Source: Parabacteroides sp. (lineage in GTDB: Bacteria; Bacteroidota; Bacteroidia; Bacteroidales; Tannerellaceae). From it: DNA of 64,000 nt. Shown here piece by piece: positions 1 to 64,000 of this stretch. The DNA lies in NCBI GenBank assembly GCA_017937385.1, contig JAGBDR010000010.1, positions 1-64,000 of the forward strand, written 5' to 3'. Every line of letters begins with the position of its first letter. Position 1 is the stretch's first letter. A program made the translations under genes and the position numbers. The notes beneath the pieces were generated by a model. It did no database searches. It had not been told where the DNA came from and saw only the letters and a list, made by a program, of their open reading frames with translations.

Positions 1-29
1 GCATTCAATTAATACTATAATCTAAAACG

Positions 30-1322
30 ATGAATTTTGTTGAAGAATTAACATGGAGGGGCATGATCGCTGATATGATGCCCGGAACAGAAGAACAGTT
101 GCAAAAAGAGATGACTTCTGCTTATGTAGGTATTGACCCGACAGCTGACTCATTGCATATCGGTCACCTGGTATCGGTTATGATGCTGAAACATCTCCAA
201 CGTGCAGGCCACCGTCCTATTGCTCTGGTCGGCGGAGCTACCGGTATGATCGGAGACCCTTCAATGAAGTCGGCGGAACGTAACCTGCTCGATGAAGCGA
301 CGCTTCGTCATAATCAGGATTGCATTAAGAAACAGTTGTCCAAGTTCTTGGACTTCGATTCGGATGCACCTAATGCAGCCAAGTTGGTAAACAATTACGA
401 CTGGATGAAGGATTATTCTTTCTTGAATTTTATCCGGGATATCGGCAAGCATATCACCGTTAATTATATGATGGCTAAAGAATCCGTTAAAAAACGTCTG
501 AGCCGTGAATCTTCTGTCGGCATGTCGTTTACGGAATTTTCCTACCAGTTGCTTCAGGGATACGATTTTATGTATCTGTATGAACATGAGGGCTGCCGCT
601 TGCAGATGGGAGGAACCGACCAGTGGGGAAACATCACGACCGGTACGGAATTGATCCGCCGTAAGTTAGGAGGAGAAGCGTTTGCCTTGACCTGTCCGTT
701 GATAACGAAAGCCGACGGAGGCAAGTTCGGTAAGACCGAGTCCGGCAACGTCTGGTTGGATCGTCGTTATACATCTCCTTACAAATTCTACCAGTTCTGG
801 CTGAACGTGAGCGATGCTGATGCTGCCAAATATATCAAGATCTTTACCGATCTGCCTAAGGATGAAATCGATGCTTTGATCAAGGAACAGGAAGAAGCGC
901 CACACCTCCGTCCGTTGCAGAAACGTTTGGCCAAGGAGGTGACGATCATGGTCCATTCTCAGGAAGATTACGAGGCGGCTGTCGAGGCTTCCAGCATCTT
1001 GTTCGGAAACTCTACATCGGAAGCATTGAAACATTTGGACGAACAGACCTTGTTGGATGTGTTCAACGGTGTTCCCCAGTTTGAAGTTTCCCGCGAAGAG
1101 CTGAGTGCCGGTGTCAAAGCGATCGAACTGTTTACCGAAAAAGCGGCTATTTTCCCCTCAAAAGGTGAAATGCGTAAGTTGGTCCAGAGCGGTGGTATCA
1201 GTGTGAACAAAGAAAAGCTGACGGATCAGGATCTGGTTATCGACTGCACTTCTCTGTTGGATGAGAAATACTTGCTGGTCCAGAGAGGAAAGAAAAATTA
1301 CTATTTACTGATTGTAAAATAA
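30..1322 (+). CDS. tyrS: Tyrosyl-tRNA synthetase
   Basis: Cytosolic class I aminoacyl-tRNA synthetase that charges tRNA-Tyr with tyrosine. The 430-residue product has the usual length. The HIGH signature is seen in ADSLHIGHL near residue 40, the second signature loop as KFGKTESG near residue 235, and GGTDQWGN, a tyrosine/ATP-site motif, near residue 195. The last ~70 residues (from about [17 protein letters not shown]) match an S4-type RNA-binding domain, so it is the bacterial TyrRS type with the C-terminal S4 module. The ATG at 30 gives the expected N-terminus. It is followed by tRNA-Gln with its own promoter. Nothing odd; identification is secure. Confidence 0.97.
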
Positions 1323-1341
1323 GAATTTTGTGTAAAAATAC

Positions 1342-1371
1342 TTGCAAGGTAAGATTTTATTCTTACCTTTG
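1342..1371 (+). promoter_or_regulatory. Promoter of tRNA-Gln
   Basis: Bacteroidales-type promoter: TTG at 1342-1344 and TACCTTTG (TAnnTTTG -7 box) at 1364-1371 with 19 bp between them, about 25 bp before the mature tRNA. The spacing fits the known Bacteroides consensus. Confidence 0.75.
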
Positions 1372-1395
1372 CATCGCTTTAGTTAAAGCACTGGA

Positions 1396-1467
1396 TTGTC
1401 TCATGGTGTAATGGTAGCACTACAGTTTTTGGTTCTGTCTGTCGAGGTTCGAATCCTCGTGAGACAA
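1396..1467 (+). tRNA. tRNA-Gln (anticodon TTG)
   Basis: Seven-base-pair acceptor stem TTGTCTC (1396-1402) with GAGACAA (1461-1467); T-loop GGTTCGAATCC; anticodon stem ACAG/CTGT around the loop with TTG at 1429-1431 preceded by T. CCA is not encoded. It decodes CAA glutamine codons. Confidence 0.95.
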
Positions 1468-1480
1468 CTCACAGAACAAA

Positions 1481-1512
1481 AGGATCGGAATGGAAGTTTC
1501 GGTCCTTTTTTA
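1481..1512 (+). terminator. Terminator of tRNA-Gln
   Basis: AGGATCGGA (1481-1489) pairs with TTCGGTCCT (1498-1506), two G-U pairs included, around an 8-nt loop and is followed directly by a run of T. It lies 14 bp behind the tRNA. Confidence 0.8.
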
Positions 1513-1589
1513 TTTGGTTTCGGGCTTATTTATGGAATTGATGCGGTGCGCCCTGTTCAACTGTTTCCATTTATTGGAAATCCTGGAAA

Positions 1590-2080
1590 ATATTACAATA
1601 TCCCTCTATTAGGTATTTTTCTATTTCGAAGAAAATCTGGCAGGTTTCACGAGTGACATTTTTATCTTTTTTACCGGAATCCGCTGACAGTCGGTAGCGA
1701 CAGGTCGGGAAAAAACCGAAAAACAGAAAATATCTGTTACCGAAAAGCGGTGATGGCTGACATGTTGGAAAAGTTCAACTCCCGGAGAATCGCTTGTAGC
1801 AAATGAAAGTTTCCCCCGTTCCGAATATCGCAAAAGCAATTGGCCCCTTTTCCGCCATGAGGAGGGACTTCATTGCCGTGACGACCGTCTTCGTTACTCC
1901 TGAGGTCGGACTTTGTGGTCTATGAAGTCCGACCTCAGGGCGATAACGACCGTCTTTGTGGCAAAAAACTGCGCACTTCACGGCTGGAACTCCCTTTTTT
2001 TCGGTACGGAACCGGAATTTTCCGTCTTTTCTAAAGAATGTATTTTGTTGTTAATGAAACAATATTATACAATAACCCCT
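1590..2080 (-). repeat. Dispersed intergenic repeat, copy A
   Basis: This gene-free stretch is matched, on the opposite strand, by 34394-34885. The core (about 1850-1978) is nearly identical in both copies; the outer parts have drifted more, but both ends (a GAGGGATATTGTA-like end near tyrS and a TTATTGTATAATATTG-like end next to the Rpn gene) are recognisable. The core holds a perfect 15-bp hairpin (CCTGAGGTCGGACTT 1899-1913, complement 1925-1939, 11-nt loop) between two direct copies of ACGACCGTCTTnGT (1881-1894, 1946-1959). A reading frame through the core (1775-1981 minus) is shared by the copies but shows many amino-acid changes, so I do not call it a gene. Confidence 0.8.
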
Positions 2081-2091
2081 CCATTTCGCTA

Positions 2092-2952
2092 TTATAGGCA
2101 TTCAATTTCTTCTTGGGTCAATCCGGTCGCCCCGATGATTAGTTCGATGGAGGTTCCGGATGATTTTAAATAGCGGGCAACTTCTATGGATTTTTTTCTT
2201 TCCCCTTCGGCTCTGCCCTCTTCACGTTCAGTCTTGATATTATCGCGAAGGATTACAATATTATCCAAATGGCGGTAATAGGCGGCAAGCTCATCCTTGC
2301 TCATGCTGTCCAGTTTCAACCGTTCACGGGCCTCTTCCAGACCGGGAGCGGTAGCGGTAGAAAGGATTTCTCCGGTGTTCAGATAGTAGATCCATTCTTC
2401 CAAGGGACTCTTGGCTACCTGGTTGAAACCGTTCACCTTCAGGATATAGTATTCGGGATACAACTGGCTTACCGCATCCACCTTGAATGTTTGTTTCTGG
2501 AACGGAGTAAGTTCAAGAAGATCATGGGTGTGGATGCCTCTGAATTCCGTCTTCCCATGATAGACAAAATCGGTTCCATGTCCCAGCGAGAAATAGACGA
2601 TGTTGACGCTGTAGACCTTGCGGACCTTGTCATAGCTCTCACCTCTATTGATATATTCGGTTACCAGTTTGGAAGTACCGAACAGCATACGCTGGAAATA
2701 GGCGTATTCATTGTTGTTCTGCACCTCTATCAGCACCAGTTCGCCTTTCGCGTTTTCGGCAAGCATATCGACGCGGTTATACTTGTCGTACTCCTCTTCC
2801 TGATTGCTTTCGCTTTCAAGGAGTCGCTGGATAACAATCTTCTCTCCCAACAACGTCGTGAGCAGACCTTCAAGGATGCTAAAGTTGGCCTTGTTCCTGA
2901 GCAGCCGTTTCATCGCCCAGTCAAAACGGATTATCAGATTCTTCTTGTTCAT
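2092..2952 (-). CDS. Rpn-family PD-(D/E)XK nuclease / putative transposase
   Basis: Member of the Rpn/PDDEXK_2 group, proteins related to recombination-promoting nucleases and often annotated as putative transposases. The nuclease core shows VDMLAENAKGELVLIEVQ: the Asp and the E-x-Q of the active site are present. The C-terminus (EGRAEGERKKS... then GATGLTQEEIECL) has the charged linker and small helical domain typical of Bacteroidales members. The frame is open from 3108, but family members begin at MNKKNLIIRFDWAMKRLL, so I set the start at the ATG at 2950-2952, giving 286 residues. It ends about 12 bp from repeat copy A and is divergent from the AAA-like gene at 3156. The role in the cell is not established. 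Confidence 0.8.
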   Translation of the reverse strand: MNKKNLIIRFDWAMKRLLRNKANFSILEGLLTTLLGEKIVIQRLLESESNQEEEYDKYNRVDMLAENAKGELVLIEVQNNNEYAYFQRMLFGTSKLVTEYINRGESYDKVRKVYSVNIVYFSLGHGTDFVYHGKTEFRGIHTHDLLELTPFQKQTFKVDAVSQLYPEYYILKVNGFNQVAKSPLEEWIYYLNTGEILSTATAPGLEEARERLKLDSMSKDELAAYYRHLDNIVILRDNIKTEREEGRAEGERKKSIEVARYLKSSGTSIELIIGATGLTQEEIECL

Positions 2953-3116
2953 GTTCTGATGAAGGATATATTGACTATTACAAAAGTAAATAAAATACTT
3001 CAAATCAACAAAACCGCAATATCTCTTACATCCTTTTATTGAACGGGTTGAAGTTTCGCCCCCACATTCAATTGGAAGTTTGTATCGGTGTAAATAGAAA
3101 ATATCCATAAAAACCG

Positions 3117-3124
3117 TATCTTTG
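3117..3124 (+). promoter_or_regulatory. -7 box of the AAA-like gene, copy A
   Basis: TATCTTTG matches TAnnTTTG 32 bp before the start codon; no convincing TTTG at the -33 distance. Confidence 0.4.
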
Positions 3125-3155
3125 TCTATCCGGTATTTCAGTAAAAAATAAGGCT

Positions 3156-4727
3156 ATGAGCAAGAAGATTTATCCCATCGGTGTCCAGAATTTCGAGAAG
3201 ATTCGTAAAGACGGTTATTTTTATGTAGATAAGACCGCCTTTGTATATCTGTTGGCGACAAGTGGAAGTTACTATTTCCTGAGCCGTCCGCGCCGTTTTG
3301 GGAAAAGCTTGCTTTTGTCCACATTGGAAGCCTATTTTGAAGGAAAGAAAGAACTGTTTTCCGGCTTGGCGATCGATCGGTTGGAAAAGGATTGGAAGCG
3401 GTATCCGGTTCTGCATTTGGATTTGAATACGCAGGAATACAATTCGGTAGACAGCTTGAAGGAGAAACTGGATATCGCGTTGACCGGTTGGGAGAAAGAG
3501 TGCGGTGCGGAACCGGCTGAGAAATCGTTATCAACCCGTTTTGAAGGCATCATAAAACGCATGAGCCGAAAGATGGAGCAACGTGTTGTTGTGTTGATAG
3601 ATGAATATGACAAACCGCTGTTGCATGCAATCGGTAAACCGGAATTGCAGAAGGCATACCGTAGTTTGTTGAAGTCTTTTTACGGAGCATTGAAAAGTGC
3701 GGACGGTTATATCCGTTTCGCGATGCTGACGGGTGTGACCAAGTTCAGCAAGGTGAGTGTGTTCAGTGACCTGAACAATCTGGAAGACATTTCATTCCGT
3801 CGTCGTTATAACGAATTGTGCGGTATTAGCGAACAGGAACTTCTGGACAATTTGGGTGATGAATTGCCTGAGTTTTCTCGTTCATTGGAGCTGACGGAAT
3901 CCGAATTGTGTGACAAACTTCGCCGGCATTATGACGGTTATCATTTTGCTCCGGATACAGCGGGTGTTTACAATCCGTTCAGCCTGCTTCATGCCTTTAA
4001 GAACCGGGAATTCGGCAGCTATTGGTTTGCCACCGGCACGCCCTCCTATTTGGTAGAACTCCTGAAGCGCAATCAGTACGATCTGGACCATTTGGCGCAT
4101 GAAGAGACCGATGCGGATACGCTTGACGGCGTGGATTCGGTCGATACGGATCCGATCCCGGTGATTTACCAGAGCGGCTACCTGACGATCAAGGGGTATG
4201 ATTCCCGTTTTAAGACCTATCGTTTGGGTTTCCCGAATATGGAGGTAGAGGAGGGTTTTGTCAAATACCTGTTGCCCTATTATGCCCATGTCAGCGGCTC
4301 GAAGACGCCGTTTGAAATCAGCCGTTTTATCCGGGAAATAGAGAGTGGAGATTACGATGCCTTTTTCAGTCGCCTGCAAAGTTTCTTTGCCGATACCCCA
4401 TACGAAACGATTGCCGGTTTGAAGCCGGATCGTGACACGGAACTGCATTACCAGAATGTCCTGTTTATCGTCTTCCGCCTGATTGGGTTATATACAAAGG
4501 TGGAATACCACACAAACCGGGGCCGTATCGATTTGGTGTTGCAGACCGACCGTTATATCTATGTGATGGAATTCAAGTTGAACGGCACGGCGGAGGAGGC
4601 CTTGCGCCAGATCAACGAGAAACAGTATGCTCAACCCTTTGCCTCTGACGGCCGGCAAGTCGTTAAAATCGGAGTGAACTTTTCATCCGAAACCCGCAAC
4701 ATCGAGAAGTGGGTGGTAGAGGATTGA
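3156..4727 (+). CDS. AAA-ATPase-like / PD-(D/E)XK nuclease protein, copy A
   Basis: A 523-residue protein of the large Bacteroidales family with an N-terminal AAA-ATPase-like domain and a C-terminal PD-(D/E)XK nuclease-like domain (PF09820 plus PF08011 type). Seen: Walker-A-like SRPRRFGKSLLLST near residue 45, Walker-B-like VVVLIDEYDKP near residue 148, and at the C-terminus GRIDLVLQTDRYIYVMEFKL, with the Asp and E-x-K of the nuclease motif. The start MSKKIYPIGVQNF matches the family N-terminus. A paralogue lies at 35033. A TATCTTTG -7-like box (3117-3124) precedes it without a clear -33. Its biological function is unknown; roles in mobile-element or phage biology are only guesses. Confidence 0.85.
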   Translation: MSKKIYPIGVQNFEKIRKDGYFYVDKTAFVYLLATSGSYYFLSRPRRFGKSLLLSTLEAYFEGKKELFSGLAIDRLEKDWKRYPVLHLDLNTQEYNSVDSLKEKLDIALTGWEKECGAEPAEKSLSTRFEGIIKRMSRKMEQRVVVLIDEYDKPLLHAIGKPELQKAYRSLLKSFYGALKSADGYIRFAMLTGVTKFSKVSVFSDLNNLEDISFRRRYNELCGISEQELLDNLGDELPEFSRSLELTESELCDKLRRHYDGYHFAPDTAGVYNPFSLLHAFKNREFGSYWFATGTPSYLVELLKRNQYDLDHLAHEETDADTLDGVDSVDTDPIPVIYQSGYLTIKGYDSRFKTYRLGFPNMEVEEGFVKYLLPYYAHVSGSKTPFEISRFIREIESGDYDAFFSRLQSFFADTPYETIAGLKPDRDTELHYQNVLFIVFRLIGLYTKVEYHTNRGRIDLVLQTDRYIYVMEFKLNGTAEEALRQINEKQYAQPFASDGRQVVKIGVNFSSETRNIEKWVVED

Positions 4728-4808
4728 TTATTTCCTATCGGAACAATTATTGGAATTTCCGGAAAATAATCGTACTATTGTCCCCAATTAATGATAGAAT
4801 ACGATTAC

Positions 4809-5440
4809 ATGGAAAAAACGCAATATCTATATGGGTTTCTTTTGTTGTTTGTGAGCTTGTTTGCCTGCCGGCAAGATTCCCGTGCCCGGTTCTGTTTGGA
4901 GGAGGCGGAACGCTTGATGGAGAGCCGTCCGGACAGTTCGCTTTCCCTGTTGGAATCCCTTCGCTTTCCCGAAAGACTTTCATCGGAAGACTATGCTATC
5001 TGGTGCCTGTTGGTGACGCAGGCGCGTGACAAGAATTATCTGGAACATACGTCCGACTCGGTGATTGATGTGGCAGTACGCTATTTTGAGAAGCAGAACG
5101 AGCACATCGGATGGCTCCAGGCCTATTATTGTCGGATTTGAATTTGAGCGAAGAGGCGTTGGAAGCCTATTTGAAAGCAAAAGAACAAGCCGGTCAAACA
5201 GCAGATTATAATTTGCAAGCCCGTATCAATAACCACTTGGGCGGTTTGCATTGGAAGAATATCTATTATCAGGAGGCCCATCGGGTGTATGCCTTTTTTC
5301 CGATACGGCAGGCATGGTCAACACTTTGTGTAATATCGGAAAGTGTTTGCAAGGAATGAACCGTCTTGACAGCGCATCTGTCTATTACAGAAAAGCCTTG
5401 GACTTGACAGAAGAAGGAAAACCACAAAAAGGGACATTTA
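4809..5440 (+). pseudogene. Decayed TPR lipoprotein gene
   Basis: Starts as a lipoprotein (MEKTQYLYGFLLLFVSLFAC, lipobox FVSLFAC) followed by EEAERLMESRPDSSLSLLES, the usual opening of Bacteroidales TPR-containing regulators. Frame 1 stops at 5141; homologous sequence continues in another frame (LSDLNLSEEALEAYLKAKEQAG, NLQARINNHLG) to about 5290, then in a third frame (TAGMVNTLCNIGKCLQGMNRLDSASVYYRKALDLTEE) to about 5430, where similarity stops at the convergent permease gene. So there are at least two frameshifts and loss of the 3' part. Intact relatives carry several TPRs, a membrane segment and a C-terminal domain, all missing here. Confidence 0.75.
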
Positions 5441-5442
5441 TT

Positions 5443-7866
5443 TTATTCAGATTTAATATTACGAATTGGATTATCATTTGCAGATTGCCAACAAAGAGAT
5501 GTAACTATTACGATTATCAGTAATACAACCACACAGAAAGTAAAGAAAAATGCAGCTCCACTCATCGGGACACGATAAGCAAAATTGGCAAGCCATTGAG
5601 TGATGAAATACCATGCAATAGGGGCTCCTATGGCAAAACATACTAATACTATTTTCAGATATTTGATATTATAATAAAGTAAGATTTCTCCTGTAGTAGC
5701 CCCAAACACTTTACGTATAGTAATCTCCTTTTTGCGATATTCATTTTCAAGAAGGATTATTCCTAATACTCCAGATAGAGAAATCAAAAGAGAAATGATA
5801 CTAAATAATGCAATAGCTATCATTGCCTCAATCTCTTTTTTATAGGTTATCTGGAATATCTGTTCAAATGGATAAATATCTAACGATTGGTTTCGATCTA
5901 CTTTTGATAGGACTTCTTGTATGTAAGTCAAATTTTTGTATATGTCTCGATTAGAGTCTAATTGAATATATGCAACATTATAAAAATCAATTCCTTGTGT
6001 TTGACTGTCTCCGGGTAGATAAAAAGCCATCGGAGATACCTCTTGCCGAAAAGAAGCAAATTTGATATCCGGAATAAATCCTATTATCTCGTTTCCCTCC
6101 AAAAAAGTATTCAATTCCAATCCATATTTTTCTTTTGCCTTTTTATTAAAAATATAGCATCCCGTTGTTTTTAGTTCATCATTTGGAGAAAATGATCGAC
6201 CTGATTCTATTTGTATTCCTAATGTTTCTAAAAAAGTAACAGAAACCGGTAGACATTGGAAATTGATATTTTCCCCTTTATATTCACGTCCCCATATCAT
6301 GTATTGGTCTTGGTTTAATAAAAGGAATTGCGAGTATGCCATTTTTTTGATATCTGGAGATTGATTTAATAAACTCGTAAACAGATCACGCTTCTTATTC
6401 ATAGATTCATTCAAATGAACGACGACTATATTTTCTTTGTAATATCCTAACGGTGCATTTTTCATATAACGGTTTTGAGTAGCAACAAACAATGCCCCTA
6501 TGATTAAAATAAAAGAAACCGTGAATTGAATACCGATTAATAATATTCGAATTACACGCCCAGTCGGAGAAAAACCGAAATTACCTTTCAATGCAATAGA
6601 TGGAGGGAAGGATGTAATATAATAAGCCGGATACAATCCAGCCATAATACCTACCAATAAAGCCATTACGGTAGTTCCCAAAACAACAAAGAGGTACTTT
6701 GATATTGAAAAGTCCATACCCATAAATAAGGATATTTGGAAACTCTGTATGATAAATAGCAATAATAAAGAAAACAGATAAGCTAAAAAAGCAGTACCTA
6801 TCGCCTTCATCAAAAAAGCAATTCTAAGTTGTGCAACTGAACAACCAAGTATTTTCCGGAGGGTGACATTCTTGATCCAAGCGGGGACAAGTGCCATATT
6901 AAAATTCATAAAATTGATACCAGCTATGATCAGGATGATACTGGCAATGGAAATAAGCATGAATAAGGTTTTATAACTACTCTTCGGAAACATGTCGAAA
7001 TCAACATTTTCTAAATAATGCATCTTTTCCAAAGAGGTCAAACGGAAATTTACCAAATCTGTACTCTCAAATAATCCACTTCCAAAAACAGGTTTCATAT
7101 CAAAATTTTTCATAAAACCATTCAATACCAAATCTTTATTTTGGTGACTATCTAGTCGAACAAAATACAAATAACTCCAATTACCCCAATCAGCATGGCT
7201 TTCTTTAGGATGCATTGAGGTATAGATACAGTTTATCAATGACGAATTGGGTGGAAAATCCGTATAAACCCCTTTTACAACTAATGACAAAGAAGGATCT
7301 TCTTTTAAATAGAGTAACTTGCCCATAGCTGATTTTTCGCCCCAAATTTTCTCAGCCATACTCAAAGGGATAATAACACTATTCGGATCATCTAACGAAT
7401 TAGTGTCTCCTTCTACCATATCAAAATGAAATACTTCTAATATTTCAGGAGAAATATTCCAGCTTTTTTCATCATAATTCTTTTTTCCCCCTTCCTGTTC
7501 AACAAAAAAAGAAAGCGGCATTGACCAAGCAGCCATAACGCCTCCAGCCTTTATATGTGGAGAAGAATTTGTAAATGCTTGGGCAAAAGGTCGACAAACA
7601 ATTGCTTTAGCACTGCCATTTTGAACAACATCTACCCGAAAAATGGATTTTGCATTTATTTGACACGCATCAAAACTTAAATCATAATGAACACGTGCCA
7701 TTATTAAGATAAATATGACAAATGCGGCACTCAATTCCACTATATTCAATAGAGAAGAGATTCTTATCTTATTTAGCTTTATCAAAAAATCATTCATAAA
7801 ATTTAATCGATTGACTGATTTGACAAAAATATCATAAGCTTTATCTATCCAAACATTATTATTCAT
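5443..7866 (-). CDS. FtsX-like ABC transporter permease
   Basis: 807-residue permease of the MacB/FtsX type. Seen: a first membrane segment (LLNIVELSAAFVIFILIMA, about residues 39-57), a long periplasmic MacB-like domain (about 60-290), three helices (about 295-420, with RKILGCSVAQL as coupling motif), a second periplasmic domain after FTVSFILIIGALF, and a final three-helix FtsX domain with RKVFGATTGEILLYYN. Two MacB_PCD/FtsX units in tandem is the normal Bacteroidales architecture. No ATPase gene is adjacent, so its partner must be encoded elsewhere or is lost. The gene is visibly richer in A and T than the flanking genes, suggesting acquisition. Substrate unknown; relatives handle peptides, lipids or antimicrobials. 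Confidence 0.88.
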   Translation of the reverse strand: MNNNVWIDKAYDIFVKSVNRLNFMNDFLIKLNKIRISSLLNIVELSAAFVIFILIMARVHYDLSFDACQINAKSIFRVDVVQNGSAKAIVCRPFAQAFTNSSPHIKAGGVMAAWSMPLSFFVEQEGGKKNYDEKSWNISPEILEVFHFDMVEGDTNSLDDPNSVIIPLSMAEKIWGEKSAMGKLLYLKEDPSLSLVVKGVYTDFPPNSSLINCIYTSMHPKESHADWGNWSYLYFVRLDSHQNKDLVLNGFMKNFDMKPVFGSGLFESTDLVNFRLTSLEKMHYLENVDFDMFPKSSYKTLFMLISIASIILIIAGINFMNFNMALVPAWIKNVTLRKILGCSVAQLRIAFLMKAIGTAFLAYLFSLLLLFIIQSFQISLFMGMDFSISKYLFVVLGTTVMALLVGIMAGLYPAYYITSFPPSIALKGNFGFSPTGRVIRILLIGIQFTVSFILIIGALFVATQNRYMKNAPLGYYKENIVVVHLNESMNKKRDLFTSLLNQSPDIKKMAYSQFLLLNQDQYMIWGREYKGENINFQCLPVSVTFLETLGIQIESGRSFSPNDELKTTGCYIFNKKAKEKYGLELNTFLEGNEIIGFIPDIKFASFRQEVSPMAFYLPGDSQTQGIDFYNVAYIQLDSNRDIYKNLTYIQEVLSKVDRNQSLDIYPFEQIFQITYKKEIEAMIAIALFSIISLLISLSGVLGIILLENEYRKKEITIRKVFGATTGEILLYYNIKYLKIVLVCFAIGAPIAWYFITQWLANFAYRVPMSGAAFFFTFCVVVLLIIVIVTSLCWQSANDNPIRNIKSE

Positions 7867-8346
7867 GGCTTTACCAGCCTTTAAAAGAGCAATACCGATA
7901 CATAGGTCACCATAACACCTGGCAGATAGTTTTTCAATATATTATCATTAAATATCACAGCTTTAAAAATGCGAGATAAAAAGATAATTATTCTTTAAAT
8001 ACAATGATATAACGATAAATTCAAACCTTTAACTTATGTATTATAAAACCAAAAAGTAAATAGATTGATTTTGGAACATATATCCCCGAATATTAAGAAG
8101 AGTTGAAATAAAAGAACAAAGGCAGTTTTTTAATTCACGACAGTATCTTTTTCTTAGCATCTCTATGCGTTATCTTGAAAAATATTAAATCCAAATAATC
8201 TTTCTGTACTTCAATTTTATCCTTTAAAAGAAACAATTGGACGAGATAAAATTGAGATACTAATTTGGCAAATAAACTTGTCTTTATCTCCTATATACAA
8301 TATAATATACGGGGATATTTCATAATTATTTGATTGGTTAATCATC
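7867..8346. other. A+T-rich gene-free spacer
   Basis: 480 bp between the permease start and the slipin stop. No open frame with recognisable content. An 8-bp inverted repeat GAGATAAA (8243-8250) / TTTATCTC (8283-8290) lies near the end of the slipin gene; a transcript from either strand could fold there, but no T-run follows. The permease promoter should be in the part near 7900, but I see no clear TAnnTTTG. Confidence 0.6.
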
Positions 8347-9246
8347 TTAATTTGTATCGTTTACCGATGTTTTGCTGTTATTAGCCAGTGAAACCAAACC
8401 TCCCATGGCACCTAGATTCATAGTGTCAAGGGCTGAACTAGGCACAATCACCATCGAACCTTTTTCTTTTAAACCTTCAAACAACATATTCATTCCTCTA
8501 AGGTGAAGTGCCACAGGGTTATCAGTATATTTTTTGCTGGCCTGTTCAAACTTCTCTGCAATCTCTGTTTCCGCCGTACCCAAAATGACACGAGCTCTTC
8601 TCTCGCGTTCTGCTTGGGCCTCCTTGCTCATAGCCTCGGCTAAAGCTTGTGGTATGGCAATATCTTTGATACCGACTGTCTGGCAAGTAATACCCCACGG
8701 ATTAGTGTTTCGATCTAATACCTGTTGCAGGTCTTCTGCTATTTTGTCACGTTCCTGCAAAAGATCAGAGAGTTCATGTTTCCCAATGGTGTCTCTTAAG
8801 CCGGTCTGTGCAATATGTTCAATAGCTTTTTGATATTCTTGTACCTCCAAAGCCGCTTTTTCTACATCCCAAACGGTCCAATATACAACTGCATCCACAT
8901 TTACCGGAACCGTATCTTTAGTTAGGGTTTGTTCGGCCTTGAAAGCACTAACCCGTACACGTTGGTCAATATAAGTAGGTACACTGTCAATAATAGGGAT
9001 GATAACAAAAGGACCAGGACCTTTTAAGACACTGTATTTCCCCATGCGTAGAACTACTGCCCGTTCCCATTGGTCGGCAATATGGATAGCGGAAGCCACC
9101 AATCCTGAGGAAATGAGCAAGAGGATTAATACCGGCATATTTACTAGTTGCAAAACATACAGAACAACTGATGCGATGACTAGTATTGATAATACAGAAA
9201 GTGAAATGGGGTTAAACCAACTTTTGTTAATTACATTTGTTGTCAT
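8347..9246 (-). CDS. Slipin / SPFH (band 7) membrane protein
   Basis: 299-residue stomatin-like protein. Two hydrophobic segments near the N-terminus (about residues 15-55, ISLSVLSILVIASVVLYVL and MPVLILLLISSGLVASAI), then the SPFH domain beginning at DQWERAVVLRMGKYSVLKGPG and the typical slipin block QRVRVSAFKAEQTLTKDTVPVNVDAVVYW. A helical region rich in A, E and R (ALAEAMSKEAQAERERRARVI) follows, as in oligomerising slipins. Proteins of this type form membrane microdomain scaffolds, often with an NfeD partner; none is present here. It starts 2 bp behind the stop of the GntR regulator, so the two are almost surely co-transcribed and the regulator probably controls it. Confidence 0.92.
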   Translation of the reverse strand: MTTNVINKSWFNPISLSVLSILVIASVVLYVLQLVNMPVLILLLISSGLVASAIHIADQWERAVVLRMGKYSVLKGPGPFVIIPIIDSVPTYIDQRVRVSAFKAEQTLTKDTVPVNVDAVVYWTVWDVEKAALEVQEYQKAIEHIAQTGLRDTIGKHELSDLLQERDKIAEDLQQVLDRNTNPWGITCQTVGIKDIAIPQALAEAMSKEAQAERERRARVILGTAETEIAEKFEQASKKYTDNPVALHLRGMNMLFEGLKEKGSMVIVPSSALDTMNLGAMGGLVSLANNSKTSVNDTN

Positions 9247-9248
9247 AA

Positions 9249-9632
9249 TTATTGTTTTTTAGATGTTTCGATATTGTTCATTTCTCGGATGAGCTCATCC
9301 AAACTGAAACCGTAACTTAGAACTATAGAAGAAAATTGCGTACAAAGTTCTTTCAGTTTGTCTTCCTTCTCTTTTTTCGATACTACATGGTTCGTTTTGC
9401 TGATGAATGTTCCTGTGCCCTGCTGAGTCTCCAAAATATTTTTGATCTCTAACTCTTTGTATGCCTTAGAGACCGTATTTAGATTCACCTTTAATTCTAC
9501 GGCAAGTGCTCTGACCGTAGGTAACTGTTCTCCTAATTTAAGCTGTCCGGATGCTATACCAAACCGGATCTGATCAATGATTTGCCTATATATTGGCACG
9601 CCACTAGAATAATCCAATAAAAACTTGATCAT
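9249..9632 (-). CDS. GntR-family regulator (YtrA-like)
   Basis: 127-residue regulator. The N-terminal winged helix-turn-helix is complete (PIYRQIIDQIRFGIASGQLKLGEQLPTVRALAVELKVNLNTVSKAYKELE, given here in pieces in the order seen, residues about 13-65), followed by LETQQGTGTFIS and a short C-terminal region, which is the YtrA subfamily layout lacking a large effector domain. First gene of a two-gene operon with the slipin. A strong promoter and an operator-like palindrome overlap just upstream, which suggests autorepression. Confidence 0.9.
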   Translation of the reverse strand: MIKFLLDYSSGVPIYRQIIDQIRFGIASGQLKLGEQLPTVRALAVELKVNLNTVSKAYKELEIKNILETQQGTGTFISKTNHVVSKKEKEDKLKELCTQFSSIVLSYGFSLDELIREMNNIETSKKQ

Positions 9633-9665
9633 ATAGTTCTATGTTATGTTATGTTATATGTATAT

Positions 9666-9685
9666 TGTACTATTGTTATAGTACA
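9666..9685. promoter_or_regulatory. Probable GntR operator
   Basis: Perfect inverted repeat TGTACTAT (9666-9673) / ATAGTACA (9678-9685) with a 4-bp spacer, covering the edge of the -7 box and the expected transcription start. Location and symmetry fit binding of a YtrA-type dimer. Three TATGT units follow at about 9640-9658 in the leader. Confidence 0.6.
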
Positions 9686-9714
9686 AAAATATGACAAGTA
9701 TATTAATCAACAAA
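9684..9714 (-). promoter_or_regulatory. Promoter of gntR-slipin operon
   Basis: On the minus strand TTTG (9714-9711), 19 bp, then TATTTTTG (9691-9684): an almost ideal Bacteroidales promoter. Start of transcription expected near 9677. Confidence 0.75.
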
Positions 9715-10040
9715 ACATTTTTGCAATTTTTTTTGTGATTAGAAATCAATCTAGTTCAACATTTCTTTTAATCTTCTGATTTAAAATGACTTATTATGTG
9801 TATGATTTGCTGAGTAAGTATTTTGTTGAATGACTAAATGATAGATACTTCGCTTATTAAAAGGAATATTGAATTAAGTATCAGATGATTGGTAATTCGC
9901 TGCAACACTTTGTTCCTATTTTCATCCATACTCCAATCATTTTAGTTTAAAAGTCATTCTTTCATCAGAGTCAGTAAACTATTCCTTCTAACCGATCTCC
10001 GAACTGGTTTGTCAAAACCAATTGGCAAGTCTTTCCCGAC
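9715..10040. other. Gene-free spacer
   Basis: About 325 bp, A+T-rich up to about 9955 and then G+C-rich where the decayed HlyD fragment begins. No gene recognised. The composition change near 9955 probably marks the border of the A+T-rich block. Confidence 0.5.
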
Positions 10041-10059
10041 TTCCTTGCCAAGCTGATGC

Positions 10060-10300
10060 GGTTGCCACTCTTGTCGTGTTCGGCATCGTGGAGGGGCGCG
10101 TGTCGTCGGTCTCACTGGTCCCGCTGGAAGGTAATTACCGGGTGGAGATTGCCTTCCCCGGCGGACTGACCACCCACTACGGGATCTGTCTTCCTGTGAT
10201 GCAGGAAATGAAAGCCACGGCCGGAATCGTAACAGAAGAATTACGTTTGATAGAGCGTCTCTTCCAACCACTGAGAAAGATCTTGCGAGGAGGGCTTTAA
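10060..10300 (+). pseudogene. 3' remnant of an HlyD-family secretion adaptor
   Basis: Only the last ~75 residues are present: FGIVEGRVSSVSLVPLEG, YRVEIAFPGGLTTHYG and MQEMKATAGIVTEELRLIERL ending LRKILRGGL. This is the C-terminal membrane-proximal part of HlyD-type periplasmic adaptors used with peptide/bacteriocin exporters; full proteins have about 400 residues. Upstream of about 10060 the frame gives no similarity, so the gene has lost its N-terminal four-fifths. No ABC exporter partner is nearby. An open frame exists from a TTG at 10022, but I see no sign that it is expressed. Confidence 0.7.
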
Positions 10301-10400
10301 GGGCGTTTTGAGGTAGGGGCGGCAGCGCTCTTTAAGAAATTTGTATCATTTCTGTATGATTAATTCCCAAATTTGTAAATAGCAGACGACGGGATATCCC

Positions 10401-10408
10401 TATATTTG
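10401..10408 (+). promoter_or_regulatory. -7 box of the rhamnosidase operon
   Basis: TATATTTG matches the TAnnTTTG element 34 bp before the GH106 start; a TTTG lies upstream (10372-10375) but 25 bp away, longer than usual. The position supports the start codon at 10442. Confidence 0.45.
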
Positions 10409-10441
10409 TATCTTATTGGATATCATGAAAACCATAATGTT

Positions 10442-13400
10442 ATGAAGTATTGTTGTTTGTTATTCTCTTTCCTTTGGGGATGGGCGGTTTCTGTTTCGGG
10501 GCAGGAGAAAGTATCTGCCTGCAAAGGTTTCCCGTCAAGAGAGGCGGATCTGGATGTCCTGCCGGGTTTCCAGCATCCGCCTAAAGGATACGGGAATGTC
10601 CCGTTTTACTGGTGGAGCGGGGATCATTTGTCTAAAGAACGCCTTGAAGCTCAATTGGATTTGCTTTCTTCTTCCACAACAGATGGATTTGCAGTCAGCT
10701 ACATTCATACGGATCCGAAGACGGATTCTCTTTTCAATAAAGGCGGGTATGGTTTGTATGGCAAGACCGAACCGGGTGAACCGGCTGTCTTTTCGGAGGA
10801 ATGGTGGGATATCTGGAAATGGTTTTCCGGTGAATGTGCCAAACGGGGGTTAGGAGTCGGCCTGGATGATTATACTGTCGGTTGGATCGGAAACGGATAT
10901 TATCCGGATGAGCTGGAGGAGCGGGAAACCTTTAAGCATTATAAAGGTGAACTGGATATCCGTGCCGTGCCGGTCAAGCGGAATGAATCTTTTGAATATG
11001 AACTGCCTGCCAATTATGTCACATCGGTTGTCTGGCCGGGAAAGATCGTGTTGGATGGCTTTGTCCGGCAAGGCAAGATCAAATGGCAGGCAAAAGAGGA
11101 CGCCCACGTCTATGTGGTTACTGCCAAAGATAGCTACATTCTGCATCCGGACTACGGGAAAGCATTGGTCGATGTCTATTTCAACCGTTTTGAAAATAAA
11201 ATGACGGAAGAGGAGAGGGCCGGGATGAATTATTTTTTCCAGGATGAATTGTCTTATCCGATCGGGATGTTGTCCTGGTCTGAAGATTTTCCGGCTGAGT
11301 TTCAAAAGCGGAAAGGCTATGATATCCTGCCCTATCTTCCTGCCTTGAAGAGCTATATCGGTCCGGTGACACCTAAAATCCGACTGGATTATACGGAGGT
11401 GCTGATGGATTTGTCGGAAGAGCGTTATTATAAGCCGATTTATGATTGGCATGCCGACAGGGGGCTTATTTACGGATGTGATAATTTGGGTAGAGGGAAA
11501 GATCCGTTGGCCTACATTGATTATTTCCGGGCAGTCAGTTGGTACACAGCTCCGGGGAATGATGCTCCTTCACAAGGCTCCAGTTTCTTGCAGACGAAAG
11601 TTTCCAGCTCTATAACCCATCTGTACAACCGTCCCCGCACTTGGCTGGAAGCCTTTCATAGTATGGGATGGGGCAGTTCCGGAGAGTGGCTGACCCGTCA
11701 GATCGACCATCATTTTATTGCCGGCGGGAATCTGGTCTGTATGCACGGGCTGTATTACTCCACCCACGGAGGATGGTGGGAATGGGCGCCTCCCTGTTTC
11801 CATTTCAGAATGCCGTATTGGGAACACATGAAAACCTGGTTGTCTTATACGGAGCGAATGAGTTATCTGTTGAGCCAGGGGGATCATGTGTGCGATATCG
11901 CCCTGATGTATCCGACCGAGTCCATGCAGGCTTATCCGGAAGCGACGGCCGATACAGCGTTTCATGTAGCGATGAATCTCAGCCAGAGAGGCCTGGATTA
12001 TGATTTTATCGATTTCCGTTCATTGCGGCAGAGCCGGTTGGAAAAGGGAGAATTGCATATCACGAATGAAAAATACAAAGTCTTGGTTGTGGCCGGAATG
12101 CGTGCGATGCATCATTCCTCTTTCCTTAAAATGCGCGATTTTTACCGTTCCGGAGGAATTGTGCTGGCAACGGGAGGACTGCCGGTGGCCAGTAGCCGGG
12201 AAGGTGAACAGGACCCTGAAGTGGATGAGATCTTGAAAGAGGTATTCGGTATGACTGCAGCTGATGTAGCACAGAATAGAGAGGGTCGGAAACAGACGAA
12301 TGCCGCGCATGGCATCGGGTGGTACATTGCGGATGGCGCGGTAGAGAAATATATTCCCGAACTGATCGTCCCGGATTTTGTTCCGAATGAAAACGGCGGA
12401 AAAGTGTTGCACCGAAAGGTGGGGAATCGGGATGTTTATATGGTCATGAATGTGGATAAAGGATCGACCTGTTTTTTCCGCAGTACCGGTAAAGTTGAAT
12501 TATGGAATGCGCAGGATGGTTCCGTATGCCCTTGTCCGGTGATCCGACAGAACGAACAGGGGACATGGCTGGAAATGGATAAAGAATATACCAATTCCTA
12601 TCTGGTCGTCTTTTCTCCGGGAAAACCGGAAATGGAACAGAAGCAGGAAAAGAATAGGCAGCCCTCTTTCCAGATACAATTTGACGGGGAGTGGGAGGTC
12701 GATCTGTTACAGACGCTTAATAACAAATGGGGAGATTTCCGTCTGCCGGTAAAAGACGGACTGATCGGAGCGGAGGCCCGTGCTTTTCGTGTCATGCCGG
12801 AAGGGGAAGCTCCTTCGGATTGGATGAAGGTAGATTTCGATGACCGTTCCTGGACAGAGGAAATTTACGGATATGGTCCGCAAGCTGAAACCTATTCCGA
12901 TTCGCTCCCTACCTGGCAGCCGGTTTCCTTCTCTTGGGAATATGGCGTTTGGGATCAGCCGGGTTCACAAGGCTATCATGGATTGAAAAGTAAGGTAAGT
13001 GACGGTTTCTTCATCCTGTCCGGAGGCGGGAAACAGTTGTTCAGGACGTATGTTTACGCCCAGGAGTCCGGGGTCTATCGGATTGAACAGGTACACACAC
13101 CGGCTACGGCTATCTGTTTGGATGGCCAATCGGTTACCGGTAAAGTCACCTTGGCAAAAGGTTGGCACCAGTTGCAAGTGGAATATGCCGAAACTCCCAG
13201 AATGGATTATCAATCGAAAACGGGAGCTTTTCGGGATTTCCGTCCGAGAGGGGCTGTCGTGTTTTTGCCGGAACAGGCTCCGGAGCCGGTGAAGCCGTCG
13301 ATATATGCCGATCAGGTGGCTATGCGCTGGACCCAGTCCGATCATTTGTATTTTGATCCGTATCGTGGGCGTTATGCTGTCTGGAATTATCGTTTCCGTT

Positions 13401-14014
13401 CTGTACCGGGATTGGAAGCGATGCGGTTTGCTGTGCGGGGTACGGGGTTGAACGTCTGGATCGATGGAGAAAAATTGCCTGACTCGGCTATTCGACCGGT
13501 AGGGACGGAACGCCCGGACGGAATTAACTATTATCAGGTGCTGTGTCCGGAAAAACAGAAACGGGCCGGAGTCGTTGCTTTTTCTGTGAGAGCACAGACC
13601 GGTTGGCAAGGGGCTGCGGTACTGGCGGAACCTGTCGAATTGCAGGCTGGTACCGGATGGATGACTGCCGGCGATTGGGCGGAAACGGGTGCCTTGCGCT
13701 ATTATTCCGGAGGCATGAAATATACGCAAGCATTTCAGTTCCCTATGCCGGTAAAAGGGCAGAAAGTACTGTTGGATTTGGGGGACATCGTTGCGACTTG
13801 TGAAGTCCGGATCAACGGGACATCGGCCGGCATTATGATGAGTCCGCCTTATCGGGTTGAAATAGGCCCTTACCTGCAGGAGGGGAGGAATCGGATCGAG
13901 GTGCTTGTTTATAGTACATTGGCCAATCATTATCAGACGTTTCCGACTCCTTATCGGGGAAGTCCGCGTGCCGGACTGATCGGTCCTGTCCGACTGTCTT
14001 TTTCTGATTTTTAG
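10442..14014 (+). CDS. GH106-type glycoside hydrolase (probable alpha-L-rhamnosidase)
   Basis: 1190-residue secreted enzyme. Signal peptide MKYCCLLFSFLWGWAVSVSGQ; the ATG at 10442 is chosen because the earlier in-frame start lacks a signal peptide and lies before the expected transcription start. The N-terminal half matches the GH106 layout: GYGNVPFYWWSGDHLSKERL, GLGVGLDDYT, YFFQDELSYPI with SEDFPAEFQKRKGYDILPYLPAL, and GSSGEWLTRQIDHHFIAGGN; the C-terminal half carries beta-sandwich domains (for example DGEWEVDLLQTLNNKW and a final KVLLDLGDIVATCEVRING galactose-binding-like region). GH106 enzymes remove alpha-linked L-rhamnose from pectic side chains. It is followed after 34 bp by a GH78 enzyme. 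No SusCD pair is adjacent. Exact linkage cannot be read from sequence. Confidence 0.85.
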   Translation: MKYCCLLFSFLWGWAVSVSGQEKVSACKGFPSREADLDVLPGFQHPPKGYGNVPFYWWSGDHLSKERLEAQLDLLSSSTTDGFAVSYIHTDPKTDSLFNKGGYGLYGKTEPGEPAVFSEEWWDIWKWFSGECAKRGLGVGLDDYTVGWIGNGYYPDELEERETFKHYKGELDIRAVPVKRNESFEYELPANYVTSVVWPGKIVLDGFVRQGKIKWQAKEDAHVYVVTAKDSYILHPDYGKALVDVYFNRFENKMTEEERAGMNYFFQDELSYPIGMLSWSEDFPAEFQKRKGYDILPYLPALKSYIGPVTPKIRLDYTEVLMDLSEERYYKPIYDWHADRGLIYGCDNLGRGKDPLAYIDYFRAVSWYTAPGNDAPSQGSSFLQTKVSSSITHLYNRPRTWLEAFHSMGWGSSGEWLTRQIDHHFIAGGNLVCMHGLYYSTHGGWWEWAPPCFHFRMPYWEHMKTWLSYTERMSYLLSQGDHVCDIALMYPTESMQAYPEATADTAFHVAMNLSQRGLDYDFIDFRSLRQSRLEKGELHITNEKYKVLVVAGMRAMHHSSFLKMRDFYRSGGIVLATGGLPVASSREGEQDPEVDEILKEVFGMTAADVAQNREGRKQTNAAHGIGWYIADGAVEKYIPELIVPDFVPNENGGKVLHRKVGNRDVYMVMNVDKGSTCFFRSTGKVELWNAQDGSVCPCPVIRQNEQGTWLEMDKEYTNSYLVVFSPGKPEMEQKQEKNRQPSFQIQFDGEWEVDLLQTLNNKWGDFRLPVKDGLIGAEARAFRVMPEGEAPSDWMKVDFDDRSWTEEIYGYGPQAETYSDSLPTWQPVSFSWEYGVWDQPGSQGYHGLKSKVSDGFFILSGGGKQLFRTYVYAQESGVYRIEQVHTPATAICLDGQSVTGKVTLAKGWHQLQVEYAETPRMDYQSKTGAFRDFRPRGAVVFLPEQAPEPVKPSIYADQVAMRWTQSDHLYFDPYRGRYAVWNYRFRSVPGLEAMRFAVRGTGLNVWIDGEKLPDSAIRPVGTERPDGINYYQVLCPEKQKRAGVVAFSVRAQTGWQGAAVLAEPVELQAGTGWMTAGDWAETGALRYYSGGMKYTQAFQFPMPVKGQKVLLDLGDIVATCEVRINGTSAGIMMSPPYRVEIGPYLQEGRNRIEVLVYSTLANHYQTFPTPYRGSPRAGLIGPVRLSFSDF

Positions 14015-14048
14015 GTGAATTCTTGTAACATTGTAATAGCATGGCGAT

Positions 14049-16508
14049 ATGAAGTGTGTATATGTATTGATTTTGGTTTGCTGGGGCATACTCTGCGGTA
14101 ATGCCACAGGGCATCCGCTTGTACGGGAAGCCGTTCCGGCCTCTTCGCTTCTCTCCGGAAAATGGGATGCCAACTGGATTTCCTGTCCGGATATTTCTCT
14201 TTACGAATATGGGGTATATCATTTCCGAAAGACTTTTCATATCGTGCATAAACCGGATTCTTTTATTATCAATGTGTCGGCAGATAACCGTTACCGGCTC
14301 TTTGTGAACGGTATGCCGGTGTGTTACGGGCCGGCTCGCGGAGATTTGAATCACTGGTATTTTGAGACGATCGACATCTCCTCCCTGTTACGGCCGGGAA
14401 GTAATACGCTTGCGGCTATTGTCTGGAATGCCGGTCCGTACACGCCCGGTGCGCAGATGACCTTGAAAACCGGCCTGATCGTACAGGGGAATACCGCCGA
14501 AGAGGCTGTTGTCAATACGGATTCCAGTTGGAAAGTATATCGGAATCTGGCCTATGCCCCTTCTCTTGAGGGCCGGCAGGATGTCGGGTGTGCCGATGTA
14601 GTGCAGGCTTCTTTGTATCCGTGGGGGTGGGAGACGGAAACTTTTGATGACAAGGCGTGGAAAGAGGCGATCCTATTAGGGCGCGGACAATCCTACGGTT
14701 CCGGAACCGGATATGACTGGGTGTTGTGCCGGCGTGATATCCCACTGATGGAAGACACGTTGCTCCGGATGCAGACAATCCGCCGTTCGGAAGGCATCAC
14801 AGCCTCTTCTGCATTTTTAGAGGGGAACACTCCGCTGGTGATCCCTGCCAACCGGAAAGCCACGTTGCTGATCGACCAGTCCTATCTGACAAACGCCTAT
14901 CCTGAACTGAAAGTATCAGGCGGGAAAGGAAGTGAAATCCGCATGCGTTATAGTGAAGCCTTGTATAAAAACGGGGAAAAAGGCAACCGGAACGAGATTG
15001 AAGGGCGCGAAGTCGGAGGTTTCACCGACAAATTTTATCCGGATGGCGGCAGCAACCGGCTGTTCCGCCCGTTGTGGTTCCGGACATACCGGTATGTGCA
15101 GCTGGAGATCGAAACGAAAGGGGAGCCGCTTACGTTGTTGGACTTGTATGGCATGTACACCGCTTATCCGTTTCGGGAAAATGGTAGTTTCAGCAGCAAT
15201 CTTCCGGAGCTGCAGCCGATATGGGAGGTCGGTTGGCGTACCGCCCGTTTGTGTGCTAATGAGACCTATTACGATTGCCCTTATTACGAACAGCTTCAAT
15301 ATGTGGGCGATACACGGATCCAGGCCTTGATCTCCCTGTATGTAGACGGTGACGACCGGCTGATGCGCAAGGCAATCAAGATGTTCGACTATTCCCGTTC
15401 GTATGAAGGCATTACAACCAGCCGCTATCCGAGTCGGGTCCCGCAATATATCCCACCTTTCTCCTTGTATTGGATCAATATGGTGCACGACTACTGGATG
15501 TACAGGGATGATCCGGTATTCGTGAAGAGCTGTATGCCGGGGATAAAGAGTGTGCTGGAATGGTTTGCCGACAAGATCGATCCGAAGACCGGCCTGTTGG
15601 GAGCGGTTCCCCATTGGAATTTTATCGACTGGCCGAAACAGTGGCCTTGGGACAATAACCAGCCGTTAGGCGGAACACACAAGGCGGCTATCCGGGGAGG
15701 TTCTGTCATTCTTTCCCTCCAATTGGCTTATACGCTGAAAGACGCCGTCGAGCTGTTGAACGCTTTTGGAGAAACAGAGCTGGCCTCCCGTTATGAAACG
15801 GTCTATCATTCGTTGTGTCGCCATACGTGGAATACATGCTGGGATGAAGAGAAACAGCTGCTTGCCGATGATTTGGAAGGCACGAGCTACAGCCAGCATG
15901 CCAATATCATGGGAATCCTTTCAGATGCCGTTCCGCATGAAAAGCAGCAGGCGTTGTTTGATAAGTTGGATACGGATCCGGCTCTGATCCAAGCGACGTT
16001 CTATTATCGTTTTTATCTATTCCGTGCCTTGAAGAAGGTCGGGCTGGCCGATCGGTATGTGGAGATGCTTAAGCCCTGGCAGGATATGTTGGCAATGGGC
16101 CTGACTACCTTTGCCGAGAATCCCGAACCGACTCGTTCGGACTGTCATGCCTGGAGTGCAAGCCCTGTCTATGACTTCCTAGCAACGGTCTGTGGTGTGG
16201 AGCCGGCCGAACCGGGGTTCCGTTCGGTGCGCATTGCCCCTCATATAGGGCCCTTGGACCGGGTAGAGGGAAAGATTCCTCATCCGACTGGGCTTATTGA
16301 GGTCTGTTTGAAAAAGGACGGTAAAGGACTTTCCGGCCAGGTTGTCTTGCCGGCTTCGCTGAGCGGAACGTTTGTCTGGGGCGGGCAACAGTTGGATCTT
16401 GTGGGGGGCAGGAACGAGATACCTCCTCTTTTTTCAGATATTCTGCAGGAAAAGCCTGAAAAAGATAAAAAATCAGTATGTTTGCGAAATCAAAAAAATG
16501 AGAGATGA
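14049..16508 (+). CDS. GH78-type alpha-L-rhamnosidase
   Basis: 819-residue secreted protein with signal peptide (MKCVYVLILVCWGILCGNATG). Order of domains: N-terminal beta-sandwich domains (WISCP... HFRKTFHI, NVSADNRYRLFVNG), a concanavalin-like domain, then the (alpha/alpha)6 barrel with YYDCPYYEQLQYVGDTRIQ near residue 410, containing the acidic residues expected of the family, and RSDCHAWSASPVYDF near residue 700, followed by the C-terminal beta domain (RIAPHIGPLDRVEGKIPHP). GH78 enzymes hydrolyse terminal alpha-L-rhamnose. Together with GH106 upstream this pair points to a rhamnose-rich pectin or plant glycan. The stop overlaps the next start (ATGA). Confidence 0.88.
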   Translation: MKCVYVLILVCWGILCGNATGHPLVREAVPASSLLSGKWDANWISCPDISLYEYGVYHFRKTFHIVHKPDSFIINVSADNRYRLFVNGMPVCYGPARGDLNHWYFETIDISSLLRPGSNTLAAIVWNAGPYTPGAQMTLKTGLIVQGNTAEEAVVNTDSSWKVYRNLAYAPSLEGRQDVGCADVVQASLYPWGWETETFDDKAWKEAILLGRGQSYGSGTGYDWVLCRRDIPLMEDTLLRMQTIRRSEGITASSAFLEGNTPLVIPANRKATLLIDQSYLTNAYPELKVSGGKGSEIRMRYSEALYKNGEKGNRNEIEGREVGGFTDKFYPDGGSNRLFRPLWFRTYRYVQLEIETKGEPLTLLDLYGMYTAYPFRENGSFSSNLPELQPIWEVGWRTARLCANETYYDCPYYEQLQYVGDTRIQALISLYVDGDDRLMRKAIKMFDYSRSYEGITTSRYPSRVPQYIPPFSLYWINMVHDYWMYRDDPVFVKSCMPGIKSVLEWFADKIDPKTGLLGAVPHWNFIDWPKQWPWDNNQPLGGTHKAAIRGGSVILSLQLAYTLKDAVELLNAFGETELASRYETVYHSLCRHTWNTCWDEEKQLLADDLEGTSYSQHANIMGILSDAVPHEKQQALFDKLDTDPALIQATFYYRFYLFRALKKVGLADRYVEMLKPWQDMLAMGLTTFAENPEPTRSDCHAWSASPVYDFLATVCGVEPAEPGFRSVRIAPHIGPLDRVEGKIPHPTGLIEVCLKKDGKGLSGQVVLPASLSGTFVWGGQQLDLVGGRNEIPPLFSDILQEKPEKDKKSVCLRNQKNER

Positions 16509-16993
16509 AGACATTAGTACATACTGACAAAGAACTGATTGAAGCGATCATAAAGAAGTGTGATATCTGCTATGTAGGACTGGCTGATACTGATGGTACC
16601 CCCTATGTATTGCCGATGAATTTCGGCTATCGCGATGGGGCCATATATCTGCACTCGGCACAGGAAGGACGGTGTATCTCCATGTTGAGGCGGAATCCGC
16701 GTGTCTGCATTACGTTCAGTACGGACCATGCGCTTGTTTTCCAGCATCCGGAGGTCGCTTGCAGTTACCGAATGCGATCCAAAAGCGTGATCTGTTGGGG
16801 AAAAGTGCGTTTTGAAGAAGACCTTGACAAGAAAGCGGATGCCCTGGATGTCATCATGGGACAGTATTCGAATAAAAAATTCCGCTATTCCGATCCGGCA
16901 GTGAAGAATGTCAAGATATGGATTGTGGAAATAGAAGAAGTGACTTGCAAGGAATTCGGGGCACCACATAGAAAACTATCTTTTGAGGGATAA
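16505..16993 (+). CDS. Pyridoxamine 5'-phosphate oxidase-like flavin-binding protein
   Basis: 162 residues with the split-barrel FMN-binding fold of the NimA/PNPOx-like group: KKCDICYVGLADTDGTPYVLPMNFGYRDGAIYLHSA at residues 18-53 is the flavin-binding strand pair, and VICWGKVRFEED with IVEIEEVTCKEFG are the later strands. Relatives reduce nitro compounds or bind flavin/haem. The true substrate is unknown and resistance should not be assumed. It overlaps the GH78 stop by ATGA, so it is translated from the rhamnosidase transcript, an odd functional pairing. Confidence 0.8.
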   Translation: MKTLVHTDKELIEAIIKKCDICYVGLADTDGTPYVLPMNFGYRDGAIYLHSAQEGRCISMLRRNPRVCITFSTDHALVFQHPEVACSYRMRSKSVICWGKVRFEEDLDKKADALDVIMGQYSNKKFRYSDPAVKNVKIWIVEIEEVTCKEFGAPHRKLSFEG

Positions 16994-17103
16994 CCTTTGG
17001 AAAAGGTTGGACAACAGATGGAAAGAACCGTTGGGTGGACGCCAAGTTATTCGGTTGTCAATTTAGCCAAGGGGGGGTAGGTTTTAAGTTTTAACGATTG
17101 GCA

Positions 17104-17152
17104 TTAGAGAACGCAACAATATTGATTTAATCAAATAGTCTGCGTTCTCTAA
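17104..17152. repeat. Nested hairpin between convergent genes
   Basis: Perfect 12-bp arms TTAGAGAACGCA (17104-17115) and TGCGTTCTCTAA (17141-17152); inside the loop a second 6-bp pair TTGATT (17122-17127) / AATCAA (17129-17134). It sits between two convergent genes and may end transcription from both sides, though no T-run follows. Confidence 0.55.
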
Positions 17153-17195
17153 GTCCGATTATTGCTATTTTGACACAATTCCCTCCATATTGTGT

Positions 17196-18149
17196 TTAGA
17201 TTTTGAGAAGTTCAATTTCATTTTCAGAAAGACCTGTACTTTGCATGATGATAGCGTTCGGAATACCGGCTTTTTTCATATTTTGGGCGACCTCTCTTAT
17301 TCCCTCTACCTTGCCTTGCTCAATACCTTGTTGTATGCCTTGTTGTATACCTTGTTTTATACCTTGTTTCATGCCTTGTTCAATGCCTTGTCTTATGCCT
17401 TGTTCAATACCTTGTTGCATACCTTTGGCCATGCCTCTTCGTTCAGCACTACCATATAATGTTTTTTCTACACTGATGATGTCCCAAAACTTTTCGTATC
17501 CTGCCAATTGAGCATCGGTAAAAGCGGATTCTTCCAATGCATTCACAGCTTTTTTTAATTCAGGGTTGGCAAGAAATTCAGCTGGAACTTCACGGGTTTG
17601 TTCGTTGATCTCTGTGAGATAACGTAACCAAAGTACTTGCATCTTTTTTTCGCTATAATTGTGGGCTGTGAATTTAGGCAGTTCAACAAAGACCAAATGT
17701 AATCCTTCTATCACTTTTTCAGTATGTTCCACATGTACTAAACGATAGTAATGGTAAAATTCTTGAGGTAAATCTAATTCAAAGATGTCATTTACAAGAT
17801 TGAGTGAATAAACCGGTTGGAGTAATTCGTATTGTTCTCCAATATTCAATTGGCGCACATACGCTTTTGAAGCATTGAACAATACTCTTTGTTTGAATTC
17901 CGGGGACCAGATCATTTGCATCTCCACCAAAAAAAGCCGACCTTGTTTGTCGCGGCAACGTACGTCTACAATGCTATTCTTACGTAAAGGATTGTCTGGC
18001 ACCAACTCCACCGGCAGGTATTCAATGGAGTCTATCTCCTGTCCGGTCTCCAGTGGTAGAAGGGCATTCAGGAAACTCATCACCAGGTCAGGATGTTCAC
18101 CAAACACCCGCTTAAATGTAAGGTCTGCTTTGGGATCTAAATACTTCAT
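17196..18149 (-). CDS. Rpn-family PD-(D/E)XK nuclease / putative transposase with tetrapeptide repeat
   Basis: 317 residues. N-terminus MKYLDPKADLTFKRVFGEHPDLVMSFLNALL is the common opening of the PDDEXK_2 transposase-nuclease group; the active-site Asp and E-x-Q appear in SIVDVRCRDKQGRLFLVEMQ. Residues about 236-280 are a run of four-residue units (QGIE, QGIR, QGMK, QGIK, QGIQ), followed by the small C-terminal domain NAIIMQSTGLSENEIELLKI. It belongs to a different branch from the Rpn gene at 2092. The DNA encoding the tetrapeptides is a 12-bp tandem array likely to vary in copy number without shifting frame. Function unknown. Confidence 0.85.
   Translation of the reverse strand: MKYLDPKADLTFKRVFGEHPDLVMSFLNALLPLETGQEIDSIEYLPVELVPDNPLRKNSIVDVRCRDKQGRLFLVEMQMIWSPEFKQRVLFNASKAYVRQLNIGEQYELLQPVYSLNLVNDIFELDLPQEFYHYYRLVHVEHTEKVIEGLHLVFVELPKFTAHNYSEKKMQVLWLRYLTEINEQTREVPAEFLANPELKKAVNALEESAFTDAQLAGYEKFWDIISVEKTLYGSAERRGMAKGMQQGIEQGIRQGIEQGMKQGIKQGIQQGIQQGIEQGKVEGIREVAQNMKKAGIPNAIIMQSTGLSENEIELLKI
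17313..17430 (-). repeat. 12-bp coding tandem repeat
   Basis: About nine to ten units, plus-strand form CCTTGTTnnATn, each encoding Q-G-(I/M)-x on the minus strand. The degenerate positions fall mainly in the fourth residue and in the third codon base of Gly/Ile. Confidence 0.85.
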
Positions 18150-18244
18150 ATTGACTCAATCGGTTTAGTTATTGCTTACAAATATAGAAAAACTATTTGA
18201 TATTATGTCGTTTTGGGGATCATCAGTTTTGATATCAAGGAAAT

Positions 18245-18278
18245 AATTGTTCATTGTCAGTTGTTCATTGTCAATTTC
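18245..18278. repeat. Heptamer-type intergenic repeat upstream of serine acetyltransferase
   Basis: Degenerate units related to TTGTCAA/TTGTTCA (ATTGTTCATTGTCAGTTG and so on) 40-70 bp before the start codon; same family as the perfect arrays at 19294-24529. Confidence 0.55.
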
Positions 18279-18315
18279 TTTTTATTTTTGTTGCCAAATA
18301 GGATTGGGCTGAATA

Positions 18316-19215
18316 ATGGGATTGCAAAAGCATAGCAAGGTCTTGAATGATACAGTTGAGATGCTCTCGGACGAGGGTTCTTACCTGCAATTGTTTCATG
18401 CTTACCGTGATGAAGAGGCATTACCTTCGGGCGAAGTGCTGAAAGAGATCATCGATTTGTGCCGGGCCATCCTTTTCCCTGGTTATTACGGGAAAGCCCG
18501 GATCAGCAAACAGACGATCCGTTTTCATACCGGCGTAAATGTCGGGACATTGCATACGTTGCTCTCCAGGCAGATTTACGCAGGGCTTTGTTTTGCTGAT
18601 ACGACATGTGTTTCCTGCCCTGAAGAAAAGAACCTTACCGAGGCGGAGAGACTGTCGGAAGCCTTTATCCGGACGCTGCCCGCAATGCGCAGCCTGTTGG
18701 CGACGGATGCCGAGGCCGCTTTCAACGGCGATCCCGCTGCACAAAACATCAACGAAGTTATTTTCTGTTATCCCGGTTTCCGGGCTGTCTGTAACTATCG
18801 CATTGCGCACCAGCTATACCGGTTGGGTGTTCCTTTTATCCCCCGTATGATTACCGAGATGGCCCATTCTGAGACCGGTATAGACATCCATCCGGGTGCA
18901 GAGATCGGACATCATTTTTCGATCGACCACGGGACGGGAACCGTGATCGGCGAAACCAGTGTGATCGGGAACCATGTCCGTATCTTCCAGGGAGTCAGCT
19001 TGGCAGGAGAAAAACTGCCGCCCGACGAGAATGGGAATGCGATACGCGGTGTGCCGCGCCATCCGGTGTTGGGCGATCATGTGACAGTCTATTCCAATGC
19101 CACATTGTTGGGACGGATCCATGTCGGTGAGGGGGCTACGATTTGCGGTAACGTCTGGGTTACGGAGGATGTGCCGGCGGGAGAGACAGTCAGTCAATTG
19201 ACAATGGATAATTGA
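18316..19215 (+). CDS. cysE: Serine O-acetyltransferase
   Basis: Makes O-acetyl-L-serine from serine and acetyl-CoA, the first step of cysteine synthesis. 299 residues with the N-terminal helical domain (DTVEMLSDEGSYLQLFHAYRDEEALPS...) and the left-handed beta-helix acetyltransferase domain: HSETGIDIHPGAEIGHHFSIDHGTGTVIGETSVIGNHVRIFQGVSLAG, in which the His-Gly turn of the active site (IDHGTG) is clear. It is the longer EpsC-like form common in anaerobes. The C-terminus SQLTMDN is encoded by the flanking 7-bp repeat, so the end of the protein was set by that repeat. Confidence 0.9.
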   Translation: MGLQKHSKVLNDTVEMLSDEGSYLQLFHAYRDEEALPSGEVLKEIIDLCRAILFPGYYGKARISKQTIRFHTGVNVGTLHTLLSRQIYAGLCFADTTCVSCPEEKNLTEAERLSEAFIRTLPAMRSLLATDAEAAFNGDPAAQNINEVIFCYPGFRAVCNYRIAHQLYRLGVPFIPRMITEMAHSETGIDIHPGAEIGHHFSIDHGTGTVIGETSVIGNHVRIFQGVSLAGEKLPPDENGNAIRGVPRHPVLGDHVTVYSNATLLGRIHVGEGATICGNVWVTEDVPAGETVSQLTMDN

Positions 19216-19226
19216 CAATTGACGAT
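19192..19226 (+). repeat. Heptamer repeat, left half (TTGACAA orientation)
   Basis: CAATTGACAATGGATAATTG and further TTGACAA-type units covering the cysE stop codon. Nearly complementary to 19294-19352, with about 70 bp between. Confidence 0.85.
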
Positions 19227-19293
19227 TAAAGAAAGAGATAATTAATAAAGAATATTTATAAACGAACAATGAGACAAACAAGAATACTATTAA

Positions 19294-19352
19294 GTTGTCA
19301 ATTATCTATTGTCAATTGTCAATTGCTTTGTCCGTTGTCAACTGTCAATTGA
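19294..19352 (+). repeat. Heptamer repeat, right half (TTGTCAA orientation)
   Basis: Run of TTGTCAA units, one TTATCTA and some degenerate units (CTTTGTCCG, TTGTCAAC), ending at the start codon of the methyltransferase gene. Complementary to the left half. Confidence 0.85.
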
Positions 19353-19353
19353 A

Positions 19354-20874
19354 ATGAGCGAGACATTTGAAATGGTGGCCAAGACCCTTTACGGGTTGGA
19401 AGAAATTCTGGCCGGCGAGTTATTATCTTTAGGTGCCAACGACATACAGATTGGCCGCCGGATGGTTTCCTTTACCGGAGACAAGGAAGTGCTTTACAAA
19501 GCCAATTTCTATTGCCGTACGGCATTGCGTATCTTGAAACCGATCTATCACTTTAAAGCCAAAGACGCTGATACAGTCTACAAGGAGGTCAAGAAAGTGA
19601 AGTGGGAAAACTACATGTCTTTGGACAAGACATTTGCTATCGACTCTGTCATCTATTCTGAAGATTTCAATCACTCTAAGTTTGTTGCTTATCGTACGAA
19701 GGATGCAATCGTGGATTATTTCATGGAGAAGGAACAGAAACGTCCCTCTGTCCGTGTAAACAATCCGGATCTGTATATCAATATTCATATTTCACATAAC
19801 GACTGTACGCTCTCGATCGACAGTTCGGGTGAGAGCCTGCATAAGCGTGGTTATCGTGTGGATCAGACGGAAGCGCCGTTGAATGAAGTGCTGGCTGCCG
19901 GCATGATCCTGAAAACGGGTTGGAAGGGCGAATCGAATTTTGTTGATCCGATGTGCGGTTCCGGTACGTTGCTGATTGAAGCGGCGATGATTGCTTTGAA
20001 TATCGCTCCGGGCGTGCACCGCAAAGAGTTCGCTTTCGAAAAATGGATCGACTTCGACCAGGAACTGTTTGATCGTATCTATAACGATGACAGCCAGGAA
20101 CGTGAGTTTACTTTCAAGTGTTATGGTGCCGATATCAATCCGGCGGCGATTGAGATTGCAGAGAAAAATATCCGCAGTGCCGGTCTGATGAAATATATCG
20201 AGTTGAAGACCCAGCCGTTCCAACAGTGTACGGAGGCCCCGCAACCGGGTATTTTGGTGACCAATCCTCCATACGGTGAACGTATTTCCAGTCGGGATTT
20301 GTTAGGGCTGTACAACATGATCGGTGAACGCATCAAGCATGTGTTTACAGGTTATAGAGCTTGGATTCTAAGTTATAAGGATGAATGTTTCGACAAAATC
20401 GGACTGAAACCGAGCGAAAAGATCAAGCTTATGAACGGATCGTTGGAATGCGAGTACCGTTGTTATGAGATTTTTGAAGGAAAGATCAAAGACTATAAGA
20501 AAGCGCTGAATGAAGAAGGGGAAGCGCGTCCTCGCCATTCGGAAAAGCTGGCTTTCGAGCGTAAACCGGACCGCCCGGCACGTCCGAATTTCCGTACCGA
20601 CCGCATGGACCGTCCCGAACGCCGTTTTGCGGCTGCACATGCCGAGGACGATAACGAACGGGCCGCTTTTATCCCCGGCAAACGTTATTTTGGTGATGAA
20701 CGGGCAGACGGCCGTCCGACACGCAAGGATTTTGGCGGCAAACGTCCTGTCAAGAGACACTTTAAGGAGGATGAGGATTTTGGCGGCAAGCGGAAATTCG
20801 GTGATAAGAAGTTTGGCGACCGTTCATTCAAGAAATCATATAAAAGAAGGGGAAGAGATGAATTTGAAGACTAA
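19354..20874 (+). CDS. THUMP-domain rRNA methyltransferase (RlmL/RlmK type)
   Basis: 506-residue SAM-dependent RNA methyltransferase. Residues about 1-160 form the THUMP-type RNA-binding part (FEMVAKTLYGLEEILAGELLSLGA opening); residues about 165-380 the Rossmann methyltransferase with VDPMCGSGTLLIEAA (SAM loop), YGADINPAAIEIAEKN and the catalytic TNPPYGER. This group makes N2-methylguanine in 23S rRNA. The last ~110 residues are a low-complexity Arg/Lys/Gly-rich tail (FGGKR, KRKFGDKKFGD units), probably an RNA-binding extension. Start set at ATG 19354; the open frame upstream is only repeat-encoded (MSIVNC...). Its 3' end overlaps the next gene by 17 bp. Confidence 0.9.
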   Translation: MSETFEMVAKTLYGLEEILAGELLSLGANDIQIGRRMVSFTGDKEVLYKANFYCRTALRILKPIYHFKAKDADTVYKEVKKVKWENYMSLDKTFAIDSVIYSEDFNHSKFVAYRTKDAIVDYFMEKEQKRPSVRVNNPDLYINIHISHNDCTLSIDSSGESLHKRGYRVDQTEAPLNEVLAAGMILKTGWKGESNFVDPMCGSGTLLIEAAMIALNIAPGVHRKEFAFEKWIDFDQELFDRIYNDDSQEREFTFKCYGADINPAAIEIAEKNIRSAGLMKYIELKTQPFQQCTEAPQPGILVTNPPYGERISSRDLLGLYNMIGERIKHVFTGYRAWILSYKDECFDKIGLKPSEKIKLMNGSLECEYRCYEIFEGKIKDYKKALNEEGEARPRHSEKLAFERKPDRPARPNFRTDRMDRPERRFAAAHAEDDNERAAFIPGKRYFGDERADGRPTRKDFGGKRPVKRHFKEDEDFGGKRKFGDKKFGDRSFKKSYKRRGRDEFED

Positions 20875-23059
20875 TGTATTCGCAGTATTCTGTGCCGTGG
20901 CACTTCTAAATCCGTTGTCAATGATGGGACAAGACAAACAGTTCACGTTACATGACCTGATTCCCGGAGGGAAGACGCAGCGCCGCTTTGTGCCCCGCAA
21001 CCTGAAACAGTTGCAGTGGTGCGGAGATACCTATCTGTATGTCAAGGGCGACAGCATGATGAGTGGAGAATCGACAAAGGCGGAAAAAGTGGCTTTCACC
21101 CGCCAGCAATTGAATGAAGCACTTGCGGAAGCTGGTGCACAGACGGTTGGGACGATGCCTTTCTTCTCCGTCCCTGATGGTGCGAAGCCGGTATTGTCAT
21201 TCTATGCCAAACAGCATTATTTCCATTATAATTTTGCGGAAAACAAGATTGTAAACACGTATAACCTGAATGATTCCTGGAGCGATTTCGACTTTTGTCC
21301 TGCCAACGGCTATTGGGCTTTTACAGAGGGCAACAATTTGAAGATCATTTCTCCCGACAACAAGGTCAGCGCCGTTACGAACGAAACGGGCAAAGACATT
21401 GTCTGCGGGAAATCGGTCCATCAGAACGAGTTTGGGATCCATAAAGGGACATTCTGGTCGCCGAATGGTTCGGCGCTGGCTTTCTACCGGATGGATGAAA
21501 GCATGGTGACGGATTATCCGTTTGTCGATATCACTGCCCGAACAGCAAAGGCAGAGCCGCACAAATACCCGATGGCGGGTATGAAGAGCCACGAGGTGAC
21601 AGTCGGTGTCTACAACTTGGCAACCGGTAAAACCATCTGGCTGAAAACCGGATTGCCGAAAGAAAAGTATCTGACGAATGTGGCCTGGAGTCCGGATGAA
21701 AAAAGCATTTATATTGCCGAATTGAACCGGGACCAAAATGAGATGCACTTGGTACGCTACTCGGCTTTGACGGGCGAAAAAGAGGCGGATTTGTTCACTG
21801 AAAAGAACGAACAGTATGTAGAACCGCAACATCCGGTCCTTTTCCTTCCGGACAACCCGGACCAGTTTATCTGGCAGAGCCGGCGCGACGGGTATAACCA
21901 TTTGTATCTATATAACACGAAAGGCGAACTGTTGAAACAGTTGACGGAAGGCAAATGGGAAGTCCTGAATGTCCTCGGTTTCGACGCCAAAGGAAAGGCG
22001 TTGTTCTTCTCTTCTACGAAACCGTCGAAACTTAGCCCGCTTGATTATGGCGATGCTTTGTATGTCGGGACATCGCGTCTGGACCTGAAAAAAGGAACCT
22101 CTTACGAACTGACTTCCGGCGGTTTGCAGGGCGTACATGCCACGCAACTGAGCGCGTCCGGCAAATACTTGATCGACACTTATTCCGCCCCTGACGTTCC
22201 CCGTGAGATCTCGGTTATCGACGGTCAGAAACGGGAAACCTTGCGGACATTACTGACGGCGAAAGACCCGTACGAGGGATATGCGATGCCGGAAATCGTG
22301 ACCGGAACAATCCGGGCGGCAGATGGCGTCACCCCTTTGAATTTCCGCCTGGTCAAACCGGTCGGCCTGGATGAGACGAAGAAATATCCGACGATCGTCT
22401 ATGTGTATGGTGGCCCGCACGCCCAGTTGGTAACAGGCGGCTGGAAAAACGGCGTAGGTGGTTGGGATATCTATATGGCCCAGCGCGGATATGTGGTCTT
22501 TACGCTTGACAGCCGGGGATCGGCGAACCGCGGGCAGGCTTTCGAAAATGTCATACACCGCAATTTAGGGGTGAATGAGATGGCAGACCAAGTGAAAGGG
22601 GTCGAATATCTGAAATCCCTCCCGTATGTCGATGCCGCCCGTATCGGCGTACACGGATGGAGCTACGGCGGTTTTATGACCACCAATCTGATGTGTTCTT
22701 ATCCGGAGATCTTCAAGGTCGGGGTTGCCGGTGGACCGGTGATCGACTGGAGCAACTATGAGATTATGTATGGCGAACGCTATATGGACCGTCCGCAGGA
22801 TAATCCGGAGGGTTATAAGAATGCCAACTTGAAACTGAAAGCGGGAAACCTGAAAGGGCACCTGCTGTTGATCCACGGCGATATCGATCCGGTTGTGGTC
22901 TGGCAGCACAGCTTGGGATTCCTGAAAGCCTGTGTGGATGCGGACACCTATCCCGATTATTTCGTCTATCCCCGCCATTTGCATAATGTGATCGGCAAAG
23001 ACCGCCCGCATCTCTATGAGAAGATAACACGGTATTTCGACGACAACCTTAAGAATTGA
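20858..23059 (+). CDS. Dipeptidyl peptidase IV (S9 family)
   Basis: 733-residue secreted serine peptidase that removes X-Pro (or X-Ala) dipeptides. Signal peptide MNLKTNVFAVFCAVALLNPLSMMGQ. N-terminal beta-propeller (about 30-480) and C-terminal alpha/beta-hydrolase: nucleophile in HGWSYGGFMT near residue 603, catalytic Asp in HGDIDPVV near 676, His in PRHLHNV near 709. YVYGGPHAQLV is also typical. Length agrees with bacterial DPP IV (about 720-740). Start at 20858 because the signal peptide begins there; the frame is open further back only inside the preceding gene. Overlap of 17 bp implies coupled translation with the methyltransferase gene. Confidence 0.93.
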   Translation: MNLKTNVFAVFCAVALLNPLSMMGQDKQFTLHDLIPGGKTQRRFVPRNLKQLQWCGDTYLYVKGDSMMSGESTKAEKVAFTRQQLNEALAEAGAQTVGTMPFFSVPDGAKPVLSFYAKQHYFHYNFAENKIVNTYNLNDSWSDFDFCPANGYWAFTEGNNLKIISPDNKVSAVTNETGKDIVCGKSVHQNEFGIHKGTFWSPNGSALAFYRMDESMVTDYPFVDITARTAKAEPHKYPMAGMKSHEVTVGVYNLATGKTIWLKTGLPKEKYLTNVAWSPDEKSIYIAELNRDQNEMHLVRYSALTGEKEADLFTEKNEQYVEPQHPVLFLPDNPDQFIWQSRRDGYNHLYLYNTKGELLKQLTEGKWEVLNVLGFDAKGKALFFSSTKPSKLSPLDYGDALYVGTSRLDLKKGTSYELTSGGLQGVHATQLSASGKYLIDTYSAPDVPREISVIDGQKRETLRTLLTAKDPYEGYAMPEIVTGTIRAADGVTPLNFRLVKPVGLDETKKYPTIVYVYGGPHAQLVTGGWKNGVGGWDIYMAQRGYVVFTLDSRGSANRGQAFENVIHRNLGVNEMADQVKGVEYLKSLPYVDAARIGVHGWSYGGFMTTNLMCSYPEIFKVGVAGGPVIDWSNYEIMYGERYMDRPQDNPEGYKNANLKLKAGNLKGHLLLIHGDIDPVVVWQHSLGFLKACVDADTYPDYFVYPRHLHNVIGKDRPHLYEKITRYFDDNLKN

Positions 23060-23071
23060 CAATTGACAATT
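23054..23071 (+). repeat. Heptamer repeat, left half
   Basis: AATTGACAATTGACAATTA-type run at the stop codon of the DPP IV gene; the first TTGACAA unit carries the stop (TGA at 23057-23059). Confidence 0.85.
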
Positions 23072-23138
23072 ATAAAAAGAACAGAAGAAGAATAGTAACC
23101 ATTAAAAAGAAAGATAATTGAGAATCGGCAACGGCAAG

Positions 23139-23171
23139 CAATTGTCAATTGTCAATTGTCAATTGTCAATT
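23139..23171 (+). repeat. Heptamer repeat, right half
   Basis: Four perfect tandem CAATTGT units ending 8 bp before the purD start codon; complementary to the left half at 23054. Confidence 0.9.
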
Positions 23172-23178
23172 AAAAAAG

Positions 23179-24450
23179 ATGAACATATTATTACTTGGCT
23201 CAGGCGGCCGCGAACATGCAATAGCCTGGAAGATTGCTCAAAGCCCGAAAGTGGACCAGTTATTCATTGCTCCCGGTAATGCTGGTACCGCATGGGTGGG
23301 AACGAATGTAAATATCAAAGCGGACGATTTCCCTGCCATCAAGGAATTTGCGTTGGCGAACCGGATCAATATGATCGTGGTAGGACCGGAAGATCCGTTG
23401 GTGAAGGGTGTGTACGACTATTTCAAGAATGATCCCGCCCTGGCAGGTATCCCGGTGATCGGCCCTTCGAAAGAGGGTGCGCAATTGGAGGGTAGCAAGG
23501 ATTTTGCGAAAGCGTTCATGATGCGCCACAACATCCCGACCGCCCGTTACAAGAGCATCTCTGCCGAAAATCTGGAAGAAGGATATGCGTTTCTTGAAGA
23601 ATTGCAGGCTCCTTATGTATTGAAAGCCGACGGCTTGGCAGCCGGCAAAGGCGTGCTGATCCTCGACACACTCGAAGAGGCGAAGAAAGAGCTGGGCGAT
23701 ATGCTGGGCGGTATGTTCGGCGATGCCAGCAAGACGGTCGTGATCGAAGAATTCCTGGACGGTATCGAATGTTCCGTCTTCGTGATGACGGATGGTGAAA
23801 GCTACAAGGTACTTCCGGTGGCGAAAGACTACAAGCGCATCGGCGAGGGCAATACAGGCTTGAATACAGGTGGCATGGGGGCTGTGTCTCCGGTTCCTTT
23901 TGCCGACGAAGTGTTCATGCAGAAGGTGGACGAACGCATCATCCGTCCGACGATCGAAGGGCTGAAAGCGGAACGTCTCGACTATAAAGGCTTCATCTTC
24001 CTCGGCTTGATCAACGTGAAGGGCGAGCCGATGGTGATCGAATATAATTGTCGCATGGGAGACCCCGAAACGGAAGTGGTCATGCTGCGTATCCAGAGTG
24101 ACCTGGTTGACCTGTTGGAAGGGGTTGCCGAAGGAAATCTGGGCAGCCGCACACTGGCGCATGATCCGCGTGCTGCCGTAACGGTCATGCTGGTAAGCGG
24201 CGGTTATCCGGAGGCGTATGAAAAGGGAAAGGTGATCAGCGGTTTGGACCAGGTCCCTGCCGAAAACATCGTTTTCCATGCCGGGACAAAAGCTGCCGAC
24301 GGACAAATCCTGACCAACGGTGGCCGTGTCATTGCTGTCAGTTCTTACGGAGCCGACAAGGAAGAGGCGCTCGCCCGCTCGTTCGCCGGTGCCAAACTCA
24401 TCGATTTTGAAAAGAAATATTTCCGTAGCGATATTGGATTTGACCTCTAA
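23179..24450 (+). CDS. purD: Phosphoribosylamine-glycine ligase
   Basis: ATP-grasp enzyme of purine synthesis joining phosphoribosylamine and glycine. 423 residues, normal length. Seen: [23 protein letters not shown]-domain, [14 protein letters not shown]-grasp region with [15 protein letters not shown] near residue 150 and [10 protein letters not shown] near 230, and the metal-binding [15 protein letters not shown] near 290. Start at ATG 23179 matches the conserved N-terminus; the open frame before it is repeat-encoded. Confidence 0.97.
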
Positions 24451-24451
24451 A

Positions 24452-24485
24452 TAATTGACAATGGATAATTGACAATGGACAATTC
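24452..24485 (+). repeat. Heptamer repeat, left half
   Basis: TTGACAA/TGGATAA/TGGACAA units directly behind the purD stop codon. Confidence 0.85.
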
Positions 24486-24488
24486 AAG

Positions 24489-24529
24489 ATTGTCGATTGT
24501 CGATTGTCAATTGTCAATTGTCAATTGAC
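24489..24529 (+). repeat. Heptamer repeat, right half
   Basis: TTGTCGA units passing into perfect TTGTCAA units that run up to the ATG at 24530. With the left half only a few bases away it can form a long hairpin with a short loop. Confidence 0.88.
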
Positions 24530-25531
24530 ATGTACAAGCATTCCCGTCAATTCGATTTTTCCGCGCCGCCGACTTTCGTGCCGGTCCTGTTGGCGTGCAT
24601 CCTCTGTTGGGTGGTCAGTTATTTGTACTCCGTGGGCTATCCGGTCTATGGCGAGGTTTCGGCTACTCCACTCTGGAATACGATTTGCCAGGCGTTGCCC
24701 GGGAAAGAGTTTACCTATGTCATCGGGATGGCCCTGATGTTTGGGGGCGCTTTCCTGTTGCACCGTGCGAACTATGTGCTCGTACTGATACGGGAAAGAA
24801 CGTTGTTGCCTTTCCTCTTTTACGTCCTGTTTATCAGTACGAATCCCGATTTCTTCCCTCTGAAGTCTACTTCGGTCGGTGTTTTCTGCCTGATTCTGGC
24901 GATTTACCAGTTGTTTACGACCTATCATGACCCCGAAGCGCGGGAGAAAGCCTACGGTGCAGCCTTGCTGATCGGCATCGGCAGTTTGCTTTGGGTCCAT
25001 TTGCTTTGGTTTCTGCCGCTGTTCTGGTTGGGAATGTATAATTTCCGTTCGCTGACACCCCGCACCTTTGCCGCCTCATTGTTGGGCGTGGCGACGGTCT
25101 ATTGGTTCCTGTTGGGATGGTGTGTGTGGCAGCGGGATTTCACGTTGTTCAGCGTCCCTTTTTCTACCCTCTTCAAAGTGCGTTTTTTGGCGACGGATGG
25201 CATTGTGCTGCAAGATTGGATCAGCATCCTGGCGATTGCCCTGTTGACGGTTGTCGCTTCCTTGAATATCGCCTTGCACGATACGGAGGATTCGCTTCGT
25301 TCCCGCCAGTTCCTCGCGTTCCTGATCGCGATGTCCGTATGGGCATTCAGCCTGTATTTCTTCTATGAACAGGTTTCGGAAGAGTTTTTGGAAACGGCTT
25401 GCGTGCCGGCCTCTATCCTGATTGCCCATTTCTTTACGGTGACGCGGGGTAAGATCGTGTTCTGGTCGTTTTTTGTAACGGTGGTGATCCTGATTGTCAC
25501 ATTATTCATTCGTATATGGAGTTTCTTATAG
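24530..25531 (+). CDS. Multi-pass inner-membrane protein of unknown function
   Basis: 333 residues, start MYKHSRQFDFSAPPTFVPVL set at 24530 because upstream sequence is repeat. About eight to nine hydrophobic helices are visible (VLLACILCWVVSYLYSVGY, YVIGMALMFGGAFLLHRA, LLPFLFYVLFIS, VGVFCLILAIYQLF, GAALLIGIGSLLWVHLLWFLP, ASLLGVATVYWFLLGW, ISILAIALLTVVASLNI, FLAFLIAMSVWAFSLYFFY, and a C-terminal one). No motif I recognise. Orthologous-looking genes sit behind purD in other Bacteroidales as far as I recall. Overlaps the next gene by 16 bp. Confidence 0.75.
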   Translation: MYKHSRQFDFSAPPTFVPVLLACILCWVVSYLYSVGYPVYGEVSATPLWNTICQALPGKEFTYVIGMALMFGGAFLLHRANYVLVLIRERTLLPFLFYVLFISTNPDFFPLKSTSVGVFCLILAIYQLFTTYHDPEAREKAYGAALLIGIGSLLWVHLLWFLPLFWLGMYNFRSLTPRTFAASLLGVATVYWFLLGWCVWQRDFTLFSVPFSTLFKVRFLATDGIVLQDWISILAIALLTVVASLNIALHDTEDSLRSRQFLAFLIAMSVWAFSLYFFYEQVSEEFLETACVPASILIAHFFTVTRGKIVFWSFFVTVVILIVTLFIRIWSFL

Positions 25532-25965
25532 CATACGGAGCCATCGGCGTGTTTGTCGCCTCTTTCCTGGCAGCCACCGTTTTGCCGTTCAGCAGCGAGG
25601 TGGTCTTGACCGGTGTCTTGCTGGCGGGAGCGGGCTATTGGCCCTGCATGATTGCGGCTACGCTGGGCAACTTCTTGGGTGGCATGAGCTGTTATTGGAT
25701 CGGAATGCTGGGTAAGACGGAATGGATCGAGAAATACCTGAAATTAGACGCCGCCAAGTTGCAGCGCGTGCAGGAGTGGATTCGGGGAAAAGGCTCTTGG
25801 ATGGGCTTTTTCGTCTTTCTTCCCGGCATAGGCGATTTCATCGCCGTCGCGCTCGGTTTCCTCCGCGCCAATATCTGGATCGTGGCTGTCTCGATGTTTC
25901 TCGGAAAGGCGATCCGATATTGGGTCTGGATGGAATTCGTCTACAAGGTGCAGGCGATGTTCTGA
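25516..25965 (+). CDS. YqaA/DedA-type (SNARE-associated domain) membrane protein
   Basis: 149 residues: short YqaA branch of the DedA/VTT family. FVASFLAATVLPFSSEVVLTG, the re-entrant-loop region, is followed by AATLGNFLGGMSCYWIGMLG and the amphipathic FFVFLPGIGDFIAVALGFLRAN block, with a C-terminal helix. DedA relatives are lipid scramblases or undecaprenyl-phosphate flippases; for the YqaA branch the role is not settled. Overlap with the preceding membrane gene suggests the two act together. Confidence 0.88.
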   Translation: MEFLIAYGAIGVFVASFLAATVLPFSSEVVLTGVLLAGAGYWPCMIAATLGNFLGGMSCYWIGMLGKTEWIEKYLKLDAAKLQRVQEWIRGKGSWMGFFVFLPGIGDFIAVALGFLRANIWIVAVSMFLGKAIRYWVWMEFVYKVQAMF

Positions 25966-25968
25966 CGG

Positions 25969-26685
25969 TCAGTCCTTTTCGATTTCGATATAGACTTTCG
26001 TATAGACTTCGCCATGACGGGCGTATAGGGCGTAACGGCCCGGCGCATCGTCCCATGTGCGGTATTGTATTTTCAGCACGCCATTCTCGGTCGAGATTTT
26101 GTAGTACGTATCCAAATGGCTGTCCCATTCAAACTCCGTGTCTTTCGGAAATTCATAGATGACGAGCGTCTCTTCATTGGAACCCCAATATCTTCTCAGC
26201 GTCCCGATTGTGCTGTCGTAGGCCGGCAGTTTCTTGTCTTCCGGCGTGAGGAGCGAGAAGCGGACGATCGCCCCGACGTTTTTCTCGCCTTCCGTGATTG
26301 CCGATCCGACGTGGAACTGATAGTAGTCGCCCGCCAGCGACAACGCCGGTTTACCGGACGGGAACGTTCTTACGGCAGCCTCCGGGAAAGCCTGGTAGAG
26401 ATGGCCTGGCAGGACGGCCGTTTCCCGCACAAGCCCTTGGGTCACGCGGGGCGGCAGCACTTTCCCAAAGCTTTTCGATGGGCCGATTTCGGCGATGAGG
26501 CAGCGGGATGTCTCGAAATTGTTTGCCTCGTTGATGAAGATGTCAGAGTTTCCCAGGAAGGTTTTCCCGTTTGCCGCGTCGTGCATGTTCAAGGTTGTGA
26601 CGTTGTCGATTTCCTGCGCCGGATCGTTGTCCGAACAGGAGAAAGCGGCCGACAGAAGAGCCGCCAACAGAAGGATCTTTTTCAT
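25969..26685 (-). CDS. DUF5036-like lipoprotein
   Basis: 238 residues with lipoprotein signal MKKILLLAALLSAAFSC. The mature part begins after an acidic linker and includes TLNMHDAANGKTFLGNSDIFINEANNF, which I recall from DUF5036-family proteins of Bacteroides; the family name is from memory. Two beta-rich halves follow, the second ending in an immunoglobulin-like pattern (YALYARHGEVYTKVYIEIEKD). Function unknown, probably an outer-membrane or periplasmic lipoprotein. It converges with the YqaA gene (3 bp apart). Confidence 0.65.
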   Translation of the reverse strand: MKKILLLAALLSAAFSCSDNDPAQEIDNVTTLNMHDAANGKTFLGNSDIFINEANNFETSRCLIAEIGPSKSFGKVLPPRVTQGLVRETAVLPGHLYQAFPEAAVRTFPSGKPALSLAGDYYQFHVGSAITEGEKNVGAIVRFSLLTPEDKKLPAYDSTIGTLRRYWGSNEETLVIYEFPKDTEFEWDSHLDTYYKISTENGVLKIQYRTWDDAPGRYALYARHGEVYTKVYIEIEKD

Positions 26686-26753
26686 TTTTTTCTATTTATA
26701 AGTTTGACAATAGGTGAAACACGGGACAAATATACAGGTATTTTCCAGAAACG

Positions 26754-27200
26754 CTACCCTTTCCCTTTATATTTCTTCCGCCAGTGGGAAGGCGGAATGC
26801 CGACGCGCTTGATGAAAGCACGGCTGAAGGTTTTCAACGAGCTGTAGCCCGTCCTTTCGGCCAGTTTGGCCAACGGCCAATCCGTATGGAGCAGGAGGTC
26901 GCGGATGGCGAGCCAGCGGTAGGCGGTGATCCACTCCTCGGCCGGCAGTCCGCTGAGCACCATCAGGCAGCCTGACAGTTCGGCGGCCGTGACCCCTAAC
27001 AGCCGGGCGTAGAACCGCGGCTGGTGGTTCATGTACCGGTGGACCATCTTCGCGAAGAGGTCGAGAAATTCGTTTCCGGTAGGTTTGTGGTAGACGATAC
27101 CTTCTCGGAAGCCCAGCCAAAGCTCTTCTTCCTTGGCTTCGCGTCCGATGAAGGAGATGAAGATCTCTTTCGGGGGAAATTTCTTGTACGTTATGTCCAT
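26754..27200 (-). CDS. Short AraC-type DNA-binding protein
   Basis: 148 residues from ATG 27200 (MDITYKKFPPKEIFISF); an earlier in-frame start at 27281 would be encoded by the hairpin region and is unlikely. The C-terminal ~90 residues form the two helix-turn-helices of AraC regulators: ITAYRWLAIRDLLLHTDWPLAKLAERTGYSSLKTFSRAFIKRVGIPPSHWRKKY, written here in order (residues about 92-145). The N-terminal part is short, without a recognisable ligand domain. Possible target: the adjacent lipoprotein gene downstream. G+C-rich like its neighbours. Confidence 0.8.
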   Translation of the reverse strand: MDITYKKFPPKEIFISFIGREAKEEELWLGFREGIVYHKPTGNEFLDLFAKMVHRYMNHQPRFYARLLGVTAAELSGCLMVLSGLPAEEWITAYRWLAIRDLLLHTDWPLAKLAERTGYSSLKTFSRAFIKRVGIPPSHWRKKYKGKG

Positions 27201-27250
27201 TTCGGGATAATTTGAGGGTGAAAATCGTGATCGAAGATGTTGAATTCGTC

Positions 27251-27304
27251 CTATCGATGTGGTATGGACGAATCCAAGCAATCGGATTCGTCTACATTCG
27301 ATAG
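27251..27304. repeat. Hairpin 1 of a nested inverted-repeat cluster
   Basis: Outer arms CTATCGATGT (27251-27260) / ACATTCGATAG (27294-27304, one extra base) and inner arms GACGAATCC (27267-27275) / GGATTCGTC (27284-27292). Confidence 0.75.
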
Positions 27305-27340
27305 AGAGGAGTAATCCATGTTTGTTCGCTCATCCACATT

Positions 27341-27386
27341 CCAGCGATAGAACGAATCCGGTATCTGAGATTCGTTCTATCGTTGG
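27341..27386. repeat. Hairpin 2 of the cluster
   Basis: CCAGCGATAGAACGAATC (27341-27358) pairs with GATTCGTTCTATCGTTGG (27369-27386), 17 of 18 Watson-Crick plus one wobble, with a 10-nt loop. It lies 18 bp behind the peptidase stop codon and may act as terminator or 3'-end protector, but lacks a T-run. Confidence 0.8.
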
Positions 27387-27403
27387 AACGTGGACGAATC
27401 CAA

Positions 27404-28693
27404 TTACTCCGCCAACCATTTGTTGATTTGCGTCAGGATCTTTTCCTTCATCTCTTCCGGCATATTGCTGATGCGGGCGCGGTGGCTTCCGCCGGGCTGG
27501 ATGTAGACTTGTTCGTTCACTTTGCCTTTGAAGACCGGGACGCGCGTGGCGCTCCAGGGGTCCACTTCGCCGTAGATGAAAATCATTTTCGGGTCGTTGT
27601 CGCGGAGGAAGTCGTAGACTTTGTGGTAGAGCGCGGGACGGTATTCCACCTGATCGACCAATTCCTTCGGGAGCATGATCCGGTTGAGATATCCCTGGCT
27701 GCTGTCGATGGTCAGGTACTTGCGGAACGGTTTCGTGTCGTAGCCGTAATAGCCCAGTTCGCGTGCCGCCTGTACGAAGAAAGAGATGTTCGGCTGGTCT
27801 TCGGCGAAATAGTCGGGCCCGCTGATGTCGGCCAGATGTTCGAAGAGGGTCTTCGTGTCGGACGTGAGCGGCGGGATCACGCGGGTCGGCGTTCCCCATT
27901 GCCAAAGGGCGAACGGGTATTCCAGGACGCAATAGTCCAGCACTTCAGCCATCGGGATGCGGAACCGCAGCTTCTTGTCCTGACAGAACCGTTCCATCAG
28001 CGGGACGATCTCATCCTTGCGTTTCAGTACTTCGATCTGGAACGCCTCGATCTTTTGGCGGTCCTTTTTTGTGCCGACCTTGCGGAGGAACGGTTCGTGG
28101 CGCCCGTCTTCCACACCGCGGTTCAAGGGGGCGACATAGGGGACGGAGAAGTCCACATCGTCCGGGAAGTAGGCGCGGTAGAGGCAAGTGGTTTGCCCGC
28201 CTTTGCTGATACCGGTGCTGATCCATTTGCCGGCGTACAGCTCGCGGAAAGTCCGGTTGACGTTATGCAGGTCGTAGGCGGAGTTTTCGGCCGTCAGGTA
28301 GTCCCAGTTGCAGGGCTCCGGGGTGGATTCGAGGAAGTAGCGGTATTCGACGAAGACCATGTTGGCGTTGAGCAACTTCGCGAGCTCTTCCTGGTAGCGC
28401 GGGTTCAAGGCGTATGCCGCCCCGTAGCCTTCGGTGACCAGGATGGTCGGCCGGTCGAATCCGACATGCGCGACGATGACGCGCTGGGTGAATGTTCCGG
28501 CATCCGGGTTCTTGTGATCAACCGGTTGGGTGATGCGCACGAGGTACTTCTCGGCATAATGTTCCGATTCCAACTTCTCGATGTTGCTGATTCCTTTCAG
28601 CGATTGCAATTTCTGTTGCAGTTCTCCCGGGGCGGCCAATGCGGCCATCGCCCAGATGCAGGAGAGGATGAATAGATAGATTGTTCGTTTCAT
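27404..28693 (-). CDS. S28/S37-type serine peptidase
   Basis: 429-residue exported peptidase with signal peptide MKRTIYLFILSCIWAMAALAAPG. Alpha/beta-hydrolase fold with RITQPVDHKNPDAGTFTQRVIV, then VEYRYFLESTPEPCNWDYLT and nucleophile elbow GISKGGQTTC near residue 175; later FIYGEVDPWSATRVP and the His in PGGSHRARI complete the triad. This pattern belongs to prolyl tripeptidyl/lysosomal Pro-X-type enzymes (S28) and the actinomycete PS-10 group (S37). Likely releases N-terminal peptides in the periplasm, complementing the DPP IV at 20858. The stop codon abuts the hairpin cluster. Confidence 0.85.
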   Translation of the reverse strand: MKRTIYLFILSCIWAMAALAAPGELQQKLQSLKGISNIEKLESEHYAEKYLVRITQPVDHKNPDAGTFTQRVIVAHVGFDRPTILVTEGYGAAYALNPRYQEELAKLLNANMVFVEYRYFLESTPEPCNWDYLTAENSAYDLHNVNRTFRELYAGKWISTGISKGGQTTCLYRAYFPDDVDFSVPYVAPLNRGVEDGRHEPFLRKVGTKKDRQKIEAFQIEVLKRKDEIVPLMERFCQDKKLRFRIPMAEVLDYCVLEYPFALWQWGTPTRVIPPLTSDTKTLFEHLADISGPDYFAEDQPNISFFVQAARELGYYGYDTKPFRKYLTIDSSQGYLNRIMLPKELVDQVEYRPALYHKVYDFLRDNDPKMIFIYGEVDPWSATRVPVFKGKVNEQVYIQPGGSHRARISNMPEEMKEKILTQINKWLAE

Positions 28694-28711
28694 GGGGTTT
28701 GTTATTATTGA

Positions 28712-28990
28712 CTATTTATTACCGTAATGATTTCTGGCAGAAACAACTTCAACTGTCACGATCTCTTCATGGATGGTATAGATGATGCGGAAGTGCTTAT
28801 TGATACGTCTGCTCCAATAACCTGATAAATTTCCTTTCAGTTGCTCTACCTGTCCTGTTCCAGTGGTAGGGTGTTCTTCAAGTTCCTTGAACAAAGAAAG
28901 GATTTTTAAAAGGTCTTTTTTCTGTCCGGATTTTTTCCACAGTAAAAGGTCCCGCTCGGCTTCTTTTGCCAATATAAGTTTGTAGCTCAT
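28712..28990 (-). CDS. Txe/YoeB-family toxin
   Basis: 92-residue ribosome-dependent mRNA endonuclease toxin of type II systems. Family hallmarks: KLILAKEAERDLLLWKKSGQKK start, central GTGQVEQLKGNLSGYWSRRINKHFRIIYTI, and C-terminal VVSARNHYGNK with the catalytic His-Tyr pair, here followed by three extra residues. Start overlaps the antitoxin stop by 4 bp (ATGA), the normal antitoxin-first order. Confidence 0.9.
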   Translation of the reverse strand: MSYKLILAKEAERDLLLWKKSGQKKDLLKILSLFKELEEHPTTGTGQVEQLKGNLSGYWSRRINKHFRIIYTIHEEIVTVEVVSARNHYGNK

Positions 28991-29289
28991 ATCTCCAATA
29001 GCTTTTTGATTTCCTCGACGGTATATGTTTTGGACCGGCCGTTTTCGATATCTTCTATGCCTCGCCTGACTGCGGCCATGTTTTCGGGCTCATCGAACCA
29101 GGGGTCGTTACTTGGGCTTGGGTTATCCGCGATTTGCACGTTCAGGGATTCGGCTTTTTTTATCAAAAGATTCTCGATGTACGATTTCAAACTTTTACCC
29201 TGTTCGGCCGCTACGACGGAAAGTTTTTGTAACGTCTCCACCGGCAGGTCGATATTTTTCCTTTTCCTTTGTAATGCTATTGTTGCCAT
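28987..29289 (-). CDS. Antitoxin of the Txe/YoeB pair
   Basis: 100 residues from ATG 29289 (MATIALQRKRKNIDLP). Residues 12-45 (IDLPVETLQKLSVVAAEQGKSLKSYIENLL) look like a ribbon-helix-helix DNA-binding segment; the C-terminal half (DPWFDEPENMAAVRRGIEDIENGRSKTYTVEEIKKLLEI) is the toxin-neutralising region. The start at 29289 rather than 29307 is supported by a -7 box at 29314-29307. Cognate toxin follows with a 4-bp overlap. Confidence 0.85.
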   Translation of the reverse strand: MATIALQRKRKNIDLPVETLQKLSVVAAEQGKSLKSYIENLLIKKAESLNVQIADNPSPSNDPWFDEPENMAAVRRGIEDIENGRSKTYTVEEIKKLLEI

Positions 29290-29306
29290 CTTGTAATGTT
29301 TGGCCA

Positions 29307-29314
29307 CAAATATA
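29307..29314 (-). promoter_or_regulatory. -7 box of the Txe/YoeB operon
   Basis: TATATTTG on the minus strand, 18 bp before the antitoxin start at 29289, giving a very short leader. Confidence 0.5.
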
Positions 29315-29358
29315 TGGAATCTATGTCACATTTCGGACATTTTCCGGTGTAAATCAGG

Positions 29359-30273
29359 TTATTTTTTCCACGCTTCCCGTGTACGTATCAACCCCTCGTA
29401 TTTGGCCCGTTTTACGGCTGAACGGGCAAAGATGCGGCGGTAGTCTTCTTCGGTCATGTGGTCGATTTTCTCCCGGTTGAGGTGGAGCAATTCTTCGGAT
29501 GGGCGGAATGCCTCCACGTGGGTCGGACGGGCGAAACGGTTCCAAGGGCAGACCTCCTGGCAGGTGTCGCACCCGTAGAGGCGGTTGCCGAGACAGGCGG
29601 CTTGTGCGGCAGGGAGGTCTTCCCGGTTCTCGATGGTGAGGTAGGAGAGGCATTTGCGGGCGTTGAGGTGGCGGGGGGCTTCCAGTGCCCCTGTCGGGCA
29701 GGCCTCCAGGCAACGGCTGCAACGGCCGCACCGGTTCTTTTGCGGCGTGTCGTAATGGTCCGCTTCGAGGGAGGTGACGATTTCTCCGAGGAAGAAGAAC
29801 GAGCCTTTTCCGGGGATGATCAGGTTCGTGTTCTTTCCGATCCAGCCCAATCCAGCTTTCCACGCCCAATAGCGCTCGAGGATGGGGGCGGAGTCGGTGA
29901 AGAAGCGGGCGGTCCCCGTTTCTGCGGGCGGGAACAGGGCGTTCCATAGGTCGTTCAGCATCTCTTTGACGACGAAATGGTAATCTTTTCCGTAGGCGTA
30001 ATAGGCGATGTGGGGTGCTTCGGGCGGAAGTTTCTGCGACGGATAATAGTTCAGGGCGACGGATATGACCGTCTTGGCTCCCTCCACCAGCCCGGCGGGA
30101 TTGAGCCGGATTTCGCGATGGTTCTCCAGATAGGTCATGCCGGCGTGGTTGCCCTCTTTCAGCCATCGGTCGAAAAAAAGGGCTTCGCTGTCTGCGGCCA
30201 CCACTTGTGCGATTCCGCAGGCATCGAAGCCGATCTCTTGGGCTTTCTTTTTTATTTCAGTTGCTGAAAGCAT
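29359..30273 (-). CDS. queG: Epoxyqueuosine reductase
   Basis: Cobalamin- and iron-sulphur-dependent enzyme for the last step of queuosine synthesis in tRNA. 304 residues. Two 4Fe-4S motifs are visible: CGRCSRCLEACPTG near residue 181 and GCDTCQEVCPWN near 235. The N-terminal DUF1730-type region contains YAYGKDYH and DSAPILERYWAWKAGLGWIGKN, which is the signature around the catalytic Asp. Last gene of a tight minus-strand group (2 bp behind the deacetylase gene). Confidence 0.95.
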   Translation of the reverse strand: MLSATEIKKKAQEIGFDACGIAQVVAADSEALFFDRWLKEGNHAGMTYLENHREIRLNPAGLVEGAKTVISVALNYYPSQKLPPEAPHIAYYAYGKDYHFVVKEMLNDLWNALFPPAETGTARFFTDSAPILERYWAWKAGLGWIGKNTNLIIPGKGSFFFLGEIVTSLEADHYDTPQKNRCGRCSRCLEACPTGALEAPRHLNARKCLSYLTIENREDLPAAQAACLGNRLYGCDTCQEVCPWNRFARPTHVEAFRPSEELLHLNREKIDHMTEEDYRRIFARSAVKRAKYEGLIRTREAWKK

Positions 30274-30275
30274 AA

Positions 30276-30884
30276 TTAAAACACCTTGAACTCATATCCT
30301 TGTGCCTGTAGCCATTCGATGGCGCGGGGCATGGCCTCGCGCATGTTGCGTTCGGCTTTCAGCGAGTCGTGGAAGACGATGACGGAACCGTTGCGGGTGT
30401 AGCGTTTCACGACGTTGAAGACACCGTTCGGGGTCATGTGCGGACTGTAATCGCGCGTCACCACGTCCCACATGATGATCCGGTAATGCCTCCTGAGCCC
30501 CACCAACTGCGGAAAACGCATGTGGCCGTGGGGCGGGCGGAACAGGTCGCTCCGGATATATCCGGCGGCCTGTTCGACATTCGCCAAGTAGTTTTGGGTC
30601 CAGAAACGGATCCCTTGGATATGGTTGAAAGTATGGTTGCCCACGCGATGCCCCCGCTCCAATACCATCCGGTAGATGTCCGGATGTTTGCGGACATTGT
30701 CGCCGACACAGAAGAAGGTCGCTTTCACGCCATATCGGTCCAGTACATCCAATACCCAAGGGGTAACCTCGGGGATCGGGCCGTCGTCGAAGGTGAGATA
30801 GACACACTTCTTCTTGGCCGGAATCCGCCAGGTTACCCCCGGAAACAGGGCCCTGTAGAACCAGGGCGGTTGTTCGATAAACAT
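30276..30884 (-). CDS. Polysaccharide deacetylase-family protein (NodB domain)
   Basis: 202 residues, almost entirely a NodB homology domain: YLTFDDGPIPEVTP (catalytic Asp pair), NHTFNHIQG (metal-binding His pair), LFRPPHGHMR and a final IVFHDSLKAERNM with the catalytic His. No signal peptide or membrane anchor is visible, so it may act in the cytoplasm or on lipid-linked substrates. Lies between the DUF2723 gene (3 bp) and queG (2 bp), so it is in an operon with a membrane glycosyltransferase candidate. Confidence 0.9.
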   Translation of the reverse strand: MFIEQPPWFYRALFPGVTWRIPAKKKCVYLTFDDGPIPEVTPWVLDVLDRYGVKATFFCVGDNVRKHPDIYRMVLERGHRVGNHTFNHIQGIRFWTQNYLANVEQAAGYIRSDLFRPPHGHMRFPQLVGLRRHYRIIMWDVVTRDYSPHMTPNGVFNVVKRYTRNGSVIVFHDSLKAERNMREAMPRAIEWLQAQGYEFKVF

Positions 30885-30887
30885 AAT

Positions 30888-33800
30888 TTATTCTCTGCGC
30901 ACCGATTCGTAAGCCATCCGGTAGTTGTCAAACTCTTCCTGATATTTCTTGTTGAATTCGGGGTTGTAATGTTTGTTGATTAGCAATACTTGGTTCAGCA
31001 CCTGCATATCCTGCAGCAATTCCGCTTCTACGGATGCCAATTGCACCGGGTTCAGGCGGAAATACCAGTTGATGTTGCGGAGCATATTGTCGGCGATGCC
31101 TGTGAATATTTCCGCAGCCTTCTCTTTCTGGCCCAGCACGTAATACAATTCGCCGGTTGAAAGAGCCGTGTAGTCGAGCGGGACATTCTCCGGCGGAAGC
31201 ACCTGCATACATTTGTCCAGTACGGCCAGTGCCTTGTCGTTCTTGCCCTCTTTCACCAATGCCTCTGCCAATTTGTTGAACAGCATCATGCGGTAGCTCT
31301 TGCACATACGCATGACGTTTTCGTCGATGTAAACGCCTGGTTGGTCCACACCGCCCCATTTGAATTTGTTCATCACATTGTCATACATTTTGTCGGTATT
31401 GGCAGCCTTATTGGCTTGTTTCGGAACGATCTGGTAAGCAAGACCGGTCTGTTCGAAGTAGCCGTCCAGATGAATGAACTGGTCGGGGCTGACTGTGATC
31501 GCGTAGTACATCGGACGTTCGAAATTGTTGGTCTGCAACATATCAAGGATCGTCAGTTCCTGTTTGCCCAAAGCATTCTTTCCGGAGAGGTCGATCATCA
31601 TCCGGTCTACCATACCGTCCGTCTTGCCGCCTAAGAGCTTGGCTCCGGCGACCGAGTCGACTTTGTAGTACAGCTTGTCGGCCGGGATGTAATCCAGTTC
31701 CTGGTTGATACCCGGGATCTTCTTGAACTTCGGATCGTCGCTGCGAACAAAGTTCAACGCCGTGTTCAGGTCGATCGAATCTTTTGTCAACGGGAAAATG
31801 TAGGCTGCATCGCGGGTCCCCTGTATATACTGGTCGCGTGTCCAGGTGATCGGCAGCGGAGCGGACTCGTAGGCCTGTTTCTTCATCTGGTCGATGTACC
31901 AGTCGGTTTGCAGGTAGCTGGTGTTGCATACGCGGACATCCGTGCGGACGCCTTCTACCTCCTGGGCGTACCACAAGGGGAAGGTATCGTTGTCGCCGTT
32001 GGTGAAGATGATGGCGTTCGGTTCGCAGGATTCCAGATAGTTAGAACCGAAATCACGACAGACGTAGCGGCCTGAACGGTCGTGGTCGTCCCAGTTTTGT
32101 CCGGCCATCTGGATGGGGACGAACAGGCAGAGCACGGTTGCCACCGATCCGGCGATCACCGGATTCAGTTTGCCGTACCGTTCCAATCCCTTTGCCAATG
32201 CCGCGACACCGAACCCGATCCAGATACAGAAAGCGTAGAACGAGCCGGCATACGCATAGTCGCGTTCGCGCGGCTGGTACGGCGTCTGATTCAGGTACAG
32301 TACGATTGCCAAGCCGGTCATGAAGAACAGGAAGAAGGTCACCCAGAAACCCTGGATCCCTTTCTGTCCCGAATAGGCCTGGAACAGCAAACCTAAAATA
32401 CCCAACAGCAACGGCAGCATATAATAGACATTGTGTCCTTTATTGTTGATGATGTCGAACGGCATATCTTCCTGCGGGCCTACCAGGACTTCGTCGATAA
32501 ACGGAATACCGGTGATCCAGTTGCCGTTCAGCACCTCGCCATTCCCCTGGATGTCATTCTGACGGCCGGAGAAGTTCCACATGAAGTAGCGCCAGTACAT
32601 GAAATTCAGCTGATAGGAGAAGAAGAACTTCAGGTTCTCCGCGAAAGTCGGTTTCATGACGCTCTTCATCTCTCCGCAATAGTTGTATTTCACCGGCTGG
32701 CCTTTCACCTGCGCCCATTCCTTATAGGCCTGGACGTGGCGCGGGTCGGAGCTGTACATACGCGGGAACAGCATGTTCAGTTCGTCGATATATTTGTATT
32801 CCTGGTCGGTGCGGGACACGAAATAACGGTCTTTCTCGTTTTTGTCCTTCTTGATCACACGGCTCCAGGTTGGTTCGCCTTTCGTCGTGACGGGCACGCA
32901 ACTACCTCCCTGGTTCTCGCGCTGGACTTCCGAGACGTAGGTCTGTCCGTAGAGAAGCGGGGTCTTGCCATACTGTTCACGTGCCAGATAGGTGCGCAGC
33001 GTAAAGATATCGCTCGGCGCGTTCTGGTTCATCGGCGTGTCGGCCGTTGCACGGATCAGTGTCAGGGCATACGAAGAATATCCTACGACGACGACCATCA
33101 GGCAGACCAGGATCGTGTTCAGCGTCTTGATATCCACCTTCGTGCTCTTGAACAGATACAGGCTCAAAGCGGCAGTCAGGAGAACCGCCAACACATAACC
33201 GCTACCGATAAACGGAATACCGATCAGTACGACCGACAGGATGAAAGCGATCTTCATGCGTGTCGGGTGGATTTCGTCGCGCATGGTTTCCCAAATGGCC
33301 CAGACCAATACGCCTGCCACAACGATCACGTAGGCAAACACCCCGGAATTGTAGGGCATACTCAGGATATTGACGAAGAACAGTTCGAAATAGCCGCAAA
33401 CCTCGACCAGCCCCTGCACGACACCGTACATCATCAGGGCGATGATGGCGAAGGAGACAAACAGGGCTACCAACGTCCCTTTCATCGTCGGATTCGGGAA
33501 TTTTTTATAATAATAAACCAGCACGATAGCCGGGATACACAACAAGTTCAGCAAGTGGACACCGATACTCAATCCCATCAGGTAGGCGATCAGTACGATC
33601 CAACGGTCTGCATGCGGTTGGTCGGCAACGGCTTCCCATTTCAGGATCAGCCAGAAGACAACAGCCGTAAAGAGAGAAGAATAGGCGTATACTTCCCCTT
33701 CCACGGCACTGAACCAGAACGTATCGCTGAATGTATAGGCCAGTGCGCCGACCAAACCGCTGCCCATGATGGTAATCAATTGACCCAAAGAGACCTCTTC

Positions 33801-34127
33801 TCCCTCTTTCACAAGGAGCTTGCGGGCAAGGTGGGTGATACTCCAGAAAAGGAACAGGATGGTCAGTCCGCTAAACAGGGCAGACATCGTGTTCACCATT
33901 TTGGCCACAGTAGACGGGTCGGAGGCAAGTTGTGTAAACAGATTGGCCGTCAGCATAAAGAACGGTGCTCCGGGCGGATGCCCTACTTCCAGCTTGTAAG
34001 CCGAAGAAATGAACTCACCGCAATCCCAGAAGCTGGCAGTGGGTTCGATCGTCATCAAATAGACGGTTGAAGCGATCGCAAAAACGATCCAGCCCAACAC
34101 GTTGTTGATCAGTTTATACTTTCCCAT
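30888..34127 (-). CDS. DUF2723 membrane protein, probable protein O-glycosyltransferase
   Basis: 1079-residue inner-membrane protein. The N-terminal DUF2723 domain has the first helix VLGWIVFAIASTVYLMTIEPTASFWDCGEFISSAYKLEVGHPPGAPFF, with the acidic DCGE and the VGHPPG loop characteristic of GT-C type transferases. About a dozen membrane helices reach to residue ~660, followed by a soluble region (about 700-950) and TPR-like helices at the end (LAEALVKEGKNDKALAVLDKC, LYYVLGQKEKAAEIFTG). The eukaryotic TMEM260 shares this domain and is a protein O-mannosyltransferase, so a role in Bacteroidales protein O-glycosylation is plausible, not shown. First gene of the operon with the deacetylase and queG. 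Confidence 0.88.
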   Translation of the reverse strand: MGKYKLINNVLGWIVFAIASTVYLMTIEPTASFWDCGEFISSAYKLEVGHPPGAPFFMLTANLFTQLASDPSTVAKMVNTMSALFSGLTILFLFWSITHLARKLLVKEGEEVSLGQLITIMGSGLVGALAYTFSDTFWFSAVEGEVYAYSSLFTAVVFWLILKWEAVADQPHADRWIVLIAYLMGLSIGVHLLNLLCIPAIVLVYYYKKFPNPTMKGTLVALFVSFAIIALMMYGVVQGLVEVCGYFELFFVNILSMPYNSGVFAYVIVVAGVLVWAIWETMRDEIHPTRMKIAFILSVVLIGIPFIGSGYVLAVLLTAALSLYLFKSTKVDIKTLNTILVCLMVVVVGYSSYALTLIRATADTPMNQNAPSDIFTLRTYLAREQYGKTPLLYGQTYVSEVQRENQGGSCVPVTTKGEPTWSRVIKKDKNEKDRYFVSRTDQEYKYIDELNMLFPRMYSSDPRHVQAYKEWAQVKGQPVKYNYCGEMKSVMKPTFAENLKFFFSYQLNFMYWRYFMWNFSGRQNDIQGNGEVLNGNWITGIPFIDEVLVGPQEDMPFDIINNKGHNVYYMLPLLLGILGLLFQAYSGQKGIQGFWVTFFLFFMTGLAIVLYLNQTPYQPRERDYAYAGSFYAFCIWIGFGVAALAKGLERYGKLNPVIAGSVATVLCLFVPIQMAGQNWDDHDRSGRYVCRDFGSNYLESCEPNAIIFTNGDNDTFPLWYAQEVEGVRTDVRVCNTSYLQTDWYIDQMKKQAYESAPLPITWTRDQYIQGTRDAAYIFPLTKDSIDLNTALNFVRSDDPKFKKIPGINQELDYIPADKLYYKVDSVAGAKLLGGKTDGMVDRMMIDLSGKNALGKQELTILDMLQTNNFERPMYYAITVSPDQFIHLDGYFEQTGLAYQIVPKQANKAANTDKMYDNVMNKFKWGGVDQPGVYIDENVMRMCKSYRMMLFNKLAEALVKEGKNDKALAVLDKCMQVLPPENVPLDYTALSTGELYYVLGQKEKAAEIFTGIADNMLRNINWYFRLNPVQLASVEAELLQDMQVLNQVLLINKHYNPEFNKKYQEEFDNYRMAYESVRRE

Positions 34128-34190
34128 ACTATGTATAAAGTGTAATAATTATTTGTCTCAAATTCATGCCCTCACACGGACAATCGGTCG

Positions 34191-34221
34191 CAAAGGTAAG
34201 CATTTACGTTATAATACTAAC
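34191..34221 (-). promoter_or_regulatory. Promoter of the DUF2723 operon
   Basis: Minus-strand TACCTTTG (34198-34191) and a TTAG near -33 at about 19 bp, 64 bp before the start codon. ACGTTATAA occurs twice just upstream (about 34206 and 34230). Confidence 0.5.
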
Positions 34222-34393
34222 GTTCTGGTACGTTATAAATTGTGCGGAAGAGATTAATTCTAAATTTCAGGGTCCTAACGGCTGGACAACCGTATTCAGG
34301 GCAATCGCACATGGATATATAGATTTTCTCATCGGTAAATGACGATTTATCCGGGTATTGGTAAATGTTGATTTGGATATTCTGGATTCGGTT

Positions 34394-34885
34394 GGACTTA
34401 TTGTATATTATTGTTTCTTTAACAACAAAACATATTCTTTAAAAATAACTGTAAATTCCGGTTTTTTATCGGGGAAAAAAGGAAATCTGCCGTGAGGTGC
34501 GCAATTTTTTGCTACAAAGACGGTCGTTATCGCCCTGAAGTCGGACTTCATAGACCACAAAGTCCGACCTCAGGAGCAACGAAGACGGTCGTCGCGGCGG
34601 TGAAGTCCCTCCTCATGGTGGAAAAGCCCCTGATTTTTTTTGAGGTATTCGGGGCGGTGGAAATTTTTGTTTGTTACAAGCAATTCTCCGGAAGTTCAGC
34701 TTTTCCACATTGTCAGAATTTCTTGTTTTTCGGTAACAAAAGAATGCCGGTTTTCAATCTCCTGCCGTACTTGTTTTACCCATTGTCAACGAATCTCGGT
34801 TAGAAAGATAAAAACGTCACATAGAAACCGTTCAAGATTTTCTTCGAAATAGAAAAGTGTCCAGTAGAGGGATATTGTATAATTT
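34394..34885 (+). repeat. Dispersed intergenic repeat, copy B
   Basis: Inverted relative to copy A (1590-2080). The core at 34496-34623 matches copy A almost base for base, with hairpin arms CCTGAAGTCGGACTT (34534-34548) and AAGTCCGACCTCAGG (34560-34574), one G-to-A change making a wobble or mismatch. The outer 150-250 bp on each side have diverged but keep recognisable blocks (CAAGCGATTCTCCGGGAG-like, ATTTTCTTCGAAATAGAAA). The 905-bp gap between 34128 and 35032 holds only this repeat and the flanking promoters. Confidence 0.8.
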
Positions 34886-34998
34886 TTTTGTATTGTTTAT
34901 GACTTTACGCTCTCAGGGGCTATGCGCTCTTGCCGCTTGGGCAAACATTCCCAACAAAAGTTTCCCCCAAAAATACGCCTTCATTCCTATTTTATAAT

Positions 34999-35006
34999 TA
35001 CTTTTG
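34999..35006 (+). promoter_or_regulatory. -7 box of the AAA-like gene, copy B
   Basis: TACTTTTG 27 bp before the ATG at 35033; no clear -33. It argues against the longer in-frame start at 34922. Confidence 0.4.
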
Positions 35007-35032
35007 TCTTGCTACGAAAACAGAGACTGATT

Positions 35033-36580
35033 ATGGCAACACTTTATCCGATAGGCATACAGAACTTTGAAAGTCTTCGTAAGGATGGATATCTTTATGT
35101 AGATAAGACCGCATTGATTTATCAATTGGTGGAAACGGGCCGTTATTATTTCCTGAGCCGCCCCCGTCGCTTCGGGAAAAGTTTATTGATCTCTACTTTG
35201 GAAGCCTATTTCCAAGGAAAGAAAGAACTGTTCAAAGGCTTGGCGATGGAACAGCTGGAGAAGGATTGGATCGCGTATCCGATTCTGCATTTGGATCTGA
35301 ACACAGGCAAGTATGACTCGGTAGAAGGATTGATGTATGTCTTGGATGATGCCTTGCACAATTGGGAACTTTTGTATGGGAGCTCGGAAACCGAGAAGAC
35401 ACCGGAACTTCGTTTTAAGGGGATTGTTCGTCGAGCGTATGAGAAGACCGGGCAGCGTGTGGTCATTTTGGTGGATGAATATGATAAGCCTTTGCTACAG
35501 GCAATCGGGAATGAATCGCTTCAGGAGGAGTTCCGGAATATGCTGAAACCCTTTTATGGGGTGTTGAAGACGATGGATGGTGCGATCCGTTTTGCCTTGC
35601 TGACCGGCGTTACGAAGTTTGGCAAAGTAAGCGTTTTCAGCGATTTGAACAACCTGGACGATTTGTCCATGCGGGATCCGTATGTTACCCTTTGCGGCAT
35701 TTCGGAAGAGGAGTTGCATACCTATTTTGAGGAAGATATCCATGCTTTGGGAGCCTTGTTGAACCTTTCGTTTGAAGAGATTTGCGCTCTGCTGAAGAAA
35801 CAGTATGACGGCTATCATTTCACGGCGGGCAGTCCGGGGGTTTATAATCCGTTCAGCCTCTTGAATGCATTTAAGTATAAACAGTTGGGAAGTTACTGGT
35901 TTGAGACGGGAACTCCTACCTATTTGGTTGAATTGTTGAAGCGCACAGACTACGATTTGTATCGTATGGCGCATACGGAAACGAGTGCGGAAGTATTGAA
36001 CAGCATTGACGCTGTTTCCTACAACCCCATACCGGTTATTTATCAAAGCGGTTATCTGACGATCAAGGAGTATGATCCGGAGTTTAAAATGTACACGCTT
36101 GGTTTCCCGAATCAGGAAGTAGAAGAGGGGTTTACCCGTTACCTATTGCCTTTTTATACATCTGTAAAAGCCGTTGATGCCGCTTTCTCGATTCAGCATT
36201 TCGTCAAAGATATCCGTAAGGGGGATGTGGACTCGTTCTTATCCCGGCTTCAAAGTTTCTTTGCCGATACGCCTTATGAGTTGATCCGTAATTTGGAAGT
36301 ACATTACCAGAATGTCTTGTTTATAGTCTTTAAGTTGGTGGGTTTTTATGTCCAAGCGGAATACCATACCTCCCGTGGGCGTATCGATTTGGTTTTGCAA
36401 ACCGACCGCTACATTTATGTCATGGAGTTTAAGTTGACCGGGACAGCAACGGAGGCCTTGCAACAGATCGAAGATAAACAGTATGCTTTGCCGTTTGCAT
36501 CTGATACACGGACCTTATTTAAAATCGGCGTGAGCTTCGATAATGAAACGCGGAACATCGCTGAGTGGAAGATCGAGTGA
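35033..36580 (+). CDS. AAA-ATPase-like / PD-(D/E)XK nuclease protein, copy B
   Basis: 515-residue paralogue of the gene at 3156, well over half identical by eye. SRPRRFGKSLLISTLEAYF (Walker-A-like), VVILVDEYDKPLL (Walker-B-like) and the nuclease-like GRIDLVLQTDRYIYVMEFKL are all kept; a few residues (after LIRNL) are missing compared with copy A. Start at MATLYPIGIQNF by comparison with copy A. It ends only 13 bp before the hybrid two-component regulator, so transcription from its promoter would run into the PUL regulator. Both copies lie near the dispersed repeat. Function unknown. Confidence 0.85.
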   Translation: MATLYPIGIQNFESLRKDGYLYVDKTALIYQLVETGRYYFLSRPRRFGKSLLISTLEAYFQGKKELFKGLAMEQLEKDWIAYPILHLDLNTGKYDSVEGLMYVLDDALHNWELLYGSSETEKTPELRFKGIVRRAYEKTGQRVVILVDEYDKPLLQAIGNESLQEEFRNMLKPFYGVLKTMDGAIRFALLTGVTKFGKVSVFSDLNNLDDLSMRDPYVTLCGISEEELHTYFEEDIHALGALLNLSFEEICALLKKQYDGYHFTAGSPGVYNPFSLLNAFKYKQLGSYWFETGTPTYLVELLKRTDYDLYRMAHTETSAEVLNSIDAVSYNPIPVIYQSGYLTIKEYDPEFKMYTLGFPNQEVEEGFTRYLLPFYTSVKAVDAAFSIQHFVKDIRKGDVDSFLSRLQSFFADTPYELIRNLEVHYQNVLFIVFKLVGFYVQAEYHTSRGRIDLVLQTDRYIYVMEFKLTGTATEALQQIEDKQYALPFASDTRTLFKIGVSFDNETRNIAEWKIE

Positions 36581-36593
36581 TCCTTATCAATTT

Positions 36594-39500
36594 ATGAAAA
36601 AGCTGTTATTATCGTTATGCTTTGTAATTGTGTACCAAGTGGGTTACCCTGTTTATTTTAAACATCTTGGTATGAGTGACGGGTTGTCGCAGGTCTCTGT
36701 TATGTCGATTTATCAGGACTGTTTGGGACGTATGTGGTTCGGTACGCGCGAAGGTGTCAGTATCTATGACGGCGAACGGATGCGGGTGTATAAAGGTTGG
36801 GAGAACTTGGATCCGGAGAGTTCTATAAATGTTTTACTCGGACATGAATGTGATCATCTCACCGGCAACAGGCAAGGGGATATTTTCTTTAGAACTTGCG
36901 ATTCCTTGGTGAGGTATGATATCCGGAAAGAGAAATTTTGTGTTGTCGGCGGTTGCAAAGTAAAAACGGTCACCTCGGCCCATGGCGATATATGGACGGG
37001 GTATGACGATATGGTCTGCCGGTACGACGAAAAGGGGGATAGTCTGCAGCTTTATACAAAGACAAATACCCCCGGTATATCCAGCTTGCTGATTTCAAAG
37101 AAGAAGATTTGGGTGGGAACTTATGAAGGCCTGTATGTGATCGAGGAGGACAAAAAAGTCCGTTGTCTGATTGACGGACCTGAGTTTTACCGTTTATTTG
37201 AAAGTTCGACGGGCGAGATATGGGCCGGTTGCCGTACCGGCGGTTTGTACAGGATCGCGCAAGACGAGCGGATCACCTGGTATTCGGAGAGCAGTCCTGC
37301 ACCTTTCCATATAGAAAACAGCCAAATACGGAGTTTTGCTGAGGACCGGTATGGGAATATCTGGTTCGGGACTTTTATGGGATTGCATAAATATAATCCC
37401 TACACGGACCGGTTTACGGTATATCGACAGGATCATTTGCCGGGTAGCTTGTCACATTCTTCTGTTTTTTCTGTTTATATAGATGCACAGGAAACGATAT
37501 GGGTAGGCACTTATTATGGAGGTGTGAACTATTTTAATGCGGAAAAGGAAATATTTGCCCATTATACGGACAACCCTTTGCGAAAGGAGTGCCTGAATTA
37601 TTCGTTCGTCGGGAATCTGGTGGAAGATAAAGAAGGAAACATCTGGATTTGTACCGAAGGGGGCGGATTGAACTTCATGGATCGTAAGACACGTACCTTT
37701 ACGTATTTTACCGCCGGTCATCGTAATTCCGTATTGCAGAACAATCTGAAATGCATTGCGTATGATGAGAAGCGGGACCGTCTGTATATCGGCACACATC
37801 ACGGCGGGCTTACTCGTTACGATATAAAGACCGGTATTTTTCATAACTACCTGGATGATTACAAAGATGGAGACATAAAGCCGGACGGCATCATCTTTCA
37901 TACGATGATTCATGACGATAAGTTGTATGTAAGCGCGATGAACGGAACTTTTGTGATGGACCTCGATACAGACCGGTTCCAATGGATATGCAGGAATGCC
38001 CAAAGTTTTACGATCGACAGGGATGAGCATCTATGGATTCTGATCGGTACTTCCTTGTACAGGATCGAATTGGCTCATCCGGATAACCAGAAGCATTATG
38101 CTTTGCCTCGTTATGGAATCCAGTTCGAACCCAAACGGATCATGACGACCCGCGATGGGGATCTCTATTTCGTGGTTTTAGGAGGCGGCCTGTACCGGTA
38201 TGACAAACAGACCGATTCTTTTATCCATTATTCGCAGGAAAGCGGACATCTATTGAGTAATTATTGTTACAATGTCGCAGAGACGAATTCGGAAGAGCTG
38301 CTGGTGACCAGCGACAAGGGGGTTACATTTCTGAATCCTGTCAGCGGAAGTTCCCGATTTGCGACGTTAGGGGCGAACTTGCCGATCACATCCATTGCGG
38401 ATGGTTGCGGCATTCTGGTGTGCCGGAATAACGAACTCTTTGTCGGAGGGAATGACGGGCTGACCTCTTTTTACCGGGAGGACCTTGATAAGACGGAGAA
38501 GAATTACTCCCTATATTTTTCAGAACTGTATATCCATAATAAGAGAATCTATCCGGGAGCCGTTTCAGAAGGCATACTGGAAGAGGCTTTTCCTTTCTGC
38601 AAATCGATCCGGTTGAACTACGAGCAAAATAATCTGATTATAAACTTCGCCACGACCAATTATATCGATATCCAAAAGAATAATGAATACCAATACCGGT
38701 TGGTCGGTTTTGATGATGATTGGGTTTCCACCTCTTCTACCAGTATTTATTATACGAACTTGGACCCCGGTACATATACCTTGCGGGTTCGTGAAAAGAA
38801 TCTGTCCCAGCATTTGATGAACCGGCGTGAAATATCTCTGGATATCCAGATTACCCAACCCTGGTATAAAACGGGTTGGGCGTGGACGCTGTATGTCCTG
38901 ACTGTTTTTACGATCACTTACCTGACTGTACGGACTTTGAATGCTCGGCGCAAACTGGCGCTGTCCCTTGAAAAGGAACGGGAAGAGAAAGAGCGTAACG
39001 AAGAATTGAACCAGGCGAAACTACGCTTCTTCACCAATATCAGCCATGAGTTTCGGACACCGCTGACGCTTATAATCAGCCAGATCGATATGCTTTTTCA
39101 GAGTTCTTCCCTTCCTCCGACCTTGTACAACCGGATTATTAAGATCAGCAAGAATGCAAACCGGATGCGGAATATGATTTCCGAGTTGTTGGAATTTCGG
39201 AAATTAGAGCAAAATTATGTCTCGTTGCGTGTTTGCGAACAAAACCTGATTCCATTTCTGAAAGATATTTATCTTTCTTATTATGAGTTGTCGGCTCAGC
39301 AATCCATTACATTTGATTTCCAGTATGCAGAGGAGAATCTATTGGTATGGTTTGATTCCAATCAGTTACAGAAAGTGTTTTACAATCTTTTGTCGAATGC
39401 GTTTAAATATACGAAACCGGGAGGCACGGTAGAATGGCATGTATCTTCGGATGAAAAGGAAGTCCGTATAAAGGTGATCGATACGGGTATCGGGCTTTCG

Positions 39501-40595
39501 GTTGATGACGTATCGCATATCTTCGACCGTTTTTATCAAGCCGAAAATGGGAAGCAGGTAGCGGGGGCCAACCCCGGCACAGGGCTCGGGTTGGCTTTAA
39601 GCAAGAACATCATTCTGCTTCATCATGGGGATATCGCGGTACAGAGCCAGGTCGGTTATGGAACGATATTTACGGTCACGCTATTGAAGGGAAAGGCTCA
39701 TTTTGAAAATGATAAGAATGTGATTCTTCTGGAAAGCCCGGACGAACCGATGATCAAAGGAGAATCTTTACCGGATTCCATTTCCCCTGAAGAATATGAA
39801 GAAATGGATAAAACTTTTCCCGGTTTGAAGTCCGGTTCTTATAAAGTTCTGATTGTTGAGGATAATGAGGAGTTGTTACAGATATTAAATACGCTTTTTG
39901 CTCCCTTCTATCAGGTTATATTGGCTGAAAATGGGGAAGAAGGATTACGGAAGGCGAATGAAGAAAAGCCAGATCTGGTTGTCAGCGATGTCATGATGCC
40001 TTTGATGAGTGGTATGGAGATGTGCATGAAAATCAAGAATAACATCGATTTGTGCCATATCCCGGTCGTTTTGCTGACGGCTCTCGATTCTGTCGAATAT
40101 AACATCGAGGGGCTTCAGCAGGGAGCGGATGATTATATCAGCAAGCCTTTCCATGCAAAAGTATTGTTGATGCGTTGTAATAACTTGATCCGGAACCGTC
40201 TGTTGTTGAAATCTCGGTTGACGAAACAGGTCGACTTCGATGTGCAACTGCTGGCTACGACTTCATTGGACCAACAGCTTTTGAACCGGATCACGGAAAT
40301 CATCGACAGGCGGATGGGAGAACCGGAGTTTGACGTGAACGCTCTTGCCCGCGAGCTGAATATGGGACGTAGTTCCTTCTTTACAAAGATCAAGAACCTG
40401 ACCGGAATGACTCCCAGCGAGTTTATACAAAACCGACGTATCAACCGTGCGGCAACCCTGTTGCAGGAACGGCCGGATTTGTTGGTGAGCGAAGTCTCCG
40501 ATCAGGCAGGGTTTGCCTCTACCGTGTATTTCAGCCGGTGTTTTAAGGCGAAGTTCGGAGTCTCGCCCGCTCAATTCAGGAAAAAAGAGCTTTAG
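36594..40595 (+). CDS. Hybrid two-component system sensor/regulator of the PUL
   Basis: 1333-residue single-chain sensor and AraC-type activator. After a signal/anchor (MKKLLLSLCFVIVYQVGYPVYF) come two seven-bladed propellers of regulator repeats (blades such as DCLGRMWFGTREGVSIYDG, DRYGNIWFGTFMGLHKYNP), a Y_Y_Y domain (about 690-755), one membrane helix (WTLYVLTVFTITYLTV, near 765), histidine kinase with NISHEFRTPLTLI (near 812) and GTGLGLALSKNI (near 995), receiver with LVVSDVMMPLMSG (phospho-Asp near 1128) and an AraC helix-turn-helix ending LARELNMGRSSFFTKIKNLTG... and PAQFRKKEL. Such proteins bind an oligosaccharide in the periplasm and switch on the adjacent SusCD operon. Starts 13 bp behind the AAA-like gene; no separate promoter seen. 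Confidence 0.95.
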   Translation: MKKLLLSLCFVIVYQVGYPVYFKHLGMSDGLSQVSVMSIYQDCLGRMWFGTREGVSIYDGERMRVYKGWENLDPESSINVLLGHECDHLTGNRQGDIFFRTCDSLVRYDIRKEKFCVVGGCKVKTVTSAHGDIWTGYDDMVCRYDEKGDSLQLYTKTNTPGISSLLISKKKIWVGTYEGLYVIEEDKKVRCLIDGPEFYRLFESSTGEIWAGCRTGGLYRIAQDERITWYSESSPAPFHIENSQIRSFAEDRYGNIWFGTFMGLHKYNPYTDRFTVYRQDHLPGSLSHSSVFSVYIDAQETIWVGTYYGGVNYFNAEKEIFAHYTDNPLRKECLNYSFVGNLVEDKEGNIWICTEGGGLNFMDRKTRTFTYFTAGHRNSVLQNNLKCIAYDEKRDRLYIGTHHGGLTRYDIKTGIFHNYLDDYKDGDIKPDGIIFHTMIHDDKLYVSAMNGTFVMDLDTDRFQWICRNAQSFTIDRDEHLWILIGTSLYRIELAHPDNQKHYALPRYGIQFEPKRIMTTRDGDLYFVVLGGGLYRYDKQTDSFIHYSQESGHLLSNYCYNVAETNSEELLVTSDKGVTFLNPVSGSSRFATLGANLPITSIADGCGILVCRNNELFVGGNDGLTSFYREDLDKTEKNYSLYFSELYIHNKRIYPGAVSEGILEEAFPFCKSIRLNYEQNNLIINFATTNYIDIQKNNEYQYRLVGFDDDWVSTSSTSIYYTNLDPGTYTLRVREKNLSQHLMNRREISLDIQITQPWYKTGWAWTLYVLTVFTITYLTVRTLNARRKLALSLEKEREEKERNEELNQAKLRFFTNISHEFRTPLTLIISQIDMLFQSSSLPPTLYNRIIKISKNANRMRNMISELLEFRKLEQNYVSLRVCEQNLIPFLKDIYLSYYELSAQQSITFDFQYAEENLLVWFDSNQLQKVFYNLLSNAFKYTKPGGTVEWHVSSDEKEVRIKVIDTGIGLSVDDVSHIFDRFYQAENGKQVAGANPGTGLGLALSKNIILLHHGDIAVQSQVGYGTIFTVTLLKGKAHFENDKNVILLESPDEPMIKGESLPDSISPEEYEEMDKTFPGLKSGSYKVLIVEDNEELLQILNTLFAPFYQVILAENGEEGLRKANEEKPDLVVSDVMMPLMSGMEMCMKIKNNIDLCHIPVVLLTALDSVEYNIEGLQQGADDYISKPFHAKVLLMRCNNLIRNRLLLKSRLTKQVDFDVQLLATTSLDQQLLNRITEIIDRRMGEPEFDVNALARELNMGRSSFFTKIKNLTGMTPSEFIQNRRINRAATLLQERPDLLVSEVSDQAGFASTVYFSRCFKAKFGVSPAQFRKKEL

Positions 40596-40663
40596 AACCT
40601 GACTGAAATTGCTAATTATTCATATTCAAATAGTTAAATATCCTATTTGGACTGTATGTATAT

Positions 40664-40697
40664 AAAAAACGGACGCTTTGTATAGGTCCGTTTTTTT
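40664..40697 (+). terminator. Terminator behind the hybrid regulator
   Basis: AAAAAACGGAC (40664-40674) pairs with GTCCGTTTTTT (40686-40696) around an 11-nt loop and ends in a run of seven T. An A-run in the left arm could let it work on both strands. Confidence 0.88.
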
Positions 40698-40706
40698 GTG
40701 TCCGGC

Positions 40707-40714
40707 TACTTTTG
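40707..40714 (+). promoter_or_regulatory. -7 box of the susCD operon
   Basis: TACTTTTG 44 bp before the SusC start and directly behind the terminator; no good -33 TTTG, as expected for an activator-dependent promoter. Confidence 0.5.
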
Positions 40715-40757
40715 CTCTCAAAAATTAATTGAAATTATTAATCTAAATCTATCTACC

Positions 40758-43700
40758 ATGATGAATGATTTAAACATTCCTTTCTTTAGGAAAACGGCGT
40801 TTGCAGGAATGGCTACACTATTCTTGTCGACAGGAGTTACCCAGGCCAATTCGATTCGTATTGGAGAGGAAGTGACAGAAAAGTACGCTGTGGCATTGCC
40901 CCAGCAAAAGAAAGTGACGATTACAGGAATCGTGAAGGATGCACTCGGTCCGGTAGTCGGCGCTAACGTAGTGGAAAAAGGGACTACCAACGGAACGGTT
41001 ACGGATATGGAAGGCCGTTTCTCTTTGCAGGTATCTTCGGATGCCGTGTTGGTCGTTTCCTATATCGGTTACATAGACCAGACGATTCCGGTGAGCGGGA
41101 GGAGTTCTTTCACGATTCTGCTGAAAGAAGATTCACAGGCTCTGGATGAAGTAGTGGTTGTGGGGTATGGTACGCAAAAGAAGGTGAACATGACCGGTGC
41201 GGTCGCGTCGGTCGATATGAGCAAGATGGTCGACAGCCGTCCGATCACTTCACTCTCTGCCGGACTTGCAGGCATGGCTCCCGGTGTTTCCGTTACAGCC
41301 GGTAACGGCGGACGTCCGGGTAATGACGGGGCTACGATCCGCGTACGCGGGCAGGGCACGTTGAATGATTCCAATCCGTTGGTGATTATCGATGGGGTGG
41401 AAGCCAGCATGAACAATATCAATCCGCAGGATGTAGAGAGCATATCGGTATTGAAGGATGCTGCTTCATCTGCCATCTACGGTTCACGTGCGGCAAACGG
41501 TGTCATTTTGATCACAACCCGCAAAGGAAAATCGGGAGAAGCGAAAATTTCTTATAACGGTTATGTCACGATGCAGAAAGTGGCGAACCGTATTGATTTG
41601 GTCTCCAATTATGCCGATTATATGGAATTGTATAACGAAGGACAGCTCAACAGTGGTCTTCCCGCAATCTTCAGTCAAGAGAAAATCGACGAGTGGCGGG
41701 CGGCAGGAGACAGTGATCCTGTCAAATATCCGAATTCCGATTGGCAGGATGCTCTGTTCCAGACCGGATGGATGCAAAACCATACGATCAATATCAACGG
41801 AGGGTCGGACAAGATTCATTATTATATTTCCGGTAATTACATGAATAATCCGGGTGTTATGGAAAATTCCGGATATGAACGTTACAGTGCCCGTGTCAAT
41901 CTGGACGCGGAAGTCAAAGATTGGTTTACCATCGGCGTCAATGCGTACGGGACTCGGGGCAAAGAGGAGTTAGGCTTGTTGAAGACCGAATCGAGCAATA
42001 ATTTTTATACCTATATGCAAGCCACTACGCCGGGTATCTGCTATCAGGCGCCTGATGGCCGGTATGGGGGTGTAAACAATCCGGAGGACGACCCGCAGAG
42101 CAGCTCCAACAATGTCTTGAAGATGCTGAACGATGTCAAAGGGGATCGTATAACCAACAATTTTGTCTCTCGTTTCTATGCTCAATTGAGACCGTTTAAA
42201 GGCTTGACCATTGAAGGTTCTTATACCTATTCTTTCTCTGACCAGTTCCTGTACCAGCAGCCGGTGTTCCATGATTTGTGGAATTTGTATGATAATACCT
42301 TGCAGATTGCAGGCACTGGAGTTTCGAAAGTCACCAACCGTAATAATAAAACCGTTCGTAACAATATGGACGGATTGATCAAGTATGAAACCGACATCGA
42401 CCGGTTGAACATCCAAGTAACAGTCGGAGCCAGCCAGGAAGCCTATCGTAACAATTGGTTTGAGGCATCCAAGGAAAAATTGACCTCTTCGGAACTGACG
42501 GAGTTGAATGCCGCCACTGCCAATGCGACGGCGACGGGTACTTACTCCAATTGGGCGATGCGGTCGTTCTTCGGCCGGGTCAATTTGAACTGGGACGAAA
42601 AATACTTGTTGGAAGCCAATCTTCGTGCTGATGCATCTTCTCGTTTTGCTCAAAAATATCGTTGGGGTTATTTCCCCTCTTTCTCTTTGGGATGGCGTAT
42701 GGAACAGGAAGCCTTCATGAAAGATATTTCATGGCTGAATCAGTTGAAACTTCGTGCTTCGTATGGTTCGTTGGGAAATAATGCTGTAGGTAACTATGAT
42801 TATCAGTTATACTACCAGGCTTCTAATTATGTCTTGAACAACGCTTTGCAGATCGGTATGGCACAACGCGCTCTTTCGAATGCGGCGTTGACCTGGGAAA
42901 CTTCCTATGTCACGAACTTTGGTGTGGACTTTGCTCTGTTTTCCAAATTGAGCGGGACCATCGATGCTTTCGTCAAAAACACCAAAGGAATTTTGATCGA
43001 ACTACCGGCTCCATTGGTACATGGCAATGCTACCGTTCCTAAATCCAACGCGGCGGAAGTCCGTAACCGAGGCGTCGAATTGAGTTTGAACTGGAACGAT
43101 AAGGTCGGTTCTGTCAACTATTTTGTTGGAGGTAATTTCTCGTTTGTCAAAAATAAAGTGACGAAATTCAAAGGAGACGAGATGTCTTTGAACGGTACCA
43201 ATATGCTTTTGGAAGGTGAACCGATCAATGTCCAATATGTCCTTTCTGTAGACCGGATTATCCAGACGGAAGAAGACATGGCAATAGTGGAAGCTATGGA
43301 GGCAAAAAATCCGGATGCTTTCAAGCAATACAAGAAGCCGGAATATGGAGATTTCTTATATAAGGATGTTGACGGGGACGGATGTATCACGGACAACGAT
43401 AAAATCAAAGTCGGTAATGGGACTAACCCGACATTTACGTTCGGATTTAATTTCGGAGCCAACTGGAAAGGATGGGATTTCAGTTGTATCTTGCAAGGAG
43501 CTACCGGATTAAAAACCTATTGGAACGGAATGGATGGCGCCAGCTATTGGCCGCAAGTGCGCCGAGGCAACCAGATTAACAAGACCATTGCAGATGGACG
43601 CTGGTATCCGGGTCGTACGGATGCTGCTTATCCGCGCCTGTTGAACTATACTGACGGACGGAACCGGGTAGCAAGTGATTTCTGGATACAGGATAAGTCT

Positions 43701-43904
43701 TATATGAGAGTGAAAAATGTCCAATTGGGATATACGATTCCGAAATATCTTTCACAGAAGCTTTTGATTGACAATCTCCGTCTGTATGTCAGCATCGACA
43801 ATGCGTTGACCTTTACGGGCTATAAAGGATTGGATCCTGAGGTATCGGGTACGAAATACCCGACTATGCGATTAACGACATTTGGTTTAAACCTTACATT
43901 TTAA
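40758..43904 (+). CDS. SusC-family TonB-dependent outer-membrane transporter
   Basis: 1048 residues. Start MMNDLNIPFFRKTAFAGMATLF gives an N-terminal signal; then a carboxypeptidase-D-like domain (VTITGIVKDALGPVVGANVVEKGTTNGTVTDMEGRFSL, about 55-135), the TonB box region DEVVVVGYGTQKK, the plug (SITSLSAGLAG... VLKDAASSAIYGSRAANGVILITT) and the beta-barrel ending in the conserved terminal strand MRLTTFGLNLTF. Imports the oligosaccharide with its SusD partner 12 bp downstream. Complete and in frame, unlike the other SusC gene in this window. Confidence 0.95.
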   Translation: MMNDLNIPFFRKTAFAGMATLFLSTGVTQANSIRIGEEVTEKYAVALPQQKKVTITGIVKDALGPVVGANVVEKGTTNGTVTDMEGRFSLQVSSDAVLVVSYIGYIDQTIPVSGRSSFTILLKEDSQALDEVVVVGYGTQKKVNMTGAVASVDMSKMVDSRPITSLSAGLAGMAPGVSVTAGNGGRPGNDGATIRVRGQGTLNDSNPLVIIDGVEASMNNINPQDVESISVLKDAASSAIYGSRAANGVILITTRKGKSGEAKISYNGYVTMQKVANRIDLVSNYADYMELYNEGQLNSGLPAIFSQEKIDEWRAAGDSDPVKYPNSDWQDALFQTGWMQNHTININGGSDKIHYYISGNYMNNPGVMENSGYERYSARVNLDAEVKDWFTIGVNAYGTRGKEELGLLKTESSNNFYTYMQATTPGICYQAPDGRYGGVNNPEDDPQSSSNNVLKMLNDVKGDRITNNFVSRFYAQLRPFKGLTIEGSYTYSFSDQFLYQQPVFHDLWNLYDNTLQIAGTGVSKVTNRNNKTVRNNMDGLIKYETDIDRLNIQVTVGASQEAYRNNWFEASKEKLTSSELTELNAATANATATGTYSNWAMRSFFGRVNLNWDEKYLLEANLRADASSRFAQKYRWGYFPSFSLGWRMEQEAFMKDISWLNQLKLRASYGSLGNNAVGNYDYQLYYQASNYVLNNALQIGMAQRALSNAALTWETSYVTNFGVDFALFSKLSGTIDAFVKNTKGILIELPAPLVHGNATVPKSNAAEVRNRGVELSLNWNDKVGSVNYFVGGNFSFVKNKVTKFKGDEMSLNGTNMLLEGEPINVQYVLSVDRIIQTEEDMAIVEAMEAKNPDAFKQYKKPEYGDFLYKDVDGDGCITDNDKIKVGNGTNPTFTFGFNFGANWKGWDFSCILQGATGLKTYWNGMDGASYWPQVRRGNQINKTIADGRWYPGRTDAAYPRLLNYTDGRNRVASDFWIQDKSYMRVKNVQLGYTIPKYLSQKLLIDNLRLYVSIDNALTFTGYKGLDPEVSGTKYPTMRLTTFGLNLTF

Positions 43905-43916
43905 ATAGTTGAAGAC

Positions 43917-45653
43917 ATGAAAAAGATCATAATCTATTTGGCGACAATGCTTTTTTCGGCCATGACATTTACTGGCTGCTATGATTTGGATACCTTCCCG
44001 GGAGACAAAGTCAATGAAGGTACATTTTATAAGACTGCGGACCATGCTCATCAAGGTTTGATGGGAATCTATGGTATGCTGCGTTTGAATGAAGCGTACG
44101 GTTATCAGTTTTGCTTCGACCATTTGGGAGATATCGCTTACGGGTACAACTATTATATGATGTTCCTGTCAACCTATACAGACCGGGACGGAACGATACA
44201 AGCCCATTGGCAGACGTTTTATGATGGCATACACCGTACCAACACCTTTATTCGTTCGGTAAAGGGGATGAATGGTATCATCACAGATGAACAGATTAAT
44301 GAATATGTGGCGGAAGCCAAATTCCTTCGTGCGATGTTTTACTTTTCCTTGACAGATCTTTTTGGTGGAGTCCCTTATTATGACGAATCGACTAACGTGA
44401 ATGAGGAGTTTATGACTTTGAAGAAACCGAGAAGTAGCTTGGAAGAAGTTCGTGCCCATATTTTGGAAGATTTGGACGAAGCGATCAAATACCTCCCTGT
44501 CGAACATGCCGCCAGCGAATATGGACGTGCTACTAAAGGTGCCGCCTATGCCCTTCGCGGTAAAGTGCATCTTTACGACAAAGAGTGGCAATCTGCCATC
44601 CATGATTTTGAGGAAATCGTTTATAACAAGTCCAATAACTATGGTTATGCACTCGATGACGATTATGCGCGTGTATTCAAGCTCTATAATGGTGCCAAGA
44701 GTCCGGAAACGGTCTTCTCGATCCAGAATAAAAGTGGTGTCGGGACAGAATATGGTATGCAGATACAGGCCCTGATGGGATGTCGTGGTGCGTATGGGAG
44801 CTGCTGGAACAATACGGTTCCTTCCACACAATTGGTGGATATGTATGAATTCAAAGACGGCCGTCCTTTCAATTGGGACGAGATTTTCCCCGGTTATAAC
44901 GCGATGACTCCGGATGAACGTAAAGAACTGCTCAGTATCGAGATGGAAGGAGGAGCGATCGTTGGGCTTGGTAAAGCGGATACAGCTAAGATCTTGAGTG
45001 CTTATACTTGTCGTGATCCGAGATTGATGGCGACAGTGATCGTCCCTTATTCACATTATATGGGAAATATCGGCCGTACTACTAATGTAGATTTGATTTT
45101 TGCCTTGGATCATGATTTGGCAGGAAATGCCAATGGCGGTACACTTCAGAACAATGCGGGGTGGATCTCTTACCTCTATCGGAAGTTTGTGACCGAAGGG
45201 GATCAGGGCGGTGCAATCAGCAACCGTCTGCATACACCATTCGCTTTCCCCTTGATCCGCTTTGCAGATGTCCTCTTGATGCTCTCCGAGGCTTATAACG
45301 AGACGGGACAGTTAGACAAAGCCGTGACCGAATTCAACAAAGTACGTGCACGTGTCGGTATGCCAGGTTTGAATTCCGGTCCTGCATGGATGGCTGTTGG
45401 CAATAAGGAGCAGATGGCCGAACGGATACGCAAGGAACGTGCTGTTGAGTTTGCCGGGGAGGGACTTCGTTTCAGCGACTTGCGCCGTTGGGGATATGAG
45501 ATTGCCCGTAAAGCGCTTGACAATGTCGATGCGATCAACATTTATGGCGAACCGATCTATACCCATCTGTTTACCGAACGGGATATGCTTTGGCCTATAC
45601 CCGGTGTGGAGCGGGAACGAAATAAGGAGTTGACACAGAATCCGGGTTGGTGA
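43917..45653 (+). CDS. SusD/RagB-family outer-membrane lipoprotein
   Basis: 578 residues; lipoprotein signal MKKIIIYLATMLFSAMTFTGC. TPR-like helical SusD fold is recognised from KTADHAHQGLMGIYGML at the start, YVAEAKFLRAMFYFSLTDLFGGVPYY near 130, KGAAYALRGKVHLYDKEW near 205, and the C-terminal RIRKERAVEFAGEGLRFSDLRRWG, ending with MLWPIPGVERERNKELTQNPGW. It caps the SusC barrel and binds glycan on the cell surface. Its stop overlaps the next start (TGATG). Confidence 0.95.
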   Translation: MKKIIIYLATMLFSAMTFTGCYDLDTFPGDKVNEGTFYKTADHAHQGLMGIYGMLRLNEAYGYQFCFDHLGDIAYGYNYYMMFLSTYTDRDGTIQAHWQTFYDGIHRTNTFIRSVKGMNGIITDEQINEYVAEAKFLRAMFYFSLTDLFGGVPYYDESTNVNEEFMTLKKPRSSLEEVRAHILEDLDEAIKYLPVEHAASEYGRATKGAAYALRGKVHLYDKEWQSAIHDFEEIVYNKSNNYGYALDDDYARVFKLYNGAKSPETVFSIQNKSGVGTEYGMQIQALMGCRGAYGSCWNNTVPSTQLVDMYEFKDGRPFNWDEIFPGYNAMTPDERKELLSIEMEGGAIVGLGKADTAKILSAYTCRDPRLMATVIVPYSHYMGNIGRTTNVDLIFALDHDLAGNANGGTLQNNAGWISYLYRKFVTEGDQGGAISNRLHTPFAFPLIRFADVLLMLSEAYNETGQLDKAVTEFNKVRARVGMPGLNSGPAWMAVGNKEQMAERIRKERAVEFAGEGLRFSDLRRWGYEIARKALDNVDAINIYGEPIYTHLFTERDMLWPIPGVERERNKELTQNPGW

Positions 45654-47476
45654 TGATGAGATGGATTAATTTAATAGGTTTATTTTTCCTTTTGTTCTCT
45701 TTTGCGGTTACCGGGCGGAATCTTCCTGTCCGGCAACCGGGAAAAGAGATACGCCGACATCCCAGGTTGCTCTTCAGCAAACAGGAGGAACAGCGGGTTC
45801 GTGATCTATTCGGAACAGAACCTTTATTGGATAGTTTACGTTCCTGCCTGATGAAAGAGGCGGAATGTTTGTTGCAGGTTCCTCCTCAGGAAGATCCTCG
45901 AAGGAAAGTGAAAAACACAAAAGACATATTGCCTGTCAGCCGTGAACAGGTTTATCGGATGGTTAATCTGGCGCTGGCCTACCGGTTGAGCGGTGACAGA
46001 CGTTTTGCGGAGAAGGCGGAAAAAGAACTGGTCCATGTTTGCAATTTCCCGGATTGGGACCCTGTCCACTATCTGGATGTGGCGGAAATGACGACGGCTG
46101 TAGCTATCGGTTATGACTGGCTGTACGATGTATTGGCGCCTTCGACCAGGCAGTTGGTGGTCCATTCGATTAAAACAAAGGCATTGGATCTTGTCGTCGA
46201 GGAATATAAAACCGGAAATGCGGATTCCTGGGCGAAACGCGAAACGAACTGGAACGTGGTATGCAATACCGGAATGGTATTGGGGGCTTTGGCCATAGAA
46301 GAGCATGAGCCGGAATTGGCAAAGCATATCATTAACGAAGCGGTCAGGTATATCCCGAACTGCTTGAAGCATTTCGCACCGGATGGGGTTTGCTATGAGG
46401 GACCCGCTTATTGGGGATATACGAATATGTATCTGTCTCTTTTGTTGAAAGTATTGAATGATAATCTTGGTGAAGATTTCGGACTTTCGAAAATGGAGGG
46501 AGTGGATAAAAGCGTTCTCTATTATATGCACAGTACAAGCCCTTCCGGCAAAATATTCAATTTTGCCAATTCCGGCAGTACGGCTCCTGCGGCAGAACCC
46601 ATTTACTTTTACTTCAGCCGGGCTTTCAACCAACCGGAGGTAGCGGCTTTTTATCGGAATATTTTGTCAGAGACAGTACAAAGCGGGAATTATTTCAGAT
46701 TCTATTTTCTGTCCATTCCTTGGTATGACATGGCTTCTTCGCCTGCCGATGCCTTGCCGAAACTGAAGGTATATGAAGGGATCAATGATATTGTCGTGTT
46801 CAACGGGAACCGGAATGTTCCTAACAGCCTTTATCTGATCGCTAAAACTGGAGATCCGGATATGGCGCACCAACAATTGGATATTGGAACTTTTATTGTA
46901 GAAGCGAACGGGATAAGATGGACAGACGATCTGGGAAGTGATAATTATAGCCTACCTGGTTTTTGGGATTACAAACCGGATGGACAGCGTTGGACTTATT
47001 TCAGAAATTCGAATTTCAGTCATAATACGTTGTCAATCGACCACAAATTGCAAAACTCGGCTGGGACAGGTGAGATCAAGCGGCAGGACGACAAGGCCCT
47101 TCAACCTTTTGTTACCATGGATATGAGCACGGCTTATGCCGGACAGAGCCGTTTTGTCTACCGGACATTCCGTATGCTTGACGATACCCATATACTGGTT
47201 ACGGATAGCGTAGGGTTGCAGAACTCATCCCAATCGGTACAATGGTCTGTGATAACTTCAGCAAATGTTGAATGTAAAGGAAATACTGCGGTTCTCAGGA
47301 AAGACGGCAAATCCTTTTTCTTGAAGATAACTTCGCCGGTCAATGCTTCTTTTACGGCAAAAGCGGCAAAAAGAGGAACGGAAGCGGAGAAACCGATAGA
47401 GGGATATACGATTTTGTCGACATCAGTATCGGGTAATCCTGTACAAGTAATAAAAGTACTACTGTCAGGAGAATAA
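45653..47476 (+). CDS. Heparinase II/III-type polysaccharide lyase
   Basis: 607 residues with a signal peptide (MMRWINLIGLFFLLFSFAVTG). N-terminal (alpha/alpha) toroid: RRHPRLLFSKQEEQRVRDLF, NWNVVCNTGMVLGALAIEEH (Asn and His-like surroundings of the active site), VCYEGPAYWGYTNMY, with the candidate catalytic Tyr; C-terminal beta-sandwich begins about residue 385 with QLDIGTFIVEANGIRW and NFSHNTLSIDHKLQ (conserved His). These lyases cleave uronic-acid polysaccharides by beta-elimination. Substrate could be a glycosaminoglycan or another polyuronide; the PL family number cannot be decided from reading. The products fit the GH88 enzyme encoded next. Confidence 0.85.
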   Translation: MMRWINLIGLFFLLFSFAVTGRNLPVRQPGKEIRRHPRLLFSKQEEQRVRDLFGTEPLLDSLRSCLMKEAECLLQVPPQEDPRRKVKNTKDILPVSREQVYRMVNLALAYRLSGDRRFAEKAEKELVHVCNFPDWDPVHYLDVAEMTTAVAIGYDWLYDVLAPSTRQLVVHSIKTKALDLVVEEYKTGNADSWAKRETNWNVVCNTGMVLGALAIEEHEPELAKHIINEAVRYIPNCLKHFAPDGVCYEGPAYWGYTNMYLSLLLKVLNDNLGEDFGLSKMEGVDKSVLYYMHSTSPSGKIFNFANSGSTAPAAEPIYFYFSRAFNQPEVAAFYRNILSETVQSGNYFRFYFLSIPWYDMASSPADALPKLKVYEGINDIVVFNGNRNVPNSLYLIAKTGDPDMAHQQLDIGTFIVEANGIRWTDDLGSDNYSLPGFWDYKPDGQRWTYFRNSNFSHNTLSIDHKLQNSAGTGEIKRQDDKALQPFVTMDMSTAYAGQSRFVYRTFRMLDDTHILVTDSVGLQNSSQSVQWSVITSANVECKGNTAVLRKDGKSFFLKITSPVNASFTAKAAKRGTEAEKPIEGYTILSTSVSGNPVQVIKVLLSGE

Positions 47477-47512
47477 TAACAGAGTAGTTACAATAAAATA
47501 AATAGTATAGAT

Positions 47513-48715
47513 ATGGTGAAGGTGAAGTATTTAACGAGTATGGTACTCGGCATTGCATTGGTTTCTTGCGGAGGGACAGAAAACCAATTCGTTGAAGAGA
47601 ATGTGGAGTTCGCTCATAAACAAATAGGAAAAGAAATCGAACTGATTGAGGCGAGTGGTAAATTTATGAATCCGACTACGTTAAATCCGAACGGTTCCGT
47701 TTATTATTGTGACCTGACCGATTGGCGTAGTGGTTTCTTTCCCGGTTCGGTCTGGTATCTGTATGAGCTGACAGGGGATAAAAGTCTGCTACCTCTTGCA
47801 AGGAAATACACGGAAGCGGTGAAAAATGCCAAAAACATCAAATGGAACCATGATGTCGGTTTTATGATCTATTGCAGTTTCGGAAACGGTTTGCGTCTGA
47901 CGGGTGATCCGGAGTACAAGGAGGTGATTGTCGAAGCCGCTCGCTCCTTGTCCACTCGTTTCCGCCCGGTGGCGGGGATTATTCAGTCGTGGAACGTGGA
48001 CAGGGGATGGATTTCAGAACGGGGTTGGGAGTGCCCGGTGATCATTGACAACATGATGAATTTGGAACTATTGTTTGCCGCTACACGATTGTCCGGCGAC
48101 TCTACTTTTTATAAGATGGCCGTTTCACATGTGGACCGTACCATGAAGGAGCAATATCGTCCGGATGGCAGTTGCTATCATGTGGTTGATTACAGTATGG
48201 AAGACGGTTCCGTACGTAATCGACATACAGCACAGGGATATTCACATGAATCGGCGTGGAGCCGTGGGCAGGCCTGGGGTATTTATGGCTTAACACTATG
48301 TTATCGGGAGACGGGAGACCGGAAATATCTTGATTTGGCTCTAAAAGCAATTCATTTTATGTTTAATCATAAGAATACGCCCGAAGACCTTGTGTTTTAT
48401 TGGGATATGGATGCCCCGAATATTCCTGACGATTATCGGGATGCTTCGGCTGCTGCTTGTATCGCCTCTGCATTGTATGAGATTAGTACGATGGATGTTC
48501 CTGAACCGCAAATGTATAAGGGGTATGCAGACCGGATCATGAAAAGTTTGGCTTCTCCGACTTATCGAGCTGAATTAGGAACAAACGGAAACTTCTTGCT
48601 GATGCATTGTGTCGGAAGTATTCCACATAATGGAGAAATAGATGTTCCGTTGAATTATGCTGACTATTACTTTTTGGAAGCATTGAAGCGAAAACGTGAT
48701 ATCGAACAAAAGTAG
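47513..48715 (+). CDS. GH88 unsaturated glucuronyl hydrolase
   Basis: 400 residues; lipoprotein signal MVKVKYLTSMVLGIALVSC. (alpha/alpha)6 enzyme that removes the 4,5-unsaturated uronic acid left by polysaccharide lyases. Seen: DWRSGFFPGSVWYLYELTG, HDVGFMIYCSFGNG, CPVIIDNMMNLELLF with one catalytic Asp (near 178), HESAWSRGQAWGIYGL and RDASAAACIASALYE with the second Asp (near 309). Last gene of the PUL, so the lyase upstream and this enzyme act in sequence on the imported chain. Confidence 0.93.
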   Translation: MVKVKYLTSMVLGIALVSCGGTENQFVEENVEFAHKQIGKEIELIEASGKFMNPTTLNPNGSVYYCDLTDWRSGFFPGSVWYLYELTGDKSLLPLARKYTEAVKNAKNIKWNHDVGFMIYCSFGNGLRLTGDPEYKEVIVEAARSLSTRFRPVAGIIQSWNVDRGWISERGWECPVIIDNMMNLELLFAATRLSGDSTFYKMAVSHVDRTMKEQYRPDGSCYHVVDYSMEDGSVRNRHTAQGYSHESAWSRGQAWGIYGLTLCYRETGDRKYLDLALKAIHFMFNHKNTPEDLVFYWDMDAPNIPDDYRDASAAACIASALYEISTMDVPEPQMYKGYADRIMKSLASPTYRAELGTNGNFLLMHCVGSIPHNGEIDVPLNYADYYFLEALKRKRDIEQK

Positions 48716-48796
48716 TTTTTGTAAAGAGTGTCGCACTCCGACAACGGTAATTCAAATCTCGGCATCTCTATATAGATTTTGTAGAGGGTTTCTTTA

Positions 48797-48845
48797 GCAG
48801 GGGAAAGGCATTAAATTTTGATGCCCTTGCCCTGCCTGTTTTATT
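48797..48845 (+). terminator. Terminator of the PUL operon
   Basis: GCAGGG...AAGGCATTAAA (from 48797) pairs imperfectly, with wobble, with TTTGATGCC...CCCTGC (to 48835); a T-rich stretch CTGTTTTATTATTT follows. Confidence 0.65.
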
Positions 48846-48936
48846 ATTTGGGCAATATTTCGTATATTTACAGCCTGTTATGGCTTATGAGCAATTGCCA
48901 CAGAGCCCGGTACGATGCAAAAGATTTGGATTGATT

Positions 48937-51669
48937 ATGAGACCAGAAGATATTACAGAACAGGACGAAAACGAAAAAATAAAAGATACGGAAGGACAAC
49001 CGGATGCTGATGAAAACAGGGATGAGACTGTCGAATCGGAAGCAAACCAAGAGACACATTCGGAATATAAGATACCGGGCAAATCGGAAAGCCGGGTGTT
49101 TTATCACTTGTCTGGGATGTATCAGGATTGGTTCCTCGATTATGCTTCATACGTGATTCTGGAACGTGCCGTTCCGCATATCAACGACGGACTGAAACCC
49201 GTGCAGCGCCGCATCCTGCACTCCATGAAGCGGTTGGACGACGGGCGCTACAACAAGGTGGCGAATATTGTCGGACACACCATGCAGTTCCACCCGCATG
49301 GCGATGCTTCTATCGGTGATGCATTGGTACAGCTTGGGCAGAAGGACTTGTTGATCGACTGCCAGGGAAACTGGGGGAATATCCTTACCGGAGACGGTGC
49401 GGCTGCTCCACGTTATATCGAGGCACGTCTCTCCAAGTTTGCGCTGGAAACGGTCTTCAATCCGAAAACGACTGTCTGGCAACTTTCTTACGACGGACGT
49501 AACAAGGAGCCGGTGACGCTTCCCGTCAAGTTCCCTTTGCTGTTGGCGCAAGGTGTGGAAGGGATCGCTGTAGGGCTTTCTTCCAAAATATTGCCACATA
49601 ATTTCAACGAACTATTGGATGCGTCTGTCGCTTATTTGCGAGGGGAAACGTTTACCCTGTTTCCCGATTTCCAGACCGGCGGGTATATTGATGTCTCAAA
49701 ATATAATGACGGCGAACGCGGCGGTTCCGTAAAGGTACGTGCCAAGATTACGAAATTGGATAACAAGACGCTTGTCATCAGCGAAATTCCATACGGAAAG
49801 ACCACCTCTACATTGATCGAGTCGATATTGAAAGCGAATGATAAAGGAAAGATCAAGATCAAGAAAGTAGACGATAACACGGCCCGTAACGTGGAAATCC
49901 TCGTGCACTTGGCGCCGGGTGTCTCTTCCGACAAGACGATCGATGCGTTGTATGCTTTCACGGATTGCGAAATCAGCATTTCGCCGAACTGCTGCGTCAT
50001 TATGGACAACAAGCCGCACTTCCTGACGGTGAGTGATGTGCTGAAGCATTCGACCGACGACACGTTGCGCCTGCTCCGTATCGAGCTGGAAATACAGAAA
50101 GGAGAACTGGAGGAGTCGCTCTTTTTCGCCTCTTTGGAGAAGATATTCATCGAAGAACGTATTTATAAGGATAAGGAATTTGAAGAAGCGAAAGATATGG
50201 ATGAGGCGATTGCCCATATCGACAAACGTCTTGCTCCGTTCAAACCGCATTTCATCCGTGAAGTGACCCGTGAAGATATCCTGAAACTGATGGAGATCAA
50301 GATGGGACGTATCCTTAAGTTCAATACGGACAAGTGTAATGTGATCATTGCCCAGTATCAGGAAGATATTGCCAGGATCGACAACCATCTGACGCATATC
50401 GTCGATTATACGGTCGACTGGTTCATGATGCTGAAAGAAAAATACGGCAAGAACTATCCTCGCCTGACTGAAGTGCGCAACTTCGACACGATCGAAGCGA
50501 CCAAAGTCGTCGAGGCGAATGAGAAACTGTATATCAACCGGCTTGAAGGATTCATCGGGACAAGTTTGAAGAAAGACGAATATGTCTGCAACTGTTCCGA
50601 TATCGACGATATCATTATTTTCTATCGCAACGGCACGTACAAAGTCGTGAGGGTGAGCGAAAAGATGTTTGTCGGAAAGGATATCCTTTACCTGAATGTC
50701 TTCAAGCGGAACGATAACCGTACGATTTACAATGTGATCTACCGGGATGGAAAGGTAGGCTATAATTATATCAAACGCTTTGCCGTGACAGGTGTGACGC
50801 GCGATAAGGAGTATGACATCACGAAAGGGACGGAAGGTTCGCGTATTCTTTATTTCAGTGCCAATACCAATGGTGAAGCCGAGACGGTGAAAGTGATCCT
50901 GAAGCCGAAACCTCGCCAAAAGTTGCTTGTTTTTGAAAAGGATTTCAGTGAGATAGCGATCAAAGGGCGTGGTTCGATGGGGAATATCCTGACGAAAGCC
51001 GATGTGCACAAGATCAGCCTGAAACAGAAAGGAAGTTCTACGCTGGGAGGCCGTATGGTCTGGTTCGATCGCGATGTATTGCGTCTGAATTACGACGGGC
51101 GTGGAGAGGAGTTGGGTGAATTTCAGAGTGACGATCTGATCTTGGTAATCCTTCAGAACGGGGATTTCTATACGACCAACTTCGACCTGAGCAATCATTA
51201 TGAACCTAATATCCTGAACATCGAGAAGTTTGATCCCCATAAGGTTTGGACGGTGGCCCTTTACGATGCCGACCAAAAGTATTATTACCTGAAGCGTTTC
51301 CAATTGGAAGCCGGAAACCGCAAACAGAATTTCCTGGGCGATAACCCGAAGAGCCGCCTGATGCTGTTGACCGATGAAGTTTATCCGCGGATCGAGGTGG
51401 TCTTTGGCGGGCATGACGCTTTCCGTGAACCGCTGGTATTGGATGCGGAAGAGTTTATTGGTGTGAAAGGATTCAAGGCTAAAGGCAAACGCCTTTCGAC
51501 TTTTGAGGTAGAAACGATCAACGAACTTGAGCCCGTCCGTTTTGCTTCCACGTCGCAATCGCAGGAGGAAAATAATGAGGGTGAAGGAGAAACAGAGCTC
51601 GATTCGGATGCCGATGAGAGTGATTCGGATATTATTGACGAGATTATCGGACAAATGAAGCTATTTTAA
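48937..51669 (+). CDS. parC: DNA topoisomerase IV subunit A
   Basis: Type IIA topoisomerase breakage-reunion subunit, 910 residues from ATG 48937 (MRPEDITEQ). An in-frame ATG at 48880 exists but its extra 19 residues look untranslated. After an acidic low-complexity head come YASYVILERAVPHINDGLKPVQRRIL, GHTMQFHPHGDASIGDALV and the active-site Tyr in AAPRYIEARLS near residue 160. The C-terminal half forms the beta-pinwheel (repeats such as GRGSMGNILTKADVHKIS). The plain GyrA-box is not seen, favouring ParC over GyrA. The C-terminus is again acidic. DUF3316 gene follows after 3 bp. Confidence 0.9.
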   Translation: MRPEDITEQDENEKIKDTEGQPDADENRDETVESEANQETHSEYKIPGKSESRVFYHLSGMYQDWFLDYASYVILERAVPHINDGLKPVQRRILHSMKRLDDGRYNKVANIVGHTMQFHPHGDASIGDALVQLGQKDLLIDCQGNWGNILTGDGAAAPRYIEARLSKFALETVFNPKTTVWQLSYDGRNKEPVTLPVKFPLLLAQGVEGIAVGLSSKILPHNFNELLDASVAYLRGETFTLFPDFQTGGYIDVSKYNDGERGGSVKVRAKITKLDNKTLVISEIPYGKTTSTLIESILKANDKGKIKIKKVDDNTARNVEILVHLAPGVSSDKTIDALYAFTDCEISISPNCCVIMDNKPHFLTVSDVLKHSTDDTLRLLRIELEIQKGELEESLFFASLEKIFIEERIYKDKEFEEAKDMDEAIAHIDKRLAPFKPHFIREVTREDILKLMEIKMGRILKFNTDKCNVIIAQYQEDIARIDNHLTHIVDYTVDWFMMLKEKYGKNYPRLTEVRNFDTIEATKVVEANEKLYINRLEGFIGTSLKKDEYVCNCSDIDDIIIFYRNGTYKVVRVSEKMFVGKDILYLNVFKRNDNRTIYNVIYRDGKVGYNYIKRFAVTGVTRDKEYDITKGTEGSRILYFSANTNGEAETVKVILKPKPRQKLLVFEKDFSEIAIKGRGSMGNILTKADVHKISLKQKGSSTLGGRMVWFDRDVLRLNYDGRGEELGEFQSDDLILVILQNGDFYTTNFDLSNHYEPNILNIEKFDPHKVWTVALYDADQKYYYLKRFQLEAGNRKQNFLGDNPKSRLMLLTDEVYPRIEVVFGGHDAFREPLVLDAEEFIGVKGFKAKGKRLSTFEVETINELEPVRFASTSQSQEENNEGEGETELDSDADESDSDIIDEIIGQMKLF

Positions 51670-51672
51670 ATC

Positions 51673-52527
51673 ATGAAATCTTTCCTCCTCCTCTTCCTCT
51701 TTCTCTCTTTTCCGCTGATGGCTCAGTCCGGAGAGGAGGAAACGCCTCGTTCGGTCAATGAGAGCACGTTGGTCGGGTTGGGGCGTTATAACCTGCGGGA
51801 TACGTATCTTTCGCCCAGTACGGACATCCGTTATACGGGCTGGGTAGTGCAGGTCCTCAATGAGCGGATGAAGATCGTGCGGTTGGCAGACTATCATGTG
51901 TCCCGCCAACAGCTGATCCATGTGGAGTTCGGTTCGACCCGTAACGGTGCGGGGACGGCGAACGAATATGCCGGATTCGTAGATTACAGTTTGGGCTATC
52001 ATTACCGTTTTCCGCAGGTACAACCCGGATTGAAAGTCTTGACCGGTGCTTCCGCCCGTCTTTCCGGCGGTTTTATTTATAATACGCGAAACAGCAACAA
52101 CCCGGTTTCCGGCAAGGCGGACTTCGACCTGAATCTGTCGGCCATGGCGATTTATCATTTCACGGTTGAGGGATTCCCGCTTACCCTCCGCTATCAGGCG
52201 GAGATACCGTTTGCCGGCGTACTCTTCTCGGTACATAAAGGCGAACCGTATTATTTCCTGACACAAGGCAGCAAGGAAGGACTTGTGCGGTTCAGTTCGT
52301 TCCATAACAAGTTTGCCATGAGAAACTATTTCACGCTTGATGTGCCGGTATCTGCCTTTACCATCCGTATCGGTTATCTGAACAGCATGTACCGTACGGA
52401 TGTGAACCGTATCAAGACACATGTCCTCTCCAATTCGTTCATGATCGGATTTGTGAAAGAGTTTGTCTCTTTCGGCGGCAAGCGTCTGAAGAAAGAGGGG
52501 CAAGGGTATAGAAGTGCGTACTACTGA
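51673..52527 (+). CDS. DUF3316 outer-membrane-like protein
   Basis: 284 residues with signal peptide MKSFLLLFLFLSFPLMAQS. Alternating hydrophobic strands (FAGFVDYSLGYHYRF-like, ARLSGGFIYNT, FPLTLRYQAEIPFAGV, VPVSAFTIRIGYLNSMYRT) suggest a small beta-barrel; the pattern matches DUF3316 as I remember it. Starts 3 bp behind parC, so it is probably co-transcribed. Function unknown. Confidence 0.75.
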   Translation: MKSFLLLFLFLSFPLMAQSGEEETPRSVNESTLVGLGRYNLRDTYLSPSTDIRYTGWVVQVLNERMKIVRLADYHVSRQQLIHVEFGSTRNGAGTANEYAGFVDYSLGYHYRFPQVQPGLKVLTGASARLSGGFIYNTRNSNNPVSGKADFDLNLSAMAIYHFTVEGFPLTLRYQAEIPFAGVLFSVHKGEPYYFLTQGSKEGLVRFSSFHNKFAMRNYFTLDVPVSAFTIRIGYLNSMYRTDVNRIKTHVLSNSFMIGFVKEFVSFGGKRLKKEGQGYRSAYY

Positions 52528-52528
52528 T

Positions 52529-52563
52529 AACTCACAATTCATAATTTATAATTCATAACTCAT
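52529..52563 (+). repeat. Heptamer repeat of AATTCAT type over the S41 start codon
   Basis: Five consecutive 7-bp units: AACTCAC, AATTCAT, AATTTAT, AATTCAT, AACTCAT. The last one supplies the AT of the ATG at 52562. Different sequence from the TTGACAA repeats but the same period. Confidence 0.8.
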
Positions 52564-53680
52564 GAAACCTTTCCTCTTTTCCCTCTGTCTGTTCTTTTTC
52601 TTCGGTTGCGAGAAAGCGACAGAGTATAACTCGTCTCCCCGTGATAACTTTGAGGCGCTTTGGCGTATCATGGATGAGAATTACTGTTTCTTTACCTTTA
52701 AGGACATTGACTGGGATGATGTGCACGACCGGTATGATTTGCTTGTGAGCGACACGATGAACCAGTATGAATTGTTTGACATCCTGGGTAAAATGCTTGC
52801 CGAGGTGAAAGACGGGCATACCAACTTGATCTCATCTTTCGATATGTCCCGTTACTGGACCTGGTATGAAGCGTATCCGGCTAACTTCTATAAAGAAATA
52901 CAGGACCGTTATCTCGGTACGGACTATAAGATTGCCGGAGGAATGAAGTACAAGCGTTTGGCGGACGATAAGATCGGGTATGTCTATTACGGCAGCTTTT
53001 CAAGCGGCGTGGGTGAAAACAACCTGGATTATGTGTTCGCGCATTTCAAGGATTGCAAGGGATTGATATTCGACGTGCGCGACAATGGAGGCGGCTCCTT
53101 GCTCTATTCCGACCGCATCGCTTCGCGGTTTCTGGAAGAAAGGATTCTGACCGGTTACACGCAATATAAGAAAGGGAACGGGCATGACGATTTCACCGAA
53201 CCGAATCCGGTCTATCTTTCCCCGTCGGACCGTATCCCTTGGTTGCGCCCGGTCATTGTCTTGACCAACCGCCATTCCTACAGTGCGACAAACGATTTTG
53301 TCAATGTGATGCGTCTTCTTCCGCAAGTCACGATCATGGGCGACCGTACGGGAGGTGGCAGCGGTCTGCCTTTCAGCTCGGAATTGCCGAACGGATGGAG
53401 TGTCCGCTTCTCGGCCTGTCCGGTTCTGGATGTGAACAAACAACATACGGAGTTCGGCATTGATCCGGATATTGCGGTAGCCATGACAGAGGAGGATATC
53501 TTGAAAGGGCGCGACACGATTCTGGAGGCGGCGATCGAACAATTGCTCGCAAAAAGCGATTCGGCAGAAGCGGAATCCTTCATGGTGGGTATCAACCCGG
53601 ATGCCGGCATCCGAGTCGCTTTGCAAAAAGAACCGGATGAGCCATACGGCAAGAAAAATCCAAACAGTCTTATCGAATAG
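52562..53680 (+). CDS. S41-family peptidase lipoprotein
   Basis: 372 residues; lipoprotein signal MKPFLFSLCLFFFFGC. C-terminal-processing-protease-like fold: tricorn-core helices at 25-80 (FEALWRIMDENYCFF), LAEVKDGHTNLI, then the catalytic domain with YVYYGSF, FDVRDNGGGSLLYSD and the nucleophile in VLTNRHSYSATNDFV near residue 240, followed by GDRTGGGSGLPF. No PDZ insertion is obvious, so it is a short S41 form. Likely anchored to the outer or inner membrane and acting in the envelope. Confidence 0.9.
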   Translation: MKPFLFSLCLFFFFGCEKATEYNSSPRDNFEALWRIMDENYCFFTFKDIDWDDVHDRYDLLVSDTMNQYELFDILGKMLAEVKDGHTNLISSFDMSRYWTWYEAYPANFYKEIQDRYLGTDYKIAGGMKYKRLADDKIGYVYYGSFSSGVGENNLDYVFAHFKDCKGLIFDVRDNGGGSLLYSDRIASRFLEERILTGYTQYKKGNGHDDFTEPNPVYLSPSDRIPWLRPVIVLTNRHSYSATNDFVNVMRLLPQVTIMGDRTGGGSGLPFSSELPNGWSVRFSACPVLDVNKQHTEFGIDPDIAVAMTEEDILKGRDTILEAAIEQLLAKSDSAEAESFMVGINPDAGIRVALQKEPDEPYGKKNPNSLIE

Positions 53681-53728
53681 TCCGGCATTTATGAATGATT
53701 TATTACTTTTGCACCTAAAATTATTTTA

Positions 53729-54460
53729 ATGAGTTACAATTGGAGTACACGCACGGAACTTTTGTTAGGAACTGATCGGATGGAACGGCTGGCGCATAGT
53801 CATGTGCTGGTAGTTGGATTGGGAGGTGTGGGTGCGTATGCCGCCGAACAGATCTGTCGGGCCGGGATCGGGCACATGACGATCGTCGATGCCGATACGG
53901 TCAACGAAAGCAACATCAACCGCCAATTGCCGGCGTTGCATTCGACGTTAGGTATGCCGAAAGCCGAAGTCGTAGCTCGTCGTCTGTTGGATATCAATCC
54001 CCATTTGAAACTACACGTTTTGAACGAGTTCTTGCGTGACGAGCGGACGGAAGAGGTGCTTTCGGCGAACCGGTATGATTTTATTGTGGATGCGATCGAT
54101 TCCCTCAGCCCGAAAGTATTCCTGTTATATCACGCTTATAAGAAAAACATTCCTGTCGTTTCCTCGATGGGAGCCGGTGCCAAGATGGACCCGTCACAGG
54201 TCAGGATCGCGGATATATCGAAGACTTGCAACTGCGGCTTGGCGAAAGCCGTGCGCAAACGGTTGCGCGGATTGGGCGTAAACAAAGGAATTCCGGTTGT
54301 CTTCTCTACGGAGATTGCCAATCCGGATGCCGTCATAGAGGTGGAGGATGAACTGTGCAAGCGGACAACGACCGGAACCGTTTCCTATATGCCGGCGATA
54401 TTCGGGTGTTACTTGGCTTCATTTGTGATTCGGCAATTGACTTTTACAATGGACAATTGA
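53729..54460 (+). CDS. tcdA: tRNA threonylcarbamoyladenosine dehydratase
   Basis: E1-like enzyme that converts t6A37 of tRNA to its cyclic form. 243 residues. ATP-binding VLVVGLGGVGAYAAEQICRAGIG near 28-50, DADTVNESNINRQLPAL, and FIVDAIDSLSPKVFLL with the catalytic-site surroundings; later VVSSMGAGAKMDPSQ and the Cys-containing KTCNCGLAKAVRKRLRG, as in CsdL/TcdA proteins. Its last residues TFTMDN are encoded by the 7-bp repeat behind it. Confidence 0.92.
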   Translation: MSYNWSTRTELLLGTDRMERLAHSHVLVVGLGGVGAYAAEQICRAGIGHMTIVDADTVNESNINRQLPALHSTLGMPKAEVVARRLLDINPHLKLHVLNEFLRDERTEEVLSANRYDFIVDAIDSLSPKVFLLYHAYKKNIPVVSSMGAGAKMDPSQVRIADISKTCNCGLAKAVRKRLRGLGVNKGIPVVFSTEIANPDAVIEVEDELCKRTTTGTVSYMPAIFGCYLASFVIRQLTFTMDN

Positions 54461-54480
54461 TAATTGACAATTGACAATTA
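54434..54480 (+). repeat. Heptamer repeat at the tcdA stop codon
   Basis: TTGACTTTTACAATGGACAA then TTGATAA, TTGACAA, TTGACAA units; they encode the end of TcdA and stop it. No right-hand complement precedes the next gene, 10 bp further. Confidence 0.8.
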
Positions 54481-54489
54481 AAAGATGTA

Positions 54490-55155
54490 ATGATACAAAC
54501 AGAAGGAATAACCAAAAGCTTCGGTTCCTTGCAAGTGTTGAAAGGAATCGACCTGACGATCGGGGAGGGCGAGATCGTGGCGATTGTCGGCCCGAGCGGG
54601 GCTGGGAAAACGACTCTGCTTCAGATCCTCGGGACACTCGATGCGCCGGACAGTGGCAAACTTTATATAAACGGGACTGAAACCGTCCGCCTTTCGGAAG
54701 AAAAATTGGCGGCGTTCCGCAATCGGAATATCGGTTTCGTCTTCCAGTTCCATCAGCTTCTTCCGGAGTTTACGGCTTTGGAGAATGTGATGATTCCGGC
54801 CCTGATTGCTCGTGAAAAGCCAGCGGTGGCGGAGAAAAGAGCGAAAGAGATCCTCGACTTCATGAATTTGGCTGACCGGATGTCCCACAAGCCGGCCGAG
54901 TTGTCGGGCGGGGAGAAACAGCGCGTAGCGGTTGCCCGCGCCCTCATCAACAATCCGTCGGTCATCCTGGCAGACGAGCCGTCGGGAAGCCTGGACACTC
55001 AAAATAAGGAGGAACTGCATAAGCTTTTCTTCGACCTGCGTGACCAGATGCACCAGACATTCGTAATCGTCACGCACGACGAGCAGCTGGCAACCGATAC
55101 GGACCGCGTGATTCATATCAAGGACGGAATGGTTCAATTGACAATGGACCATTGA
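54490..55155 (+). CDS. LolD-type ABC transporter ATP-binding protein
   Basis: 221-residue ATPase. Walker [10 protein letters not shown] (residues 34-42), Q-loop [18 protein letters not shown], signature [15 protein letters not shown] (137-151), Walker [14 protein letters not shown] (157-169), switch His in VTHDEQLA. The MacB/LolD subgroup powers FtsX-like permeases; none is adjacent here, although an orphan permease lies at 5443. Its C-terminal VQLTMDH is repeat-encoded. Confidence 0.9.
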
Positions 55156-55193
55156 CAAGGAACAATTATTTTTTAATTCTTAATTTTTAATTC
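55134..55193 (+). repeat. Heptamer repeats (TTGACAA then TTAATTC type)
   Basis: CAATTGACAATGGACCATTG and one more TTGACAA unit end the ATPase gene; then 55173-55193 are three 7-bp units TTAATTC, TTAATTT, TTAATTC just before the next start codon. Confidence 0.75.
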
Positions 55194-55199
55194 AAAAGA

Positions 55200-56567
55200 A
55201 TGACAGACAACAGAGTAACCTTTGGCAGCAAATTAGGGGTAATTCTGGCAACTGTGGGATGTGCCGTCGGCCTGGGGAATATATGGCGTTTTCCGTATAT
55301 GGTCGGAGTCAACGGAGGGGCAGCTTTCCTGCTCGTCTATATCATCTGCATCCTGCTGCTCGGAATCCCCGTGATGATTACTGAATTTTTCATCGGGCGT
55401 CATTCCCGCAAGAATGCCGCCGGTGCCTTCAAGAAGATGGCACCGGGAACGAAATGGTCGTTTATCGGCTACAACGGAGTGTTGGGCGCATTCCTGATAT
55501 TGGGTTTCTATTCGGTTGTGGCAGGCTGGACGCTCGAATACCTTGTGCAAGGATTGGATGGTTCGCTGGCTGGAAAAACGGCGGACGAGTTTAAAATGGA
55601 TTTCGAACAGTTCTCTTCCGGTATCGTGCGTCCGATAGGCTGGACGGCGGCGTTTATTGCCTTGACACACCTGATCATCATCTCCGGTGTAAAAGCGGGT
55701 ATCGAACGGGCTTCCAAGATCATGATGCCGCTGTTGTTCCTGATCCTGGTCGTCCTGTGTCTCCGGTCGGTCACGTTGCCGGATGCCGGGGAAGGGCTGG
55801 TGTTCCTATTCAAGCCCGACTTCAGCAAGATCACCTCTTCCGTCGTACTCAGTGCGATGGGGCAGGCTTTCTTTTCGCTCAGCATCGGAATGGGATGCCT
55901 GATTACCTATTCGTCCTATTTCAAGAAAGAGACGAAACTGCAGGCGACGGCCTTGCAGGTCACGGTTCTGGACACGCTGGTAGCTGTCCTGGCAGGTGTC
56001 ATGATATTTCCGGCGGTGTTCAGTTTCGGTATTGCTCCGACTGCCGGTCCTGAGCTGGTGTTCATCACGTTGCCGAATGTTTTTGAGCAATTGCCGTTCG
56101 CCCGGATTTGGTCTACAGGCTTTTTCCTGTTGTTGGCTCTGGCGGCTTTGACTTCTACGATCTCGCTCCATGAGGTGTCGACGGCATACGTGCACGAAGA
56201 GTATAACCTTTCGCGTCAGAAGGCCGCTTGGTTTGTTTCGGGTGGCGTACTGATATTGGGTGTCCTCAGTTCGCTCTCGTTCGGGGTGCTGAAGGAATTC
56301 ACGATCGGCGGATTGAATTTCTTCGACGCGCTGGATTATCTGACGGCCAAGATCATGCTTCCTCTGGGCGGTATGCTGATCTGCATCTTCGTCGGGACAC
56401 GTGTCGACCGCAAGGTGTTGAAAGCCGAACTGACCAACGAGGGGACGATTCCGTTCCATTTTTTCAACACGTATGCTTTCTTCATGAAATACATCGCTCC
56501 TTTCGCCATCGGGTTGATTTTCCTGAACGAATTGGGCCTGATCAACAAGCTTTCAAGGCTATTTTAA
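55200..56567 (+). CDS. Sodium-dependent transporter (NSS family)
   Basis: 455-residue member of the neurotransmitter:sodium symporter (LeuT-like) family. N-terminal ATVGCAVGLGNIWRFPYMVGVNGGAAFLLVY is the sodium/substrate-binding first helix; then ITEFFIGRHSRKNA, the long helices up to about 12, FFSLSIGMGCLITYSSYFKKE near residue 230 (unwound helix 6) and ALAALTSTISLHEVSTAY (helix 8, sodium site). Probably imports an amino acid. Ends with the terminator/promoter hairpin. Confidence 0.92.
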   Translation: MTDNRVTFGSKLGVILATVGCAVGLGNIWRFPYMVGVNGGAAFLLVYIICILLLGIPVMITEFFIGRHSRKNAAGAFKKMAPGTKWSFIGYNGVLGAFLILGFYSVVAGWTLEYLVQGLDGSLAGKTADEFKMDFEQFSSGIVRPIGWTAAFIALTHLIIISGVKAGIERASKIMMPLLFLILVVLCLRSVTLPDAGEGLVFLFKPDFSKITSSVVLSAMGQAFFSLSIGMGCLITYSSYFKKETKLQATALQVTVLDTLVAVLAGVMIFPAVFSFGIAPTAGPELVFITLPNVFEQLPFARIWSTGFFLLLALAALTSTISLHEVSTAYVHEEYNLSRQKAAWFVSGGVLILGVLSSLSFGVLKEFTIGGLNFFDALDYLTAKIMLPLGGMLICIFVGTRVDRKVLKAELTNEGTIPFHFFNTYAFFMKYIAPFAIGLIFLNELGLINKLSRLF

Positions 56568-56581
56568 AATAAACCAAGAAG

Positions 56582-56608
56582 TTCCTTGCTTGTCGGCAAG
56601 GAATTTCT
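56582..56608 (+). terminator. Terminator of the NSS transporter gene
   Basis: TTCCTTGC (56582-56589) pairs with GCAAGGAA (56596-56603), 6-nt loop, followed by TTTCTAT. It overlaps the promoter of the next genes. Confidence 0.7.
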
Positions 56609-56615
56609 ATCTTTG
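56586..56615 (+). promoter_or_regulatory. Promoter of the ParE-type toxin-antitoxin operon
   Basis: TTG (56586-56588), 19 bp, then TATCTTTG (56608-56615), a full Bacteroidales promoter 33 bp before the antitoxin start. Its -33 lies in the left arm of the preceding terminator. Confidence 0.7.
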
Positions 56616-56647
56616 TGGAATCAGTAATTATGTAATAGCAATGCCTT

Positions 56648-56815
56648 ATGGAAGTCAAAACCATTTGTAGAAAAAAAAAGTTGTTTCCCGGACTTGACAT
56701 GACGCAAAAGGAGTTTATGGCGCGTGTCCGCAAAGCCGAGAAAGGTCCATTCTATACGTTAGACGAATTTAAACAAAAGATGCGGGAATGGAAAGCTCAA
56801 AAGTACGGCCTGTAA
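56648..56815 (+). CDS. Small antitoxin of the RelE/ParE pair
   Basis: 55 residues (MEVKTICRKKKLFPGLDMTQ...). The second half, KEFMARVRKAEKGPFYTLDEFKQKMREWKAQKYGL, has the helical toxin-binding tail seen in short antitoxins next to RelE/ParE toxins; the first half is basic. It overlaps the toxin gene by 28 bp and stands right behind a good promoter, which supports translation. An internal ATG at 56699 could give a 38-residue form. Confidence 0.65.
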   Translation: MEVKTICRKKKLFPGLDMTQKEFMARVRKAEKGPFYTLDEFKQKMREWKAQKYGL

Positions 56816-57123
56816 CCGTTTCCGCGTTGTTCTATGAAAGTATGAAGAATATATTCGATTATGGGATAGAACAATTCGGAGAACTCCAAGCCTTAAAATA
56901 TGAATGCCTTATCTATGAAGAGTTACAACGGCTTCCTCAGAGATATTGGGTTCATCCGGAATGTAGACATATACAAACAAAGAGCAGAATGTATCGTTCC
57001 GTTATGTTGCCTGCCCACTTTATTTTGTATCGTATCACGGCTACTCACATTGAAGTTCTCGATATCATCTCTTATCGGGAAAGTATTTCGAACATCCAAA
57101 AGAGACGACAAATCAATTTATAA
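56788..57123 (+). CDS. RelE/ParE-family toxin
   Basis: 111 residues. Compact alpha/beta toxin pattern: an N-terminal strand (VRPVTVSALFYESMKNIFDYGIEQFGELQALKYECLIYEELQRL, residues 6-49), then RMYRSVMLPAHFILYRITATHIEVLDIISYRESI, the central Arg and hydrophobic strands seen in ParE/RelE. It overlaps the small antitoxin gene. Target (gyrase or mRNA) cannot be told from sequence. Confidence 0.8.
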   Translation: MESSKVRPVTVSALFYESMKNIFDYGIEQFGELQALKYECLIYEELQRLPQRYWVHPECRHIQTKSRMYRSVMLPAHFILYRITATHIEVLDIISYRESISNIQKRRQINL

Positions 57124-57140
57124 CCATAAATACCTTTTAT

Positions 57141-57890
57141 ATGAACTGGCGCGACCTTCTCTATTTCTCCAAAGGCGAACGGAGAGCACTGACTCTGCTC
57201 CTTGGCCTCATCACCGTTTCCTGGATACTATTGCTTTGGACAGGCGAAAAACGGATGCCCATCGATTCGCAAACGGATGCCCATCGGATGGAAAACCGAT
57301 GGGCATCGGACGAAAAACGGATCGGCACCGGAAAAGACACCTTCGAAAGGAGAACAGATTCTCTCCGGAAAGTCCCTGTCCCGCCTCCCTCCGGAAAGGA
57401 AAGCCGGTTTAAAAGCCGCACCTCCAATTTTACAGGAAAGAAACGGAAAGGACAGAGCTCCTATATCCGGGCGGAAAAGTACGCGCCGGGCACCCTCGTC
57501 GAGCTCAACACTGCCGACACGACGACCCTGAAGAAAGTCCCCGGTATCGGCAGTACCTTCGCCCGGCGGATCGTGAAATACCGGGAACTTTTAGGTGGTT
57601 TCTATGATGTCAGCCAGTTGGCGGAAGTGTACGGGATCGACGAGGAGCGTTACCAGACTCTCGTTCCCTGGTTCACGGCCGACACACTCCACATACGCCG
57701 GTTGGCTGTCAACACCCTGCCTGCCTCTGCTCTTCGCAAGCATCCTTACCTCAACTACCGGCAGGCGAAGGCGATCGAACAGCTCCGAAAACAAAAAAGC
57801 AGGCTCTCCGGGTGGGAGAACCTGCACTTGTTAGAAGAATTTACAGATACGGACAAGAAACGGCTCATGCCTTATTTGTCCTTTCAGTAG
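57141..57890 (+). CDS. Helix-hairpin-helix (ComEA-like) membrane-anchored protein
   Basis: 249 residues: cytoplasmic head, one membrane helix (ALTLLLGLITVSWILLLW, residues 16-33), a basic, repeat-containing linker (35-110), then two helix-hairpin-helix motifs: VELNTADTTTLKKVPGIGSTFARRIVKYRELLGGF (119-153) and a second at about 195-245 (HPYLNYRQAKAIEQLRKQKSRLSG). DNA-uptake proteins of the ComEA group bind double-stranded DNA with the same module; this protein could do so, but that is inference. The linker DNA contains palindromic sequence (57252-57307). Confidence 0.82.
   Translation: MNWRDLLYFSKGERRALTLLLGLITVSWILLLWTGEKRMPIDSQTDAHRMENRWASDEKRIGTGKDTFERRTDSLRKVPVPPPSGKESRFKSRTSNFTGKKRKGQSSYIRAEKYAPGTLVELNTADTTTLKKVPGIGSTFARRIVKYRELLGGFYDVSQLAEVYGIDEERYQTLVPWFTADTLHIRRLAVNTLPASALRKHPYLNYRQAKAIEQLRKQKSRLSGWENLHLLEEFTDTDKKRLMPYLSFQ
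57252..57307 (+). repeat. Direct and inverted repeat inside the HhH gene
   Basis: CGGATGCCCATCG occurs at 57252-57264 and 57274-57286; GATGCCCATCGG (57276-57287) is perfectly complementary to CCGATGGGCATC (57296-57307). All are in frame and code for the basic linker. Confidence 0.8.
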
Positions 57891-57908
57891 ACATTAAAAT
57901 ACGACTTT

Positions 57909-59396
57909 CTACTTCATCCACCAAAGAGCGTCAGAGGTCCTGTCGTTTCCTCCGAACTGTGCCTGAAGGGCGGCTTGTACGCTGGCGGCATTATTGTTAT
58001 ACTCGTCCTGCGGATACATCCAACGGTAAGGGAGGCTCACTCCGGATGCCCGGAGAAATTCAGGATAGCCCGTACGCAACTGGTCGTAGTAGGGCATCCA
58101 CATGCTGCCTTGCAGGAAAGTAGGGATATATTTCTGTAGGATGATCCGTTCTATCTTCTGTTCTCCGGTCAGCGAAGAAGCATAAGCCACCTTGTCGCCC
58201 TGCAGATAAGTTTCAGCCGCATCTTCTCCCAGATACTGGGCCACGGAAGAAGCATACTTCTCATAGAAGCGGAAAGAGGCCTTGACCGCCGATTCGTAAA
58301 ACGCCTTGTCATCTCCGGAAATCCAGCCGCGAACCACCGCTTCCGCCAGAAGCAACTGTTGCTCGGTGTATCCCAACAGGATCATCGGCTCATTGGTCGG
58401 ATGCTGGTAATAACGGGTAGCCGGTTTGGAGCAACCGCCCAACGAGACTTTGTCGTTCACAAGACTGTAGGGGATGGCCGGATCGCCGCCATCATAGGAA
58501 GCGAAATCGTTGACGGCCATTCCCGCCTTTTCTGCGGCCGGAGTCTGCGTACAGAAAGCAAACAGGCGAGGATCTTTGCGTGTAGCCAGGAGAGCCACAT
58601 AGGTAGAATCCATATAACGTCCCGATCCGAAGTCGCTGTCGTTGAAATAAGGATAGCGGTCATCTTGTTGGTCGAGGAATACCAGTTGGCCGTTGTCGGC
58701 TTCGCCGGTCATCAGCGGTTCGTCCCGGAAGATACGGGCAAAGGTCGATTTCACCTCTATCCCGCCTACCGTCTGTTTGTTCGACAGGGACATCAGGACC
58801 CGCAACCGGTAGGCATTGATCAGGCGGCGCCATTTCAGTAAATCGCCTCCATAGATGATATCGCCGCTGATCATGCTATTGTTGCCGGTCAACAACGTAT
58901 TCGCTTCTTCCAGTTTGGCAAGTACGGTAGACAGTACCGTTTCCTGCGAATCATATTTAGGTTGGTACAATTCGTTCGTTTCGCCCTGCAAGGCTTCGCT
59001 GCAAGGCACATCACCGAACCTCATCGTCAGCTGATAATAATAATGTGCTTCAAAGAAAAGGGCCAGGGCTTCATAAGCCGTCTTATCACTCTTCTCCGCT
59101 TCTTCTTTCATCTTCACCACATCGCGCAGGTTGCTGTAGTAACCGAAATCACCGCGTGTCCATTTATACACTTGGTAAGGACTTTCACCGGAGGTCAGCA
59201 CCAACTGTTTCGTTGCGTGGCAAACCTGTGCATCCGATTCTTTGAATGTTTTGAAAGACAATCCGGTAAGCAAGAGGGCGGGATCGGTGGTCGTCGGGTT
59301 GTTCGGGTCGACATTCTTTTTTTCCAAGTCGATACACGAATTGCAAGTGAATGCCAGAGCGGCACCGGCTGCTATATATTTCAGATATTTCTTCAT
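57909..59396 (-). CDS. SusD-like outer-membrane lipoprotein (SusD-like_2 type)
   Basis: 495 residues with lipoprotein signal MKKYLKYIAAGAALAFTCNSC. The mature start IDLEKKNVDPNNPTTTDPALLLTGLSF is typical of the nutrient-binding SusD-like_2 branch; KTAYEALALFFEAHYYYQLTMRFGDVPCSEAL, KWRRLINAYRLRVLMSLS and EPMILLGYTEQQLLLAEAVVRGWISGD are its TPR-like helices. Forms a pair with the interrupted SusC gene 15 bp upstream on the same strand. No glycan enzymes are in this operon, so peptides or other nutrients are possible ligands. Confidence 0.9.
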   Translation of the reverse strand: MKKYLKYIAAGAALAFTCNSCIDLEKKNVDPNNPTTTDPALLLTGLSFKTFKESDAQVCHATKQLVLTSGESPYQVYKWTRGDFGYYSNLRDVVKMKEEAEKSDKTAYEALALFFEAHYYYQLTMRFGDVPCSEALQGETNELYQPKYDSQETVLSTVLAKLEEANTLLTGNNSMISGDIIYGGDLLKWRRLINAYRLRVLMSLSNKQTVGGIEVKSTFARIFRDEPLMTGEADNGQLVFLDQQDDRYPYFNDSDFGSGRYMDSTYVALLATRKDPRLFAFCTQTPAAEKAGMAVNDFASYDGGDPAIPYSLVNDKVSLGGCSKPATRYYQHPTNEPMILLGYTEQQLLLAEAVVRGWISGDDKAFYESAVKASFRFYEKYASSVAQYLGEDAAETYLQGDKVAYASSLTGEQKIERIILQKYIPTFLQGSMWMPYYDQLRTGYPEFLRASGVSLPYRWMYPQDEYNNNAASVQAALQAQFGGNDRTSDALWWMK

Positions 59397-59411
59397 TGTT
59401 TTATCGTAGGA

Positions 59412-62400
59412 TTATAATTTGAGGGTTGCACTGATACCGATATAACGGGCGGAAGGATCCTGCAGGTCCGAGTCGCTGGCACCGAAGTCAGGATCGAGAT
59501 ACGGTGTCTTCTTCCAGACTGCCAGGTTGTTGCCGAACAGGGTCAGGTCTAATCCCTTGATTACGTTCGACTGGAAAAGGTTCTTCAAGTCGTAAGAGAT
59601 AGCCACACAGCGCAGCTTCAGGTAAGAGCGGTTGAAGGTGTTGGCGAACAGTTCATTCTCGCTGGTACGGACCACGGCACGATACGGATAGTTTTGTGCC
59701 CAGGTCTGGATATTGACGGCCGTTTCATTCTTCTTATACACGCGGGTATCCGTCAGGATATTCCCATTCACATCATAGGTCACCTCACCGCTGACGATGT
59801 TTACGCCTTCCGGTACATAGATAGCCTTACCGCCGTTCTCATATTCTTCCTGACGGTACAGGATCGACTTCGGATGTTTTCCACCCCACCACATCTTCTG
59901 GGTAGTGGTCGACACCAATGTGCCGCCGATCGCCCCGTCTATGTCGACATTGACGGTAAACTTTTTGACCTTGAATGTGTTCTGAAGTCCGTAGCGAACA
60001 TCGGGTGACTGGTTGCCGATATGGGTGGTAAACGCACTCCTGGTCGGCATACCGTTGGCGTCCAGAATCAACCGGCCGTCCGGAGTCTTTTCCCATTCGA
60101 TAGCATACATGGCATCCGCCCGGTCGCCCACCTTCAGGTCGCCGAATTTTTCCTGGTCGCCGTAAATCTTGGTCAGCTTACGGATATTACTACTCCAATT
60201 GGTCGACACATTCCACGTAAAGCGCCTATTTTGTACAGGCGTAGCGTTCACGATTAATTCAAAGCCGTTTGTCGTATATTCATTGCCGTTCACAAAGCGG
60301 TAAGGGAAGCCGGATGCCTCGGAGATAGGTAGCTTGATGATACTGTTCTGGTCGAACATACGGTAGTAAGTCAGATCCAATCCCAAGCGATTGTGAAGAA
60401 ATGAGGCAGACATGCCGACTTCGAAAGAGGAGGTCTTCTGAGGAAGAATATCCGGATTCACCAAGGCTGTCACCGTTCCGGAACCGGAAGGATCGGCTAC
60501 GGCATTCGGATAGGTCACGGAAGGTGTGCTGCCATACAGGAGGCCTTTCGCATAGGTCGCTTGCAAAGCATACGGATCGAGGTCGCTGGAAACCTGCGCC
60601 CAGGCCGCATTGACCTTCAGATAATCCATCCACGAAGGCAGCTTCACATATTCGTTCACCAGCGTACTGGCGGAAACAGAGGGATAGAAATAGGAATTGT
60701 TGACGGCCGAAAGCGTGGATGACCAGTCGTTACGTCCGGTGAATGTCAGGAAGAGCGCTTCGAACAGATCGACATTCACGGACCCGTAGACACTCTCGAT
60801 CGCTTTCTCGTTCATCAGGTTGGTCGCACAGACCGGATTCAGGCTGTTCCCCATGTTATATACTTTCGGAACGATCAATCCGTCGGTAGCCTGTGTTTCC
60901 TTGCGTATCTGACGGTAGTAGAGAGATGTTCCGAGATTACCCGTAAAAACAAAATCCTTGCTGAGAGCGTGTGTATAAGTAGCCAATGCATCCGCATTGA
61001 TATCCAGTTGTTGGCTGTTCCAGGTCTTATAGTCGCCATTACGCGAATCGCCGTAGTTCATATACGATTTCGGGCTTTTCATATCCTCGAACGTGCTTTC
61101 CAGGCGACCGGCGGCACGCCCCTGCAAGGTCAGTCCCGGCAAAACGTCCCAGTTGAGTTTCACCTGTCCGTTCACCGTATTCCGGTCGTGTTTCTGTGTC
61201 AGCTCGTTGGTTGCGAAGTAGGGATTGTTATACCAAGCATAGTTATAGTTTGCCTGGCGGGTCCCATCTGAATCCGGACGATACAGATGTTGTGCCAGTT
61301 CTTTGCCGTTTACGTCGTTACCCATCCACAACAGGATTGTGTACATGTGGTTTTTCGGTCCGTAGCCATAACGGGGATAGTTGGGCGAATAGACCTTATT
61401 ATATGACAGGTTGGAAGAAAGCGTCACCGTATTGCTCAGATTGAACAGACTGTTGAAGTTCAGGCCGCCCGTATAGATGGAGGTATTCGGAACTTGCCCG
61501 CGTTGTTTGGAGAAATCGCCGTTGAAGTTGTAATTGGCTTTCTTCGTTTTGTTTGCCACAGAGAAAGTCGCTTTGGTGATCACACCTGTGCGAAGGAAAT
61601 CCTTCAGGTTGTCGTGTGCCTCTCAAGTGATCGGAACACGTTCGTAGCGTGTACGGTCGTCATAAATGGAACCGGAGACATCTCCCCACCAGGAAATCAT
61701 TTCTCCTGTCTGCCTGTCGCGGATCGGGCTGTTCCATTGGGCGATCTTCTGCCCCTCAAAACGAGGTCCCCAGGTCATATCGCCATCGGAAACACCGCCG
61801 TCGGCACCATCTCAGAACTCATACTGCCCGTTCGATCCGGAACCGAACTCCGTCTGTGTTTCGGGAAACACGGTGAAGCCGGCTGTTACCATGCTGGATA
61901 GGCCGGCTGTTACCACTAAGCCCTCTTCTTTTGCCAGTTTGGTAGTGATCAGAATAGCTCCGTCCTTGCCACGCGAGCCGTACAGGGCGGCAGCGGCTGT
62001 ACCTTTCAGCACATTGATGCTTTCAATGTTTTCCGGAGAGACATCGAACAGGTCTGATTCCACAGGAATGCCGTCTACGACCATCAATGGTGTCTTGCCG
62101 CGCAGGGAAAAGCTTGGTGCTTGGAAAAGCCCGGTCGGGTTGTTTACGGTCAAACCTGCAACCTGCCCGGAAAGGGCATTTCCTACGTTAACCGTACCCG
62201 GTTGTTCCAGTGCTTCCGTGCTTACCTGTTGGGTGGTATATCCTAATTTCTTTTTCTGTTGCTTAATGCCGATGGCAGTTACCACCACTTCATCAATCAG
62301 TTTGACGTCATCGGACATTTCCACATTAATCACTTTCAGTTCTCCTACCGGACGTTCCACCGTCTCGTATCCGACAAAGGAAAAAACCAATGTTGCATTT

Positions 62401-62594
62401 TTGGGGGCTTCAATTTCATAGTGCCCGTCAATATCGGTCACTGTACCGACTGTCGTGTTTTTGACCACTACTGCCGCCCCGACCATCGGACCCAACTTAT
62501 CCGTTACTGTACCGGTTACCATCACCGACTGGGCAAAAGCGAGGGAAGCATAGGATAGTAGGCCACAAATCATCAAGTAAAATTTGATCTTCAT
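59412..62594 (-). pseudogene. SusC-family TonB-dependent transporter, interrupted by two TGA codons
   Basis: One continuous frame of 1060 codons with signal peptide (MKIKFYLMICGLLSYASLAFAQS), carboxypeptidase-D-like domain, TonB box DEVVVTAIGIKQQKKKLGYTT, plug with NVLKGTAAAALYGSRGKDGAILITT and a barrel ending DPSARYIGISATLKL. Two in-frame TGA stops occur: at 61814-61812 (after SNGQYEF, before DGADGGVSDG) and at 61625-61623 (after RYERVPIT, before EAHDNLKDF). In both places relatives have Trp (EFWDGADGG; WEAHDN), so each is a single TGG-to-TGA change. No frameshift. Translation would give a 260-residue fragment; the gene is probably inactive unless TGA is read through. Confidence 0.85.
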
Positions 62595-62596
62595 AT

Positions 62597-63133
62597 CTAA
62601 TAGAGGTTCTTCAGTTTGACATTATCGAAGATAGCCAAGAGGCGGGACGAGTCTTTTTTATTTCCATAGAGCGCTTTTTCGAAAGTGCTGGTATCAGAAT
62701 CGATGGCTGCTAAAGCGATTTTCAGCACGTTGGCAAATTTGTCTGCCGCAGCGTCTTTCGTCAGCCTATTACTTTTCATCTCTTTGTTCAACTGTTTTTC
62801 GATGGAACGGACAGCATTATAAATATCCGGTTTGCGGATCACTGCACGGCGGGCAGGATCGCCCGGCACCACTTCTTCTTTCACCACATACATATCCATA
62901 AATACATGGTAGAGATATCCGACCTCTTTCCCGAACTTGTGATTGTCCGCATTCGCGAGTTCTTCAACAGTAGGCTTTTGTACGGTGGAATAAAATTCCC
63001 ATTTTTCGACAGCAACAGTTTTCACATTTGTCTTACCTGCCTTGTCAGGATCGCCTTCAGCAACAGACGCAGCTGATAACGGAGAGAATAAAGCTCCGAA
63101 TAATACAAGTACTAACACGAATTCCTTTTTCAT
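62597..63133 (-). CDS. Secreted protein of unknown function in the SusCD operon
   Basis: 178 residues with a signal peptide (MKKEFVLVLVLFGALFSPLSAAS). The mature part is mostly helical and charged (VEKWEFYSTVQKPTVEELANADNHKFGKEVGYLYHVFMDMYVV, RKPDIYNAVRSIEKQLNKEM, FANVLKIALAAIDSDTSTFEKALYGN). No domain recognised. It ends 2 bp before the SusC start, first gene of the operon behind a palindromic promoter, so it probably works with the receptor or sensor. Confidence 0.75.
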   Translation of the reverse strand: MKKEFVLVLVLFGALFSPLSAASVAEGDPDKAGKTNVKTVAVEKWEFYSTVQKPTVEELANADNHKFGKEVGYLYHVFMDMYVVKEEVVPGDPARRAVIRKPDIYNAVRSIEKQLNKEMKSNRLTKDAAADKFANVLKIALAAIDSDTSTFEKALYGNKKDSSRLLAIFDNVKLKNLY

Positions 63134-63137
63134 AACT

Positions 63138-63175
63138 CTTTACTTTTGCAATTAAATTATGCCGCAAAAGTAAAG
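63138..63175. promoter_or_regulatory. Palindromic promoter region of the SusCD operon
   Basis: Perfect 12-bp arms CTTTACTTTTGC (63138-63149) and GCAAAAGTAAAG (63164-63175). Each arm contains TACTTTTG, a -7 box, one per strand; the minus-strand box (63172-63165) is 32 bp before the start codon at 63133, with a TCTG near -33. May also be a dimeric operator, for example for the LytTR protein. Confidence 0.6.
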
Positions 63176-63238
63176 GTGCAGTATTACAAAACAGATACAA
63201 AGAAATGAAGTTGCGTTTACTTTAAAAATTAGGGCACT

Positions 63239-63271
63239 GTGTCGAAAAGCGCCTACAGCGCCTTTCGACAC
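63239..63271 (-). terminator. Hairpin behind the LytTR gene
   Basis: GTGTCGAAAAGCGC (63239-63252) pairs with GCGCCTTTCGACAC (63258-63271), one mismatch, 5-nt loop, 28 bp behind the LytTR stop codon. No T-run, so terminator function is likely but not certain. Confidence 0.6.
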
Positions 63272-63298
63272 ACCACCTTTACCATCTTTATTAACCTT

Positions 63299-64000
63299 TT
63301 AAAGAGCAAGCCGTTCTTTCAGAAGCTTATAACCGGTATGGCTTGCTCGTAGGCAAACCCCGTTTTTCAAACGGACTTGGTAATTCTCTTTCCCGAAAAG
63401 TTCTACACGTAAAATCTGTTCGGTGTTGACAATACAGGAACGATGAATACGCACAAACAGTGTAGGTGGAAGATGCATCTCAAAATATTTCATCGTCTGT
63501 TCTTTCACATACTGGCCTTCCGGAGTGAAAAGCGTTACATAGTCGCCTCCGGCTTGCAGGTATAACAGTTCTTCAAGATGGATGATGTGAATGCGGGAAC
63601 CGTCTTTTACCGATACGCGATCCAGAAAAACTTTTTCTGCAGGAATTGCTTCCTGAGGCTCTTCACCGGTTTCGGTTCGGGACATCTCTTTCAATTCCGG
63701 TTCATCTGTCCGGTTCATCCGATACCATTGCAGTAGGATTATCCAGCATAATACGCCAAAGACCAGGCGTAGGGAAACACTGTCTATAAAGTCAGTGGCA
63801 TTTCTCTGCTCCAAAAGCACTTGCAGTTCAAAAGCTCCTACCAAACTGATTGCCTGGACCAATATTGCTAAGGTGATCTGTATCTGCAATGTATGGATTG
63901 TCCCATCAATATATCCGTACAGGAAACCGGCAACAGCCAGTAGCCCGACAGAAACCAGACCATCCAGGCAAGCCATCCATATTCCCTCTCCTCCATAGCA
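63299..64000 (-). CDS. LytTR-family regulator with membrane N-terminus (5' end outside window)
   Basis: At least 233 residues; the frame is open to the window edge without a certain start, so the gene is partial. Several membrane helices (GLVSVGLLAVAGFLYGYIDG, LAILVQAISLVGAFELQVLL, SLRLVFGVLCWIILLQWY) precede the C-terminal LytTR DNA-binding domain (IIHLEELLYLQAGGDYVTLFTPEGQYVKEQTMKYFEMHLPPTLFVRIHRSCIVN, residues about 130-185 from the first Met at 63976). There is no receiver domain, so it is a membrane-bound one-component regulator. It lies directly upstream of the SusCD operon on the same strand and is its likely regulator. Confidence 0.88.
   Translation of the reverse strand, partial: CYGGEGIWMACLDGLVSVGLLAVAGFLYGYIDGTIHTLQIQITLAILVQAISLVGAFELQVLLEQRNATDFIDSVSLRLVFGVLCWIILLQWYRMNRTDEPELKEMSRTETGEEPQEAIPAEKVFLDRVSVKDGSRIHIIHLEELLYLQAGGDYVTLFTPEGQYVKEQTMKYFEMHLPPTLFVRIHRSCIVNTEQILRVELFGKENYQVRLKNGVCLRASHTGYKLLKERLAL

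Follow-up and report, generated by a model that had tools for sequence, protein, structure and literature searches.

Paired inverted arms of seven-base tandem units at gene edges and inside enzymes of a Parabacteroides genome

Heptamer arrays in the window

The window analysed here is a stretch of 64,000 nucleotides from the genome of a Parabacteroides gut bacterium, in which tandem arrays of 7-bp units, all described on the forward strand, lie at the borders of genes. Two orientations can be distinguished, namely F arms with AATTGAC-like units and R arms with AATTGTC-like units. Downstream of a DUF3316 gene (51673-52527), a lone R-type arm of AATTCAT/AATTTAT units (52536-52563) extends two bases into the ATG at 52562, with which an S41 peptidase gene (52562-53680) begins. 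No hairpin is predicted there (z +0.7), and both orientations of the AATTCAT family are found paired in the relative G008 (L300 11082/11121). A lone F-type arm of AATTGAC, AATGGAC and AATTGAT units (54434-54480) lies at the end of a ThiF-family gene (53729-54460), where it encodes the C-terminal QLTFTMDN and the TGA stop, with a weak predicted fold (z -1.8). A lone degenerate F-type arm (55134-55160) then encodes the C-terminal QLTMDH and the stop of an ABC-transporter ATPase gene (54490-55155), its hairpin with the next arm not being significant (z -0.07). The R-type arm that follows (55166-55193, unit TTAATTC, read as AATTCTT/AATTTTT) precedes an SNF-family transporter gene (55200-56567), and its TTAATTC/TTAATTT array (55173-55193) lies 6 bp before the ATG at 55200. 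Arrays had been placed at these sites by the initial annotation, and they are indeed there, with both 54434-54480 and 55134-55160 holding the stop codon of the preceding gene.

Further upstream the arms occur in facing pairs. In pair 1, an F arm after the purD stop (24452-24484) is separated by a 1-bp spacer from an R arm (24486-24527) that ends 2 bp before the ATG at 24530, and the two are predicted to fold with a dG of -38.8 kcal/mol (z -7.6). In pair 2, the F arm (23053-23071) starts in the last codon and TGA stop of a DPPIV/S9 peptidase gene ending at 23059, while the R arm (23139-23171) ends 7 bp before the purD ATG at 23179 (predicted dG -32.8, z -7.9). The F arm of pair 3 (19195-19227) encodes the C-terminal QLTMDN and the stop of a hexapeptide-transferase gene (18316-19215), and its R arm (19298-19351) ends 2 bp before a THUMP/RlmL-like methyltransferase gene (19354-20874). 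An R-type array with a period of 14/7 (18245-18276) also lies between the divergent genes 17196-18149 (reverse strand) and 18316-19215 (forward strand). A scan of the window against Rfam at the gathering score matched solely a tRNA at 1397-1467, and a known Rfam structured RNA was rejected on this basis.

Predominance of the 7-bp period

The window contains five strict period-7 runs, against 0.0 expected from ten order-3 Markov simulations; the remaining periods from 2 to 11 have none, periods 12, 21, 22 and 24 one each, and period 14 two. Pairs of AATT are found 19 times at 7-bp spacing and 15 times at 14 bp, with at most six at every other spacing up to 40, and AATTNNNAATT occurs 19 times where 3.6 are expected, a count reached by none of 100 shuffles. 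Genome-wide, AATTNNNAATTNNNAATT has 256 matches, compared with six for the reversed-pattern control. In 450 kb of the same genome (the window and 20 further stretches), 47 runs have period 7, a density inflated by all 20 stretches being on contigs listed with AATTNNNAATTNNNAATT-pattern matches. Other periods up to 20 have zero to seven runs each (2, 2, 3 and 3 at periods 5, 6, 8 and 9), with the exception of the harmonic 14 (43), and period 22 has 16. Period 7 also ranks first in 80 loci of named records (1.45 Mb) chosen solely for holding purD, with 28 of 95 noncoding runs, followed by 22 (11) and by 14 and 21 (8 each), in a table from which, unlike the 450-kb one, runs explained by a shorter period were dropped. 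The enrichment over periods 5-9 implied by the initial annotation is thus borne out.

Chance, or the AT-rich composition of gene borders, has a negligible probability of accounting for these figures. It could draw on the genome G050 (27% GC), which reaches a pattern count of 588 yet has no period-7 run in 65 kb, so that pattern counts alone can mislead. However, the GC content of the window is 47%, and the reversed-pattern control, the comparison of periods and the shuffle counts refute it.

Tandem 7-bp units are concentrated at gene borders, as in the TAACTGA-type heptamer repeats. Called ORFs sum to 91.5% of the 450-kb sample, and the 47 runs in it divide into 32 mostly noncoding and 15 mostly coding ones; the repeats are therefore not equally frequent inside genes. 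Gene calls were longest ORFs, and the 15 mostly coding runs include overlaps with ORF ends and false ORFs, coding scores being negative on the relevant side or ORF at L017, L008 9600 and L020. The claim that the repeats are always at gene borders was too strong: of 61 arrays sampled, eight are internal to ORFs and have coding signal to either side, and seven of these (in four genes) belong to the heptamer families.

Kinship of the units and their stop codons

The unit sequences of the arrays had been described as unrelated, which does not hold: read in one direction they differ from one another by one or two bases, and mixtures of two units occur in 7 of the 61 arrays, such as AATTCAT with AAATCAT (L006 1099-1139) or AATTGTC with AATTCTT (L009 16740-16774). 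The classes found here are AATTGAC, GATTTAT, AATTCAT and AATTCTT with their variants, and not TAACTGA. Their kinship is only mildly surprising, as 412 of 20,000 random AT-rich sets of four units are as connected, rising to 4236 of 20,000 when every unit contains AATT; steps of at most two on either strand link 7312 of 20,000 random sets. GG-type units make up 15 of 60 intergenic F arms (AATGGAC, AATGGAT, AATGGAG) and 14 of 63 intergenic R arms (all AATGGAC). These similar shares indicate a common unit pool for both arms, and AATGGAC, being about equally common in the two, was rejected as an adaptation to coding sequence alone.

It had further been proposed that a period of 7, by moving through the three frames, is selected to give a stop in every frame. 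This property is present in three of the four arrays first described and in the F arms 19195-19227 and 24452-24484, while 55134-55160 has stops in two frames. The AATTGTC-type R class, which comprises 22 of the 61 arrays, has no stop in its unit, and three window arms of this type (19298-19351, 23139-23171 and 24486-24522) are free of stops in all frames. Stops do occur in R-type arms built of other units, e.g. at 52536 and 55173. Moreover, 5 of the 16 intergenic F cores scored leave one frame open, and F arms inside genes avoid stops, as they include AATGGAC units with which the reading frame stays open. Since AATTGTC arms before starts lack stops, insurance of termination is not their general function, and as the reason for the period it is largely refuted and highly improbable. 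A TAACTGA unit with its stop-containing orientation toward the start codon was not found either.

Facing arms and their spacers

Among 17 detected pairs, the F arm is on the left and the R arm on the right in every case, whatever the strands of the genes (++, --, -+ and in-gene contexts), and no R-F pair was detected. Both arms belong to one family in 15 of the 17. Two pairs lie between divergent genes and four inside genes, as assigned by script and with one in a doubtful ORF. The loop between the arms ranges from 1 to about 110 bp. Long foldable inverted repeats, like those of Rickettsia palindromic elements (RPEs) and MITEs, are predicted for four two-arm stretches (z -7.6, -7.9, -6.1 and -5.8 against shuffles), not for the lone arms described first. 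A common generating process, which the initial annotation had suggested, is supported by the dominant period, by the single-base steps between units and the mixed arrays, and by the constant polarity.

Such constant polarity would also fit a defined cassette, that is, a whole palindrome with heptamer arms inserted by a mobilising enzyme in the manner of RPEs or MITEs, at times in frame inside genes. Against this, 12 spacers of at least 17 bp (10 from the detected pairs and two from window pairs, six shorter ones and the doubtful L017 pair being left out), have no mutual match at E 0.01. Thus, there is no conserved cassette, nor the conserved body across copies that RPEs and MITEs have. Inspection by eye, not a formal test, revealed no flanking duplication in 14 F-R pairs. 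Mirror-image copying of arms was rejected, since in the pairs compared by eye the variant units of one arm do not follow in mirrored order in the other.

In-frame arms inside enzymes

In the genome under study, arms lie in frame inside CarA, CarB, MetH, CysN, MurC and an RND pump, as is found for RPEs and MITEs in conserved genes. For CarA, CarB, MurC and the RND pump, relatives have no arms, the same unit or another one. Presence was judged by eye in the 30 best-matching loci of each gene from 38 genomes, a choice biased toward carriers: 6 of 30 loci carry the insert in CarB, 7 in the RND pump (one with the F arm alone) and 5 in MurC (R arm only), where L227 may keep a two-unit remnant. Non-carrier loci of these three genes have other linkers, mostly shorter. 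The RND palindrome is missing in G015 and present in its close relative G016, and G015 retains one unit, AATTGAAAA, resembling a footprint. In CoaD, the start may be a TTG inside the R arm, instead of an extension.

At CarA, the 30 loci include five of AATTGAC type, in three of which one arm is weak, four with GTTGAAA/TTTCAAC, three with AATTGAG/AATTCTC, three with AATGAAG/CTTCATT, one with AGTTGAC, one with a 9-bp palindrome and 13 without arms. Both arms flank the conserved stretch DYGSINYVDRVSCKEII in the genome under study and in many relatives, and the sequence between them is ancestral coding sequence.

The inserts resemble RPEs (PMC10969869, PMC2229807) in keeping the frame of conserved metabolic enzymes, and this, like pattern counts that vary within the genus from 1 to 256 per genome, would agree with inserted cassettes. 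The ancestral sequence between the CarA arms speaks against them, as does the transposase search, which covered Y1_Tnp alone in a genome 90.5% complete: no Y1/RAYT transposase was found in it or in the array-rich G004, G006, G008, G012 and G013. Such a gene is present in 8 of 38 genomes, a set that includes array-rich ones (G020, G024) as well as several poor ones. All in all, cassette insertion is a possible but rather unlikely origin. REP elements mobilised by RAYT were rejected, there being no RAYT gene in the genome under study. Loss of the palindrome nuclease SbcD was likewise rejected, since 30 of the 38 genomes have a match above the cut-off (among them the one under study, G004, G006, G008, G012, G013 and G020); the rich G024 has no SbcD match.

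In-frame entry of short repeats at linkers of conserved metabolic enzymes is a source of protein length variation, and annotation pipelines will read the arms as lineage-specific loops, C-terminal tails (e.g. QLTMDN) or start-codon shifts.

Variation between species

The repeated word differs between species, and the 7-base step and facing layout stay. In the tree, the genome under study is sister to G020, G012 and G013, and these, together with G059, carry another CarA unit on both arms; the simplest history would thus be that both CarA arms switched in its own lineage. The statistics of co-variation are modest. When CarA loci are assigned by eye to four unit classes, the true combination of F and R arms ranks first among 24 permutations, and with seven clades, also set by eye and few in number, 88 of 5040 permutations equal the true pairing, or 281 of 5040 when composition is normalised. 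In a phylogeny-blind test of 15 loci judged by eye to bear arms, the mean is -28.4 for matched and -22.3 for mismatched arms; at single loci such as L193 and L194, an arm matches its own partner no better than it matches the arms of other species (ranks 14 and 15 of 29). At the junction 19215/19354, five lineages picked by eye gave 4 of 120 permutations, with L051, L052, L053 and L055 left out as belonging to the class of the genome under study or having one weak arm. The arms of this junction are kept in L051, L052, L055, L058, L062, L088 and L120. Corresponding junctions of relatives often have about 15-50 bp without arms, and G005 has no period-7 run in 120 kb, a finding on which the idea that poor genomes merely use another unit was rejected.

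Co-variation at CarA and at 19215/19354, and retention of the latter arms in several relatives, would be expected of selected RNA stems, which translation of the upstream gene might open to free the second start (coupling), or which might protect or end transcripts. The stops contained in window F arms (19215, 23059, 54460 and 55155), the R arms that end 2-7 bp before starts (at 19351, 23171, 24527 and 55193) and the strong folding predicted at both window F-R junctions submitted to folding (pairs 1 and 2) point the same way. However, coupling is senseless for the pairs between divergent genes and inside genes, and the armless junctions of relatives and the state of G005 also argue against this role, which we consider distinctly unlikely.

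Collectively, one genus offers a comparative series with shared sites, period and polarity, different units, and related species without arrays, so that slippage, template switching, transposition and RNA selection can be separated by comparison of strains.

A possible origin of the arms

The account that we propose, and to which we give an even chance of being correct, is that of a single lineage of heptamer hairpins that would grow by slippage in 7-bp steps, stay complementary through template switching and be tolerated at gene edges and in protein loops. In its basic form, an F arm of tandem 7-bp units is followed to the right by the reverse-complementary R arm, with which it can pair into a hairpin. 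Replication slippage would lengthen and homogenise the arms, and in a single-stranded phase these may fold, allowing template switching to carry changes from one arm to the other and a new unit to take over both, even past an unrelated loop. Units would drift base by base while period and polarity persist, which could give several seemingly different units with one period in one genome. Arrays would persist at sites that can take up a hairpin or a short peptide without harm, such as the surroundings of stop and start codons, protein linkers and surface loops, with the AATGGAC variant keeping F arms open within genes. Lone arms, the four described first among them, may be pairs whose partner was lost or never gained. 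The arrays are proposed to be mainly neutral or selfish, with occasional effects on mRNA. Against this account, template switching predicts mirror-image arms, which the pairs compared by eye do not show, and it does not in itself explain the absence of R-F pairs. The modest co-variation, the limited surprise in the kinship of the units and the absence of a significant hairpin at the lone arms described first also weigh against it.

Bacterial heptamer repeats have been on record for years, and to our knowledge there is no accepted explanation for the number seven in them, only proposals. Citing an earlier survey, PMC4692102 reports that heptamers are over-represented in the genomes of bacteria and puts forward slippage of the polymerase, and template switching is documented to build and repair inverted repeats, also in coding DNA (PMC8794818, PMC8604942).

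Quite improbable, in our view, is a trans-acting, templated and telomere-like process that would act on DNA ends or hairpins and, with the polarity fixed, rewrite both arms together with a new 7-bp word. The search for a responsible enzyme covered Y1 transposase and SbcD and gave none. Templated rewriting would cover sites inside enzyme genes and across ancestral sequence.

Comparison with known systems

Searches of the open-licence literature for repeat motifs and for heptamer repeats in Bacteroides or Bacteroidetes retrieved no report of these arrays, and none could be recognised by title among the papers listed for Parabacteroides palindromes. Cyanobacterial STRRs are, by description, tandem heptanucleotide repeats in intergenic DNA like the arrays found here. 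Three heptanucleotides are reported in Calothrix (PMC4692102). TAACTGA direct repeats are described in Beggiatoaceae, Cyanobacteria and some Bacteroidetes (MacGregor 2015, PMC4679880), where the three-frame stop property was already published. As presented there, they share with the present arrays AT-rich 7-bp tandem units at gene borders, three-frame stops on one strand, an open other strand (peptide LSVISYQ, near the LSIVNCQ of the arrays here), some sets overlapping or within ORFs, a lineage-specific abundance, and indels mostly in 7-nt steps. According to the same source, TAACTGA sets mostly run in a single direction just upstream of starts in the stop-containing orientation, with one inverted case, have one main unit with related heptamers being rare, and within ORFs lie mostly at protein ends. 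In contrast, the Parabacteroides arms form inverted pairs, the orientation in front of most starts is the stop-free one, units of several kinds coexist and switch, and arms lie mid-gene in conserved metabolic enzymes.

The GGGAATC-type heptamers of Xanthomonas and the GGGGA(C/T)T heptamers of Nostoc likewise form intergenic arrays, sometimes in convergent pairs, and the array lengths differ greatly among related species; unlike the arrays here they are G-rich quadruplex formers, and in-frame co-varying pairs are not among the features reported for them in PMC4692102. RPEs and coding MITEs are palindromes of about 100-150 bp that occur between genes as well as, in frame, within conserved ones (PMC10969869, PMC2229807). 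They are described as sequence families with a body of their own, whereas here the common part is the 7-bp arms alone, the spacers compared are unrelated and the CarA spacer belongs to the host gene. Coding palindromes of Nematomorpha mitochondria (PMC6649704) resemble the present arms as inverted repeats maintained in coding sequence, and hairpins made by template switching (PMC8794818) as products of a mutational route that makes and repairs inverted repeats; these two reports, as far as considered here, concern animal mitochondria and RNA genes and describe no tandem heptamers.

Distribution and kinship of the heptamer arrays

The four tandem arrays that the initial annotation had pointed to (52536-52563, 54434-54480, 55134-55160 and 55166-55193) are all present in the window, and in a scan of short periods 7 dominates there, across 450 kb of the genome it belongs to (G000; 3.73 Mb, 128 contigs, 90.5% complete) and in 80 loci chosen by purD. 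The 450-kb sample adds to the window 20 stretches, all on contigs already having matches to the heptamer pattern, and 32 of 47 period-7 runs lie in noncoding DNA, which makes up only about 8.5% of it. Among the purD-chosen loci, period 7 accounts for 28 of 95 noncoding runs; period 22 ranks second among the noncoding periods. Within the named collection, purD is matched most closely by Parabacteroides (P. massiliensis, P. acidifaciens and others), and a 30-genome tree built on PurD, CarB and MurC places G020, G012 and G013 as sisters of the own genome. Across 34 relatives in the genus, between 1 and 210 pattern matches are counted per genome: a genome with 195 matches (G008) carries facing pairs of two families within 120 kb, and in one with a single match (G005) 120 kb contain no period-7 run, whatever the unit. 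As candidate drivers, neither presence of the Y1/RAYT transposase nor presence or loss of the palindrome nuclease SbcD follows array abundance.

Arrays of AATTGAC-like units are here called F arms and those of the reverse complement, AATTGTC-like, R arms. The units, previously taken to be unrelated, proved to be close kin, as in the R direction AATTGTC, AATTCTC, AATTCTT, AATTCAT and AAATCAT form a chain of single-base steps. Two of these words stand in one register within 7 of 61 arrays; in the mixed array of locus L006 (1099-1139), two AATTCAT are followed by two AAATCAT. Taken by itself, the kinship of the four main units is just moderately unusual, since simulated random AT-rich four-unit sets are as related in 412/20000 cases, in 4236/20000 with AATT imposed and in 7312/20000 by the loosest measure, and thus the kinship argument rests on the mixed arrays.

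Inverted two-arm architecture

At the thresholds used, 34 of the 61 arrays make up 17 pairs and 27 are lone. On the plus strand F lies at the left and R at the right, a polarity kept in 17/17 detected pairs, and the two arms belong to one family in 15 of them. Seven pairs lie between ++ genes, four between --, two between -+ and four were scored in-gene, one of which (L017) probably lies upstream of the true start. In two more window pairs, 19195/19298 and 23053/23139, the F arm falls under the run threshold. Spacers between arms measure 1 to 112 bp, and 12 of those long enough to compare have no mutual similarity. Strong RNA stems are predicted at 24446-24532 (-38.8 kcal/mol, z -7.6) and 23050-23176 (-32.8 kcal/mol, z -7.9), as well as for inserts in the genes of CarB (-35.0 kcal/mol, z -6.1) and an RND pump (-46.4 kcal/mol, z -5.8). 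The stretches highlighted initially are lone arms, with no strong predicted stem at 54430-54489 (z -1.8), 52520-52564 (z +0.7) or 55130-55199 (z -0.07), and still keep the polarity, F types following stops and R types preceding starts.

Arms at gene ends and between genes

F arms overlap with the 3' ends of genes. In particular, an F arm encodes the C-terminal SQLTMDN of a hexapeptide transferase (18316-19215), and others encode FTMDN in a ThiF-family gene and QLTMDH in an ABC ATPase gene; matches of arm-free relatives to the transferase mostly stop at residue 294 of 299, the exceptions being L054 (298) and L057 (299). At the junction 19215/19354, AATTGAC, AATTGAT, AGTTGAC or GATTTAT arms occupy both sides according to lineage, a matching equalled in 4 of 120 arrangements.

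Upstream of purD, an arm-bearing region of 122-134 bp is present in the own genome, G012 and G020, just 17-24 bp in G059, G031, G022, G015, G016, G025 and G001, and different hairpins or 22-bp repeats in further relatives. Tandem repeats of about 22 bp (period by eye) fill this junction in L046, L048 and L050 (G019, G024 and G026). CGCAGA-rich palindromes occur at both purD junctions of L023 (G013) and downstream of purD in L025 (G059); the two L023 copies, with ends GTGTGTCAAAT or GTGTGTCAGAT and TTTGACACACCC, look like a MITE family. Arrays of 8 bp, of the AGTCAAGG / CTCGTCAA type, are found upstream of purD in L030 (G007), there as inverted arms, and in L095, L103 and L127, and may represent a relative of the heptamers with period 8.

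The R arm that precedes the RlmL-like gene at the 19215/19354 junction of the window is found at the corresponding position in L051, L052, L055, L058, L062, L063, L088 and L120; the carriers are Parabacteroides and Tannerellaceae records and also one Bacteroides MAG, in which the unit differs. This arm is a candidate for genuine regulatory use.

Inserts within conserved enzymes

In four sampled genes, identified by NCBIfam and Pfam as those of CarB, CarA, MurC and an AcrB-family pump, heptamer arrays are flanked on both sides by high coding signal, and the CarB insert, used as query against the own genome, added MetH, CysN and CoaD. In CarB the insert falls within the oligomerisation domain, at a position that is a gap in the human enzyme; in CarA the arms lie between the CPSase (10-144) and amidotransferase (216-390) domains; and in MetH the insert follows the pterin-binding domain (231-469) and precedes the B12-binding cap (532-604). 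The CoaD insert may be an N-terminal extension or the source of a TTG start. In the MetH insert region (L252) both strands are open over a long stretch, the coding strand for 1033 aa, which is the whole locus, and the opposite one for 725 aa. Other tandem repeats within listed ORFs of the window are of 12/36 bp (17323-17425) and 22 bp (57245-57332).

CarB, the RND pump, MurC and CarA were each compared over the best 30 matching loci among 38 genomes. Among these best matches, CarB has arms in 6/30, five with AATTGAC units and one (G025) with AGTTGAC/ACTGTCC; arm-free loci have linkers of 36 or 48 nt, or longer unrelated ones (L148, L157). The RND pump has arms in 7/30, of AATTGAC types in the own genome and G006, GGTGAAA/TTTCAAC in G013, G020 and G059 (F only), AGTTGAC/GGTCAAC in G025 and AATTGAA in G016. 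The G016 palindrome is missing from G015, whose site looks like an in-frame deletion with one unit remaining. The MurC R arm, found in 5/30, is AATTGTC in the own genome, G059 and G020 and TTTCAAC in G012 and G013.

CarA has one arm in each of two loops that lie about 110 bp from each other. Arms are missing in 13 of its 30 best-matching loci and the rest divide into unit classes, the class being identical in the two loops wherever both arms are clear. For four classes none of the 24 arrangements does better than the true F-R pairing, and for seven clades it is equalled in 88/5040 by energies and 281/5040 when composition-normalised. On the tree, the own genome and its sisters share the CarA and (where present) RND sites yet have different units. 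A cassette model for the arm pairs would suit the F-R polarity but fails, the unrelated spacers and the conserved coding sequence between the CarA arms both counting against it. The CarA linker of G003 (L218) contains an in-frame palindrome of 9-bp units, GACGCGGAT, whose inverted copy reaches into the unique flank GACGCAAAAGATATTTTG, which suggests fold-back copying.

Proposed mechanism and relation to known repeats

The mechanism that we infer as most likely is a neutral process in which slippage would lengthen and shorten an array, inverted partner arms would pair as a hairpin during replication, and changes would pass from arm to arm through template switching. Sequence would thus drift, with period, polarity and complementarity persisting and arrays being purged where harmful. 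Period, polarity, arm matching, in-frame tolerance, and presence or absence and change of unit at fixed sites are observed. The main weakness of the model lies in variant units unmirrored between arms and in an F-R polarity for which it holds no mechanistic reason.

Several of these elements have precedents. Heptamer repeats that place stops in three frames, that occasionally occur within ORFs and that in some cases form convergent pairs have been described (PMC4679880, PMC4692102), as have in-frame palindromes in Rickettsia (PMC10969869, PMC2229807) and homogenisation of arms via template switching (PMC8794818, PMC8604942). No report of paired heptamer arms in Parabacteroides, or of unit switching within conserved enzymes, was found in searches of the open-licence literature.
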